A DNA stretch of 64,000 nt from Antedon mediterranea. Lineage: Eukaryota > Echinodermata > Crinoidea > Comatulida > Antedonidae. The stretch lies in NCBI RefSeq assembly GCF_964355755.1, contig NC_092675.1:3320312-3384311 (forward strand). The letters are read 5' to 3'. Position 1 is the first letter of the stretch. Each line of letters begins with the position of its first letter. The notes beneath the pieces are model-generated. The model saw only the letters and a program-made list of their open reading frames with translations, did no database searches and was not told the origin of the DNA. The position numbers were made by a program, and so were the translations under genes. This document shows, in pieces, positions 1 to 64,000 of this stretch.

Positions 1-142
1 CCATGTGACCCACATTCGTCCAATCAAATGACAGGAATTTATATAGGTGTTATATAACATTGGATATTAGTACTAAACAACATTCCGCACTTGTAATAAT
101 CATTGAACTTGGTATAGAGTTGTTACCCTTCATAACATGTCA

Positions 143-440
143 CACTTTGCTAACTGAGTTTGATAAAATAATCTGAATCAACTTAAATGTAATCATTGGC
201 TTTTTAGTATGCCTGATAGGCATTATATTCATTGTATGCAAATTTATAAATGTATACGTTTAAAAGAGTGTGAAATTGGCACAATGATATTCCATTTTAT
301 TGAAAAAAAAACGTCATTTTTGGTAATTTGCACTTTGCTAACTGAGTTTGATAATGTAATCTGAATCAACTTAATTGTGATCATTGATTTTTTAGTATGC
401 CTGATTCTAAGCCATTATATTGACAAAAAACGTCATTTTG
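143..440. repeat. Two diverged direct copies of a ~100-bp segment
   Basis: The segment beginning CACTTTGCTAACTGAGTTTG occurs at about 147-235 and again at about 331-415, each running into TTTTTAGTATGCCTGAT and GCATTATATT. An ACGTCATTTT tail at about 311-320 and 431-440 extends the similarity. This is a local duplication in the next intron of the MAM gene; no coding role is seen. Confidence 0.7.
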
Positions 441-516
441 CCATTTTTGGTAATTAAACTTCGACAGATTCAGATTATGGGTAACCTTATCACTACCAAA
501 GTTGTACTAAACCTAC

Positions 517-3500
517 CAACTGAGGTTGTATATGTATGATCGTTAGTTGGACCAGTATTACTGCTTGGTGTTCGACCAGTATTACGCCTCCAATCAAATA
601 CATCAGCAATGTCCTGTGTGTAGTTACAAATATCGTCAAATTCAAAATTACAACCAGCTTTTAGGAAGTCGATAGCAACAACTGCTGGTTCCACTGTGTC
701 TAAGAATTGTTGATCAAAAAGAAATTTAACTTTTACACAAAATAGTAGTAATGAATGCAGGTACACACATGTTTAAAAATCGTTATATTTTACGAGTAGG
801 CTTGCATAATGTTTACAAACACATTGTATCATGGTACACAGGTCCAACTTACTATTTGCACACGGTCCATCGTAGATCCTAACATCATCCAATGATATAT
901 CGCCATAAATACCTGAGCCACACATTGCCTCGAAAACAAGCTTTGAAATAAAAGTTTAACAATTATTTTAAGATAACAAAAATGATTTACAAAATTCAAT
1001 AGAGCCGCAAAGCCTAAAATTAACGCAAAACGATGTGCGGCTTACTTTCATCCTTCCTCATATTATGATGTTGGAACCGTATGTAATGTTTAATAAAATG
1101 AAAATAGGCTTATAATAATAATATACCTACAATACCTCAAAATCACCAGTCCTATTCATAAGATAGACATGGCGAAGCCAAACGTCCATATGATGTCCCA
1201 CAATTCTTACAACTGGGTCTGCCGGCATAGCGCCACCAGCTGACCGAATGAACAAACTTAGCGCCCCTGTGTCCGATCCATACATATGATACCAAAACTC
1301 AACACACTGCTCTGGCTCTGTGATGGTCCAAACTGGAGATATCAGTCTAGCTTTGTGACCTTCGATTAGCTGATATTGCGATGTCTCAATGTACATGTAA
1401 CGTCCTGAAAAGAATGCATGGTTTAAAAAACGTTCACCTATACCATGCATACTCAGAATAAATAATCTAGACCTAATGTCTTTATATAAATTCAAAGCTG
1501 ACCCCGATTACTAAGAAATTTCTCAGTTTGAAGAAAAAAATACATTGTATTAATATTAGTGTAAGTTCTCGACAACGATTTGGCTTAGGTCTAAGTACTT
1601 AAAAAAGAAAACCATTTTGGCACACATGGCGTGTCATAACTATACTTTCGCTTTAATATAGTTTTTTGAGAAGAAGAAAAAAACTCTCATTACTTAAAAC
1701 CAAGGCATTCTAACAACAGGATGCTGAACTCCAAAGACCAAAGGCTTTATCTGTGGCTGCGACACGATCCGAATATGTACATAGTATGCCTACAGTACTG
1801 TTGATATTTGTCGCAGCCAGACATAAGATCAAAGGACTGTTAAGAGTTCCTATCTTGGCAAGGAGTTCAGTGTCCTATTGTTGGATTGCTTTGGTATAAA
1901 ACTGTAAAAATCAATACCGAGTTCAGTGCCAAATGTGTGATCCTGTGACGGCCCAGTATACCTTGTATCCGTTGCACCTCTACGAGATCGCCAATTAAAA
2001 TCGTCTGACTGATCTTGCCGGTAACCACAGTTGTCCAAAGTCTCAAACGAACATGATACATTCGCAATCTCAATATCGCCTAGAAAAACAATATTCTTTA
2101 TTCTTTTCTAATAACAAACAGCAAGACATGAACACAGCAAACAAATATTCGCCAGGATAACCCGTAAAAGTTTTCAACGATATTTTTTTAGAAAAATCGT
2201 GTTTTTTTAGTGGTGTGCAATTTTGTAATAACTTACCGTCTGTATCTTGACAGTAGGACTTTCTTATCGTGACGTCATCTATAGAAATGCTGTCGTAAAA
2301 CCCGTAGCTAGATCTAGATGTACTATCGCCTTCAAATACTACCTATACGTACCATATATTCATTTAGAAGAATAAAAATGTTTTAGTTCCCTTTCTATTA
2401 TCAAGATTATTGTCATTTAATTATTTAACATCTTTTTATACCAGGATTACACAATCAAGTAAAAGAAAAAACCTGCTGTGCGTTAACACGGTCCTCTCTT
2501 AAATACAAATAAATCGGGGGAAAAATTATTATTATTTAATTTAAACACATGGAAAATGATTTTTTACATAAAAATAAATAATTGAGTTATGAATTATAAC
2601 GATTGAGAGTGTTGTGTCTGTTTCAGTTAAGTTGATTTCTGGACAACAGTAAACTGATGTAATTCGACGTTTCAGTTAATTGGCAAGGGGAAAACGCTAC
2701 GTAGATATTCGGACAACTCTTTCTCCATCATCTATTACCTGGTAAGTTCTAGTTGTGTTTTCTTGTATTTGGACTTGGGCAGCGTGCCAAATACCGCCTC
2801 TATTTCCTGACAATGACCAGAGCGGGGTCCCCAGCAAGTCCGACGGGTTCGTACGTACACGCACACGTAGGTCTCCGACAGTACCTTCCATGTAGTACCA
2901 GAATTGAACACAAACAGTGTAGTTGTTAGTAGAAATTGGTGAAATGTAAGGAGATATAATTCGGGCAGCTTGCTGATTTCTAGAAACTTTTTTATAAAAC
3001 ATATAATAACCTGAAAAAAAGTACAATTAACAATCGTCATATTTCGTAATGCACATCACGTGGTATTATAAATACAAATTATGTAAGAATATATTTATAT
3101 GGAAATAGACCTTTTGAATTTACCCAACAGGTGGTTATTTTACTTGTGGGGGGGGGGGGGGAACTAACCTACTTAGTTACCTTATTGTTTACCTATATCC
3201 TTATTTTTAGTCGCGACTCTACAGCTCACTATGTCGGTCGGTCGGTCGGTCGGAAACACTAACTGAAATTTGACCACGTGACTGCAACCATTATCAACGA
3301 ATCATTTAAATAATTTAAACCATATGGAGAATGAAAATTGGTCAGGATATACCATAAGAAAAAAAGATATACATTTCCTTAATATAACGGTAGGCCTACT
3401 CGTCTATCCGTTTGAACGCCAATGAGTTTATATTTTCACCCCTGTATGTTTGTGTGTGTGTCTGTGAACAGCCTGGAGGCCACAATTTTTATCCGATTCT

Positions 3501-4413
3501 CACCAAACGTAGCCACAATGATCAATGACTCATCATATAATTGTGGTTACATTTTGAAGGGTCAGCTCAAAGATCAAGGTCCATCAAAAAAAAGAAAAAA
3601 ATACTAAAAAAAAAAAAAAAAAAACTTAGCGGGACTTGAACCTGCAATTTCAACTGTGTGAGGCTGGATACATACAATTACACCAAACTCTCATCCACAC
3701 CTTTTTAGTGTGCAGTTAGCCTATTTTTTAAAAACATATATATATTTTCCGGGGACATTTTATGTAGGGGAAATTTACAGTAGGCGGAGGTTTGTACTTT
3801 CGGAGTACCCTCTATAGTTTCCTTATACATACAATATAGAGTAGGCCTAAGCCCCGGCCTAAGCCCATTGTGATGAATATTTAACCAACGTAGAGCTTGT
3901 TATTAAATACCAAATATATTAAACTAATTAATACATTTAGGAACTTTTGCATGGCACCATCCTGCCATCATAATAATACCAACAATGGAGTAGAGTTGTG
4001 GCTTGGTGGTTATGATGCTTGGCTACAACTCCCAGGGTCCTGGGTTCAAGTCCCGTCACATATTCCAAAGACCAAAGACAGGCATCTGTGTATATGTTGT
4101 GAATGAACCTCTGAGGGTCCCTAATGATCACCCTCATCATTTAATATGGTAAAAAAAATCGGCGACGGCATCCTCACTCACCTGTGTTGTTTCCATATGT
4201 ATGGTCTGTATGTGGGTAGTCGTTCAAAAAAAACGGATTCAGATTGTGTCCGGTTCCGTACATCCTTCTCCAATTTCCATTAACCGAACTATCGTGTGTA
4301 AATCCGCATAAATCCGTCTCAAAGTTGCAGAATAAATCATCTGATACGGTAATCCCAATTAGGATGAGTAAATAAGCAAATAGAACAAACGGCTTCATGT
4401 TCTTCACAGCCAT
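517..4413 (-). CDS. MAM-domain secreted/membrane protein, 5' part (7 exons, 3' end outside window)
   Basis: Exons read on the minus strand: 4413-4182, 3010-2739, 2342-2237, 2079-1918, 1404-1136, 940-853, 699-517; all junctions are GT-AG and the phases join. The first 437 residues begin with a signal peptide (MAVKNMKPFVLFAYLLILIG), then two complete MAM domains and the first third of another. Each MAM domain is split over three exons in the same way: an opening exon with CNFETDLCGF-type cysteines and a GP..DHT motif, a middle exon with G.YM and EQCVEFWYHMYG, and a closing exon with VVFEG...ISIDDV and a cysteine. Identical exon layout implies growth by duplication of a three-exon unit. MAM domains are extracellular adhesion or oligomerisation modules (meprin, RPTPmu, zonadhesin types); which protein this is cannot be told without the 3' end. 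The start at 4413 is chosen because it directly precedes the hydrophobic leader; an in-frame ATG at 4467 would add 18 residues. Confidence 0.88.
1720..1890 (+). repeat. Interspersed repeat R1, copy 1 (inverted mate near 12.1 kb)
   Basis: The stretch containing TTTGTCGCAGCCAGACATA, AGATCAAAGGACTGTT and CAGTGTCCTATTGTTG reappears in reverse orientation at about 12080-12235, where TATGTCTGGCTGCGACAAA is read on the plus strand. About 150 bp are recognisably shared. It lies in a MAM-gene intron, just 3' of exon 4. Class unknown; an old transposon remnant is likely. Confidence 0.65.
3208..3286. mobile_element. MITE family C, copy 1 (CGGT-core element)
   Basis: A short element with outer GTCGCG / CACGTGAC inverted ends, the phrase CTCACTATGTCGGTC, a (GGTC)n tract, then AAACACTAACTGAAATTTG. 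The same architecture is found at 6221, 14851, 16153 and 16783. It sits in the first intron of the MAM gene. Confidence 0.7.
3420..3600 (+). repeat. Interspersed repeat with CCACAATTTTTATCCGATTC motif
   Basis: The segment contains CTGTGAACAGCCTGGAGGCC, CCACAATTTTTATCCGATTC and CAAAGATCAAGGTC, followed by a long A tract. Its phrasing is that of a dispersed non-coding repeat, not of a gene; the 61-codon reading frame through it shows no domain. A polyadenine tract and a tRNA-like segment follow at once. Confidence 0.4.
3625..3705 (-). repeat. tRNA-derived SINE-like head
   Basis: Read on the minus strand it has a B-box-like GGTTCAAGTCCCGC and, upstream, GATGAGAGTTTGGTGTAAT in the A-box position. 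The arms do not pair as in a working tRNA, so it is called a tRNA-derived repeat. Confidence 0.5.
3975..4135 (+). repeat. tRNA-derived SINE family S1, copy 1
   Basis: GAGTTGTGGCTTGGTGGTTA (A-box region) is followed by GGTCCTGGGTTCAAGTCCCG (B box) and an unrelated tail. The same head is found on the minus strand at 39240-39442 and, more diverged, at 41270-41370. Repetition plus non-tRNA arms argue for a SINE rather than a tRNA gene. It lies in the first MAM intron. Confidence 0.65.
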
Positions 4414-4469
4414 GTTTGTTGTTGGTAAATGAACGAACATTACAGTGACTTGTTGTGATGGGGGCACGT

Positions 4470-6220
4470 TATTACTTGATTTATTGACAGCAGATGTTAT
4501 ATTGATGGTGATAGGTACCTTTGGTACCTCTCTGCTCTCATAAGGTTAAATATGTGCACTTTATCATTGTTTAGAAGTTGAGCATTTATGGAGGAAGTTA
4601 AAAAATAGTGTCATTGAACTTAATATGCGATAATATAGAATATTTATCCATAGTTTAAATCGTGGATTTTAGTTTGGGTCTTATCGTCACTGTCTAGTAG
4701 GATACATTTTTGTTGCATCAACATTTACAGAAAACATTGTAGAAATATTTTTTTAGATACAATAATGCACACACAGGAGCCAAAGTAATCAAACATTGAT
4801 AACACCGTAAATTGAACAAAAAAAAACAAAGTTCAAAATATCAAGAAAATAAGAAAAAGAAAAGAAATAATGCTTTTGCCTTGAGCTTTGTTTATACAGA
4901 CCCACAGACGGAATATTTTAACAAACTGTTAGAAATAATGCAATGAGACTGAGAAAGCAAATGTTTATCATTTTCAAAATATCATCTCAAATGTCATGAT
5001 TAGTTAAGAGTATGCCCGGTATAGTAGGCCTACAATGATTTTCAAATGAATGCTAACTTATAAAATGTGTATATTATAATGTTTTCTTTTTAGGTCAATT
5101 ACTTTGTATTTTGTCGCTGGTGGAATATTTGAAAAATACTGCGTTATTACTGCAAATAAAAATATATCAAACACAGGGCTTTTTTAAATGCTGCCCTCAA
5201 CTAACTCAAAGATAAACATCCTTACTCTATCATGATTGGATAGTTTGAGGTTATGGGTGGAGCTTACATAAAACGTGCGTCAGTAACTATTGGCCAATCA
5301 CAGCGGTTGGGGCTTAGTAACTTTTTTTGTAATAACGTGTGTAAAAATGCAAATTCATTCTCTGTCCTTTTCTGAGAATTGTCAAATCCTTTTCTTTTAT
5401 GTCACGTTGTCCTTCATCTGGTTCGATTATTAGGAGATACACCCTCATCCTCAATCAAGCTAAAACCCACACACTTGTTAATTGCTTACAAGGTTTTGAA
5501 ATGACTCAATTGAATGATGAATATATGAGTTATAGCAAAATGTGCATCATCCAAAATGTTAAAGACCGATCAGGAAAACCAGTTAATTTAGGCATTTGTG
5601 TTAATTGAAGCATGTTTGCAATACACTACGGAGGAAGGAAGCAATGTGAAGTTGAGAAGTCTCTGTAACATCGTCCTTTAGGGTAATCCTATTCAAAGTA
5701 AAATTGAGGCGAATTTAAAGTGACTAATCTAATGTGATTAATAACCACACAGCAATTGCAATAGGAGCAGGGTATAATGGTGACTAAATCAAACAAGGCT
5801 TATATAGTTGACACTTATTTTGGTCGTCTCATAATTTAGGCGCTCAAACACTTTGTTTTGCTTAATTTTTTCTCAGCCATTTCAAATTATGTCAAATATA
5901 TCTGTAGACTAAACAAATATTTATTGGGAATCCATTTTACAGTTCCGTAGTTGTAGAGAAATCCTTGTAATCATGAATATTATTATTCTCAAATAAAAAT
6001 ATACAACAAATTAATGTTTATGGAAAGAATATTTCCACGAGTTGAAAGTTGAACTGGTCCAATTATTTGTATAATATGTTATAATAATAATAATTTATAT
6101 AGCGCACATATCCACTAAAAGTGCTCAATAATGTTCTTATGTTGGAGTTTTCGATGTCTAATGCATTCCAATAATCATTGTAATTTCTCATAATTTGTGT
6201 TTTGCTTTTTAATTTTTAAT
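4470..6220. other. Intergenic; no gene seen
   Basis: AT-rich DNA upstream of the MAM gene. The longest frame (5399-5608) shows no recognisable domain or splice context. The proximal part should hold the MAM promoter, but no convincing TATA box could be assigned. Confidence 0.5.
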
Positions 6221-6310
6221 AGCGTGGACGCGACTCTATAGTTCACTATGTCGGTCGGTCGGTCCGTCGGTCTGTCGGTCTGGTATTACTATGCGTTTTA
6301 GCACGCGACT
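6221..6310. mobile_element. MITE family C, copy 2
   Basis: GACGCGACTCTATAGTTCAC begins the element, then ATGTCGGTCGGTCGG with imperfect repeats, ending GCACGCGACT. The ends are inverted copies of AGTCGCGTGC. Confidence 0.7.
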
Positions 6311-6631
6311 TATGGATGTTGGCCTTGTTAACATTCTGTATGGTTTGTACCTGGTTGTAACGTACACAATCTTAATTTTATAGGTTACAAACATTCACGA
6401 ATAAATTACCGACTGTGAATGAATCACCAATGTTATTCGTATTACTCAAGATAAATTTTAATACAACTCCAGACTTCGGAGAGAATATTGTTCCGGCATA
6501 CTGTATCCGAGAGCTTATCACAAGTAATTTTAAGTCGTAGTAAATGTATTGGATTCAGTCAATCCCTCCCTCATCAAACAACAGTATGGTGTAATGCTGA
6601 ATCATCGTATTTTATGTGGTCATTTTGCGGT

Positions 6632-6815
6632 TAAGCTTGGTTCCCACTAGAACGTAACGCAAGGACGTAAACGCAACGCAAGCGTTTTAACCAATGACAA
6701 GCGAAGTTATAGACAGTTAGCAATCACAAGCGAATAAGCCATCGCTTGTGATTGGTCAATTCACTTGCGTTGCGTTACGTCCTTGTGTTGCGTCGCTAGT
6801 GGGAACCACGCTTTA
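6632..6815. mobile_element. MITE family A, copy 1 (near-intact palindromic element)
   Basis: The left arm AAGCTTGGTTCCCACTAG, then AACGTAACGCAAGGACG, faces a right arm CGTCGCTAGTGGGAACC. The centre carries CAATCACAAGCGAATAAGCC, also partly palindromic. No coding capacity. The copy at 55794-55982 is almost the same sequence, 49 kb away. TTAA/TTTAA-like bases flank the ends. Confidence 0.85.
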
Positions 6816-7056
6816 ATAATAGACCCGCAGCATGTTTTATTCATGTGGTGAAACTAGCTTGGATTAGGATGACCTTTGACATTATCATGATCGATACCTA
6901 ATGTTAGTTAGAAATTTAAAATCCTGCATAGTTATCGTGTTTTAAATCCGTCGTGAGTATCTACGAGGCTGGTTCTTGTACGGTATACCGGTATCATGTC
7001 ACATAATCTTGCAGCGTCATATCTGTTGACTAGGCCTACAGTGTACCATTAGAACC

Positions 7057-7232
7057 TCTAAAGCGTGGTTCCCACTAGTGACGTAACGTAACGCAAAAGA
7101 CGCGACGTAAGAAAATGCTCTTCCAATAATTGTGTTTGCCCCCGCCTGCGTGAAATCAAACCTGCGATGTTTGCAGCACTGTTGCGTCGTCGGTTCCCAC
7201 TTTTCGTCCTAGTGGGAACCACGGCTTAAGTA
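7057..7232. mobile_element. MITE family A, copy 2
   Basis: AAGCGTGGTTCCCACTAG on the left and CCTAGTGGGAACCACGGCTT on the right. The interior differs from copy 1 and matches copies 3 and 4 (TTGCGTCGTCGGTTCCCACTT, CCCGCCTGCG), so family A has at least two subfamilies. Confidence 0.82.
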
Positions 7233-7559
7233 TCAAGAGACGCATACCAAGTGGGATAACGGTTTCTGCAGACTCGAAACGGAATGCTGTCTATTGTCTC
7301 TTTGTGTTTTTCCAGAACACTTGTCATATTTAAATTAAAATGGACATGTCAAAACGATGAGACAATGAAGACATGATGAAATGGCTCTGGTCCAGCGACC
7401 AAACAAGGGCTGTAAAAAGTACAGTAAACGCAGTAGTCCCATTTAACGTAATAATATAAGATTATATACTATTTTCCTGCTTTACCTAGGTCTCTATTAT
7501 TATTTCTAGGTTCCTGATATTTGTATGGTTAATTAGGTGATCATTTAGAATAAAATGAT

Positions 7560-10500
7560 CACCTATTGTTATTGTATGAAATCTTTATTTTTATTGGTTA
7601 TCCGCAACGAAGTTGCAGGATAACCTCTTGTGATTGTACGAAATCATTCTGTATGATTTTTGTGTAACGCTTTTCTCTAAAACTCGCAAACATAACATTT
7701 CGGTAACTATCTTAACATATTGACATTTACGTAACGTCGTCAAGCGAAGCTTTTCATGACGTTTACAATTGCGCAACGTGACTTACGCGCGATTTAACGA
7801 TTTTGTCGTATTTAACATAGCTCGACAACCAAATAACATTTCAACTTGAAACTTTGCAAAAGTTTAATTTATATCATGCGCTAACTTTCTGTTGAAAAAA
7901 AATTGCGTGTTTTACACAAAGTTACGCGCGCACGCGCATTTAAAATTTCAAAATGCGCAAAATTAATTTATAATCAACTTTCTACGCGTTTCATGTCGTT
8001 TTAAGCATGTCAAAAATTCCCACGCGTGCGCACATTTTTACGTGTGCGGTGCGCACGTAGTATTGAAAACGTACTTTTTTCGCGTGAATTATATTTTTCC
8101 AGCCTTTTCTAGTAATTTTACCAAATTTTAAACAATTTCGACTTAAAGATACGTCATACGAGCACGTCGAATTGGACAATTTGCGCGCGTTTTTTACGAA
8201 AAGGTTAAAAAATTCGTTTAAAATATGCCTTTTTTAAAACAGTCGTAATTTCTAAACTAGACGGTCAACTTTTTGTGGATGGCATATTCTGGAAGTAGAT
8301 GAGTTGTAGATATCGAATCAGGTATCAATATGGCTAACCGGACATTGTGACGTCATCGTATGGCCACGCGAATATAAAATTTAGGATTTTTGTATCTTTC
8401 GTCATAGCTCATCACATTGAATAGAGCGCATCTCCACTTATCCGTTTTCCATTTTCACCCCGATTTTGATTTTGTCTAGGTCAATCAAGTATCTTTCGCA
8501 TGAGTTAAAAATATTTTAATTTTTTTGACGTCATCATGCCTAAAAATTTAAATCACGTGTGGCATTAATTTCATCTTTACAGTAAATTTTAATCTGTTAT
8601 AGCTCGTAAGAATAAAATGTGATAATCACGATTAAAATTTTTTCTGGAAGCTATTGGATTGTAGATACGAAATTATGTAAAAATGTTGCCAATCGGATGT
8701 TGTGACGTCATCATATGGCCAGTTAAATAAAAAAGGTCGTATTTTCATCTTTTGCGTCATAATTCATTACATTTAAAAGAGCGCGCATCAATATTTCACG
8801 TATTCAAATTTCTTCTACACGCTAATACGTTGTTGCTGAGATAATTTCCTTTCGGAATTGCTACCTTCGCGTTTCATTTTAAAACCGTCAACATGTTAAA
8901 AATTGCAATAAATAGCGGGTCCCGTAATTTCACCTATTCTACACTGTATGTGATATGGATACAGATTATACTGTGTATATACTATATATGAATTTAAATA
9001 ATAAAATTCAGCAATAACAACATATCATATTCTTCAGTTCAGGTCATAATGCCAACGTGAACATTTCCTTTTGTCCTCAACCTATCCCCTTAATGTTAAT
9101 GTTGCACCACTTGCGCGGCGGATAACCAAACTCGTCAAAGTGACGAGTTACATGTCTAGTTTTTTTTCTTTCTGTACACTTTTTGTGTAACAAATATCTC
9201 AAAAAGTTGAACAACAATGATCACAAAAATTTCACAATGTCTTTCAATTACTTTAACTTAGCCATAATAAGCTTTTCAGCGTGATCACTGAACCGTGACG
9301 CCACGTATACGCCATTTTGTGAAATCACATTATCAATCATATATCCATAATTCATTATCACATATTTATGAAATTCACTACACGTAAACTTCAGGTCAAG
9401 GGTAAAAATATTAACAAATAAAAACGCGCGCGCACGTACGGTCATGCGCGTGAAATCGCGCATTAAAAATTTAAAAAGCTCAAAATTACGTTTTAATCAA
9501 TTTAGAGCATGAATTAGGCCATTTGCGTGTTTCAAAAATTACTGCGCAAAAAAATTATTTTGCGCGCGCGATACTTACAAAGTGTAAAAATTGCAATTTT
9601 TTATACAAATCGCATTCTACTCACCATCCTTAGTACATTCACCAAATTTGAGTCAGTTCCGACGTAAAATAACGGTATACGAGCAGGTTAAAAATATCAA
9701 AATGCGCAAATTAATTGCATCAAAGTGATGAAAATGGTGAAAAATAAGGCCTTTTTAAAATGAATATAACTCTTCAGAATGGCAGGTGACCCCCAATTTT
9801 TTTAACTTATTCGGGAAGCCATTGGGTTGTAGATACATATTCATGTACACATTAGACGTACAAAATGGTATGACGTCATCAAATGGCCACTTTAATTTAA
9901 AAATTAGTAATTTTTATCGTTTTGTATGGGTTTTCACATTCAATAGAGCGCATCTCCGTTATTTTAGCTCGATTTTCGCAGAAGTTTTAGTATGTGCTTG
10001 CTCAATTAATTATCTTTCTTGTGAGTTGTCAATATTTTTATTTTGATGACATCATCACGCGTAAAAACTTGAATAACGTAGGTCGTGTAATTTCAGCTAC
10101 GCCTTACATTTGAAAATATTATAGCTCTTCAGAATTAAAGGTGACCTTGAAGATTATAACTTATTATGAAAGCTGATGAAATTTAGATATGAATTCATAT
10201 AAAAATTAAGCCTATCGGATGTTGTGATGTTATCATATGGCCAGTTGAAGTTAAAAAGTAGTTTTTAAATTTCTTTAGTCGAAGTTATACAAATTTCAAA
10301 GAGCGCGCATTGCGCTTCTACGTGTCAAATTCTCTTCCAATCCTTATATTTATTTGCTCAATTCATTATCTTTCAAAATTGTCATCTTCGAGTTTATTTT
10401 GATAATTCCATCATACCAAAAAATTTGAACTTGATGTGTGTCCCATAATTTCACCTATGCTACACTGTATATAGATATACAGTATATACTGTACATTGTA

Positions 10501-10672
10501 TATGGCATATAATAGGCATGACTCAGCACTATAAGCGTATAATAGGATGGCATACATCAACATTTTCCTATCGTATGTTAACGTACGTACATGTTTAAAA
10601 AAAATTAATTTCATTTAAAATGATAAGAATGATCACCTATAATTCGTCAAAGTGACGAATTAAATTCTAGTT
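7560..10672. mobile_element. Large composite repeat, four internal ~350-bp units, CRE-like palindromes
   Basis: The block is bounded on the left by TGATCACC and GGTTATCCGCAACGAAGTTG and on the right by GATCACC with ATTCGTCAAAGTGACGAATT; a matching boundary (GATAACC, CTCGTCAAAGTGACGAG) lies at 9120-9150, suggesting two adjoining copies. Inside, a unit recurs four times: (1) about 8230-8590, (2) 8590-8950, (3) 9740-10090, (4) 10120-10460. Each has a GTTGTGACGTCATC-type motif plus ATGGCC, then about 60 bp on AAGAGCGCGCAT or ATAGAGCGCATC. The DNA is rich in CGCG words, unlike its surroundings. No long frame is present, so it looks like a non-autonomous transposon or its decayed tandem array. Confidence 0.6.
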
Positions 10673-10904
10673 TATATTAATTCTTAGTCACACGCAACAA
10701 CAAAATTGGCACAAAATGTTTGATGAGTTGTACACACATAAATAAAAGCTTAGATTTTGACAAATCCTAGCATCTCTTGTTTGTCTTTATTAATGTATTC
10801 ATTGTTCTTGAATTAAACTTGAAGGTACGGAGAACAAACGCAATTAAAGACTATCTTTTGACTACGGTACAAGTACACATTCTTGATTTGAATTTACTTC
10901 AAGT

Positions 10905-11125
10905 CATTGCTTAAGCATGGTTCCCACTAGAACGCAACGCAGCGACGTATCGACGCAAAGTGCTGTATTGCGTAATCACAAGTGGGAACCGACGACGCAA
11001 CAGTGCTGCAAATATTGCAGGTTTGATTTAACGCAGGCGAGGGAAAACACAATTATTGGAAGGGAATTTTCTTACGTTGCGTCGCTTGCATTACGTTACG
11101 TCGCTAGTGGGAACCACTCTTTATG
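10905..11125. mobile_element. MITE family A, copy 3
   Basis: AAGCATGGTTCCCACTAG on the left and TCGCTAGTGGGAACCACTCT on the right, with ACAAGTGGGAACCGACGACG inside, as in copy 4. The 90-codon frame crossing it is an artefact of the repeat. Confidence 0.82.
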
Positions 11126-11189
11126 GTATACCATACTTACACGTCGTACTCAGTCTTTAAAAGTACACTTTAATTTGTATTTATCTTAG

Positions 11190-12080
11190 ATGTGGCTAAT
11201 TTTGTATTTCTAAACTTGTGACTGGCATTCCTGTTACGGTACTGTGATTTTGATTTTTTTAGGCCTACATTATTTATTTTATTTTATCAGTTAAACAAAC
11301 CTTATAAGGCATAATTAAACTGAATCCGGCGGTCCAAAATAAGCCTTAACGTGCCTAATCATGGCTACTAATATTTCCTTAAACTAAAATATTCTTCCGT
11401 TCTTGACACTCTTTGAAAGCATTTCGTTCAATTTTTATGCTTGATTCGATGTAAGTCACTGACGTGTATTTACAACAGTGAAAACATAAAGTTAGGCCCT
11501 GATAATATAGACCTCTATGATGCATAATAATCAAACCATCATAGTATCAAATATATAAGGTATCTCTTAAAAGTGAACAAGTGCGATAAGATACTTATAT
11601 TGATAATATTGATATGCCTAATGTAAAAACATTAAAAATGAAAATGTTTCAAGAAGGTCGATTTATATTTGTAAAGACGGATATTATAAACTATATTCTT
11701 TCATTTTCACTATACTAGTAACATAATCCATTATTGAATGACTTAACTCTTTCATGACTTTTCATCCACGTATTATAATAACTCCAACCTTTTTTTCCTC
11801 ATAGTGCCATTTTCCGGTATTGCTCATTATCTCTTGCTCTGGTGTTTGACGTCACCCGACAAATGTTGATGACATAACGTTAACAAAATAAATGTTCTTC
11901 AAGTAGGCTAATTATTTGATGCTAATTTAAGAATTATAATTTGTGACTGCATTCGACCCTTTAATTCAAATCATTGCATGTTATATTGCGGAAACATGAC
12001 CACCTTTAAACATAATCTAACGTGCTTCTGAGGAAAAAATAGATGTTCATTCGGGGTTGAATCCTCGTAGTTGCATCAAG
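11190..12080. other. Intergenic; no gene seen
   Basis: AT-rich sequence with no supported exon, RNA gene or repeat boundary. Confidence 0.4.
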
Positions 12081-12235
12081 GTAATTTAACAACAGGACAC
12101 TGAGTTCTTCTTGCCACAAGATAGGTGCTTGTAACAGTCCTTTGATCATATGTCTGGCTGCGACAAATACCAACAGTACTATGTACGTATTCTCCGTGGC
12201 ACGCGGAACTGGTTGGGTCACAGCCACAATAAATT
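12080..12235 (-). repeat. Interspersed repeat R1, copy 2
   Basis: Reverse-orientation match to 1720-1890: AACAGTCCTTTGATCATATG and TATGTCTGGCTGCGACAAA are read on the plus strand here. Overlapping frames on both strands (12006-12362 and 12142-12378) have no recognised domain, so no gene is called. Confidence 0.6.
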
Positions 12236-12745
12236 CTTTGATCTGCGGAAATTTCCCTGGTTTCATTAAGATTGATTTGATGAATCGGATTGCACCAGGT
12301 GATGAAACACTTTCATTGGTAAAGCGAGCGCGCGGATTATTCCAATTTCCAATCATTAACATCTTCTTATTTAACTAGGCCTACGGTAAAGCACAATTAC
12401 TAGTTTGGTATATATAGATTTAGTGAGAGTGTTCAAAATATCTAGACTTTAATATTGACTTCAATACTGTCCATCCCCTGAAAATATTCTGAAAACATAC
12501 AGGGTGTTATAAACTATGCAGAGACACCGAAGCTGTTCCAACCAAAGCACCACAGCTTGAATCATTTTTAATATTGCGTGCAGCAATAATTACACATGTG
12601 ATAAGCTATGGTGCGTACGACCAGGGAAGAGTTAAATTTAGCTCTTTCCTAGTACGACTGTGTGACAGGTATAACATGTTACTGGGTGTGGGAGGAGGGG
12701 GTATTCACGTTCAAAGAGATGAACGCGTTATAGGTATTGCACCTT

Positions 12746-12952
12746 AAGCGTGGTTCCCACTAGAACGCAGCGCAGCGACGTATTGACGCAAAGTGATGTA
12801 CTGCGTAATCACAAGTGGGAACCGACGACGCAATACTTCTGAAAAAATCGCAGGTTTGATTTCACGCAGGCGGGGGCAAACAAAATTATTGGAAGGGCAT
12901 TTTCTTACGTTTGGTAGGTTGCGTCGCTAGTGGGAACCAAGCTTTACCTTCA
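12746..12952. mobile_element. MITE family A, copy 4
   Basis: AAGCGTGGTTCCCACTAG to GTCGCTAGTGGGAACCAAGC, with internal AAGTGGGAACCGACGACGCA as in copy 3. Confidence 0.82.
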
Positions 12953-13053
12953 TGGTACTACCTTATTATGGATTACTTTCAGAGACTAGCGTTTATAATC
13001 CTCGCTTAAATCTAAGTCTCACAAAAAAAGTTGATGGAAACGACGCCGTTCAC

Positions 13054-13135
13054 TAAAGCTTGGTTCCCACTTGGACATAACATGGTGACGTAGGCGCAAA
13101 ACGCAAGTTTACAAATCACAAACGACAGTCTGTCG
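13054..13135. mobile_element. MITE family A, single arm
   Basis: Only the left arm is visible (AAAGCTTGGTTCCCACTTGG, followed by AACATGGTGACG and a CAAATCACAAACGAC stretch); no matching right arm is found within 300 bp. Confidence 0.6.
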
Positions 13136-13139
13136 TCAC

Positions 13140-14425
13140 CGTGGCTGTTCCCCCTCTTCCATTTAAATATGAACATTTACAATCATAAACATAGATAAAA
13201 GCGCGTGTATGTACGTGTTTTACGCATTTTAATACAAAGGTTATATAGAGTGCGTGATGGGTAGCTAAGCCTTGAGTCAGATACGTCAAATATTTGAATT
13301 GGAATTGAGCCAGTCTTACAAGTGATTCACTACTTTCAAGTTCATCCGTAACCTAATGTAATAATTGTGAATGACGATTGCGTAAAACCAACCCCTGGGT
13401 AAAGATGAGTACCTTAAGTATTGTTAATTGAATTGGATTTAGAATGGGATTGCTGCATTTGGTGAAATGGTTTCGTTGTTTAATAAAACTATAATTAGGC
13501 CTTCATTAGCGAACTTTTTATTGTTGTAGGCCTACAGTCAAATATTTTTATATTTCCAATTTTAAATAATATCGATTTTAGCCATTTTGCGTACGTGTAT
13601 ATCTTGAATGTGTAATTACTTATGTTTTATGATGGCAATAAATAAATAAATAAATCACATTATCAAATATATAGATCCAGTGTGGTAATTAAATTGTAAA
13701 GTATTGGTTGAAGATTCAACAAAAATGTCAAGTACAACATTGTTATGTTATCATGTATTGTATGTTCATTTTGACTGAATGAATAAATGAATGAATGAAA
13801 GAAAGTATGGAACTTTGTGTAAATAGTGGGCAACTATTCGCGTTTATTTATATGTTACCATTTAGATGCTTTTACATTAAACAACACTATTGTACTTTAT
13901 TGAACTCCGTGATCAGTACCTCTACCGTAATTAATCTATATGTTTTATGGGGGAGGGGGAGATTGAATTTCAATATTATTTCCACCATGAATCTTGTACT
14001 ATCTTATTATATACTGGCTTGAGATTCTTCTAAATGTTATTATGCCTATCAAACTGAAAGTCTAAAGTTCACATAGAAACGAAACCCCTTTTGATAGTTT
14101 ACTAATTATGATAATTAGGTTAGAATAAGGAAATCTGTCATTGTTAATACTTCCGTAGAAATTTGTTTCTTTTATTTTAGGCTGAATGTTTCACGGGTTT
14201 AATGTAATTGCATGGATCCGTTCTAAAGTTTCCATCTTCTTATGCACGACACTTTTTAAAAGTTGTTTCCATCTCAGACTACCTAATATTTTCTTGGTCT
14301 TTCGTGTCGTACCACATCCATTCAAAGTGGATATATCTCTGAAGAAAACTATTGCACTACAATCTTGAAATAATAAAAAGATATAATAAGTAATAATAAT
14401 AAAAATAAGAAGTTGAATTTTTGTT
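13140..14425. other. Intergenic; LINE/SINE-tail-like short repeats
   Basis: GATGGCAATAAATAAATAAA near 13630 and GAATGAATAAATGAATGAAT near 13777 look like simple-repeat tails of retroposons, but no body could be recognised next to either. No gene is supported. Confidence 0.4.
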
Positions 14426-14428
14426 TTT

Positions 14429-14543
14429 TTGTTGATCTAATAGATCGAAAGTACTAAAAATGTAACCAAGATCAACAGTCTACTTGAGAAAGTAAAGTGA
14501 TTCGTCGTTATGTTTAGTACTTTCGATCTATTGGATCAACAAT
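14429..14543. mobile_element. Small palindromic element (~30-bp arms, ~55-bp centre)
   Basis: The left arm TTGTTGATCTAATAGATCGA with AAGTACTAAA is matched by TTTAGTACTTTCGATCTATT with GGATCAACAA on the right, with only about one mismatch. The 115-bp unit is either a tiny MITE or a long hairpin. Confidence 0.65.
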
Positions 14544-14850
14544 AAAGAAACATTTCTCTTCTGTAACTATTGCACTATATGAGTCTTTTGAGATACTAAT
14601 TTTTTGATACTCATCGTCTTGATAAGAGATTGCTTTCTGGTACATTTCCTTCATGAAGGAATTAATATAAAATAACTCCCAAATGGAGTCTCAAAGATTA
14701 TGACGTAGTTAAGGTGACATTTTAACTTCTTGACGTCATTTATTTATAACACGTTTGATCAGATACAATCATTCCTTTGCTCTCAATTCTTACGACCTCA
14801 AAAAAGTTTCATAAGTATTACAAAAACAAGGGCATATATTGCACATGGCT

Positions 14851-14937
14851 GCAGTCGCGTGCGCTAATTTGAGTTAGTGTTTACCGACCAACCCACCGAC
14901 ATAGTGAGATAGAGTCGCGTTGCATGCGCGTGACTAA
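14851..14937 (-). mobile_element. MITE family C, copy 3 (inverted)
   Basis: Starts GCAGTCGCGTGC, contains AGTTAGTGTTTACCGACC and CCACCGACATAGTGAG, and ends in a region rich in GCGTGACT. Same element as 16153, reverse orientation. Confidence 0.68.
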
Positions 14938-14939
14938 AA

Positions 14940-16150
14940 ATAACTTCATTTTGGAACTATTTCATAAAAGCACATTCATCAATTATAAAATTATTAAAGT
15001 TAAACATAACGGAAAGTAAATAATGATTAATAGTGTGATGTGCTAGATGAACTGATAAAATGTCAAAAATACTTAAATGATAGAAACAATACTATTAGAT
15101 CATGTAAATTCAAGAACAATATGATTATCAATACTCGAATGTTTGCCAAAATGTTATATCATGACTTAGCATAGAAACATTGAGTACATGTGCGAATTGA
15201 TCATTCATAGTATCAAACCAAACATATTACTTTGGGAAATGTTTTCTTTCATATCTAAATTTTAAATTTTTTTGTCAAAGTAGGCCTGCAAAATCATTTT
15301 CTTCTAATGATAATAATTAAAAATAGATTTTTTCTTCTATTTCCTAGTGTCTATATTTTAAATGTGTTTATGTCAATTTTATAAAATCGTATGCAATATT
15401 TTAATGTAATTTGTTATGCTCTCATTTCAATGATTTAAAATATACTTACTTACTAGTAACCTACTCACAATTTAATTTGTATTTTGCAAGAGTAAGAAAT
15501 AAAATTTGAAAATAATATACAAAAAAGTGGAAAGTTTGATTGTCCATGTGGAATTGTAAGTTTGGTATTTCAGCACGTGGCACAGGGTAATTATAGGGAT
15601 CGACGTGTGACACGTCAATGGTTGATGACACCTAGCAATGCATCATGGGATCAATATAAGCTTAATACAAACTCATCTAGGGTTCAGTATTTTGAAATGA
15701 CTCAGTTCAAGTCTGGAACCAAGCTGGACCAGCTGACATCATCATTATATCATTTTCCTCAGTCATAGTCGTAATATTATTCACAGATTATAGGGCATTA
15801 ATTCATTTTTCCAATGGTAAATCAAGATATACAAATTTAAGTGGTTTTTATAATAAATATATAATTTACATATTATATATAATTTTGTTTATTAAAACAA
15901 ATACTCCAATACTGAATACTGATCCAGCATAGTATCCAAAGGGATGTTGTGTTAAAATAGTATTGTCGCTCAGTTCATTTCCCGGGAAAGTGATCCCTAA
16001 GCGGGGTTAGACTTTAGTTCGAATACATTCGTTCGCCTCTGCAAAATGCAAAATAACTAAATCGATATAAAAAAAATCAATATCATTGCAAACTAACAGG
16101 ATTTTACGCACACATGTCAAATTATATCAACAATGAGAAATACTTTTTAC
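14940..16150. other. Intergenic; no gene seen
   Basis: AT-rich. The 68-codon frame at 15562-15768 has no domain or splice context. Nothing else could be supported. Confidence 0.4.
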
Positions 16151-16152
16151 CC

Positions 16153-16240
16153 GCGTCGCGTGCAAACGCGACACTACAGCTTACTATGTCGGTCGGTTGG
16201 TCGGTCTGTAAACACTAACTCAAATTTAAGCACGCGACTG
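16153..16240 (+). mobile_element. MITE family C, copy 4
   Basis: GCGTCGCGTGCAAACGCGAC, then TTACTATGTCGGTCGGTTGG, AAACACTAACTCAAATTTAA, ending GCACGCGACTG. The downstream AGCCATGAATAATGGCCTC resembles the flank of copy 5, so the element may extend some 20-30 bp further. Confidence 0.72.
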
Positions 16241-16391
16241 AAGCCATGAATAATGGCCTCGTTTTAGATATGGATCTGTTCTATACAATTCTCCTCAATA
16301 TCACACCCCTTCACTCTCCTCAGCAATTAAAACAAATTAAACTAGGCCTTATCATTTGTAATTATCGATATACTAAACATATTACAGTACA

Positions 16392-16444
16392 GCACTTTGC
16401 GTCGATACGTCGCTGCGTTGCGTTCTAGTGGGAACCAAACTTAT
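16392..16444. mobile_element. MITE family A, right arm only
   Basis: GCGTCGATACGTCGCTGCGT and GTTCTAGTGGGAACCAAAC form one arm of family A (the copy-3/4 subfamily). The partner arm is absent. Confidence 0.62.
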
Positions 16445-16782
16445 AGCTTAGAACCAGCTCACTGAAAAGTGAATTAGAAGACCTGATCAGAATGACTACA
16501 CATCGTTATAATGTTTCGGAAATTGGAAGCTTTTCTATTTCATTAAAAGTAATACTTTGACACAGATAATTGTGCATCTGCTGTTCGATATGACGAACAC
16601 AAGAATTTGTGATGGTATAATAGGCCAACACGAAATACAGTTTCTTTATTTGGGCTTTAAAGTAATATTTCTAGTACACACATATTTTAATTTAAGTTTT
16701 AACGAAAGTTGTTTGTTGCATATATAGTTTTTTTCAATTGAGTAATGGTAATGTGCAAAGTAAACAAAACCCGAGTCTATTT

Positions 16783-16864
16783 TAGTCGCGTGCAAACTAT
16801 GTCGGTCGGTTGGTCGGTCGGTCGGTTAGTCGGTATACACTAACTCAAATGTAAGCACGCGACT
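16783..16864 (+). mobile_element. MITE family C, copy 5
   Basis: TAGTCGCGTGCAAACTATGT, a (CGGT)n tract, ACACTAACTCAAATGTAAGC and a terminal GCACGCGACTG. The cleanest terminal inverted repeat of the family: AGTCGCGTGC against GCACGCGACT. Confidence 0.75.
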
Positions 16865-17480
16865 GCAGCCAAGTATATGGCCTTGTTTTCACTTAGGAAT
16901 GTTGCTTTAAAATCCGTAGCATGAAGTTTTCTTTTAATTTTTTCTAAGATATTATCCGTTTGAATCAACAGCTTCTATTTGTTTCTCTAAAGACATTTTG
17001 GGCATAACGATTCTTTACGTACTGTATTGGTAATACATTTTTATACTAACAATAATAATATAAAATAATTGATGAGTCATCAGTAATCTGGCGTCCGAAT
17101 TAACATAAGCGAAACAATATTATAAAGATATCTCTACATTTTTTTGCATTAAAATAAATTGAATTCAATTTAAAAATAAATTTTAAAAACCTGTTTAATC
17201 AATGTCAATATCAGTATGTTTCAATATCGACACATTAAATATAATAATATAGGTTATCATTTTCAGTTATTAATTTATTTCTTTATACTTCTTTTCCACA
17301 AAAGAAATTACCTTTATGCCCCTTGTTAACATCATCAGATTCTGATTATTTGAGGTATACGTTTGTGACAACACGAGTCTGACTCACAGTGGTATATCCA
17401 TAACCTATGACCCCTTATGTAGTAAAAACCGGGGGTGTGTAAAGCCCGGACTTGAATGTCATTGGATGGTGACTGATCTT

Positions 17481-17486
17481 TATAAG
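17481..17486 (+). promoter_or_regulatory. Probable TATA box of the acidic membrane-protein gene
   Basis: TATAAG (in CTTTATAAGCAG) lies 99 bp upstream of the start codon at 17585. Initiation about 25-30 bp downstream would leave a 5' leader of roughly 70 nt. This is a positional inference. Confidence 0.5.
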
Positions 17487-17584
17487 CAGTACTTTTTAGA
17501 GGGAGGAGGCAGTCTTGTGTTGTTGCCGGCCACACTGTAAGTAACTTCATTTACCGTCACATCTGGATATCAAACTCCAACAAA

Positions 17585-20347
17585 ATGAAATTCGTCGTAC
17601 TCCTAGTCGCTCTTGCACGTAAGTAAAATTTATCATTATAATTATTAATTATATAAAAGTAGTAAATGTTTTCTAATAATACTAATGTAGTTATTTATAT
17701 TATAATATCATTTTTCCACTGTCAAATATATTTCTACTGTATTTTTATAATTATAATATTAATATAATATCATTGTTAATGATGAGTTAATACTAATTAT
17801 TTAAAATGTTACTGCAATTTTTAATAATTTCATTTCATTTTTTTGGAATTAGTTAATTATTCATTACCGCTTTTAAACTAAAATAATCAAAAAGACATGA
17901 ACAAGGAAATCAACTTGTATAAGACTAAGAATCCATTCCAACCACTACACGTAGACAAATTTTCACTAAATCAAAATGTTATAATATGTTGGTTCCATTT
18001 TTTAAAGATAATTTAAGATTCTTTTTTTTAATATCTTGTAAAAAAGAAGTAATTCAAATTATGCCTGCTGATTGTTTTAGTTGATATGTCTTGTATTTTG
18101 GTAAGTTAGAAAGGTTGCCAGAGTAAAAGAAGAAACCTTCTTACCTTTTTCAAAACTTGTATAGATTTCAATCTGGAGATTATGTCTATCGATTTCATTT
18201 TATCTCAATAGTGATACCATTACAACTTTTCAGATAAAAAAATATAGGCCTACTCTTCCACCTGTATTGAAATAATAAAAATATTTAAAAAATAAACAAC
18301 AACATCTACTGTTACCTACAGACTTTTTCTAAAACAGCTTTTAAAGATGACGTTGATTTAGATCAGATTTTAGGTGAAGTTGAAGTTTTGATGCCGGAAA
18401 TGTGTTCTAATGAAACGGAACATTAAAATTATTATAATAAATTATATGTAACGCCTTTTCAATAAGCTTGAATCAACACTGATTAATATTGTCTATTCAT
18501 TTAATGGTGGGATTAACAACAAAAGTTTGTATGAGTAGCTCTTGACTTTAACTTTATACGCTTAGAATTGAGTCAACGAAAATTGCATTTTTGACATTTC
18601 CGATTGTTGAAATATAATAATTAACTAATGATGATTATTATAGTCCAAATTAGTTGACATACTATTTTTTTATATAAAATTTATATAAACTGAAAAGTAA
18701 TTTAATAATTTAGGAACGATAGAGATGGGAGTATTTAAATAGCGCCTCTTTTTCGATTTTTTTTTTATGTTTTTAAAAAACTCTTATCAAACTCATTAAT
18801 TTCGTTCAATGAGATTAAATGTTACCAAATTATCAATAGATCATCATAGTAAATTGTCCATAATAAATTAATAATAATAAAATTTAATTTGTTTAGATCT
18901 TTTTAAAGCTAATTTCCACTCACGAGATCGTGATTAAATATGAAATTAAGATATTAATAAATATTATTCTGAATAAGTATTCAATTATTTTATTATGATC
19001 ACCAGATTACATTAATCCTAAATGTTTCATACAGTTTGTATGATAGCGAATATTGTGGAAGTAAAAAATTACATAATAATATGGTGTTGAACGTTAGCCA
19101 AGTGCGGTTTCTTCGTCTTTGGTACAGTCAGGCACTAACTTAGCTCCCAGGGTTGCCAGGAAATTGTCCTGAATTGATAGAAAACTGTTTTATTGAGTCA
19201 CTTAATCGTTACCTTAGTAACGGTAACACATTTGACGTCACCATTTTATCCAGTTTTATCAAGAATATTTGTATCCGTTAACTTAAAAATCAAAATAATT
19301 TCTGTTTCATCACCTTCAATATTTGTTTTCTTCCTGAAAGTTAGAAATTATCTAGATTAGTTTTTGTTAATTTGTGTAATTATACACTGCAGCTTGATTT
19401 TATTTCTTTTAGTTTATGTTAATTGTTTTTATGTTAATTGTTTTTACTGAATAAAGATATCAATATGTTTATATGGTCATATAACAACATTTTTCAAAAG
19501 GCCTACAGTATTTTATTAGCTAAAATTGAGATATGTTTGTGTTTACAGTATTAATTTTTACTTTTGATTTAAGACAATACTATTATTTAGCATACATATT
19601 ATGTTTTTATTCTTCAATAAAAGTTTCTGTTTATCTTCAACAGATGTTGTTCTTAGTCAAGACACTTCGACAACACCAATTCCACCATTTCGAGACACTA
19701 ATGTAAATGGTGTCAATGCTGGGAATATGAATGGATTAGGAAATCCAGGAAACTTGAACCCAGGCAACATGAACCCAGGCAATATGAACCCCGGCAACAT
19801 GAACCCAGGCGGAGTCAATAACTATCCAGTAGGAGTAGGAACTGGTGGTGGTGGTGGATCTACAACAGTTATCCCTGGTTTCGGTATCAATGTTGCAGGT
19901 CAAGCAGCCGGTATCACTGCTGGTGCATCAGTAGTCGGTGGTGATGATAGTTCCAGTAGTGAGGAGAATAGCGAACTTGATCTTCCAGGAAACGGTATTA
20001 GCAGCGTCGTCGGTGGAGCTGCCGTAGAGGAAGGAGATAGCCCAGACACACCAGACGCAGTAGATGGCGGCGGTAATATGAACGCAGGAGCAGGCATGGG
20101 TGCTGGAACAGGAGGTAACGCTAATGTTGGACGAGGTGATACAGAATTTAACGACATTGGTGATACACCAGATAACGATGCTCAAAACATGGTTGATGCT
20201 GATATGGGATCACAGGTTGGAAAATCATCTACCGGTGCAACTGCAGGAATTCTAATTGCAGTTGTTGCCGTCGTAGCTGCAGCTGCTGGTATCGGTATTT
20301 ACGTCGTAAAACAACGACGAAATGCTTTCTCAGCCAGCAATGTATAA
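17585..20347 (+). CDS. Small acidic Gly/Asn-rich type I membrane protein (P16-like candidate)
   Basis: Two coding exons, 17585-17618 and 19644-20347, join in phase 1 across GT-AG sites to give 245 residues. The first exon carries most of the signal peptide (MKFVVLLVALAHVVLSQ after splicing). The ectodomain is low complexity: four tandem NPGNM/NPGNL-type pentads at about residues 50-70, a GGGGG run, a DDSSSSEENSE cluster and many Asp/Glu with few Lys/Arg. One transmembrane helix (ATAGILIAVVAVVAAAAGIG) is followed by a 12-residue basic tail, KQRRNAFSASNV. The combination of signal peptide, acidic Gly/Ser-rich ectodomain with phosphorylatable serine-acidic cluster and C-terminal helix resembles the echinoderm P16 skeletogenic proteins. 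That is an architectural inference only, since low-complexity sequence gives no reliable homology. Other possibilities are a mucin-like or other matrix-associated membrane protein. Confidence 0.85.
18338..18426 (+). CDS. Possible alternative last exon of the acidic membrane-protein gene
   Basis: A CTTTTTCTAAAACAG acceptor at 18337 opens a frame that joins the 34-nt first exon in phase and ends at TAA 18424-18426. The result would be a 40-residue secreted acidic peptide: the leader MKFVVLLVALAP, then KDDVDLDQILGEVEVLMPEM and CSNETEH. An ATAATAAATT poly(A)-like signal follows within 20 bp. If real, the gene makes a short soluble product as well as the membrane form. It could equally be a chance frame in AT-rich intron. 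Confidence 0.3.
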
Positions 20348-20359
20348 GAACTTTTTATT

Positions 20360-21770
20360 TTAAAGACTTTTTTCTAATTTCTGTTCCATGCGTATGTACG
20401 TATGTATGTGTATCTATCTTTGCTATGTAAATAAATAACAAGTTAATAATATAACAGATGTCCATCAACTGCAATTTGAAATTGTCAAGACTGTGAACAT
20501 TAGCAGGTCTATAGTTTTTCTTGTAAGGTAACATATAAATAACAAGTATCTGTGTCAAATATGTATTACAGAGATTTACTAATATTCATATAATATGAAC
20601 ATTATTAAAGTTGTATTGTTCCATGAAAAAAAATGTATGAAATGCCATTTTAATATCACATAATAGGACAATACATCTTTAAATTTATATAACAATTAGG
20701 TAATTTTTGTTGAAATGTATACTTATCTTATAAAAATAACCAACAACCACTATTTTCATTATTTTCAGTCATCATATCAATATTATTGTAAAATTAAATT
20801 CCATTTTTAACAGTTTATTTTTAATTATGGATGTATATAGTTCTATTTTTCTACTTAAAACTTGAGGGCATAATTGAATTCTGTCTGGTGAAAGGTTTCT
20901 TAATTTATTTGTTTTCTTTTTTTTTTTAATTGACTTGAATTTTATTATCATTTTGTTTTTTCTTTAGAACTTAGTAGAATGTAGTAAACTTATGTAAATC
21001 CATGGCAATTATGAACAACACATATTAACACAATAGGCTTTCTATACGATTTTTAAAAATCTTATTTTAGATATTTTCGAATATATGTAAACTAAATCTA
21101 TGTTAATTCTATACAGGTACAGGAATAAATTTGCCTTATAAGGAAGGTCGGCTATCCTTATTATTCAAAACCAAACTGATATGTATTCAATAGTAGGCCT
21201 ACTCCCATTTGAATGTTAAATATTATTCTATGGTTACAATGAACGCCGTATTGGCAGTAACACATTAATTAGATCATAAAAACGCTTCTTTAATTGGAAG
21301 ACGAAGAAGAAAATTACTAAAAGTAGATCATGTATCTTTATATACAACAGGTATTGTCGAATAACTACTATATTGCTGACAAATTTAATAATAAATGAAA
21401 AAGCAATAGTTAATTTTCGATAAATAGAAATGAAAACGAAATAGATAAGCCTACAGTGGTTATGCCATTATGATTTGATAAGGTATTAATACTCGAAAAA
21501 GTACTTTGTTTCGTTTATGTTAATTACCGTAGCCTACGTCACTTTTCTATTTGAAGACAACGGTGGTAGTTGATGTTGATGATGATGATGATGACGGATT
21601 GTATTGAACAACTACCAACATGTACGACGGTGGTTCTAGCTTCCAGACAAATAAAATCGAGGACAAAAAGATCTATTATATAACAGATTTGTAACTTAAA
21701 TTAAGAAAAATATAAGCAAGAAGCAATCTTGGTTTTTATTAGACGATATTTGTTGTTGCTGCTGATTCGA
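20360..21770. other. 3' flank and intergenic; no gene seen
   Basis: The 3' UTR of the acidic membrane-protein gene should lie here; AATAAA words occur near 20430. The rest is AT-rich and unassigned. Confidence 0.4.
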
Positions 21771-21787
21771 CAGCCTTTTCAGGAAGG

Positions 21788-21905
21788 GATGGGAGCGGCA
21801 CCCATACCTTTTTTTTAAAGAGAGCTGATGGGAGCGGCAACCTATACTTTTTATTAAGGGAGCTAATGGGAGCGGCAACCCATACTTTTTTTAAGAGAGC
21901 TATAG
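21788..21905. repeat. ~40-bp tandem repeat, three copies
   Basis: The unit GATGGGAGCGGCAACC, then CATACTTTTTTT, then AAGAGAGCT is repeated three times with small changes (GGCACCCATACC in the first). No function seen. Confidence 0.7.
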
Positions 21906-22071
21906 GGTTGATACAGACTCATCAATCAGGAAGAAAGGATATTAGGTAGGGAGGACGACATTTTTATTGAAATTATGGTGGAAGTAAAGATTACTGTATT
22001 ATTGATTATACTATACTTATAATACTGTGTACTGAGTTGTAATACTAAGATTGCGTATAGTGATTATAATG

Positions 22072-22138
22072 CTTGGTTCCCACTAGAGATGCAACACAAG
22101 GACGTAACGCAACGTTAGTGAGTTGACCAATCACCAAC
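22072..22138. mobile_element. MITE family A, left arm only
   Basis: ATGCTTGGTTCCCACTAGAG then CAAGGACGTAACGCAACG; the right arm is missing. Confidence 0.6.
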
Positions 22139-22139
22139 C

Positions 22140-22415
22140 TATGAATTCGTCCGTCTTTCTAACCCATCTATCCATCTTTCTGTCAATTCATTTATTCAAC
22201 CTTTCGTCCATTTATGATTTATCGCAGTCTATTCATTAAAACGTGAAGTTTTCGTTTTCCTTCATATTCCTCCATACACATCCAATCATGCCTACATTCA
22301 ACTGTTCATTTGTGTGTTGTACACTTTCTTCATTCAATCATTGTTGGTTCATTCGTTTTTTGTAACAGATGAAAGAAAGAAAATAAATGTTTACGTTGAA
22401 TTGAATTGAATCATT
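22140..22415 (+). repeat. Possible LINE 3' end with TTGAA tail
   Basis: A pyrimidine-rich stretch of CATTC/CATCC words runs into AAAGAAAATAAATGTTTACG and GTTGAATTGAATTGAATC. The pentanucleotide tail matches (in reverse) that of the recognisable LINE fragment at 35663-35878, so a common retroposon source is likely. No coding portion is present. Confidence 0.4.
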
Positions 22416-22419
22416 AACC

Positions 22420-24070
22420 CAGCTTAATATAAGCTTTCCTAATTTCCGTTAATTCATCTAATACCATTTTAATTAGGTTGTAGTCCAGACAGAGTCTGAG
22501 TATTATCATGGGACATTACAATCCCATGTGAAACAGATTTACAAATTTAAATCTACAAAAAAAAAATCATCTTTCCATATTCATTTAAGCCGTCATTTGA
22601 TTGGTTAATTTTGTATCACGACATGTGCATTATCTGTTAAGTTATTCAACACGATGGAAGTGGAGGTTTAATTGAATGGGTTATACTACTTGCATTCATT
22701 CATCCTATACTCGGCTCCGCTGCACCTCGTCAAAATAGTAAATCTTTCATCTAAAGGAAATATTCTCCACTATTTAACACATAAACATTCACCAATATTG
22801 TATATATACCAATTTTGATTTGCGACGACCGGCGACCGGCGACCTAGCACATAAGATGTGTCGGTCTTCCGGACCTATAGACACCAGCAAAACTTTCTCC
22901 AGAAAGCACGTCAATTCCTTCTCGCATGCACATGATGGATTTCCTAACTTGTTAGATGGTCGTCGGTCTTTGAATCAAAAGCTCAAACAAAATATATCAA
23001 GGAAAAAGTGTATCCTATCATACTTAAGAATATTTGCCTTCTATAGCCTAAACCCGATCCATGTCTTGTCTTAATTTAGTAATGAATCATAATAAATATA
23101 TATATATAATAATAAATATGCCTAAGACAATTAACAGTATCAATTTTCAAGGACTCATTAGATTTATTTTTCTATGTATTTTCTGAGAAAGACTTATTCT
23201 TTATTTCCATTCTAAAAGAAGTATGATAAATAAGCATAATAGCATACAGGCCTACAAAGGGAAAAATAGAATGGGAAGGGGGAATCTCAGAAGCAGGGCT
23301 TATAAAATGTAGAAACCTCCTGTTACCAAAATATATATTTGAAAAATGGCATAGGCTACTCGTTTAACAGAGTAAATAAAGAAATGTATATTTAATTTAA
23401 TTGAAATTGTGAAGATGTATATTCCTGGGCTTTGTATTCGACGACACAACCCTGTTTATAATGAGCACGTGGGCTACGTTCAAATTTACAGCACGTTTAA
23501 TTGATTTAATTTCCTGTCAATATTGTGCATTGACTAATTAGTATTTGTGTATGAAGGTTTTATCACTCGTGTAGGCCTACTGGCTGGGTTAAAATGGGAA
23601 CCCCCTTGAACCACTCTTGAACACGTCACACTTGATAGATACTTTCTTGGGTTTTTTTGCCTCTTTCATTTTTTATATAACTGAATCACCTTTTTCATAC
23701 ATTATGATTTACTGTATTATAGCTCTAAAAAAATATAAAACATCAGAAATTATAATGTTTTACTCAAATATGAATATGAAGGAAATAAATGTTTATTTAT
23801 TATTTGGACATAAAAAAAACAAACTTAATTTTCACGGTTCATAAAATCTTCTCCTTAAGCCTATATATACTCAAAAGATGCAGTATATTCTACGAATTAG
23901 AATTAATGAGAGGAATTGTAAGTTATCAAACATTGATGGGAAAATGTCCAAAATGGATGTTGCCTGAATAAGGGTGTCTCAACAATTATTCCTTTTAGGA
24001 CTTTTTTGTATTGTGTTTTTTGATTGGGATTCAGCATTTATAATTCGATTATAAATAGCGTGTGCGACGC
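22420..24070. other. Intergenic; no gene seen
   Basis: AT-rich. Frames of 60-84 codons here have no domain or splice support. Confidence 0.4.
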
Positions 24071-24078
24071 ATTGTGGG

Positions 24079-24158
24079 TTTGGGAGCAAAAACGTGACGA
24101 CATGCTTGTACGTGATTTGTTGTTTGTATATATACGCGTCGTGACGTTTGCTCCCAAA
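24079..24158. repeat. Inverted repeat with ~22-bp arms
   Basis: TTTGGGAGCAAAAACGTGAC and GAC on the left, GTCGTGACGTTTGCTCCCAA and A on the right, about 36 bp apart. GCATTGTGGG and CCCATCATGC extend the symmetry outwards. Either a MITE of about 120 bp or a hairpin-forming element. Confidence 0.6.
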
Positions 24159-24299
24159 CACTTCCCATCATGCATTGTATTGTGCAATGACGTTCCTCAC
24201 GCTGGACATAAACTAAACGTCATCAAACGATTTAGACTTATAGGTATACAGAAAAAACGGTTCCAGACGTGCTACCTCTGCGCTTGATAATAAAAAATA

Positions 24300-26080
24300 T
24301 AGGCCTACAAATTCTAACTCGTGAGACAAAGTCCCTGGGCTTTACTTCATTCATGATATTGCCAGGAACAAGGGTTAAAAATAAGAATGTTAAAGATAAC
24401 GATTGATTAACGTGTTGATGTATATATTTTCATAGACAGAGAGAATGTTTTTTCATGATAGCAAATGTACGCGGAAGTACTACATAGGTCAAATAAGTAA
24501 ATTAAAGATGTCCTGTCTTGTGTGGAAATAGATAAGTGTCTATAAATAAGAAAGAAGTTCATTCACGTAGTAAACAGTCGTTGAAAACGCATTTATGTAA
24601 CTGAAAGATTATTAGTCTTTTCTTCATTCATTCTTGAAGCAAATAACTTACTATGTGTAGATCCCTAATTAAGTATCACTGTTTGTTTAGATGATGTTTG
24701 GCGTTTCTATGAGTTTATATTTTATTCTAACAAATTTGATAATCTTGGGCCTGTAGGGCCTACTTCACTCTAAATAAAAGCTTTTGTTTACTAACAAAAC
24801 TTAACAAGCGCGAGTATGGAATGTTTCAAATGTATAAACATTATTTTATGACAGTTTACATGTCCACGTTGAATGTACTTCGTAAAAAAACTCGTGTTAT
24901 TATTAAGTTAAGAATATAAACTTTTATAAGGTCAGAACTGTCATTTTGTAGGCCTATATTCTTTCATTTTAAGAAATCCTAGTAAATGTCTTGTCTTTTC
25001 ATATTATTATTGTTTGTGCTGAGTGTTCTAAAACTGTCTGTATGAGGGGCCATTTCATTATTATTTTAAGCCTACTCCATTTTTTAATACACGGATTATC
25101 AGAAGAATCTTGTTTTCTGCATATAGTTATCATTTGCTTATTTCATTTGCTAGCTTTAACTTTTAAGAACTAGTTAAATCGTTTTTGTTGGGCACCGATT
25201 TTTTGTATTTTTAGAAAAGGACTAGAAAAGAATTGTGTTGGGCGTCGACCTTTGGGTAGAACTTCACCTTTTTATTCGCTATAGAATGTTACACATTTAA
25301 TCTCTAATATCATTTAATTATTGGTTTTAAATGTGTAAATCACAAACAACAAAAGCCTGTTATAAAACCCTTGTGCGAGTTTTTCATAATCAAACAAACA
25401 AAATTGTTTTAATTTGAAATTCAAGGACTCATTGGGTTGTGTGCTTCTGATCAATTCATTTGTGTCGAGAACGTTTTCTAATAAAATAATACAGGCCAAC
25501 AAAATATTTATGAGGTTAATATGGAGATATCGAACGAATGCATTATTTCTTGCGGCGTAGCGGCTATGGGTACTCACTGGTTAAACCTATGGTCCCAAGA
25601 GCTTAAGGGGCTCAGAGCATGAGCAGTCCAATGCAACTCCCCAGCGTTGAAAGGCCCCTTAGGATCGAGTGCTCAACCAGAGGCCTTTACCCACTTTATT
25701 GGTTTAATACGTCACACCTATTGTTTTCTTAGAGTACACTTTTATTAAAAAATCGGCCGCTTCCATTTTATAGTCCAACTGAACGTGCAATATAAGTAAC
25801 TTCAATCAGTAAATTGATAATGACGAACATGATAAACTAAATCATGAATCACTAACATGACTGGTATACAATATCCGAAACATTCGTTATGACGTCATTG
25901 GAGTATCGATACCTACTCATGGTGATGCAATATAAATTTGAGGATTATCTTATGTGATTTTGGCATAGTTAGTAATGAATGGAGACACATGCTTGTTAGG
26001 CTTTAGATGGTTATTGAATCATTCTAGGTTTCACTGGTCCAAAAGTACCAACATGTTTGATGACAGACAGACTACCGATC
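24300..26080. other. Intergenic; no gene seen
   Basis: AT-rich. At 25555-25690 a GC-richer segment with TCCCAAGAGCTTAAGGGGCT and GAAAGGCCCCTTAGGATCGA, partly self-complementary, looks like an old repeat but was not matched elsewhere in the window. Confidence 0.4.
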
Positions 26081-26084
26081 CCGG

Positions 26085-26222
26085 TACAAAAACGTCACAA
26101 AAAACGTTAATTAATCCACCATAACCAATCACAAGTGACTTTGGATGATCCATCGCTTGTTATTGATTGGTCAAACTACTTACGGTGTGCTTATAAAGTC
26201 CAAATGGAAACCAAGCTTTATT
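26085..26222. mobile_element. MITE family A, degenerate
   Basis: CCATAACCAATCACAAGTGA and CATCGCTTGTTATTGATTGG resemble the centre of copies 1 and 10, and the segment ends AAATGGAAACCAAGCTTTA. A second, still more decayed trace (CAATTACAAACAACGG ... TTGCGTTGCG) follows at about 26320-26440. Confidence 0.5.
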
Positions 26223-26449
26223 ATTGTCCAGAAAACGTATTCATAAATGGTACAAAGAAATATAAATGAGAAAAGAAATGAAAATGAGTCCAATAAGCTA
26301 TATCATTAAAAAAATACTATATACTATTACTATAGCTTTGCTTCTCCTCGAAGATATGCAACTAAAGTAATTTGACCAATTACAAACAACGGATCATCCG
26401 TTCCTTCGTTTGTGATTCGTCAAATGCCTTGCGTTGCGCGTACCTATAT

Positions 26450-28150
26450 AGCGTACTTATGGATAATCATCTGGTATTAGAAACCCATGGAGCTATCTAA
26501 TTATAGCTCCATGAGAACCCTAATGTAAGGTTTATTTATAAGAATTTTAATACAATTATCATTGCCAAAAGGTTGCTTATTATCGTGTCAGTTTATAAAT
26601 CCACGTGCAGAATTAAACGTGGATGCCAAATACACGTGCTAACTTGGCATGCAGTCGGGTTTTTTTACTTAGACTATACCAATATGAAAAAAAATAATAA
26701 TTTGGTTCTTAAATATAGCTAATGATTCACTAAAACGGTACTGCATGGTACAGAAGTTCAGAACAGGAAAATGAGTCAGAACTCTATCGGTGATAGGGAT
26801 ATTGATGAACTGTTCTTAGACTTTATGCGCTGCTCTACTGATAATAATATATAAGATGGAGGAAACTATGACGTCACTGTTGTTCTTTGAGTTCATCCGC
26901 GTGACGTTAAAAACGAAATATGTAACTGATTAATTTGAGATATCGTTTTCGGAACATTATTTTATAGCGCCGTGTTTGGGGAACCTTCACAAAGAAGAGA
27001 ATCCATCCCCTCATTACCTCCCCGCAAAAAATATATGTATGCCTACATTTATACATATCGAAGAAATTGATTTATAGGGAGTTGGGAGAACTGAATTTAT
27101 AGCTAGCTAGCATTAGATGATCTGAAACCAGCCTCTTATTTATGGCTGTATTACAGTGTATTATATGTATTGTGCTAAATCATGGTTGGTACAACTATAG
27201 GTTACCTTGCGTGAGTCTCTCTCGGGTATGCTACAATAACTATAATGTGTTAAGAATGTTCTTGCAATGACCTCGACATTTTAGTAAATAGAATTACTTC
27301 TTTTTATGAATAAAACATCGATATATATCCTGAAATGAAGACCTAATTAAAGTGAAAATTGTTTAGTCTAAGATAATAGATAATGTATTATATAATATAA
27401 GTCAAAGATGCTCTCTGGAATACCATCCTGAGATGAGAGCGCGCCTTATTGTTGTAGTTTATTTTTGTTAATTTATATGCAATGTTATTTTCTATGGACC
27501 AAATATTTTGAAATTTTGAAAGATTGAATAATAGAATGAATGAATTAGCGACAGTTGTTGTTATGTTAACACATTATTAACACATATGTGACCAGAAAAG
27601 AAATGCATTATGCAAGTTATAATTTGTCGAGCATCACTTCACCAATAGGTGGCGTGCTGCAAGGAAAGGAGAAAGTAAGGAGGTCACAAACAACTTAACG
27701 CGACGAATTTTTTTGTCTGTTGTTGTTGACAATAAAAATCTCATTCCTAGGCCTAGAAAATTTGAACACGGTATGAAATAATTTATTGGTGTATTATATT
27801 GTCAGAAAAGTAATAAATATTAACAATTTCCAGAGCTCTGCAACTAGCGGGACACACAACAAGCTATTTAAAGCTAGGCCTACCTTAGTAAATAGTACCA
27901 GACCCTCCTAGTAGTAGGCAGGTAGCCTGACCTGCGTGCGGTGAGTGCAGACTAACTAGACTATATGTATGCGCCTAGCCTAGGCCTAGTGTCAGTAGGC
28001 ATACAAAATAGAGAGCGTGGGTAGGCCTAGCAGTGTAGAATAGATAGTAGCAGTAATTCACTAGAGAAGGGTCGACTGTGTGTGACTGTTATAAATCTAG
28101 ACTCTAGCTAGGCCTACACTTTCGCTCGCTATTTTAAAGAACAAAATTAG
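26450..28150. other. Intergenic and 5' flank of the PWWP gene
   Basis: A short perfect palindrome, ATGGAGCTAT-CTAATT-ATAGCTCCAT, lies at about 26488-26513. From 27870 to 28115 the DNA is dense in CCTAG/TAGGCCTA words and less AT-rich; as it directly precedes the first PWWP-gene exon it probably holds the promoter. No TATA box is obvious. Confidence 0.4.
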
Positions 28151-28166
28151 TGAAAGTGAAAATTCA

Positions 28167-31100
28167 ATGTCTATGTCTATGTATGACTTGTTAATACTAT
28201 TGAATTGTAATCCTTACTCCGGTGATGATGTGAGTTATTTTTTCCATCCTTTTTTCGCAATTCTTCAAATCAATTTCTATTTTTAGATGCCGCAGAAAAA
28301 ATCGCAGAGAGGCAGGAAGAAAAAGCGACTAAAGAAATCTACCAGAGGGAAACAACTAACGAAATCACAACTAACTCAAGCTGTAAATAGTGATGCAAGC
28401 ATTTTTAAAAACTGTAAAAAGAACAACACAAATTTAAGTAACAAGGAACAGAGTAAAAATCATTCAACTTGGAAACCATGTTTAGTAAATAGAGATGAAA
28501 AAGACATGTCTACTAGTGACAGTGAGCTGAAAGAATATTGCTTAATGAAAAACAATTCTCAAAATTCAAATGAGCAAATGTCAAATAAAAAATCAAAGTC
28601 AAGAAAAAACAATACATCTGAACAAATAAGAAGAACTTCACCCAGAAAAAGAAAATCATCAGAAAATAATGTTCATTCTGAAAATAAAATGTTTATTATG
28701 GACCAAGAAAAAGGTTAATAATATTATGCTTTTTACTTTATTTATTAGTATTTTTAATATTTAGAAAATGCAATTCATAATCATATAATCAATCAACAAT
28801 TCAATAATCATAAAGGTTGGGTTCACACTACCTTTGTTCCATTGAAAGTTTTTTAAGTAGGATTCACATGGGTTTGGGAATGCTTGTTTGTGAGATCCCT
28901 TGTCTACTTTGTTTGACATTAACACTTTTTCGGAGCCAATGGGAGCTGTTAATTATTTCTATGAAAATGAGAAACAGAATTGTAAATTATAACATTTAGA
29001 CTATTCCTTCTCCATTCTGTATTATAACACACCCATATTACAAACTTACCCAAATAATAAAACTCAAATTTTCTGTTACATTTTTCTTTTCAGAGAAAAA
29101 TGAAATTCCTGTTTCGAGTTCAATGAAACCAGTACCACGTGTTCCTGAAATTAATTATGATGTGGACAATAATAATGTTATTGTTGCCCCGCCCTCTCCA
29201 GACGTGTCAGATCTTGACAAAGACAATGAATCAGATGATGACTTACCTGATTGCTTTGAAAATACACCCTCAAGTATGTAATATCAGTGCATTCTGCTTT
29301 AATGTTTGTTTGAAAAAAACATTTTGCTGTGTCATACGTATACTTGAGCTAGCATGACCATCTAATTTGTTTTTAAATATCAACACACCTGCATGTAAAA
29401 AACATCTTTTTCGTTTCGTTTATTTTCCACTCTTCAAATGAATTTAAACTTAACATAAGTTTTTTTGATGATTCTTTATTTGTAGAACGCTGGTCTCAAC
29501 TGGATGTTGGTGATTTAGTGTGGGCAAAAGCACCACGCCACCCTTATTGGCCGGCTATAGTAAGTGTTTATGATAAAAATGTAGTAGGGTAATATTGGGG
29601 GTTGAGGGGTTTGGGGTGAACCTTGAGGAATCTATAATTTTTTAAATATTATTTTGTACATTTTTGGATATTCTACAGCTTTTGCATTCTTGTATAGAAA
29701 AAAACATTTGTTTTTATCCCATTTTTTCTTGAATTTTGAGACATTTTAAACTAACTACAATCGGTTTTCTGTATTCTAGAATTCAAAAATCAACATGAAA
29801 TTTCATTGGCATTTATGAAATGCAATGAAAATTTCATTGGCATTTATAATTTTTTATTTCAATAATATTGGTAGTTATTAGCTCAGATTATTAATATATT
29901 TTTATTGGCGACTCTTTTATTTCAACATAGGTGCGATCTATTAAGCGTACTAGAGCTTCAGTGGTTTTCATGATGGAAAATGATAATCAAGATAGGTAAG
30001 AAATCTACTATCTTAAGCTCTGTCTACACTATCAAACTGTATATGACAAAAAATATGATGTGACGGTATAATATGGAAATGATGATGTCATATCACTACC
30101 ATATTTGGGCATATCACTACCATATTTGGGCATATCACTACTATATTTGGGCATATCACACTTTTTTTTGTCAAACTAATTTGATAGTGTAGACACAACT
30201 TAATGTTTGTAACAGGTCATAAGTTGTCTGGCCTGTGTGGGATAGCGGATCAATCATAGCCTTCATCCCTGGCCTAGCTTTGATCGGTGTTTTACATTTT
30301 TTACCTTGCAATAAATGGTTTTTATTTATATTCATAATGTACCTTGATTTTAATTCTTTTTATTTAGTTTTCCGTTAAGAAACGCTAAAATGCTGAAACC
30401 ATTTTCTTGTCCTGATCGATGTAAATACGTGAGTAAACTTCTATATAAAGTAGATGTACAGAATGTAATTACTAAGCCAGTGTTTATTGGCTGTTGCAGC
30501 TGAATTTTAAGTTGTAAAAATTTTGTATCAGAGGTCCAAACTTGATAATTATGAGAATGTCTGAAAGTAGAGAGAGCACTTGAAAAAAAAATTGATCTTG
30601 ATCACAATTCTTGATCCTTTTACTCTTTCTTCTCCTATCGTAGATAGCAACTCTCTGATTGCTCTTGTTATTTATATTTATATCTAGGAAGAAAAAATGA
30701 AATGCCAAATAAATGAAGACGAATATAAACAAGTTATTCAAAAGGCTAATGATTACCAAGAGGAACGAGGTATGAATTATCTAATACAGTGCCCAAATAT
30801 GGTAGTGATATTCCCAAATATGGTAGTGATATGCCCATATATGGTAGTGATATGACATGTCCCTATATGGGCACATCACATTTTTTGTCACAAGTTTGAT
30901 AGCGTAGATAGAGCTTTACAGACTGCTCCCTGAAAATCAGAAACATAACGCAAGTGTCTATCTTATTTTCTATTTTAAAGGCAAATATCTTTCCTTTTTG
31001 GCTTATAAATTATATTCACAAATCTGGTGTTTTGAGGTCTGGGTCTAGTTTAACCAGGGAGATTTAAAATATTTTACATCTCCCTGGTTTAACATACATA

Positions 31101-34100
31101 TGGAACGTTCCTCTTCCACCATCGTAGAACTAAAGTTAAACCCTATATTCAGAATGTTTTCCTTCTCCAAAAGGCAATAACAATCCTTATATTCAAATAA
31201 CAGTTATGTTATTTAAATAAAATAATGACATGCATGTTTATCAAGTTTAGTAAGATAATTTGCATTAGCAAAGAGCACCATATTTAGGTAGAATATGCTT
31301 TCTTTTTTAACAGTCGTATATTTTACTTTTGACCTTTTTACTTCTTTTTTTTAAAAACAGTACTGGGTAAAAAAAGTAGCAAGTTTCAAGGAGCAAGTAA
31401 GTACAATAAGTAGATAATCTGTTGAATTAATTAAATGTTGACAAATATATAAACTGAAAGACACACAAATTATGATAACAAATGTTTCATAAGTAAACAA
31501 ATTTTTAATAAAAATGCAATAGATAACATAACAAAAAATATGCAGAAAATAATGTAAACATATAATATGAGTTCTGTAATTTTTTTTTTTATGTAACATT
31601 GAATGAATAAAGGTGGTGGTTAACCACAAAAGATAAAAAAAAAGATTTTGACGAATCAGTGAACGTATGTACTGTACCTACTAGTAGTTGATTAGATTAT
31701 AGTTTGTTTGGAGTTGTGTAGCCGAGTGGTTAGGACACTTGACTGACATACAGCGAGACCCGGGTTCAACTCCCGGTCTACTCAGTTGTAAATAGTACCT
31801 GGTTGAAAATACTAAGGATGATTAGGAGAGGAGAACTATTAAATAGTGATTTTTATGAATCCTGTCTCTGCCTGGTTTTGTGTGATGTTTTCCTGTTGTT
31901 TGTCCACGTTTTTTTATATTGTATTTTTATGGAGTCAAAAATAAATGAAATGAAATAAGGAGGCGTGGAAAGGAACTTATCACCTTACCACATAATACCG
32001 ATGCTTAAAAGCGCATTGTTCAGAAATGGATACAAGACTCATTTTTTTATTATAGTATACTGTACCATTTGTTTTTGTTCACCAGCGCCAGCATCAGATA
32101 CAGATGAAGCTGTCTATTTTGAAAAGTCAATACCATCGCCCTCTGTCGGACCTCCAAAAATGGATGAAAACTGCATTCCGCCCACTGTAACATCAGAAGA
32201 GGATAGAAAACCTAAAGATAAAGTTGTCGTAGATGATGGTAATGCTTTACAAATACAAAACAATCTGTAAGTATCAGTAAATATTGTTTTTTTGGTCAAA
32301 ATCTTAAAATAAGATAATACTATATTTAAAAGAGGTAACTGTGAAGGAAAGACAAAGAAAGTATAAAGCTCTGTCTACACTATCAAACTTTATGTGACAA
32401 AAAAGTGTGATGTGCCCAAAAATGGTAGTGATATGACATCATCATGTCCATATATGGGCAAATCACTTTTTGTCACATAATAGATTGATAGTGTAGACAA
32501 AGCTTTAAACAGATTTGTGTTCCCCTTTCAGACCAATTTCAGTTATCACTATTTGTCATCACAACATTCCATTTATATCATTTGTCAATTCATATTTTTA
32601 TCAATTTTTATCACATTTTCATCAATTTTTATCACATTTTCATCATCATGTCCATTTCCCTTTTTGCCACCACATTTTGCTTTTTTTATCGTAAATCAAT
32701 TTTTAAAATAAATAAATAAACTTATTAATGATTTTATACATTTCCAGGAAAATAGAATATGAGAAAAGGGAATTACGATTAGCAAAATTCATAAAAAGAA
32801 GCAAGAAAATCAGAGTAAGCAACTCAACAGAATTTTTAATTGACAAAACTTGGTGAGATAGTTGCTTATATAACCATAGAGAACCTAGGCGACATCAAAG
32901 TGATGCCAACAGGCTAAATAGCAGCTGTATCTAGAGTATGGCCTTAACGTCATCTTGAAACACTTGTTCTCATCTGATCACCAAAATTAAGCAACGTTTG
33001 GCCCGGTACTGAGGAGGTCACCCAGTATACATAAAAACCTAAAATAGTTTTTATAAAATTATTTTGTTACTGACAATAAAAGGAATTAATTTTTGAAAAA
33101 TGTTATATTTTCGCATACAATGATTGTATAAAAATCTTTTCTCACATTGATACGCAACACGTGATGACAGGGTAGAGGATTTGACTTCAAACTGGCATAT
33201 TTGATTGGCTGATGTGATGCAACTATATTGTGCGGTCCCTCTCCATGAAAAATCACTTGTTGATTTAAGATAGTGTGACAGTTTGACATCTACTTTTTAT
33301 AGTATGTCTATGTGCATTTTTGCGTTATTTTTGTTTTGTGTAATCTTTCCCTAATTCTAAAAAAAAATATACATTGCAACAGTAATTATGTGTTAATTTA
33401 CCTTCACCTCTCTATTTTTAGGAGCATTTAATTAATATTTGTACCGGGAAGACTGTGTCTAAGAGGCACACGTTATTTTATAATATGACTAAAACATCAA
33501 AAAGTATGTTGGATAACATGGGTGCTTTACCTATATATTCAGAAGATGTGGTAAGGATATGTTGTTGTTATTATAATGTTGGATCATACAGGTTTTTTTG
33601 CATATTCATGTCTTTTCAAAATATTTACTGTTTTTCGACGAGTTTAATAGAAGAATCGGAATTTTAATGAATGACATTTTCTATCTTTTCAACTAATCAT
33701 TTTTGCTTTATAACACATCAACTGGTCTAATTTAAAAGTTTATCTAAGTAATCCGCTGCTTCCATGAATCGAAAGATTTATATAATATATGTTTCCAAAA
33801 AAAGAAATAGTGATCATAGTGGAATAAATGACCATGTTATATTATGTGACTTTATCTTTTGTACTGGTTCAGGTAACCGTCTACATAGAGACATCTGTTG
33901 GCCATTGAAATCAAGTTGCCATTTAGATTAATGCTACTTGTCAAATCAAGTAAATTTATTGTCATTTGTAAACACATAAAAAACATTTACATTTATGGAT
34001 TCGGCTGACAAAAAATGAATAAGTGAGATTAGGAAATTAATACATATGAAAAGTTTATTTTAAAAGTTTATTTTTATTTGTTGCAATTTGCTTACAGATG

Positions 34101-35248
34101 AATGATATAAATGCTGTTGTAAAGTCAATCTTAGAGGGACAGTGCAACTCAACAGATGAAGAAGTTGGCTTATCGTATATTTTCAACGTTGGCATACCTG
34201 AGGTATTTGAGTTTATTCAGTAATCAAGGGTTAAACACAATTACAACATTGGATTGCATAAAAGAACAAGCCTTGATTACAAATGATGATAAGGAATGGT
34301 TTGAAAGCACTTGTAACTAATCAATATTAAATGATTTCCTCAAAACACTAAAACAAACAGAGATATGTTGTCAAAATGGATTTCAATGGAGTCAATCTAA
34401 AACTCATCTACACTATCCGTGAATAAGTGCATTTTGTAGGATTGTTAATACATAAATCATTTTGTTTGACAAATCCAGTAAAGAATTTACTCACATTCTT
34501 TAGCTTTCGCCATTTTGGCTGATGGCTTGATCACAAGTGATCCGATCCACTGCTACTTCCTGGAAATCTGTTTTTCGTAGCAATGATGTGTATACGTGAT
34601 CGAGTTCTAAATACAGCCCCTTCTTCCACGGTTGATTGCGTTAGCTCCCCTCCTTCTGATTTGGATTGCCTCCCATTTTTTCCCCCTCCCAATCGATGAT
34701 TTTTTTTTTTCTGTCTGCACTATCAAACCTATGGGACAAAAAAAGTGTGATGTGCCCATATATGGACGTCATGATGATGTCATATCACTACCATGTTTGG
34801 GCATACCATATTTAGGCACATCATACTTTTTTGTCAAACTAGTTTGATAATGTAGACAGAGCTTTATGTTTAAAGCTATTTCAGCCTTATCTTTAATATA
34901 CCCCTTTCATTTCGCCTAGCAAAACTGAAGTTTACACAAACTCTGTCTTGCTATATAGGTGATGTGAAAGAGTATTATTATTTTGGTCATTGTTGGTATA
35001 TTATTAGTATCAATCGCAACGATTTATAACAATTGAAAATTAATTTCTTACAGGCTATACTATTTGCTATAGGGAAAACTAGAAAAGTTTGCAGTAAGAA
35101 AGCAGAGAAAATCTTTTATAATATGAATGCTGAGCTTTTGGAACTAGAGGAAGGTAGTGTACCTAAAATCACGATGACCGATGAAATCAGATCAAAGACT
35201 CTACGACGTGCATATCGTACTTTAAATATTCAGATGGATTTGCTGTGA
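28167..35248 (+). CDS. PWWP-domain nuclear protein, PWWP3A/MUM1-like (13 coding exons)
   Basis: Coding exons: 28167-28229, 28287-28713, 29094-29273, 29486-29559, 29931-29995, 30368-30428, 30688-30769, 31361-31396, 32086-32266, 32748-32814, 33422-33550, 34098-34202, 35054-35248. Every junction is GT-AG and in phase, giving 554 residues. The N-terminus is strongly basic (KKKRLKKSTRGK, RTSPRKRKSS), suiting a nuclear protein. The PWWP core is at 230-248 (DVGDLVWAKAPRHPYWPAI), then VRSIKRTRASVVF and MLKPFSCPDRCKY. PWWP domains bind methylated histone tails and DNA. A conserved C-terminal part (FNVGIPEAILFAIGKTRKVC, KKAEKIFY) resembles the end of the PWWP3A/MUM1 (EXPAND1) family, known for chromatin roles after DNA damage; that assignment is from memory. 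The first exon (MSMSMYDLLILLNCNPYSGD) is less certain: the second exon has its own ATG immediately after its acceptor. Confidence 0.86.
30013..30203. mobile_element. MITE family B, copy 1
   Basis: AAGCTCTGTCTACACTATCA on the left and TTTGATAGTGTAGACACAAC on the right; centre with three tandem CATATCACTACCATATTTGG units. Lies in the intron after coding exon 5 of the PWWP gene. Confidence 0.85.
30786..30918. mobile_element. MITE family B, copy 2 (left end lost)
   Basis: Begins in GTGCCCAAATATGGTAGTGA and ends AAGTTTGATAGCGTAGATAG. It starts only about 16 bp after the donor of coding exon 7 of the PWWP gene. Confidence 0.75.
31050..31092. repeat. Perfect hairpin, 14-15 bp arms
   Basis: TTAACCAGGGAGAT and ATCTCCCTGGTTTAA are separated by 14 nt. 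Intronic in the PWWP gene. Confidence 0.65.
31712..31957 (+). repeat. tRNA-derived SINE family S2, apparently full length
   Basis: The head GTGTAGCCGAGTGGTTAGGA (A box) and CCCGGGTTCAACTCCCGG (B box) is followed by a ~150-bp body and the tail GGAGTCAAAAATAAATGAAA and TGAAATA. The ends of the tRNA-like part do not form an acceptor stem. It lies in the intron before the exon at 32086. Confidence 0.75.
32366..32508. mobile_element. MITE family B, copy 3
   Basis: AAAGCTCTGTCTACACTATC to GATAGTGTAGACAAAGCTTT, both ends complete; in the intron after the exon ending at 32266. Confidence 0.85.
32935..33032 (+). repeat. 5S-rRNA-derived segment (pseudogene or SINE3-type head)
   Basis: CTCATCTGATCACCAAAATT, AAGCAACGTTTGGCCCGG, then TACTGAGGAGGTCACCCAG follow the order of the animal 5S internal control region (CGATCACCGAAGTTAAGCAACG ... 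GGGCCCGG ... GTGACC), with deletions and substitutions. It lies in a PWWP-gene intron, same strand. Too diverged to be a working 5S gene. Confidence 0.65.
34708..34867. mobile_element. MITE family B, copy 4
   Basis: CTGTCTGCACTATCAAACCT to TTGATAATGTAGACAGAGCT. In the last intron of the PWWP gene; the 71-codon frame across it is a repeat artefact. Confidence 0.82.
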
Positions 35249-35254
35249 CATCAT

Positions 35255-35665
35255 TATACTTGTGACATTTCTACTTGTTGGAACATTTTTAACTGTGACA
35301 TTGTTATTTGTGACATTGTTATTTGGGACATTGTTATTTGTGACATTGTTATTTGTGACATTGTTATTTGTGACTTTATGTATCTTATGTCATTGTGATT
35401 GTGACATCATTGTACTGGTAACAGGGTAATTATGACATCAGGGTCATTTTTGTGACATCACTGTACTTGTTGTGACATCACTATACAGTACTTGTGACAA
35501 CACTGTACTTGTGACATAACTGTACTTGTGACATCACTGTACTTGTGATATCACTGTACTTGTGACATCACTATACTTGTGACATCACTATACTTGTGAC
35601 ATCACTATACTTGTGACATCACTGTACTTGTGACATCACTGTACTTGTGACATCACTATACTTGA
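35255..35665 (+). repeat. Minisatellites: ~15-bp TGACATTGTTATTTG, then ~17-bp TGTGACATCACTGTACT
   Basis: The array starts within about ten bases of the PWWP stop codon, so it is probably part of the 3' UTR. The first block (to about 35390) has the TGACATTGTTATTTG unit, the second has GTGACATCACTGTACTT, about ten or more copies. The array continues for about two units after the insertion at 35663-35878. Confidence 0.85.
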
Positions 35666-35878
35666 ATTCAATTCAATTCAATTAAAACTTTATTATCCCC
35701 ATGGGGAAACTCTGTTGGCCTTTTCAAAATACAGTACATAAAATATTAAATACGATATAAAAGCCATACAAAATATACATATAAAATCCTAAAATGTCGA
35801 TTAAAATACAATAAATAAAACTAGCACATGTCATTCATTATAAAATCGTATTGCAGCAGGGACGAATGAATTGCTGTA
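35663..35878 (-). mobile_element. 5'-truncated LINE 3' end inserted into the minisatellite
   Basis: Read on the minus strand, it starts with codons for SNSFVPAAIRFYNE and a stop, which resembles the extreme C-terminus of LINE ORF2 proteins (S.IPAAIRLWN type). A ~150-bp 3' UTR ends TTTCCCCATGGGGATAATAA and then TTTTAATTGAATTGAATTGA and ATTC. The short-repeat tail without poly(A) suits the CR1/L2-like group. Minisatellite units lie on both sides, so the insertion postdates the array. Confidence 0.7.
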
Positions 35879-35889
35879 CTTGTGACATC

Positions 35890-37240
35890 ACTGTACTTGT
35901 GACATTAAATTGAAACATTATTGGTGCAAAATTCATGTCAGCTGCCGAGAGTGGTGCACACATTTTATTCACACTCAATTTAAATTGTTTGTATACATTA
36001 GCAAAGATCCTATTCTGACCAGATAGGAAACTAGCCTTTATAACTTGTGCATAGCATGTCATATTGCATGTAAATTAATTCGTGTCGGAAGGACATTTGA
36101 AGTACTAGTACTGTAGGAAATTTGTAGATGTTGATGTTTTATAATTTTATAATACACTTGATGGAAGTATGCTGCCTTAAAAACTTAGAAAACAGGGATA
36201 AATGCCGTCATGCACAAGGCCTTACAAAATTTTCATTGTATTGATAAAATTATGTTGTTTACGATATTTGTGAGTATTATAACATTATTTGGCATTATAG
36301 GCTGTTGATTACCTTATGTAATAAAAAAGGAGTTTACTTAGGAATTTGGCATAGTTACGGATGCTACCACAATACAGAATATGTGGTGGGCATGCACATA
36401 TGCTCTTTTTGCTGCAGTTTATTATTTTTTTATTATTTATTATAGTATAGTTAATCAAACTATATTGTGGGTAAGTGACAGAATTTGCCCTCAACTTTTA
36501 TGTTTTTACACATGCGTATACAAAATCGTAAGTTAAATCTGAAATGCATTTTAAATAGTCTGGCATTAATGTGTTTGTTTAAATCAAGAAATTGTTATAT
36601 ATTATAGGAGTATGTTAAAATTGCTAGCATTATAAAATGACTGAACTAATCACTAACATAAATTATAATTACAGGTATACGTTTTGTGTGGTTTTTGCAC
36701 AAAATATTTTCACGCATTGGAAAAAAACTGTAGTCGAGTTAAAAATGTGTTATTTTTATTTGTTATTACTGTATTTGAACATAAACTGGATTATTGTTTT
36801 AAGGATTTTGAAATCTCACGTGTGTGTGTGTATTAGAACTGTTTCCAGCTAATTTTTATGTTGTATGAATTTTCCCATTAAAAGGGTAACCATTTCCAGA
36901 TTAATTTTTGTTTCTGATTATATTTTGTATTGTGTTCAATATTTGTATAAGCTAATTTGACAACTGTAATAAAAAACAATGCAATTGATATAAATCGAGT
37001 TCATTGTAAACTATACCTTTCCCTGAGATTAATTTTTCATTGGAACTCCATTTTTAGAATGCTATTGACTGATGCTGCTATGTGCAAATGCTAAACCATT
37101 GTTTCTATGAAATATGGAGTCATTGATTGATTACACAGACATTACTTTAGTTAATGGAAATATATCTTCTTTTTTTTTTTCATTGTTATACAGTTAAACC
37201 AAAATAAATAATATATACAAAATACTAATTATATTAATAT
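35890..37240. other. 3' flank of the PWWP gene; no further gene seen
   Basis: A plausible poly(A) signal, AATAAA, lies near 36969 (GTAATAAAAAACAATG); if used, the PWWP 3' UTR would be about 1.7 kb and would contain the minisatellites and LINE fragment. Closer alternatives cannot be excluded. Confidence 0.35.
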
Positions 37241-37250
37241 TTAAAATGAT

Positions 37251-37400
37251 GTTGAAACACAACATACAACCCCAAATAAGGGGGAAATGTTGAAACACTA
37301 CATACAACCTCAAATAAGGGGGAAATGTTGAAACACTACAGTACATGAACCCCAAATAAGGGGGAAATGTTGAAACACGTCAGTACAACCCCTATTAAGG
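37251..37400. repeat. 38-bp tandem repeat, about 3.5 copies
   Basis: Unit: GTTGAAACACTACATACAAC, then CTCAAATAAGGGGGAAAT; copies begin at 37251, 37289, 37327 (four bases longer) and 37369 (partial). Confidence 0.8.
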
Positions 37401-37409
37401 AGACACATT

Positions 37410-38160
37410 CTGGAATCCAAAAAGTGTCCCTTGAATAGGGTTGGCTTTAATGTTTCAACATATATTTTCTATCATTCATTTCACAGGCAGGAAATTGTCC
37501 CTTTAATAACAGGGGTGTCGTCTAAATGGGAGTGGCCCAGGAGGGAGGCTCTACTATATTATGTAATAACTAGTTTTATAAATAAAATATTGTAAAATTC
37601 AAATGTTTCTATAATATCATTGCAAAACAGTTTGGCCAGCAAACCTGCAACTATGTTACAATTAAGCATATACTGTATAAGAGATATTAGTCAATTTGTG
37701 ATACTGATATTTAATACATGATAACATACAGTAATTATAATTAATGAATTACAATCCTAATGTTTAATCTTCTCGTATTAGTATTAGCAATGCAGTCAGT
37801 GCAAACAACAAGTTTCACACATGAATTGGCTTTCAATCTATTGAATGAACACAAATTGACAATCAACACAGCTCTGCAGGTATAAACACAATGCCACTTA
37901 CGGGAACAGCAACGGTTGTAGGTGTCCATAGTCCCACGTGCTCACTTGCCATCCTCATAAATATTGTATAAATTTGTGTACAGTATTAATTATATTATAA
38001 CAGCACAAATGTATTATCAGCATGTGATGCAACCACTGGTCTTGTTCGTTTAAACGCTTTTGATTTAAAAGACACATTTTAATACTGTACTAGAATGAAT
38101 TATTAAAAAAGACAACTGAATAAATAGTGAGAATTTGATATTTTGATTTATAATAATTTA
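37410..38160. other. Intergenic; no gene seen
   Basis: AT-rich, with no supported exon or repeat boundary. Confidence 0.4.
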
Positions 38161-38164
38161 TAAT

Positions 38165-38360
38165 TGTATTTGATCAGATTTTCGCCTGATTCTCAGTGTG
38201 CTGTATCCACCAGTATCATAGGTAATTCTGTAATAATACAGTATCCCGTGTGTTTCCCATGTGATGCCTGTATCATGAAACATCAGGGGTGGGTGGGGGA
38301 GGGGTAGATATAGGTGTTCATTAGCCTTAATGTTACAGGCTCACATGTTATACTGTATCA
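38165..38360. mobile_element. Palindromic repeat family D, copy 1
   Basis: CAGTATCATAGGTAATTC, ATCCCGTGTGTTTCCCATGT and GATGCCTGTATCATGAAAC match in the same order the arms of the element at 38896-39115; the outer CTGATTCTCAGTGTGCTGTA matches TACAGCACTGAGAATAGG there in reverse. Confidence 0.6.
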
Positions 38361-38895
38361 CAGAATGTGCCTATAATACTGGGTAATTTTAGATACAGCA
38401 TCAAGAAAGTACTAAACTGATGAAATAGATTAAAATGTCCCAATATGTGTTGTCTTCTTATTTGGTGTTGCCCATGTTTTATTTTATACTGAATTATTAA
38501 GTGGATCTTCTCTGGTACAAAATAGGCCTATTGTGTAATATTGAAATTGTAGCAGATATCTTTGTTAGTCTAACAACAGATGGTAAAAAGGTCTACTGAT
38601 TTATGTCAGATTTCTGAATATTCCAAGTGATCCAACCGTCATGAAATTGCCATAACAATAATCTCTAATATTAAAAATACATCAAACAGAATTATATTAA
38701 TTCCTATTTTCATGCACAGCATTTTTCTTGTGATACAAAAATATGTGGAAATGCCTTTTTTTTTTCAATATTTAATGGAATATATCCTAATTTTCATGCT
38801 GCACTGAAAAGGCTACACATGTTTTTCCTATACAAATATAATGTGTTTTTCTTTCTGTAGTAACATAAAAATACCAGCCATGTGGTGTTTAATAT

Positions 38896-39115
38896 TGCAA
38901 TGCCAGCTGATTTTGTAAAGTATCATAGGCAACTGCTGTGATATAGCATCTCATGTGTTACAAATGTGACGCTTGTATTTTATAGTCAGTAACCTAACCC
39001 CGTAACCTTTCATGATACAGGCGTCACATGTGAAACACATGGGATGCTGTATCACCTATGATACTTGATATATATGTTGAGATACAGCACTGAGAATAGG
39101 GTAGATTTCAAACTG
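38896..39115. mobile_element. Palindromic repeat family D, copy 2
   Basis: Left arm AGTATCATAGGCAACTGCTG ... CATGTGTTACAAATGTGACG; right arm CATGATACAGGCGTCACATG ... GCTGTATCACCTATGATACT. The arms are imperfect inverted copies about 60 bp long, so this is a foldback or MITE-type element. Confidence 0.65.
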
Positions 39116-39239
39116 AGCAGCTCAATGTTAAATTCATAAAAATCAATTTAATCTTAGAACTTAATCAACTGATTTTTTTTTGTTGATTTTTTTTAGGCAA
39201 ATTGCCAAGGATAACCATAAGCAAATTCAATCACTATCC

Positions 39240-39442
39240 TTCTTAAAGGTGGCAATCCGTTCACGAGACAAACATATACACACAATGCTCTACATAAACT
39301 AAGTCTTTATTACAAGTCTTTGGGAGTGGAGTTGTAAATTGTCATTAGAAAAAATCCTGACATATGACAGGACTTGAACCCAGGACCCTTGGATTGGCAG
39401 CCAAGCATCATAACCACCAGGCCACAACTCCACTCCAATCAT
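39240..39442 (-). repeat. tRNA-derived SINE family S1, copy 2
   Basis: On the minus strand: GAGTTGTGGCCTGGTGGTTA, ATGATGCTTGGCTGCCAATC, then GGGTCCTGGGTTCAAGTCCT. Same head as 3975-4135, followed by a ~110-bp tail. Confidence 0.7.
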
Positions 39443-39449
39443 GTGCAGT

Positions 39450-40290
39450 ATCTGCCCCTGGACATTGAATTGTTTATTGATAAAAATATTTCTTCTGTAA
39501 AATAACTTATGTTAAACAGTTAATCAACTCCATGCCAAATAGGACACGACACACAAAATGGACTTGAACATTATTACCACAAAAAAACCACAAAAACTTC
39601 TCAACCTAGGGATCTCTATACGGCCAAGTTTAATTTAATTATAGTCAACCCCCCAATACCCATCTAAATGCCTGTTTTTTCACAAATTCTGGTATTCTGG
39701 ATGTGTTTTTAATGGTTAAAAACAGTTTAGAACCTTTTGGACAGCATGAAATATCCAGTTTTGTGAGAGTTTTCGGTGTTTAGAGTCTGGTATAGGAGAG
39801 CTGCCTGTAATTACCAAACTTGTACCTACAGTACACAATCTTATGAATGGCTGTGGTAGTCAATAGTATTACAGTACAACACGTTTATAATTCATGCGGT
39901 ATTAATTTATTACAATCAAGAATGACAAATGAACACATACCAAAAGATTAAATAAAAAAGAGAATAACATTCAATAAACCAAATATTTCTACATCATTTA
40001 AAAGAAAAAATGTTTTATCTATCCTGAATAATATTGTATAAAAAGGTACTAAACAACTATAGGGAAACATTTACAATGGTAAGGGGTACAATTTTAGCAC
40101 CCTAAAGTTCTTACTGAGGTACTTTTACAGAATACACCAATTTATACTAATTTCCCTTAAAATCTAATATTTTAGATTTATACAGAAAAGAACATTTTAC
40201 AGAACTTTAATCTTTTGACAATCATTGTTACACTATATTTTCTCTTGTTTTTAAAAAAATTCAGAGTTTAAATCATAAAAAATGTTGTCT
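39450..40290. other. Intergenic; no gene seen
   Basis: AT-rich, without a supported exon or repeat. Confidence 0.4.
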
Positions 40291-40297
40291 TATCTTA

Positions 40298-40453
40298 TGC
40301 TCTGTCTACATTATGTGAAAAAAATGTGATGTGCCCATATATGGACATGGTGATGTAATATCACTACCATATTTGTGCATTTCACTACCATATTTAGGCA
40401 CATCACACTTTTTTTTTTTCAAATTAGTTTGATAGTGTAGACAGAGCTTTATA
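40298..40453. mobile_element. MITE family B, copy 5
   Basis: ATGCTCTGTCTACATTATGT at the left (about ten bases of the arm are deleted) to TTTGATAGTGTAGACAGAGC at the right. Confidence 0.82.
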
Positions 40454-40459
40454 CACCTT

Positions 40460-42520
40460 TCAAATCCCTGGCAAAACTCTTAGTAGGTGTACACACACTA
40501 GGGCATTCCATACAAACACAGGTGTAGATGCTCCCAGTGTGAATGCAATATGAAAGGGTATTATTCCAATAGGTACAGCTCATTAAAAAACATTTCTAAT
40601 TTCAGATGGTAAAGTAATATTTATTATCTGTAAATACAGCAATAAAAATAATCATAAAAAAAATTACTGATTTTAAATCTTAACATATGATAAAGAAGAT
40701 TAAAAATTAATGTATTATTTTTATAATATATTCATAAACAATTTATTTCATCTCTTGATATTGACATAAAAATGATAACCAATAATTTTCTTTTTTGATT
40801 TTTATATTTTTTCTTCTGTGTGTTACCACTGCGTCGGGCCTGTTTTTGGTACCATGAAATATGAAATAAATAAAAAAAAATATATATTTAATTTTCTAGT
40901 GAAAACATGACTAATAATATGAGTTCGGTTTCAAGACTATATATATACAAATAATTAGAAGGTTGATATTGAGTATCATTGTCTGCCATATTATGTATAT
41001 AAACATATTTCTCTGAATTACAAATAGACCATAAATTTAATACATAAATTAGTAACTACTACATTTAACAGATTTACAAACAAACCTCTAGATTTAATAA
41101 TAATTGCACAAAAACAATTAATAAATTGATTGCATTGATTGAAAAATAATAAAATATTTTGAAAAGGGCACGGTTGTGAAATGAGGACACTTATTTATAT
41201 GTCACTTTTTTTTCATCCAACAGGGAGAAATTTGCCAATTACATAATGGATAAACTGAAAATTCTCATTTGAGTTGTAGGGAGTGGAGTTGAAAGAGTTC
41301 CGGATTGAACCATGGACCTTGGGATTGGAAGGCAAGCATGTTAACCACAAAGCTACAGATATAGCACCATTTTAGGTGTTGCTAAATTTTATATTTTAAA
41401 CCTTGGGTTCCTTTTAAATTTGAAAATTGAACATTTTACAGGTTTCAATAATGATATATTTGCTATACGATTGAAAACCACAATATCAATTATACAATAA
41501 TAATTATTTATAATAATAATAATAAATTCATGACAAATTGTAAAACATAATTTTTATAATACCTTTGGTATACTAATTATAGAAAAAAAAACCAATAAAA
41601 CTTAATACTTAAAATTATATTGCAACTTTATCAAAAATCTGGAATGCTATGAACACATAGAACTGTGCAAGTTCTTTAGTTAGATACAGCACTATACGTA
41701 CAGTATTAAATAAAACATTAGATAATGTATGTACAGTAGTTAATCATGATGCATTACGCTGACATCTTGTTCAGGATGTTCATTTATGGGTCAAAGGTCA
41801 TGAAATCATCAATATCTAAATGCCATGTGGTATAATAAGTTATTTATCCTGTATTACAATTCTATTATACTACTCTTCTATTGTATTTTGTCCTTAAACT
41901 TTAAAGTGGAATTATGCACATGTTGCACACCATACATGCTGTGAGCATTTATTGTACAATACATAAAAGTGTTTGTTCTACTAAGCACAATAGAATAAGA
42001 ATGTAAAAAACAGCTGCTCAACTCACAAAAAGTATTTAACTTAAACAAATCATCGTTTTGATAGTATCCCTGACTATAACAATACCAATTTAAACATACA
42101 ATTTATGAGAATATTTTGTCCAGGTGTCACATGGCAAAATAAAATGTTCTGCAAATAAGACGCAGTAAATATGTATTAATTATTAAACACGTATTTTACA
42201 ATATTAATTACTATGAAATTAATTAGCAAGATCTGTGTAAATAATTTCCTTTCTGTACAGTGAATAATCTTAAATACTGTACTTATCAAATATGATTTAA
42301 TAATAAACCTTGTTCATGCACATAGCACACTTTTTAGCATAATATAAAATGATCCATATTCCAATTCTGATTAAATTCCAATCCTGATTAAATAGTGAAT
42401 CCCTTTATCTTCTATGGTGCTCTGCTTATAATTGTACATTTAAAAAATATGCCAAAGTACTTTCTAAAGATGATAATTGGTCACGTTTTAGTCTAAAATT
42501 CTCTAGAGCATCAAATGCTT
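40460..42520. other. Gene-free AT-rich DNA with a decayed SINE
   Basis: At 41270-41370 (minus strand) a decayed S1 SINE head is visible: GGAGTGGAGTTGAAAGAGTT at one edge and AACCATGGACCTTGGGATTG inside. AAATATGAAATAAATAAA near 40860 looks like a retroposon tail. The rest is unassigned; the distal FAM174-like 3' UTR could reach this far but nothing shows it. Confidence 0.4.
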
Positions 42521-42526
42521 TTTAAA

Positions 42527-42660
42527 CTCTGTCTACACTGCCCAAATATGGTAGTGATATTCCCACATATGGTAGTGATGATGTGACATCATCATGTCCA
42601 TAAATAGACACATCACATTTTTCTGTCACATAAAGTTTGATAGTGTAGACAGAGCTTAAC
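42527..42660. mobile_element. MITE family B, copy 6
   Basis: AACTCTGTCTACACTGCCCA to GTTTGATAGTGTAGACAGAG; part of the left interior is deleted. Confidence 0.82.
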
Positions 42661-44030
42661 ACACTATATATACATAAAGAATACTGTGTATTCCATGTAG
42701 TACATTGTATACAATGCAATAATGGCAAATGGATACAGTAGTAAAAGTGTTCCTTTAAATATGTGGACTTGCTACAGTGTTAAAAATAGGTAATTTCTTC
42801 ATTAACCAACATCCGACAACTACTATACTGTAAGAAACACTATGCACTGTATAACAGGGAATAAGTAATATTAATATGAGCACAACCATCCCATTACAAT
42901 AATGTTAAAATGGTGGTTCATTCAAATGGAATAAGTACAATATGTTATTAAAATGGTGTGTTTACTATATTATAATATAATTGATATCCTTTAATGATAA
43001 TCTTTAAAAAATTTATCATCAACCTTCATGACATATTTAGACAACTTTTTCATCATTGAAATCGGAGTTTTAAAATATTTACATATAAGAAAAATCTTTT
43101 TTAATAACAAAAAAATGATTTCAACATGTGGAAATCTACCCAATAAAGAAGAAAAATTATAAATGAATCTATTTAAATAAAACTACTGTATTTATAATAT
43201 ATTTAAAGAAAAATGAACAAAATAAAGTAAAATATTGAATCTATTTCCTTGTGCAAAATTGTACTTATAATTTGTAAATTCAAAGGATTTAAAGTATAAA
43301 TGCATAATTTAAATAAGAGAACGCACCCTACAGGAAGCCTAACCCATAGGAGGATTTCTTTTGTCAGGTACTACTAGGCTACAGGACATGAAATGGCCAG
43401 GAAACCTAACCCTATTAAAGCATTATATGATGCCTAATAAGTGGGGTTCACATGGACCTCACTGTGAGGACTTAGCAAATAATGGGATCCAATAAAATAC
43501 TGTGTAAAGCCAATAAAGTACAAGTAACAACCATTGAGAAATAGTATACAAATAATGAATGTTTATGAGTGCAATGGTACAAATAATGGCACGAGGTGAA
43601 TGATGAAAGGTTATAACAAGGAACCAGGTTTGATTGGGAACTGTAGAACAGAACTACTTTGTACACCATAGATTCATATTTCTTATTTACCCTAACAGGA
43701 TTCGATGCCTAAAATCAAAACGTCCATCTGAAGATACCATCTGAAAAACTAACTTTTGATCCCTTGATTTAAACAGATTTTGCCTCCTATTTAGATGTAG
43801 ACCCTACTAATGATAATAGTAATATATTAGTAGGGTTAAACATTCAATGAATTTCTCATTTAATTAATCACTGTCTCTTGTTATCATTTACAATACATCA
43901 AGTACTCTTATTAGCATTTATAATGTGTGTAAATTGATAATTTTAATGCATCTTGGTTTGAGACGTCTCATTAACACACCTTAATTTAATACAGTAATAA
44001 TTACCTATACTGTACAAGATAAGCTAATAA

Positions 44031-44094
44031 TAAGCCTGGTATCATTAAGCCTGGTATCATTAAGCCTGGTATCATTAAGCCTGGTATCATTAAG
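44031..44094. repeat. 15-bp tandem repeat, four copies
   Basis: TAAGCCTGGTATCAT is repeated exactly four times from 44031 to 44090. Confidence 0.9.
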
Positions 44095-45015
44095 TACATT
44101 GTGTTCTTGTGTTGTATTTCATTTTACCTTAAATACAATCATTGTTTTAATTAATTCATTTATGATTTCAAATTTGAATGATCATAACAAATAATTTTGA
44201 TTACAGTATGGTGATACAGTAGCAAATATCCATAAATCTTCTGGGTCGAATGAAGAATGAATAATACTTCCATCGCGAATCTTCAAGGTTGCTGCGAGGG
44301 TGGATGTCTTGGGACGAATCTTCAGTGATTTTTTTAAGTAAATAAAAAAGTAAACACACTAAAATTTCACCTTGAATTTCATAAAATTATCTTTTCTTTA
44401 TCTAGAAAAAAAAAATCATAAAATAGTAGTTTAGTAAACATAGATTATAATAACATAATTAAATAATTAAGTAGCTACATTAAAGTATTTTTATTTTAAG
44501 ATAAAAAAAATTAAACATGAAACATTATTCAAATACAAAACAATGTATGTTCCTGGATTGTTTTTTTGTTTTTTTTACTGTAGTATATTTCCTGGATTGT
44601 ACACATCATTTATGAATAAATAGTATTCCAAAATTAGAATGAATGTGAAAAGTCAATTAAAGTCGAAAAATAATTAATTAGTAGGATACCGCGCTGGCAA
44701 TTACAAACTACACAAGTTAGTAAACACCACTGTATCATTAATGTAAATAGGTTGTTAACATTTTATCTATAAATAATGAATTCACCGTTGAAAAGGCTAC
44801 GCTTTAGTTACATGTTTAAATAAATTACAATGCCATTAATTTATGAATGTACAGTAAATTGTAAATAAACACCATTGTGGTAATGCATTATATATTGCTG
44901 TCTAACGCAGTACTAAATTGTTAGAAAAAATAAACTTATCTACTGTACCATTATTTATGGTAGTATTATTATATATTTATTTTTTGTTAATTAAATTAGG
45001 TCATTTTTTTATGCA

Positions 45016-46265
45016 TCAACAAATAAATGTACAAATAAATGTACAGATAAAAATGTACCATTTGTATCTTGAGTTGGCTTCAAACACTGTCATGTCTTCA
45101 TCATCTTCCTCTTGATCTAATGGTGCCATCTCAAGATGATCAGAATTAGTTGTCAACACTCCATACTTCCTTGTTTTTCTATTCCTCCTCAATCTGAGTG
45201 AGAAAAATAGTTAGTTTATATTACAAAAATATTTATTTAAATTACAAAATTAAAGAAGTTACTTTACATTAGAAATGGCACTTAGTACAGTAATAATTAG
45301 CACCAATAATGAAAACTAGTGTACAGTATCAAAAGCAACTTATGTCTACACATTCTTCTTTTTATTTTCGCATCACACACATGGACCCTCCCATTTACCT
45401 ACCAGTGTTACATCTCTAATTCAACAAAATAAAAAATTATTAAAGTATTAATACAGTCACAATTTTAACACTTTCATTAACTCATACGCCATTGATTGTA
45501 GTACAATCATCTGCAGTTTATTTTACCTTTTTTAGTTCCATCCCACGTTTCCTAAAAAAACATTGCAAGAAGAAATGGCACATTTTCGTTGATGCTTACC
45601 TTAAGAGAAATAAGGAGGCAAAGAGCTTTACTCGTATACTATAGGCTGCCTCCTCTCATAGTGTTTATGTGCGAGTCATATATGTTCGTTTGAAAGTGTT
45701 AAGTGTTGGGCTTGAAATACTAGGTACGTATTACAATATATTTTCTTAATTATAAATATATTATTTAACTAGAATTTAATTCACCTAATTATTAATAATA
45801 TTTTTTTTTAATATGGTACCTACATCATCCCCAGACCTACCTGATAGTTCTATAAACAAAATATAGCAAAGCAATCACAGTTATTGAAAGCAAAACAGCA
45901 ACCATTCTTTTTAAAGTGCCTTGCGATGTAATTCCATTAATAATTCCTGAGGCTGTAAAGCCTTGGTTTGATTCCTTGTTATTCTCATCTGAGTTCGTGT
46001 TGTTTTGTTTTGTAGTAGGTTTAGGCTCGGTGGAAGGGGTCGGGTGTGTGGTCTTCATGGGTACTACTGGCGCATCGTCATTATCTCGTTTATAAACATC
46101 GCGGTTAGCACGTCCATTTTCCTCCGCACCGATGTGCGACAGGCCTAACTGTTGTCGGAGGCTTAGGCCTAGACCATATTGTGTCGAATTAGTAGGTTGG
46201 ATGCACGCAAAAAAACAAAAACAACAACTAAGAAAAAGTACAAACATATATGTTAACCGTTCCAT
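45016..46265 (-). CDS. FAM174-family single-pass membrane protein
   Basis: Two coding exons on the minus strand, 46265-45841 and 45193-45016, join in phase 2 (AG|A) to give 200 residues. Order: signal peptide (MERLTYMFVLFLSCCFCFFA), a Ser/Thr/Pro/Asn-rich lumenal or extracellular part, a helix at about 119-139 (MVAVLLSITVIALLYFVYRT), then the cytoplasmic RLRRNRKTRKYGVLTTNSDH, LEMAPLDQEEDDEDMTVFEA. The juxtamembrane basic run, the YGVL motif, the LEMAPL..EEDDED block and TVFEA are the hallmarks I recall for FAM174A/B, small Golgi or plasma-membrane proteins. The frame then runs 15 residues further (RYKWYIFICTFICTFIC) than those relatives. The start at 46265 is chosen because it begins the leader; an upstream in-frame ATG at 46364 would spoil the signal peptide. 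Confidence 0.85.
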
Positions 46266-46466
46266 CTCAATTATAACGGTAATATTATGAAAAACGAAAG
46301 TAAATACGTGATTTTTCTTCAACCAGCCAGATGGCGAAACAATTTCACAGGCTATTAAATCCACATCTCTCTTTTATTGCAATAGCGCCACCTAGCGACA
46401 ATAAACATCACATGATGAGTACATGACGCAGAAGTACACGTACACGTACTGTAGTAGTAGTTAGTA

Positions 46467-46492
46467 GGGGGAGGGGGGGGGGGGGAGGTGGG
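46467..46492 (+). promoter_or_regulatory. G-run tract upstream of the FAM174-like gene
   Basis: An almost uninterrupted G tract (GGGGGAGGGG then GGGGG, AGG, GGG) lies about 200 bp upstream of the FAM174-like start. It could form a G-quadruplex and may mark the promoter; no functional evidence can be read from the sequence. Confidence 0.4.
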
Positions 46493-46499
46493 AGAGATA

Positions 46500-47335
46500 C
46501 ACCACCTACTAAAGATGATGCCACAATCACATTTTAATTAATATTCATACGAATTTAATCCAATCGTCTTTTTTAGTTTTACCATTTGTTCAGTACAAGG
46601 GCCAACTCCATAGAATAGTAATAAATATATAAACAAGAATATTTCTTACAAAAAACGCTGCTCGCTTATCTTTACTCCATGTTGTTATTGCTAAGGTCAA
46701 GTCTGGGGGTCACTTCATCACGCCTAGATACTTCAAGTATCCTATTACAAACAAAAACTTCAATGGACTGTTTTGATAATAATTCAATGATTATCTGACA
46801 GCGAATTATATCATGGGACTCATAAATACCAGAATGCTTTGGGATTTGTCGTTAGACTCTTTTCTCAGCCGTTTTTGGATTCAACAGGTGGTACCAATAA
46901 ATTATAGTGGAGTTTCCATTTTAACAAAAATGTCAAAGTGTAGTACTATAAAGCTGCTTGATTTCATCTAATGAATGAGTCATCTCGTGTGACGTAGCGG
47001 GCTAGAGCAGCAGCGTGAAAAGATAAACGGGAAATTCAACATGTGACCATGAGAATATCATCATGGCATTCATTAGATCTACGTGTCTACAACAACATGG
47101 AAACAAATAGATCATGTATTTAACGTATAGAACTACTACTAATAAAATGCAGTGACTTATTTTTATTTTATATCACTCTGATCCACTAGCACCAAATTGG
47201 GTCCACTGAGCACAGTGTATTAACATAGGCCTACGAATAAATATACAAACTTAGTGACAATTTATCTGTGCTCCACGTGCGCAAAATTTGGTCCACACAC
47301 ATAAATATCATATTAACCTTGTTAAAACCAAATTG
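46500..47335. other. Divergent intergenic region; no gene seen
   Basis: Lies between the divergently oriented FAM174-like gene and the nucleoplasmin/BEN gene. It holds two copies of a weak phrase (CCAAATTGGGTCCAC, CAAAATTTGGTCCAC) that recurs at about 48210. Confidence 0.4.
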
Positions 47336-47337
47336 AC

Positions 47338-47600
47338 CAGTTAGCTCAGTTGCCTGTGCGTCGTGTTGACAATACGTATGTCGTGGGTTCGATTCCCACG
47401 CTGATCGGTGGAATAGAGTTAAAGGTATGCGACCAACTGTGTTTGGAGTTCATAGAATTATACGTCTTTCCACCACACATCATGAGGCGACAACAACAAT
47501 GCATCTGATGATGTGCTGGAAACGACCCCAAAAGGCTGTGGCAGGGCCTTAGTGCTGAGGCAGGGAGAGCACATTTAACATCTTTTTTTTTAATTTTATT
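47338..47600 (+). repeat. tRNA-derived SINE family S3
   Basis: The head GTTAGCTCAGTTGCCTGTGC (A box) ... GTGGGTTCGATTCCCACG (B box, perfect T arm) is followed by ~180 bp of unrelated body. The acceptor arms pair only with G-T and mismatches and the anticodon arm has a 5-nt loop, so a SINE is preferred over a tRNA-Val-like gene. Confidence 0.6.
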
Positions 47601-47619
47601 TTTTTTACCACCCTGCATT

Positions 47620-48400
47620 CGATCTCGTAAATGTTATGTTTGCCGCCCTCAATTTTAAAAGAAATTAAATTTATATCATCGCAGGTGTACGAAACGGTTT
47701 GGTATGCCGTGCGTTGTTATGCAATGGTTGTGCAGGTGTAGTGGGAAAGATGGTATTGTTAGTCATTCGCGGTCAACACGCCACACTGTTAAATTTTGAT
47801 TTTGTTAATCAATGTTGCTACATTGGTAGCGAAATGTCCGATTCATGCAAGATATTGTATTGTAATACTATGAATAAACGTTTATGGATAGGCCTAGTTG
47901 GTGTGTATGGCCGCACCGTCTCAGAATAAACATGTTTTAAACAGATAGTTTGTCTCCGAACCCGTCTCCGAAGGTTTTTGTATGGGGTTAATGGAGAGTG
48001 AAATAATATCAAATATAGAACATTTTTTTTTGCAAAGATGCCGATTTATAGACCAATTTCGAAGCTTATTCCGCCGCCGGGTTAGGCCTTTAGAGGCATA
48101 TATGAAGTTGAGTTATGATGTCGCGTCTGGATATTTAAAATTTTATTATAATTATCATAGGTGATTATGTATAGTAATAAGTATAAGTGCAATTCTGGGC
48201 TCCACCGGTGCCAAATTTGATCCACTGGACCAGTTTCCGTAGTACTATTTCTATTTCTGAAGAAATAAATGTATAAATGACGCTGCGTAGAGAAGTAGAC
48301 AATTGCATGCTCCATCGTCAGAATATACCTCAATTTGTTACCGGTTGAAAGTTTTCGTGTTTGCCGCCCTCTATTTTAAAAGGCGCTCATTTTTTGCTCA
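47620..48400 (+). other. 5' flank of the nucleoplasmin/BEN gene with a repeated motif
   Basis: The phrase GTTTGCCGCCCTCAATTTTA at about 47639 recurs as GTTTGCCGCCCTCTATTTTA at about 48360, about 130 bp upstream of the first coding exon. Short frames here have no recognised domain. The promoter is expected near 48300-48480; no TATA box is evident. Confidence 0.35.
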
Positions 48401-48492
48401 CAGCACGCATCATTTTTCTCATCACGCACGGAAAACCTCACACACAAGCGAGTCAGAATCCCAAATAGATTGAGCAATTAAAAGAAGAAAAC

Positions 48493-51400
48493 ATGTTTTG
48501 GGGTAAGTTCTGAGCATAGAAGTTGACACTAAATTATATTTTATTTGTTTAAGAAAACGGCAGTATTTATAATTTAATATTTTTTAAGCTATATGCGAAT
48601 ATATTTGAGTGGATTGGTTTGTTGCTCTCTCAGCTTTATCAGAAGTATGGCTTCGTTTTTTTGTGGCTGGATGCTGAATGATAAATAAAGGCGTTACTGC
48701 ACATGCACACAGAACACAGTAGTGTGGGCGCTGGGAGGCGGTTTTTTGTGAGAGTGATGATCCGTGCAGCTGCTTCTCGGCTTCTTTGTTGAAATAAATG
48801 TCTTGATAAAATAGAAATCTCTACATTTTATGTGATCTGGGCTTAGCCGGCCTGTTCTAAATTAAAACTATGTTTAAAAAAAACAGTAGTTTCTGCTTTT
48901 TGAACATATCATGTTATCCATTTTTATTTAACTCGCAGTAAAATTCTGACATAATTAATACAATAATCTGTTTCAATCAGTCATATCCAACCATTGTTAA
49001 AGTCGATTGCAAGAGATATACGACAATGTTGAAATATTGTGGCGACTTGTTGATATGACTTGGTAAAAAATTACACCAGAAAATTAACAATATTATAAGC
49101 AACTTCCACAAAACCAACCTACAATATCCTAAAAAAAAACAATTTGTACCAACTCTGATGTAGGTTGGATTGTGGAAGTACGGTAATTAAGGTTTGAATC
49201 AGACTATTGCAACTGTCATGAATTCTTTTCTTAAAAAACTATGACCAATGTCGAGTTGAACTGCTATTTCATTAATAAATTTGGCTGCTTGCATTGGTGA
49301 ACATGTATGAATGATAAATTCAGTAACATTTTTATAAATGTTATGTTTTGCACTAATTGTAACTTTAAAAATTGGCCTGTACACGGCGGCGTTAAAAAAA
49401 TGCAAACAAAAACTAATGGTAATATTTCACTTTCACAGGTCTATCAATAGAGGGTGGTAAACACTATTCACAAATAGTAAATGAAACATTTAACGTTACA
49501 ATGGCTGCCCTTGAAACAAGAGAATTTTCCGGTGTTGGTAAGTTTTTTTTAAATATTTGGTAAAACTATACCCGTTAAGCGTTAACCTCTGAATGAATTT
49601 CAGGGGAGGAAGGGCGTTTTTTAATAGTAGTTTTTAGTTTTTTTTATTGTAGTTTGACAAAAAAGTTTGATGTGTCCAAATATGGTAGTGATATGACATC
49701 ATCATTCATGTCTATATATGGACACATCACATTTTTTTGTCACATAAAGTTTGAATTTGTAGACAGAACCATTTTGGAAATTAAATTGACACCGACTTTA
49801 AATTTAATTTCTACTTACCTCTTAAACTTAAAAAAACCATTATCCCTGATATATGTAATAACATTGTTTATGTATGCTTGCAATAATCGAATGTTGAGGT
49901 TTTTACAGAATATTTAGTTGTTTTTTTATGTCATTTAAAAAGAAAATCAGGGGATGATGATGGTTAACAAGTAGTGTTTTTTTTTGCCTCTATTATATAA
50001 ACAGACCATTTAATGTGTTAAATATATTTTAAAATCTGTCTGAAATAATACTTGTTTGACAATTAATTGAGCACATTGTTTTAACTGTACATTAAATATG
50101 TATGTAAATTTACAACATTTGAACAAAGTCATGTTCAATGTGTTGTCGTAAGGTCAAGGATCTCTTCATCATAGTCTTCTTGTAACTACTTAATTTAAAA
50201 CGTAGGTTCAGTGTAAACATATGAACTCAGCACATTCATAGTCCAGTCATAGAGATATTATCTCTATGGTCCAATGTACACATTTGAAGGCTAAAGCTTT
50301 GTCTACACTATTAACCTTTATGTGACAACAAAATGTGATGTGCCCATATATGGACATGATGATGTCATATCACTACCATATTTGGGAATATCACATCTTT
50401 TTTCTAAAATTAGTTTCATAGTGTAAACAGAGCTACATTGTCTGAGAATAGAATAACAGAGACAAATATTATTGGATGTAAAATTATAATTAATATCAAC
50501 ATGTGTAATATTAATAAAGAGAAAGAATTAGTAATCAATCAACATTTATTTAGAAACGGTTCATGAAATAGAAACAGCATACATTATTTAAAATAACTTA
50601 AAATGGCTGCCATATAGTGTGCGAGGCTGTTGTGTTTAGCCATTTCACTTTCTTTACAATACAGTATTCACATGTGCAATAAATTTGCATGTGTAATGTG
50701 CCACGCATCCTAGGCATGGCTATCATATTTGTTTCTGATTGGCTGATTGCAGTTGTTGTTGCCTGGATGGAATCACTTGATGTGAGATATGCAGTAAACT
50801 GGCAGCTTGTGTTACAGCAGTGTATTAGGGATCATCTTAGAAAATTCCCCACAAGTGGAAAAAACACTTGCTAACGATTTTTGTTAACAAAGACTGGCTG
50901 GAAGGAAGCGTTTTGTTAATTCACAATAAAACACAATGACGTTTATAACACTGCGTTATACAAGGGTCATATGCAAATTTATTTAGATTAGGAATAATTG
51001 TATGGTTCTGGAACAAAGACTTGTAGCTATATAATGTATTGTAACACTCTACTAACTGTAGTGACATTGTAATGTAATTAATGACCTATTCAACATGAAT
51101 AATGCAAGCTGTTAATGTCTCGTCTTTATGCTAAGAAATATCATGCATTACTGATTACTGTTGTGTTAGACACTGAGACTTGGTTACATTCCATGTTAAT
51201 GAGATCTGTATCAACTATAAATTAGTGTTAGGTTCTCTGAGGAAGGATACATTTATATGAACTACAGTAATATGATCTACAGTAATATGATTAGACATCT
51301 GAACAATTTACAATTTAAGGTTCGAGTAATTTAAAGATGAAAATGTTTAAAGTAATATATAGAAAAAATAATATAATTTAAATACAAATGGTATTTTTTA

Positions 51401-54400
51401 AACAGTTTTTTTGCAACTTACTAATTAATTTAAAGATGAACATTTGTAAAGTAAAAAGAAAAAAATAGTATAATACATGCAACTTTTGCAACTTATTATG
51501 TAATGTAAAAATTGTCATGTTGACTGTAGATACTTATTAAACGTTAAATTATCTGTCCTAGTTGTACATTAAGATCAATTTATTGAGAAATTTCAATTTA
51601 CCATTTTCGTGAACTGATTTTATAACAATTTTGAATACACATTTAAAAACAATGAGTAATATAACAAAATGAATACACAACATTTTTTTGTCATTAGATC
51701 CCAAACCATCAGGTCTAGCTCAAGTAATTGTAAGGCATGACCGTACAGAGTTCTTACTCTGTTCCTTACACCACGGCCATCTTCATCAACAGCCTTTAAA
51801 CTTGTGTTTTTCGGAGGGTGAAGAGGTTACGTTTTTTATGGAAGGAAAGGGTAAGTAATTGAATTAAATCTTCATTCAGTTGTTGTCATAGTCAGCCAAG
51901 TCGAATATAATGTATGGATCGCAATGTAAAGTAAAAGTTGTACAGTAATATATTCTTATCTACTATTAGTATATTCCTATCTACAGTAATATATTCCTAT
52001 CTACTGTAACAGATAGTTGTTTAAAGGCTTTCTTCTCAATCATACATTGGATAGTCAAACACAATTCCTATCTACAGTAATATATTCCTTTCTACAGTAA
52101 TATATTCCTTTCTACTGTAACAGATAGTTGTTTAAAGGCTTTCTTCTCAATCACACATTGGATAGTCAAACACAATTCCTGGCTAACTGAATAGAATTCC
52201 ATGGGAGTTGAATTTATAGCCCAGTTAAATTTAGCAACCACTGCCTGCCAGTAGAACTGAATGTGGCCTCAAGCGATTAAAATTCAAATGTTTTCTGGTG
52301 TTTTTTGTTGTTGATAAAGCCAAGGTTAAAAAAAAGGTAGCCTGGTGAATAATCCAAGTACAGACCCATTTACCATAGTTGAATTTACCAAAGGGAACAA
52401 AGCTTTTGTCAGGCTTCACACACTCTGTAGAGAAAAGGCCATGTGACCAAGCTTGTGTAAAAAGTCCAATGTTGCTCCAATGCTATTGTCCCCAAAAACA
52501 TGAAAAATGAAGATTAATTAAATCATACTTTGAATATGTTATTTGGTAGTTTGAATAAAGTTTATCCCTTCCCGTAAAAAAAAATATATTTAAAATTAGA
52601 AAGTAAATGGTCAAATTCAACCAAAAGCCCATTGGCTGGCAGCCAATTTGATTATTTTTTGCTTTAAATTACAGTTTTTTAAGGTAAATACATTTTTTTT
52701 TCGATTCAATTTTTGTTCATGACATTAAAATGGCATATTAAAAAAAAATGCTTCAACTAATTTTTTCAGGGGGAAAATACATGATCTTTAATGTATTATT
52801 ATGACATATTTGTAAGATTAGATGACACACTTAATATTATATTTATGTATAGGTATGGTACATTTAAGTGGATTCCTTAGGCCGTCATTCAATATGGATG
52901 ATGGTGATATGGACTATCCATCAATGTCAGAATCTGAGTCTGAGGAAAGCCTAGGGAACACATCAGACGGTAAGTACGACTGGTTTTTTACAAGGAAATT
53001 TCGCTACAAACAATCGGATGTTTGATGGAAGATGGAGGTGCATGAAGAAGGCAATTGTTGAACCAACACTATAACATCAGAATTGTATATCATCTGTGGA
53101 GAACCATTATGACTTGCCAAGCCATGTGTGTTCATCATTTAATCAAGTTTAATTCCTCAAGAAAATAATCCTGACTTTGTTGCTGTTGATCTGACGCAAA
53201 CAAAATTGTTCAGTGTCCTGATAGAAAATAATTTTTTCCTGCTTTAATACTGTTTTTGAATGTATTTGTATATATTATTTTCAAATTTCAGAATTTTTTT
53301 TTTCATAATTTATTATGTTTAATATGCTTGTAATAGAGTTTTATCTCAGATCTGGTCTCAAATATGTACAACACTAGCTGAATACTTAAACACTAAAAAA
53401 GAAAAGGTAGGGGCGTTTAAATGAGGTTAAGGTTATTTTCAAAGATTTTCAATTGGCTGCGACCACATATTTCGCGGTGGTTATACCACAAAAAGCGTTT
53501 ATTAATTCCAAGACAATTACAAGAAAAAAATGGGTGAGTTTTCTTATCCCAATTTTTAATTTAACATTTTATATAAAATTACCATTACAAATTGAACTCG
53601 TTTTTAAAAAGGCCTTTTGTTTTAAATGGCTAGAAATCAGACCTATTATTTACCGCAATAGGTTGAATAAGATGTTGTACATATTTTGGACCAGATGGGT
53701 TACCAAGGGGACGTCCACCCTTGCATTACAAATCATGTTTATTTGCTTTTCAGATGTACACACGTCTCCTATGTTCTATGCTAGAATGCGGGGACGAAAT
53801 CTATATCATAAACCGAAACGGAAACGGCCGGGGTGGCGAGTTACAGAAAGCGGAAAAGACATCGGCAGACAGGATAATTCATCAAAAGTAAGGGACCCAA
53901 GATCACAAAATAGGAGCATTATGCACGGAAATGTAGAAAGACAATGGCGGAAAAGAAAGAGGCATAAGAAAAGGAGAATGGAAGACGGAAAAAAGGTGGC
54001 TGGGCAGAGTTCAGAAAAAGAGAGGGGACCAGAAACGCCGGAAGAAAGGAATTTGTCGCAAAGAATGGCCAAAGAAAGAACTAATGAAATGCAATCGGAA
54101 TCTAGTAGATTAAGGGTTGGACAGCAAGGGCAGGCTGCTCACACTGACACAGTAAGAACTTCACAAAGTAGTGAGCAATCTTATATAAGAACTACTAACA
54201 TTCCTGCCAATGTCCATCAAGTTGATCCATCTAGAATTTCAGCCATGAATATTAGCAGCTATCCAACAGCCTTAGAATCGCACATACACCACGTTTTTCC
54301 TCCGGTGTCAAATATTCGTGGCAGCTTACCCGTACACGGTGCTTCTCCTATATTACTGCAATCACAAAAAACAATGTCCCACTCGATGCAGTCTACCACA

Positions 54401-57400
54401 ACTGAAAGTAGTTTAAGACATAATAATACTGGTAGGATACCCAGTAACCTTAATTTACCCCCCAAAATACACACCCAACCTCATCAAATTAGCACTAGTA
54501 GTACAGCAGAATCGAGCAGTCCAATTATTGTCTCGTCAAAATCGTTACAAGTTATGTCTGTCGAACCGCCTTTAGAAGGAATGGAAACGGTAACGCCACA
54601 AATCGTGTCCACACAATCATTAGCACCACCAGATAATAACAGCCCGCCTCCGCACCAAGGGCTAGAGGACAGTGCCTCGCAAGAAAGGAATTGGAGAGAT
54701 TTTCAAGCAAGACTTGCAGATGAGGCAAGGAAGTCGCTGTCTGCAAGAGCAGAAAATGATGCAGCATCAGTTGAGGTCGTCGAGATGCCTCCAGGTAAAG
54801 ACAAATATCAATAATAGTGCAAGTTTACAATGCATGCTTAACCTTCCCTGGCTCCTGGCTGATTTAAAATCCTGGCTCAAGCACAGTCTATCTTCATAAT
54901 CACAACATGTGCTTTAGTTGAAATATAAAAACACTACAACAATTAACAACATTTTAATCATGTCTTATTCCTTTAACAAATTCGGCTATTTTATATTCTG
55001 ATAAATTCAATTTACGTAATTGATATATTTATGCATTGATTTTAACTTTGATGGTTTGATATGGTCCATAATGTCTATCCTTTCAAGTAATTTTTAGCCA
55101 AGCATCCTTGACATAATAATATACCTTTGATACTGAATATCTATTACAGACAGTGAAAATGACCAAACCGTAAAGCAGGAGACATTACCAATAGATATTG
55201 ACCAACCCGGGCCAAGTCGTGACGTATCCATTCCCATAATACCTGACGCTGTGGGCGTTGGTGGCGTAGTAAAGTACAATAATGATGGAAATCCTTGTTA
55301 CTTTGACCTAACGTCCGGGGTAAGTCTTGACGTGATAAATCATTATAGTTTAAAGGCGCCCTCTATTTTACCTGCGGCATTGAGATTGATACCCAAATTC
55401 CTAATTGCATTTTTAGGTTTGAAAAATGGCAATCTCAAGACTTTAAAGTTAATTTGCTTTTTAGATTAATGTTTATGCATGAAACAAATCGATTCAATTT
55501 TCTAATTTAAATTATAGTTTGTTTAATTATCTTGTAATAAATTCAGTCTCAACTTTGCAATGACTAAAAAAGGTTTCCTACAAATAAACTGAAAGTATTC
55601 ATGTGTAAATATTTTCTATGTGATTATTTTTTTCAGTTTAGTTCATACATTAATAATAATATATCCTTGATTTATAAAGTGTCCAATGTCGATGATGACA
55701 TGAGAGATGTACATACAAAAAAAATCCCAAATACCGCGTCTTTGTACAGTATGCTTCACAATTGGACTATCTGGTTTTGCTATGTAGTGTAGCATTAAAG
55801 CTTGGTTCCCACTAGAACGTAACGCAAGGACGTAAACTCAAAGCAAGCGTTTTAACCAATGACAAGCAAAGTTATAGACAGTTAACAATCACAAGCGAAT
55901 AAGCCATCGCTTGTGATTGGTCAATTCACTTGCGTTGCGTTACGTCCTTGTGTTGCGTCGCTAGTGGGAACCAAGCTTTATGGTGTCTTGTTCCTACTTT
56001 GCTGTGATATTTATCAACACTTTAATTAGATTCTTAGATAAAGTACAATACATTAGATTTAGAGAGAACTAAATGTTTTATTTTGTTACAGCCTGATGTC
56101 GATACAGTACGGTTAGCTGAAGGCTATAACGTCTTCATCAGCAAACGTAGACTGGCCGACATCGAGCAGGCCTCGCGAGAATGTTCTCGCAACCCATGGT
56201 CATTATGTATTCGTCGTTTACTGGATGCATTTTTTGACCGTGAAACGCTTGCCATGGGCAAAGCAACTGACCATGGTCATTCTAAAAATCCAAATCGTCA
56301 ACCTTTGAACCAGGAGATTATTCAAGCAATTAAAGGTGAGTTTACATTAATGTTTTATGGCTTTTATGATTTGTTTTCCCAGACAAAAAAAAACATTTAG
56401 GTGTCTGAAATGATCGCGTTTGTAGTTTATTAAATTTTAGTGAACAATTTTTAAAAAAATTTTAAAAATGATGTAAATTATTGTAATATGAATATGATTA
56501 CAAAGCATTTTTAACCTGTTGTGATTTCTGAAATATTCACAAAAATTTTCTTTTACGCCAGTTAGTGACTCCAATAATCACATTTTATACCAATATTTAG
56601 AAATTGCAATTCAAAATTGGAAGCTTGTTTTTAAGGTCACAGATCACTATCTATTTTTAGAAAAACTAAATTACTGCCATCTTGGAAGGAATTGAACCCA
56701 ACACCTTCAGTATGAAAAAGTCGCCTTTAGACCATCCTGTAATCACAAAATAGTGTTAATTTTTAATTTAAAATCAATTTAATTTGGCTTGATTTAATTT
56801 ATGCTAATATTACTATAGTTGATTGATAATATAATCTGTAATAATGATTGCTAAAAATAGAAAGGAGATGCAAAGTTTGTCTTTATTATCTAAAGCATGA
56901 ACCTAAATGTTTTTGGGAGAACAAATCAGAAGGAAAATGCACTTGATGGCTTGGTTTCAGTCCATGAACGAACTTAGTCTATTCATAATCGTCGGTATCT
57001 ATTTTCTAAAAATGCACTATGCACTGATTTCATTTACATTTTTTACAGTACGATATGGTGCTTGTTAAAATACAAATTAAATTATTGAAATACACACATT
57101 AATAAAAGTATCTAAAAACAATATCAAACCAGTAGTTTTTAAACGATATTTAACACTAATTCAATTTGAGTACTATGAATAAAAGACAGAACCGTGATTA
57201 GACCCCTGAACCAACAATACTTGCAACTGTTTAGAAACAGTTAAATAAATTATATTCAAGTACTGTATATTAATCTGAAATCTCAAATTGAGGAGAATTT
57301 AATTACTAAAAGATGCGTCTCAAATCTTGGCAGGCGCGAATTTAGCCAAAATTTAACAGCCAATGTATTTTAAAAATAAAATGAATATTTTTTGGGGAGG

Positions 57401-60400
57401 AAATATGTTTACATCGATAGTAGTCTAGATTTAATATACGAATTATGTATTACAAAGAATTTAAAAAGAAAAACATACTGATACCTATGGTTTTAAATTG
57501 AATGAACTTGTGATAAAACCTCTGTTTTAGTACTGCAGTATTTGAAATGTTAAAAGATGATTTATAAATGGTATTTCTGAGTGCATTGTTGTCATGGATG
57601 TGCCAAGTTCAAGTGTATTTTTCTTATGTATGTGTCAGTATATATCTTCAATCAATTCCGTGCATGGGTTTACCCATGTTATAATAACCAATAGAAGAAT
57701 ACCAAGCAGGATATTTGCTTGGATCTCTGAACATCCAAATATTATCAACTGAGATCATGGAATACAAGATGAGATGTTACCATTAGATTGATTACGATGA
57801 TGATCTCTAGTGTCTGCAAGCCGTTTTGTTTTGTTGTAAATGTAAAATACATTAATTTGTGATTTTGTGAAAAAATATTAGGTTAGCATGTAAAAGTAAT
57901 TACTATACCATTTAATAATTGTTCTAAGGTTCAATATTTACGAAGAAGCAGTTGTGCGGTGTAGATATTTTGTTTAGCTACGAAAAGTAGTTTAAAAATG
58001 AATTCTACAGAATGAGTTTGCAGTTTTTTTTCTAATGTTTGTTTCGCAGTGTCGAGTAAAAAAATAGTTGACTTCAATTGTAATATGACATATGAATATA
58101 CGATTGTTTTCATACAGTAGGTTAAAAAAAACCTGGTGTACATCATTAGTAGTAGTAGACTTTTATCAACAGATTGTAATGCTCTATTGTAAATAATTCT
58201 AGAATGCTTTCGTTTTGTAAATCCACATTTTGTGGTACAATTATTACAACATCAATTAACAGTTTACTGTTATCAATATATTGTTTGATTCAAGTTTACA
58301 TTTTATGACTGGCCTCTGATGCCAAACCAGATCTACAGGTGTACCATCATATAAGCTAATCATGTTTTGGTGTATTATTGGCCAGTGTGATTGATATAAA
58401 AGATTTGAGGATAAAAATATAGATTCTTATATTACCCATAATATTGGTGTAACTTACAAAAATTGTTGAACTCCATGTAGCTTCAAATCAAACGGTTTGA
58501 ACTTTGAGCTTATAGATAGTTTGACCCACTATGACCTTTGGCTTGACACGCTACTCTTTTCTTTCTGGTAGCTTTCACACAGAAAAGATGCAACTTATTT
58601 GAGACTGACAGTAACCGAATAATAGCGGGATACATCCAAGATATCCGCCGAGTAGACCGTAGGCAGGCTTTGAAGTTGTCTGCGACTTCAATTGGCAAAG
58701 AATATCAGAATGACATTTGAAAATATGTTGCTAACCTAACAATAACTTGTTGATTAAAACTGTTAACTTAAATCAATCTTCATACAATGAAAAATATTAG
58801 TTCCAGAAAGGGCCTAAACAAATAAATCAAATTCTGAAAATATGTACAATAGCCCCAAAATGTTTTAACAACAACGGTAAACGTCTGACATTTTTCTATA
58901 ACACATTAACAATAATCATAATGCAGGTTATCACTTGCTACAGTACTATAGAATTAGGGATTATTTAACATAATTTGTTAATATTTCAAATGAGATCGTG
59001 GAATATAAGATGCCATCATTCGCTTTTTGATTGATTATGATAGTTTCTAGCGTCTGCAAGCCGTTTTGTTTTAAATGTAAAATAATAATTGTTGTGGTTG
59101 TTAATTTGATTTCTCATTTTGTGTAACCACAAAACTACCCGTGATCTGTGTGAGTGGTTTAGACAGTTTCAAAGCTCGACGCACTATGACCTTTGGCCTG
59201 ACACGCTACTCTTTTCTTCCTGCTAGCTTTCATGCAGAAGAGATACAACAAATGCAAAGGGCATGACTGTAACCGAATAATAGCTGGATACATCCGCAAT
59301 AGCCGTCGAGGATGCCATCGTCGAGCTTTGGTGTTGTCTGCGACTGATAGTGCTGGAGTGTATTGGATTCCTAAAATTTAAGTGTATGAAAAATGTACAT
59401 AGTTTTAGTTACCTTGAGATTTTCTTAAATATGTAAGGTCTTTATTAAATATAGAGAAACAAAATACAGTCTATATTTCTGATTGCATGCTGTAGTTAAA
59501 ATAAAATGAACAGTAGAATACATCAGTCACTCCAAAGTCAAAATTATAACCTTTGGCCTGACATGCAACTATTTACTTCCTGTTAGATTTTTTGTTGTAA
59601 CGGTTAAACAATCTGAGATTAAATAAACCAAATGAAGCCTGTAGACTTCAAAGATATCCGCCGAATCTTGAGAAAAAAAAATTAATGCTTAGAGTTGGGT
59701 AGTGTGTGTCCCTGAATACATTTGGATAACACATTTCCTACAGTAGGATGTTTAAATACTGTAAAATCAGCTTCTACCTGTACTCAATAAAATGAACAGT
59801 TTACAATGAACTTTTTTTGACATAGAAATTGTAATGCATTACTTAGTCACTACCTTATGGTATGTTATTCAACATTAGGGTCGTTTCTCTGTGTTTTTAA
59901 ATTTAGAAAATACTTGTAAATCCACTGCCAATCAAGCTGTTTTAAATTTTACCAGTTTCAACGTACTAAATGACCTTTGGTCTGACACGCTACTATTTTC
60001 TTCCTGCTAGCATTCGTGTTGAAGCGGTTTGACAAATCAAAGCCCGAAAGTAACCAAATAATGGCTGTATACATCAACGATATTCGCCGAGTCTCGACTA
60101 GAAGAAGATTCAGAGCTGAGACTTCTAAAGACTACTGTCCGAATACTTTTATATAAAAATGTAGAGGATTTTGAAATACTGTACTGTCAGACTCTATTCT
60201 ATACAGACTTGATAAAATAAATTGGTTGGTTTTCTGTGAATTTAGAAAATAATAAAAGTGAACAGTAATTCCAATCAAGCCGTTTTAAACTTTGTCAGCA
60301 TCAAAGCCTAACGTACTAAAATGACCTTTGGCCTATTTTCTTCCTGCTAGCTTTTATGGAGAAAAAGTTCAACAAATCTAATACTGAATCTAACCGAGTA

Positions 60401-62961
60401 ATGGCTGGATACCTCAAAGATATCCGCCGAGGATTTAACCAAGGCTATCTACAGACAACGAGAAGATACACGGCTCAGCATGCCAACCTAGGAACGTTGA
60501 TGTTATCTCAGACTGGGACTAATTTGTATTACAGTAGTAGCTGATAACATTCTAGTTTTATGGTGTTTATTCTTATTTAATTTGTTACAGTATCAATTGT
60601 ACTTAAACTGTTCTGACTGACATACAGCCAATAATAATGATTTAGGTATTTGTATAGCGCCAGTATCAAATAAACCAAAGTAAAAATCAAAGGCGCTAGC
60701 ATTAGATGTGATGCATTTTAAGTTCTTTTTTATAAAATAACAATGGATGGTGATTTAGTAATATGTCGAGGGAGAGAATTCCTTAGGATTTGGTGTTCAT
60801 CATATTTAACTGCAAACATAGTTTTAAGTTGATATTTGTTGTTGAATCGTTGAATTTTTACAATGTTCGCATTGTGTTGCTAGGCCTAGGCTACTCTGTA
60901 GGCACTAACGTATGGCTATCCATAGCCTGACCTAACCACAGCTTCTAAGATGTACAGTACTGGTTCCAACATAGTAGAATAGCACCACGACATGATCATT
61001 AACATCGTTCATTCACTCACATGTCTACTTAAATCGTGACATTCAATTACTTTGTTTTAAAGTGAGTCAATTTTGGGAGATTGAAGTTGGGATAAAGTCA
61101 TAGATGAAACCCTTGATCAATAGTAGTAATATCCGTTGTTTACAGCTGAAAGAATTGAAGAAATGAAAGGTGTTTTATTTTCTGGAAAATCTCGGCAATG
61201 TTGATTTACTATAATTACTGTACTAATTTTTTGTATAAACGGAGGTTTGGTTAATTTTAAAGATTTACATTGTTAGAAATGCATCTGTGAACATTGAGAA
61301 TTAATTTAGCTTCAATTAAAGTAATTTCTAATGATGTCCAGCTTTAGACAGTTTCTGACGCACTATGACCTTTGGCCTGACACTACTCTTTTTTTCCTGC
61401 TAGTTTTCGTGCTGAAACGGTTCAACAAATCTAAGCCCGAAAGTAACCAAATAATGGCTGTATACATCAAAGATATCCGCCGAACCTCGTACAGAAGAAA
61501 TGTTATTGCTGCGAATAGGAATGAGTGTCGATTTGCTTTTATGTAATAATGTACTGTAGAGGATGTAAACAAAAAATAATATAACTTCAGCATTTAAATC
61601 AGTAAAATAAATTTTAGGTTTAGTTCAACAACTTAGATTAATTTGCTTAGAAATGTCTCCACATTTTAGAGGTTGACTTGTGTGTTGCTTCTCTGACCAG
61701 TGTTTGGGTTTTTTTTTTCTCGAATTTACAAAGTAAGATTGGCAATGTTATTATCAAGCAAGCCGTCTTTTACCTCCACTTAAAATGACCTTTGGCCTGA
61801 CACGGTACTCTTTTCTTCCTGCCAGCTTGCATGCAGAAATGCTTCAACAAGTCTAATCCCGAGACTAACCGAATAATAGCTGGATACATCAAAGATATCC
61901 GTCGAGGATCGTACCGACTTTGAAACTACAGATGAGAGTATCAAGTAATATTATATAACTACAGTACTATACACACGCTTGGTAAATTAACTATAGATAT
62001 GAACTTGATAATTTAACTACTGTATAGAGGTTAGGTTTAATCGACTTTTGCATAGAAATTTCCACAAATTTAGAATTGGATTTCTTACTTGTGTCTACAG
62101 TATCTTGTTAAATCAACCTGAATTATACAGATGGTTTTGTTTTCTTGAATCTAAAAATTTAAAATACTGTAGTAAATTCCATTTTATCTACTGTAAACAA
62201 CCTCTAGATGGTTAAATTTTTATAATTGTACATAAAAATATTCTGTGAGCAATAGAGTTCATGTAGATTCAACTTAAACCTTAGACAGTTTCAAAGCCTG
62301 ATGACCTTTGATCTGACACGCTACTCTTCTCTTCCTGCTAGCTTTCGTGCAGAAAACGTGTAGCTTATTCGAGTCGGACGTTAACCGTGTAATAGCTGGA
62401 TACATCCGAGATATCCGTCATGGAGATAAACGCAGAGAATACCGGGCTTTGAAGTTGTCTATGGCCGAGTGTGTCCGGAATACATTTAATTGAAAAATGT
62501 GTAATTCATTCATTGGGTTGTTGAAATTAGCTGTAGGGTACTTTTTAGTACAGTTTTATGGTCATTGGTATATTATTGTTTTAATCAACTGTATATGGAC
62601 AAATAGAGCAGTGATATTTTATTGTGAATAAAAATGAATTTTGAAGAAAAAACAAATGTTGAACAAATATTGGATTATTTTTTTAATTCATGTAGCTTTA
62701 AATCCAGCCCTTTAACTTTGACCTTAGACAATTTCAAAGCCTGACGCACTATGACCTTTGGCCTGACACGCTACTCTTTTCTTCCTGCTAGCTTTCATGC
62801 AGAAAACGTGCCAGGAATCTGAATCTGACAGTAACCGAATGATAGCGGGATACATCAGAGATATCCGCCGAGGCTACCGTGCTCGGGCTTTGAAGTTGTT
62901 TACGGCCGAGAGCGTCAGCTCAAATGACTTGCCAGCTCACTATTACTATTCATTCAACTAA
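48493..62961 (+). CDS. Nucleoplasmin-like + BEN domain protein with alternative terminal exons
   Basis: Constant exons: 48493-48502, 49439-49537, 51698-51850, 52853-52969, 53754-54794, 55150-55319, 56092-56335. These 611 codons then splice in phase 1 to one of several terminal exons (separate entries); with the first, the protein is 660 residues. Residues 1-105 are a nucleoplasmin-like fold: MFWGLSIEGGKHYSQIVNET opens as in insect nucleoplasmin-like and FKBP39 proteins, and MEGKGMVHLSGFL closes it. An acidic SESESEES tract (116-123) follows, then a ~390-residue disordered, Ser/Gln-rich linker with basic nuclear-localisation clusters (146-151, 192-201). Residues ~535-611 begin a BEN domain (NVFISKRRLADIEQASRECS, WSLCIRRLLDAFFDRETLA). 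Nucleoplasmin domains make pentamers and bind histones; BEN domains bind DNA or protein. The fusion rests on phase-compatible splicing across 53 kb; transcript data would settle it. Confidence 0.8.
49102..49180. repeat. Inverted repeat, ~21-bp arms
   Basis: ACTTCCACAAAACCAACCTA and CA face TGTAGGTTGGATTGTGGAAG and T, about 37 bp apart, in the first intron of the nucleoplasmin/BEN gene. Probably a small MITE. Confidence 0.6.
49645..49770. mobile_element. MITE family B, copy 7 (ends eroded)
   Basis: TTGACAAAAAAGTTTGATGT, ATATGGTAGTGATATGACAT and a decayed right end TTTGAATTTGTAGACAGAAC. In intron 2 of the nucleoplasmin/BEN gene. Confidence 0.75.
50293..50437. mobile_element. MITE family B, copy 8
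   Basis: AAAGCTTTGTCTACACTATT to TCATAGTGTAAACAGAGCT; in the same intron as copy 7, about 520 bp downstream. The rest of this intron (to 51697) is AT-rich and holds no supported gene. Confidence 0.8.
51967..52185. repeat. 111-bp tandem duplication in intron 3
   Basis: CTACTGTAACAGATAGTTGT and the following 60 bp occur at 52001 and again at 52112, differing by very few bases. Short TACAGTAATATATTCCTWTC units flank both. A recent local duplication. Confidence 0.85.
55794..55982. mobile_element. MITE family A, copy 10 (intact)
   Basis: AAAGCTTGGTTCCCACTAGA to TCTAGTGG-type right arm CGCTAGTGGGAACCAAGCTT. Almost the same as copy 1 at 6632-6815 through its whole length, including CAAGCGAATAAGCCATCGCT. 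In intron 6 of the nucleoplasmin/BEN gene, 110 bp before the BEN exon. Confidence 0.88.
56675..56755 (-). repeat. tRNA-derived repeat remnant
   Basis: On the minus strand, CAGGATGGTCTAAAGGCGAC (A-box region) and GTGTTGGGTTCAATTCCTTC (B-box region). Arms do not pair like a tRNA. It lies in the intron between the BEN exon and the terminal-exon array. Confidence 0.5.
56756..58530 (+). other. Intron preceding the terminal-exon array
   Basis: AT-rich, no exon seen. The stretch at 57745-57850 (GATCATGGAATACAAGATGA ... GTCTGCAAGCCGTTTTGTTT) matches 58985-59085, the upstream part of the second array unit, so the duplicated unit is longer than the exon and its acceptor region. Confidence 0.55.
58572..58720 (+). 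CDS. BEN terminal exon T1
   Basis: Acceptor TTTCTGGTAG; phase-1 entry; stop TGA 58718-58720. Encodes AFTQKRCNLFETDSNRIIAG, YIQDIRRVDRRQALKL and a short tail, 49 residues after the shared first codon. It supplies the last helix of the BEN domain (N-R-I-I-A-G-Y-I-Q-D-I-R-R). AATAAA at 58821. As the first exon of the array it would be the default if acceptors competed purely by order; its acceptor (GGTAG) is also the only one that departs from CTAG/CCAG/TTAG. Confidence 0.78.
59227..59381 (+). CDS. BEN terminal exon T2
   Basis: Acceptor CTTCCTGCTAG; stop TAA 59379-59381. Encodes AFMQKRYNKCKGHDCNRIIA, GYIRNSRRGCHRRALVLSAT and a tail ending WIPKI. It differs from its sisters by an inserted residue in the variable stretch (KCKGHDC, two cysteines) and NS in place of DI before RR. 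AATAAA at 59500. Confidence 0.75.
59587..59680 (+). pseudogene. BEN terminal exon T3, degenerate
   Basis: The conserved acceptor block (ATAACCTTTGGCCTGACATG ... CTTCCTGTTAG) and the late motif AAAGATATCCGCCGAATC are present. In the inherited frame, though, a TAA occurs at the codon that encodes Lys in the other exons, and small indels shift the rest. An AATAAA remains at 59786. If spliced it would truncate the BEN domain after four residues. Confidence 0.7.
60011..60156 (+). CDS. BEN terminal exon T4
   Basis: Acceptor CTTCCTGCTAG; stop TAA 60154-60156. Encodes AFVLKRFDKSKPESNQIMAV, YINDIRRVSTRRRFRAETSK and a tail ending NTFI. With T6 it forms a subgroup in which N-R-I-I-A-G is replaced by N-Q-I-M-A-V and the variable stretch is KSKPES. 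AATAAA at 60216. Confidence 0.78.
60351..60544 (+). CDS. BEN terminal exon T5
   Basis: Acceptor CTTCCTGCTAG; stop TGA 60542-60544. Encodes AFMEKKFNKSNTESNRVMAG, YLKDIRRGFNQGYLQTTRRY and the longest tail of the array (64 residues in all), ending YYSSS. Its upstream conserved block is about 11 bp shorter, lacking the GACACGCTACT part. AATAAA at 60669. Confidence 0.78.
61404..61546 (+). CDS. BEN terminal exon T6
   Basis: Acceptor TTTCCTGCTAG; stop TAA 61544-61546. Encodes VFVLKRFNKSKPESNQIMAV, YIKDIRRTSYRRNVIAANRN and a tail ending FAFM. The splice-spanning codon becomes Val instead of Ala (G|TT). Closest to T4. AATAAA at 61606. Confidence 0.78.
61826..61923 (+). CDS. BEN terminal exon T7
   Basis: Acceptor CTTCCTGCCAG; stop TGA 61921-61923. 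Encodes ACMQKCFNKSNPETNRIIAG, YIKDIRRGSYRL and stops, the shortest of the set (33 residues including the junction codon). No AATAAA was found before the next unit, so its 3' end is unclear. Confidence 0.75.
62342..62493 (+). CDS. BEN terminal exon T8
   Basis: Acceptor CTTCCTGCTAG; stop TGA 62491-62493. Encodes AFVQKTCSLFESDVNRVIAG, YIRDIRHGDKRREYRALKLS and a tail ending RNTFN. The last Arg of D-I-R-R is His. The LFESD variable stretch and ALKLS tail relate it to T1. AATAAA at 62627. Confidence 0.78.
62792..62961 (+). CDS. BEN terminal exon T9 (last of the array)
   Basis: Acceptor CTTCCTGCTAG; stop TAA 62959-62961. Encodes AFMQKTCQESESDSNRMIAG, YIRDIRRGYRARALKLFTAE and a tail ending YYYSFN. 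No AATAAA was found nearby; an ATTAAA occurs near 63448. Confidence 0.78.
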
Positions 62962-62969
62962 GCAAGGTC

Positions 62970-64000
62970 AAGGCTAGCTGTAGAAAATAATAGTTTTAAT
63001 ATTACTAGTACAGTGGAGCCTTAATTTGAAAAATTGTACAATATTTGGCTTGTTTGTATGTTTAAATTGAGGTTCCACTAGATAGATTTTAGTGCTGAGT
63101 GTATGTAACCATGGCAACTATTAATACAAAAATACCAAAGAAAAAATTATAGTTCTAAAAGCTTTTAATATTTAACAATAACATACAGTAAATAATGTTT
63201 ATTATAAAAAATATGGAATATATTTCAATTTTGTAACTAAAAAATAGATATTTTTTATCATCACTATGCTGATAATTATTAATATAATAATGCCTCGTTT
63301 TTGGCTTCTTTTATTCATTTTACCACATAGTTTTTAATCCATTTGGTTAAAATTGCCAAATTTTATTTGTGAAATGAGCATGTGTTGTTAAATTGTATTC
63401 AAAATTATCATTATACAGTATTTTTTAATTTGTATTAATTTTAAAAATTAAATTATTATTTCTACTGTACAGATGTCGTAGCATAGCTTTTAAAAACTTA
63501 TCACGATATTCCCATTACTATTTTACCAAACTGTGTGTTCTTGCGGTATGATAGTATGTCTGAGATTGTTTTTTTTTCTGTTTTAGAATTGTACATAAAG
63601 TATAGTATTTTAAATCATAGATTTATAGTTTTTATACTCTGTATTATATGTTCAAAATAGTTTTTCAAACTATAATACTGTATATTTGGGAATGTGTTTT
63701 ATTACAGTAGGTAACTGACTTTCCAAAATGTAGAGGCTATTCTGAATGCTTATCTAGGATCTAAGTATGTCCAAAGCTGAAACCCTCCCTGTTTCTGCCC
63801 AAACAAATTAAAAACCAGTTCTCGTCTAGTTTTTGTCTTGTACTTTTCGGTTGATTGTACTATAGTAGGCCTACAGTGTCGAAATGCAGTATATCATTTT
63901 GTGCTTTGTTATTCTGTGAATGTAAATTCATCAAAATGAATTATATTATAAGACTGTACTTATTGAATGACTAGATTGTAGACTTTAAATACTAACTTAT
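62970..64000 (+). other. 3' flank of the BEN terminal-exon array; no gene seen
   Basis: AT-rich DNA. No tenth copy of the terminal exon or of its acceptor block is visible after 62961, so the array appears to end here. Confidence 0.5.

Follow-up and report, generated by a model that had tools for sequence, protein, structure and literature searches.

We analyzed a 64,000-nucleotide stretch of the 354 Mb genome of the crinoid Antedon mediterranea (the window; contig C6, positions 3320312-3384311). Positions are given in window numbering, which continues past 64000 for the adjoining DNA; the genome position is 3320311 plus the number given. On the plus strand lie exons for part of a nucleoplasmin-like (NPL) domain, two linker exons, an exon for the first part of a BEN domain, and a tandem array of candidate terminal exons for the end of that domain (Table 1). 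Elsewhere in the window there is a tRNA match at 47335-47407 (38.2 bits), and several open stretches on the minus strand at 500-4545 resemble, by eye, repeated MAM-type extracellular domains. A different contig, C17, was considered as mitochondrial and seems not to be: the first 20,000 of its 20,646 bases contain an RT-like frame (by eye) and no other frame longer than 250 residues.

Table 1. Common exons, terminal exons and related copies at the locus (window numbering).
Feature	Position	Strand	Evidence
Shared exon a, middle part of NPL domain	51698..51850	+	Pfam NPL on a+b
Shared exon b, NPL end and acidic stretch, phase-1 donor	52853..52969	+	Pfam NPL on a+b
BEN-branch linker exon c, basic then Ser/Thr/Gln-rich	53754..54794	+	AG/GT, phase 1 to 1, open
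BEN-branch exon d	55150..55319	+	AG/GT, phase 1 to 0, open
Exon e, common first part of BEN domain, phase-1 donor	56092..56335	+	Pfam BEN 26.3 bits
Alternative terminal exon A1	58572..58720	+	Acceptor/frame, Pfam BEN completion
Alternative terminal exon A2	59227..59381	+	Acceptor/frame, Pfam BEN completion
Broken terminal-exon copy, acceptor kept, frame lost	59587..59700 (end approximate)	+	
Alternative terminal exon A4	60011..60156	+	Acceptor/frame, Pfam BEN completion
Alternative terminal exon A5	60351..60544	+	Acceptor/frame, Pfam BEN completion
Alternative terminal exon A6	61404..61546	+	Acceptor/frame, Pfam BEN completion
Alternative terminal exon A7	61826..61923	+	Acceptor/frame, Pfam BEN completion, NACC1 alignment
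Alternative terminal exon A8	62342..62493	+	Acceptor/frame, Pfam BEN completion
Alternative terminal exon A9, last in window	62792..62961	+	Acceptor/frame, Pfam BEN completion
Group B, ten exons	64458, 65176, 65762, 66373, 67201, 67860, 68505, 69199, 69700, 70468	+	Open, phase 1
Candidate terminal exon between groups B and C, VYTQLVFAVATTKLNTIIKERIFNVRRQLEASHGSYQMY	72246 (L019:2557)		Weak profile match, E 0.61
Group C, four exons	75400, 76178, 78443, 79475	+	Open, phase 1
Group D, two exons	80864, 81386 (end 81549)	+	Open, phase 1

Candidate terminal exons downstream of a single-copy BEN exon

The window contains nine homologous units at 58572-62961, of which eight are open in phase 1 with their own stop and one is broken. 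All eight open acceptors are preceded by AG, are in phase 1, and lead through 32-64 residues to the stop. The broken unit, at 59587, has retained its acceptor and reaches a stop after four residues, illustrating what loss of a copy looks like. Five residues are invariant in the eight open exons, which we call group A (K5, N15, A19, Y21 and R26, numbered as in the first exon). These observations bear out the initial annotation of this DNA, which had described nine units, eight of them open in one phase with separate stops, and a conserved core.

The eight exons fit the upstream BEN exon, as had also been proposed. Exon e comprises 81 codons and one base and ends in the donor gtgag; the junction is in phase 1 on both sides, and the frames are open once joined. 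In a search of the genome, exon e matched itself alone and no second copy was found. The 262-base group A unit had nine matches in the 354 Mb genome, all inside the array. Long phase-1 frames are not rare at this locus, with 197 of the 1,383 AGs at 56336-83700 yielding at least 32 open residues, so the case for the terminal exons rests on homology and not on openness.

Elsewhere in the genome, twelve BEN-domain frames exceed the Pfam cut-off at E <=0.001, and the BEN exon of the window is not among them. Four of the twelve are nearly equal in score (28.1-28.2 bits) and span, and may form a dispersed BEN family. At 55797-55980, in the intron that separates exon d from exon e, there is what looks like a small MITE-type element, with terminal inverted repeats of about 19 bases recognized by eye (AAAGCTTGGTTCCCACTAG ... 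CTAGTGGGAACCAAGCTTT).

The array beyond the window

The array runs on past the end of the window to 81549, with 16 further open terminal exons (C6:3384769-3401860). The earlier count of eight open exons thus holds inside the window and falls short of the whole array, which has 24 in four groups (8 in A, 10 in B, 4 in C and 2 in D) plus one candidate. We ran a profile of the eight group A exons over the window and 5.7 kb past it, and then over 40 kb more; 14 + 2 exons were added. Inside the window, this profile found no other BEN-domain ends (next best E 0.49). A weak match past the window end (E 0.023) turned out to belong to the second group.

All 24 exons lie within 23 kb on the strand of the common exons, and all 24 remain open after in-silico joining to exons a-b-c-d-e. 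The groups are spaced, with a gap at about 70.6-75.4 kb that contains the candidate at 72246. Joined to exon e, the candidate gave a BEN score of 36.1 bits; we left it out of the 24.

The groups differ in their similarity to group A. Group C matched the group A profile (76178, E 1.6e-9; 75400, 1.5e-5; 78443, 5e-4; 79475, 1.4e-3). The likeness to group A was weak for group B (best E about 0.003) and for group D (E 6.7 even against a profile of groups A and C). In searches of the genome with one peptide probe from each of groups B, C and D, the B and C probes returned this locus alone, and the D probe returned this locus and two weak matches on other contigs (E 1.6 and 4.1). We ruled out a dispersed-repeat origin because the unit, the conserved intron block described below and the B, C and D probes match just this locus, apart from the two weak D hits.

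Support for completion of the BEN domain

Joining a terminal exon to exon e extended the match to the Pfam BEN profile (PF10523; length 76; curated cut-off 23.2 bits). Exon e alone scored 26.3 bits over profile positions 3-45 of 76. With each of the eight window exons attached, the score was 36.0-40.5 bits and the match ended at position 55-72 of 76. As controls, nine computer-shuffled tails gave 25.8-32.6 bits, two hand-scrambled tails gave 28.9 and 25.9 bits, and reading through into the intron gave 26.9 bits. No BEN match was found in two terminal exons scanned alone. The best shuffled control (32.6 bits) was beaten by 18 of the 24 joins (8/8 in group A, 8/10 in B and 2/2 in D); group C failed this test (0/4), as did two of the ten group B exons.

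We also compared the joined proteins with the solved BEN domain of human NACC1 (8yzs and 7bv9). The BEN part without a tail matched at E 3.9e-6. With exon A7 (61826) attached, the match improved to E 3.2e-8 (residues 5-108) and continued through helix alpha-5, and with the group B exon 68505 it likewise took in the helix and reached E 1.4e-9. With the group C exon 76178, the alignment ended at 87-88, short of the helix.

These results support the interpretation that the terminal exons complete a BEN domain begun by exon e. Groups B and D are tied to the array by the Pfam test, phase and position. For group C the tie is the match to the group A profile, and the Pfam test contributes nothing.

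An NPL-FKBP gene as the probable host

The nucleoplasmin-like shared part claimed in the initial annotation is real. Exons a and b joined scored 52.2 bits against Pfam NPL (profile positions 38-92 of 94; cut-off 23.4). When the genome was searched exon by exon, a procedure that could miss a split NPL, no other NPL match exceeded the cut-off. Their matches in the PDB were weak and were to nuclear FKBPs (FKBP53, E 7e-4; FKBP43, 0.011; fly FKBP39, 0.17). Pattern scans did not find the first NPL exon (about 37 profile positions). All of the junctions from a through e are GT-AG, and one reading frame runs throughout.

Exons for an FKBP domain lie on the same strand downstream of group D. The first exon of the FKBP side (83779-83880; C6:3404090), about 31 kb from the NPL exons, fits the phase-1 donor of exon b and leads on into linker exons, acidic and basic; the frame stays open and in phase from the NPL exons to the third of these linkers. 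The downstream exons, with FKBP exon junctions that we set by eye, scored 110.3 bits for FKBP_C when joined. Proteins that combine NPL and FKBP form an established family according to the accounts in PMC5476585 and PMC4414354. The array gene would resemble its members FKBP39/46, FKBP53 and Fpr3/4 in having an N-terminal NPL domain, acidic and basic linkers and a C-terminal FKBP domain, and would differ from these nuclear immunophilins in its BEN branch. On the simplest interpretation, the BEN exon and the bank of ends probably sit inside an NPL-FKBP gene, which would also make an NPL-FKBP protein.

We considered whether there might instead be two genes, first an NPL-BEN gene that carries the terminal array and then, farther downstream, an independent FKBP gene that lacks NPL. 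Three observations are consistent with this: the separation of the NPL exons from those of the FKBP side by about 31 kb, an in-frame ATG just upstream of the first FKBP-side exon, and the best PDB matches of the FKBP domain, which were wheat and bacterial FKBPs, with the nuclear FKBP53 and Fpr4 lower. However, the phases and the acidic linker fit a joined chain, the combination of NPL and FKBP is that of a known family, and the genome search, within its limit for split domains, found no second NPL over the cut-off. We consider two separate genes unlikely, although with an appreciable chance of being correct.

The copies show protein-level constraint

Synonymous changes were more frequent than replacement changes among the terminal exons. 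In disjoint least-change pairs over all groups (24 anchored codons), pS was 0.40 and pN was 0.17 (77.3 of 192.2 synonymous and 115.8 of 671.8 replacement; p = 1.3e-10). The test assumes independent sites, and group C, with pS 0.74 and pN 0.26, is near saturation. By group, over the same 24 codons, p was 0.023 for A (median over pairings 0.052), 4e-5 for B, 1e-6 for C and 0.15 for D. For group A over 28 codons, the least-change pairing gave p = 0.008, and 69% of the 105 pairings were below 0.05 (median 0.017). In a neutral star-tree simulation of group A, with substitutions only, all eight copies stayed open in 1.7% of runs; the simulation expected 75.7 +/- 4.1 residue changes, and 65 were observed. 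We conclude that the copies show protein-level constraint, and that the signal in group A is moderate.

Synonymous divergence was uneven along the group A exons. The codons of the alpha-5 core (58610-58680 and equivalents) had pS 0.20, and the adjoining stretch had 0.62. The low value in the helix codons, together with the conserved intron block, may reflect an RNA-level signal or gene conversion.

If one or a few terminal exons were used, the others could be relics, that is, decaying tandem copies that are still in frame. The copy at 59587 is already broken, the constraint on group A by itself is moderate (pooled over all pairs, pS 0.38 versus pN 0.24), and the low synonymous divergence of the helix codons is as though the copies were young. 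Against this, there are 24 open frames and one copy identified as broken, the neutral simulation seldom kept group A open and expected more residue changes than were observed, and the signal of selection over all groups includes the diverged group C. Decay of most of the copies is therefore improbable, and we favor maintenance of the array.

Variation in the putative recognition helix

The swapped segment aligns with the helix that reads bases in NACC1. According to the description of the NACC1 structure in PMC11472053, alpha-5 enters the major groove, where D462, T465 and R469 contact bases; R468, N466 and R472 contact phosphates; R400 and R401 (alpha-2) and R429 (loop) hold the backbone; and R421 reaches into the minor groove. 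We placed NRIIAGYIKDIRR on NACC1 457-469 by the ungapped end of the alignment obtained with exon A7, with numbering derived from the residues named in that paper. Exon e retains equivalents of R400, R401 and R429, and the terminal exons carry the alpha-5 segment; the fixed part thus appears to be mostly scaffold and the swapped part the reader. The equivalent of R421 is not an arginine. The initial annotation had likewise pointed to the C-terminal helix, with the loop after it, as touching DNA in BEN structures.

The positions equivalent to the base contacts varied most. Among columns 457-469 in the 24 exons, the three highest entropies were at 465 (2.67 bits), 462 (2.10) and 469 (2.10). The probability that the three base-contact columns would be the most variable of the 13 is 1/286, although the related exons are not independent and the margin over the next column is narrow (2.10 versus 2.02 bits); with the first 22 exons, P was 0.010. 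In group A by itself, position 465 alone stood out. Entropies at columns 463, 464, 466, 467 and 468 were 0.50-1.39 bits, and the R468 equivalent was R in 22 of the 24 exons. Columns 470-472, just beyond the helix, were more variable still (2.78-2.92 bits), so part of the variation may reflect relaxed constraint.

The 24 exons contain 18 distinct triplets at 462/465/469. Exon 68505 has D, T, R, R and R at 462, 465, 468, 469 and 472, as in NACC1, and D in place of N466, making it the best candidate for a CATG reader. Judged by sequence only, the alternative exons encode different DNA-binding parts; the residue mapping and the variability at the base-contact positions support the difference in DNA specificity that had been predicted.

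A model for the gene and the choice of a terminal exon

Based on these results, we think it likely that a single transcription unit of the nuclear NPL-FKBP type (FKBP39/46) occupies the locus and that its 3' ends are of two kinds, one of which comprises about 24 alternative BEN terminal exons. The common 5' exons encode the nucleoplasmin-like domain, an oligomerization domain. From the phase-1 donor at 52969, the transcript would have two possible continuations: the FKBP-side exons, which lie about 31 kb downstream, or, as phase and order suggest, linker exons c and d and BEN exon e. Exon e, with the BEN scaffold and the counterparts of the NACC1 arginines R400, R401 and R429, would then be cis-spliced at its phase-1 donor (56335) to a single member of the set of about 24 terminal exons, which ends the protein. 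The chosen exon would supply the segment aligned with alpha-5, the part of the domain before that segment, and the tail. With a fixed scaffold and a swapped helix, the isoforms would be expected, from the residue mapping, to share oligomerization and scaffold and to read different DNA.

Sequences before the acceptors may bear on how an exon is chosen. The approximately 45 bases that precede each group A acceptor form a strongly conserved block, which holds, by eye, a branch-point-like TGAC and a polypyrimidine tract; its core (<=3 mismatches) occurs at six places in the genome, all in the array. Eight of the ten group B exons and group D have conserved pre-acceptor sequences of their own, different from that of group A, and by eye group C has none. 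Poly(A) hexamers follow seven of the eight window exons and are uninformative, since 35-95% of shuffled versions of these AT-rich stretches also contain one or more. The choice would probably be made by competition of similar branch-point/polypyrimidine blocks together with local 3'-end formation.

The terminal exons might also be joined by trans-splicing and not in cis. The architecture is the same as that of mod(mdg4) and lola; PMC4528330 and PMC12692577 describe trans-splicing for isoforms of mod(mdg4) and for at least one isoform of lola. The array is also in spaced groups, with a gap that holds a single candidate exon. However, all 24 exons are close together and share the strand of the common exons, a profile run over both strands of 110 kb found nothing on the opposite strand better than E 0.16, and cis-splicing suffices. 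We regard trans-splicing as quite improbable here and prefer splicing in cis.

Mutually exclusive splicing of the Dscam type, in which one docking site pairs with a selector before each exon, is very improbable: the group A block is strongly conserved and its core confined to the array, but the array exons are terminal and not internal, TGAC and the polypyrimidine tract account by eye for much of the block, groups B and D carry other sequences before their acceptors, and the best docking site for group A in the intron before A1 (-18.5; mean of shuffles -20.5) was equaled or bettered in 35 of 40 shuffled introns.

Relation to known systems

The Dscam1 clusters consist of internal exons with a shared end. 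The array resembles them in having tandem homologous exons, one of which is presumably chosen per transcript, and differs in that each exon ends the protein with its own stop, with no common downstream exon, and in that no docking site was found for group A. The analogy to Dscam drawn in the initial annotation is replaced by a closer parallel, mod(mdg4) and lola.

The array works like the mod(mdg4) and lola loci but is not filed as a homologue of them. As described in PMC4528330 and PMC11426971, mod(mdg4) has more than 30 isoforms and lola at least 20, made from common 5' exons and alternative 3' exons. In those genes (and in broad), common exons encode an N-terminal oligomerization domain and many 3' exons set the DNA-binding part, as the terminal exons here, each with its own acceptor and stop, would also do. 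What follows the BTB domain in those proteins is a set of C2H2 zinc fingers or a FLYWCH domain encoded by the 3' exon, whereas the cassette here brings just the final portion of a split BEN domain, and NPL stands in place of BTB in the exons that were identified. NACC1, the closest solved BEN domain by sequence, is alike in the base-reading alpha-5 and in the three backbone-holding arginines, and differs in lacking an NPL domain (it has BTB; PMC7764960), in the single alpha-5 of the solved BEN domain as reported for 7bv9 and 8yzs, and in the minor-groove arginine.

In PMC4414354, the legend of one figure recognizes just three kinds of NPL protein: NPL-FKBPs, HD-tuins and nucleoplasmins. In the open-licence PMC literature we found no BEN domain with FKBP39 or nucleoplasmin, which does not prove absence from print. 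Likewise, no BEN gene with alternative or duplicated terminal exons was found among the matches listed from that literature.

Implications

The isolated NPL domain of fly FKBP39 is a pentamer in the account of PMC4414354 and a tetramer in that of PMC5225439, and mixed assemblies are therefore conceivable. We offer as a conjecture, with a small chance of being right, that an NPL oligomer takes up BEN subunits carrying different members of the set of about two dozen recognition helices, so that mixed rings would form and read sites in combination, that the base-contact residues diversify on a fixed scaffold to track changing targets such as repeats or selfish elements, and that the gene can switch to an FKBP histone-chaperone end.

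If the proposed gene structure is correct, then a single gene could produce many chromatin proteins that differ in their targets. The NPL proteins would gain a BEN class, and the design of mod(mdg4) and lola would no longer be confined to BTB proteins. The locus would also be a natural case in which just the base-reading helix of one DNA-binding domain is swapped by means of alternative 3' exons, and the approximately 24 natural variants on a constant scaffold would offer a ready means of testing how a BEN domain selects its DNA.
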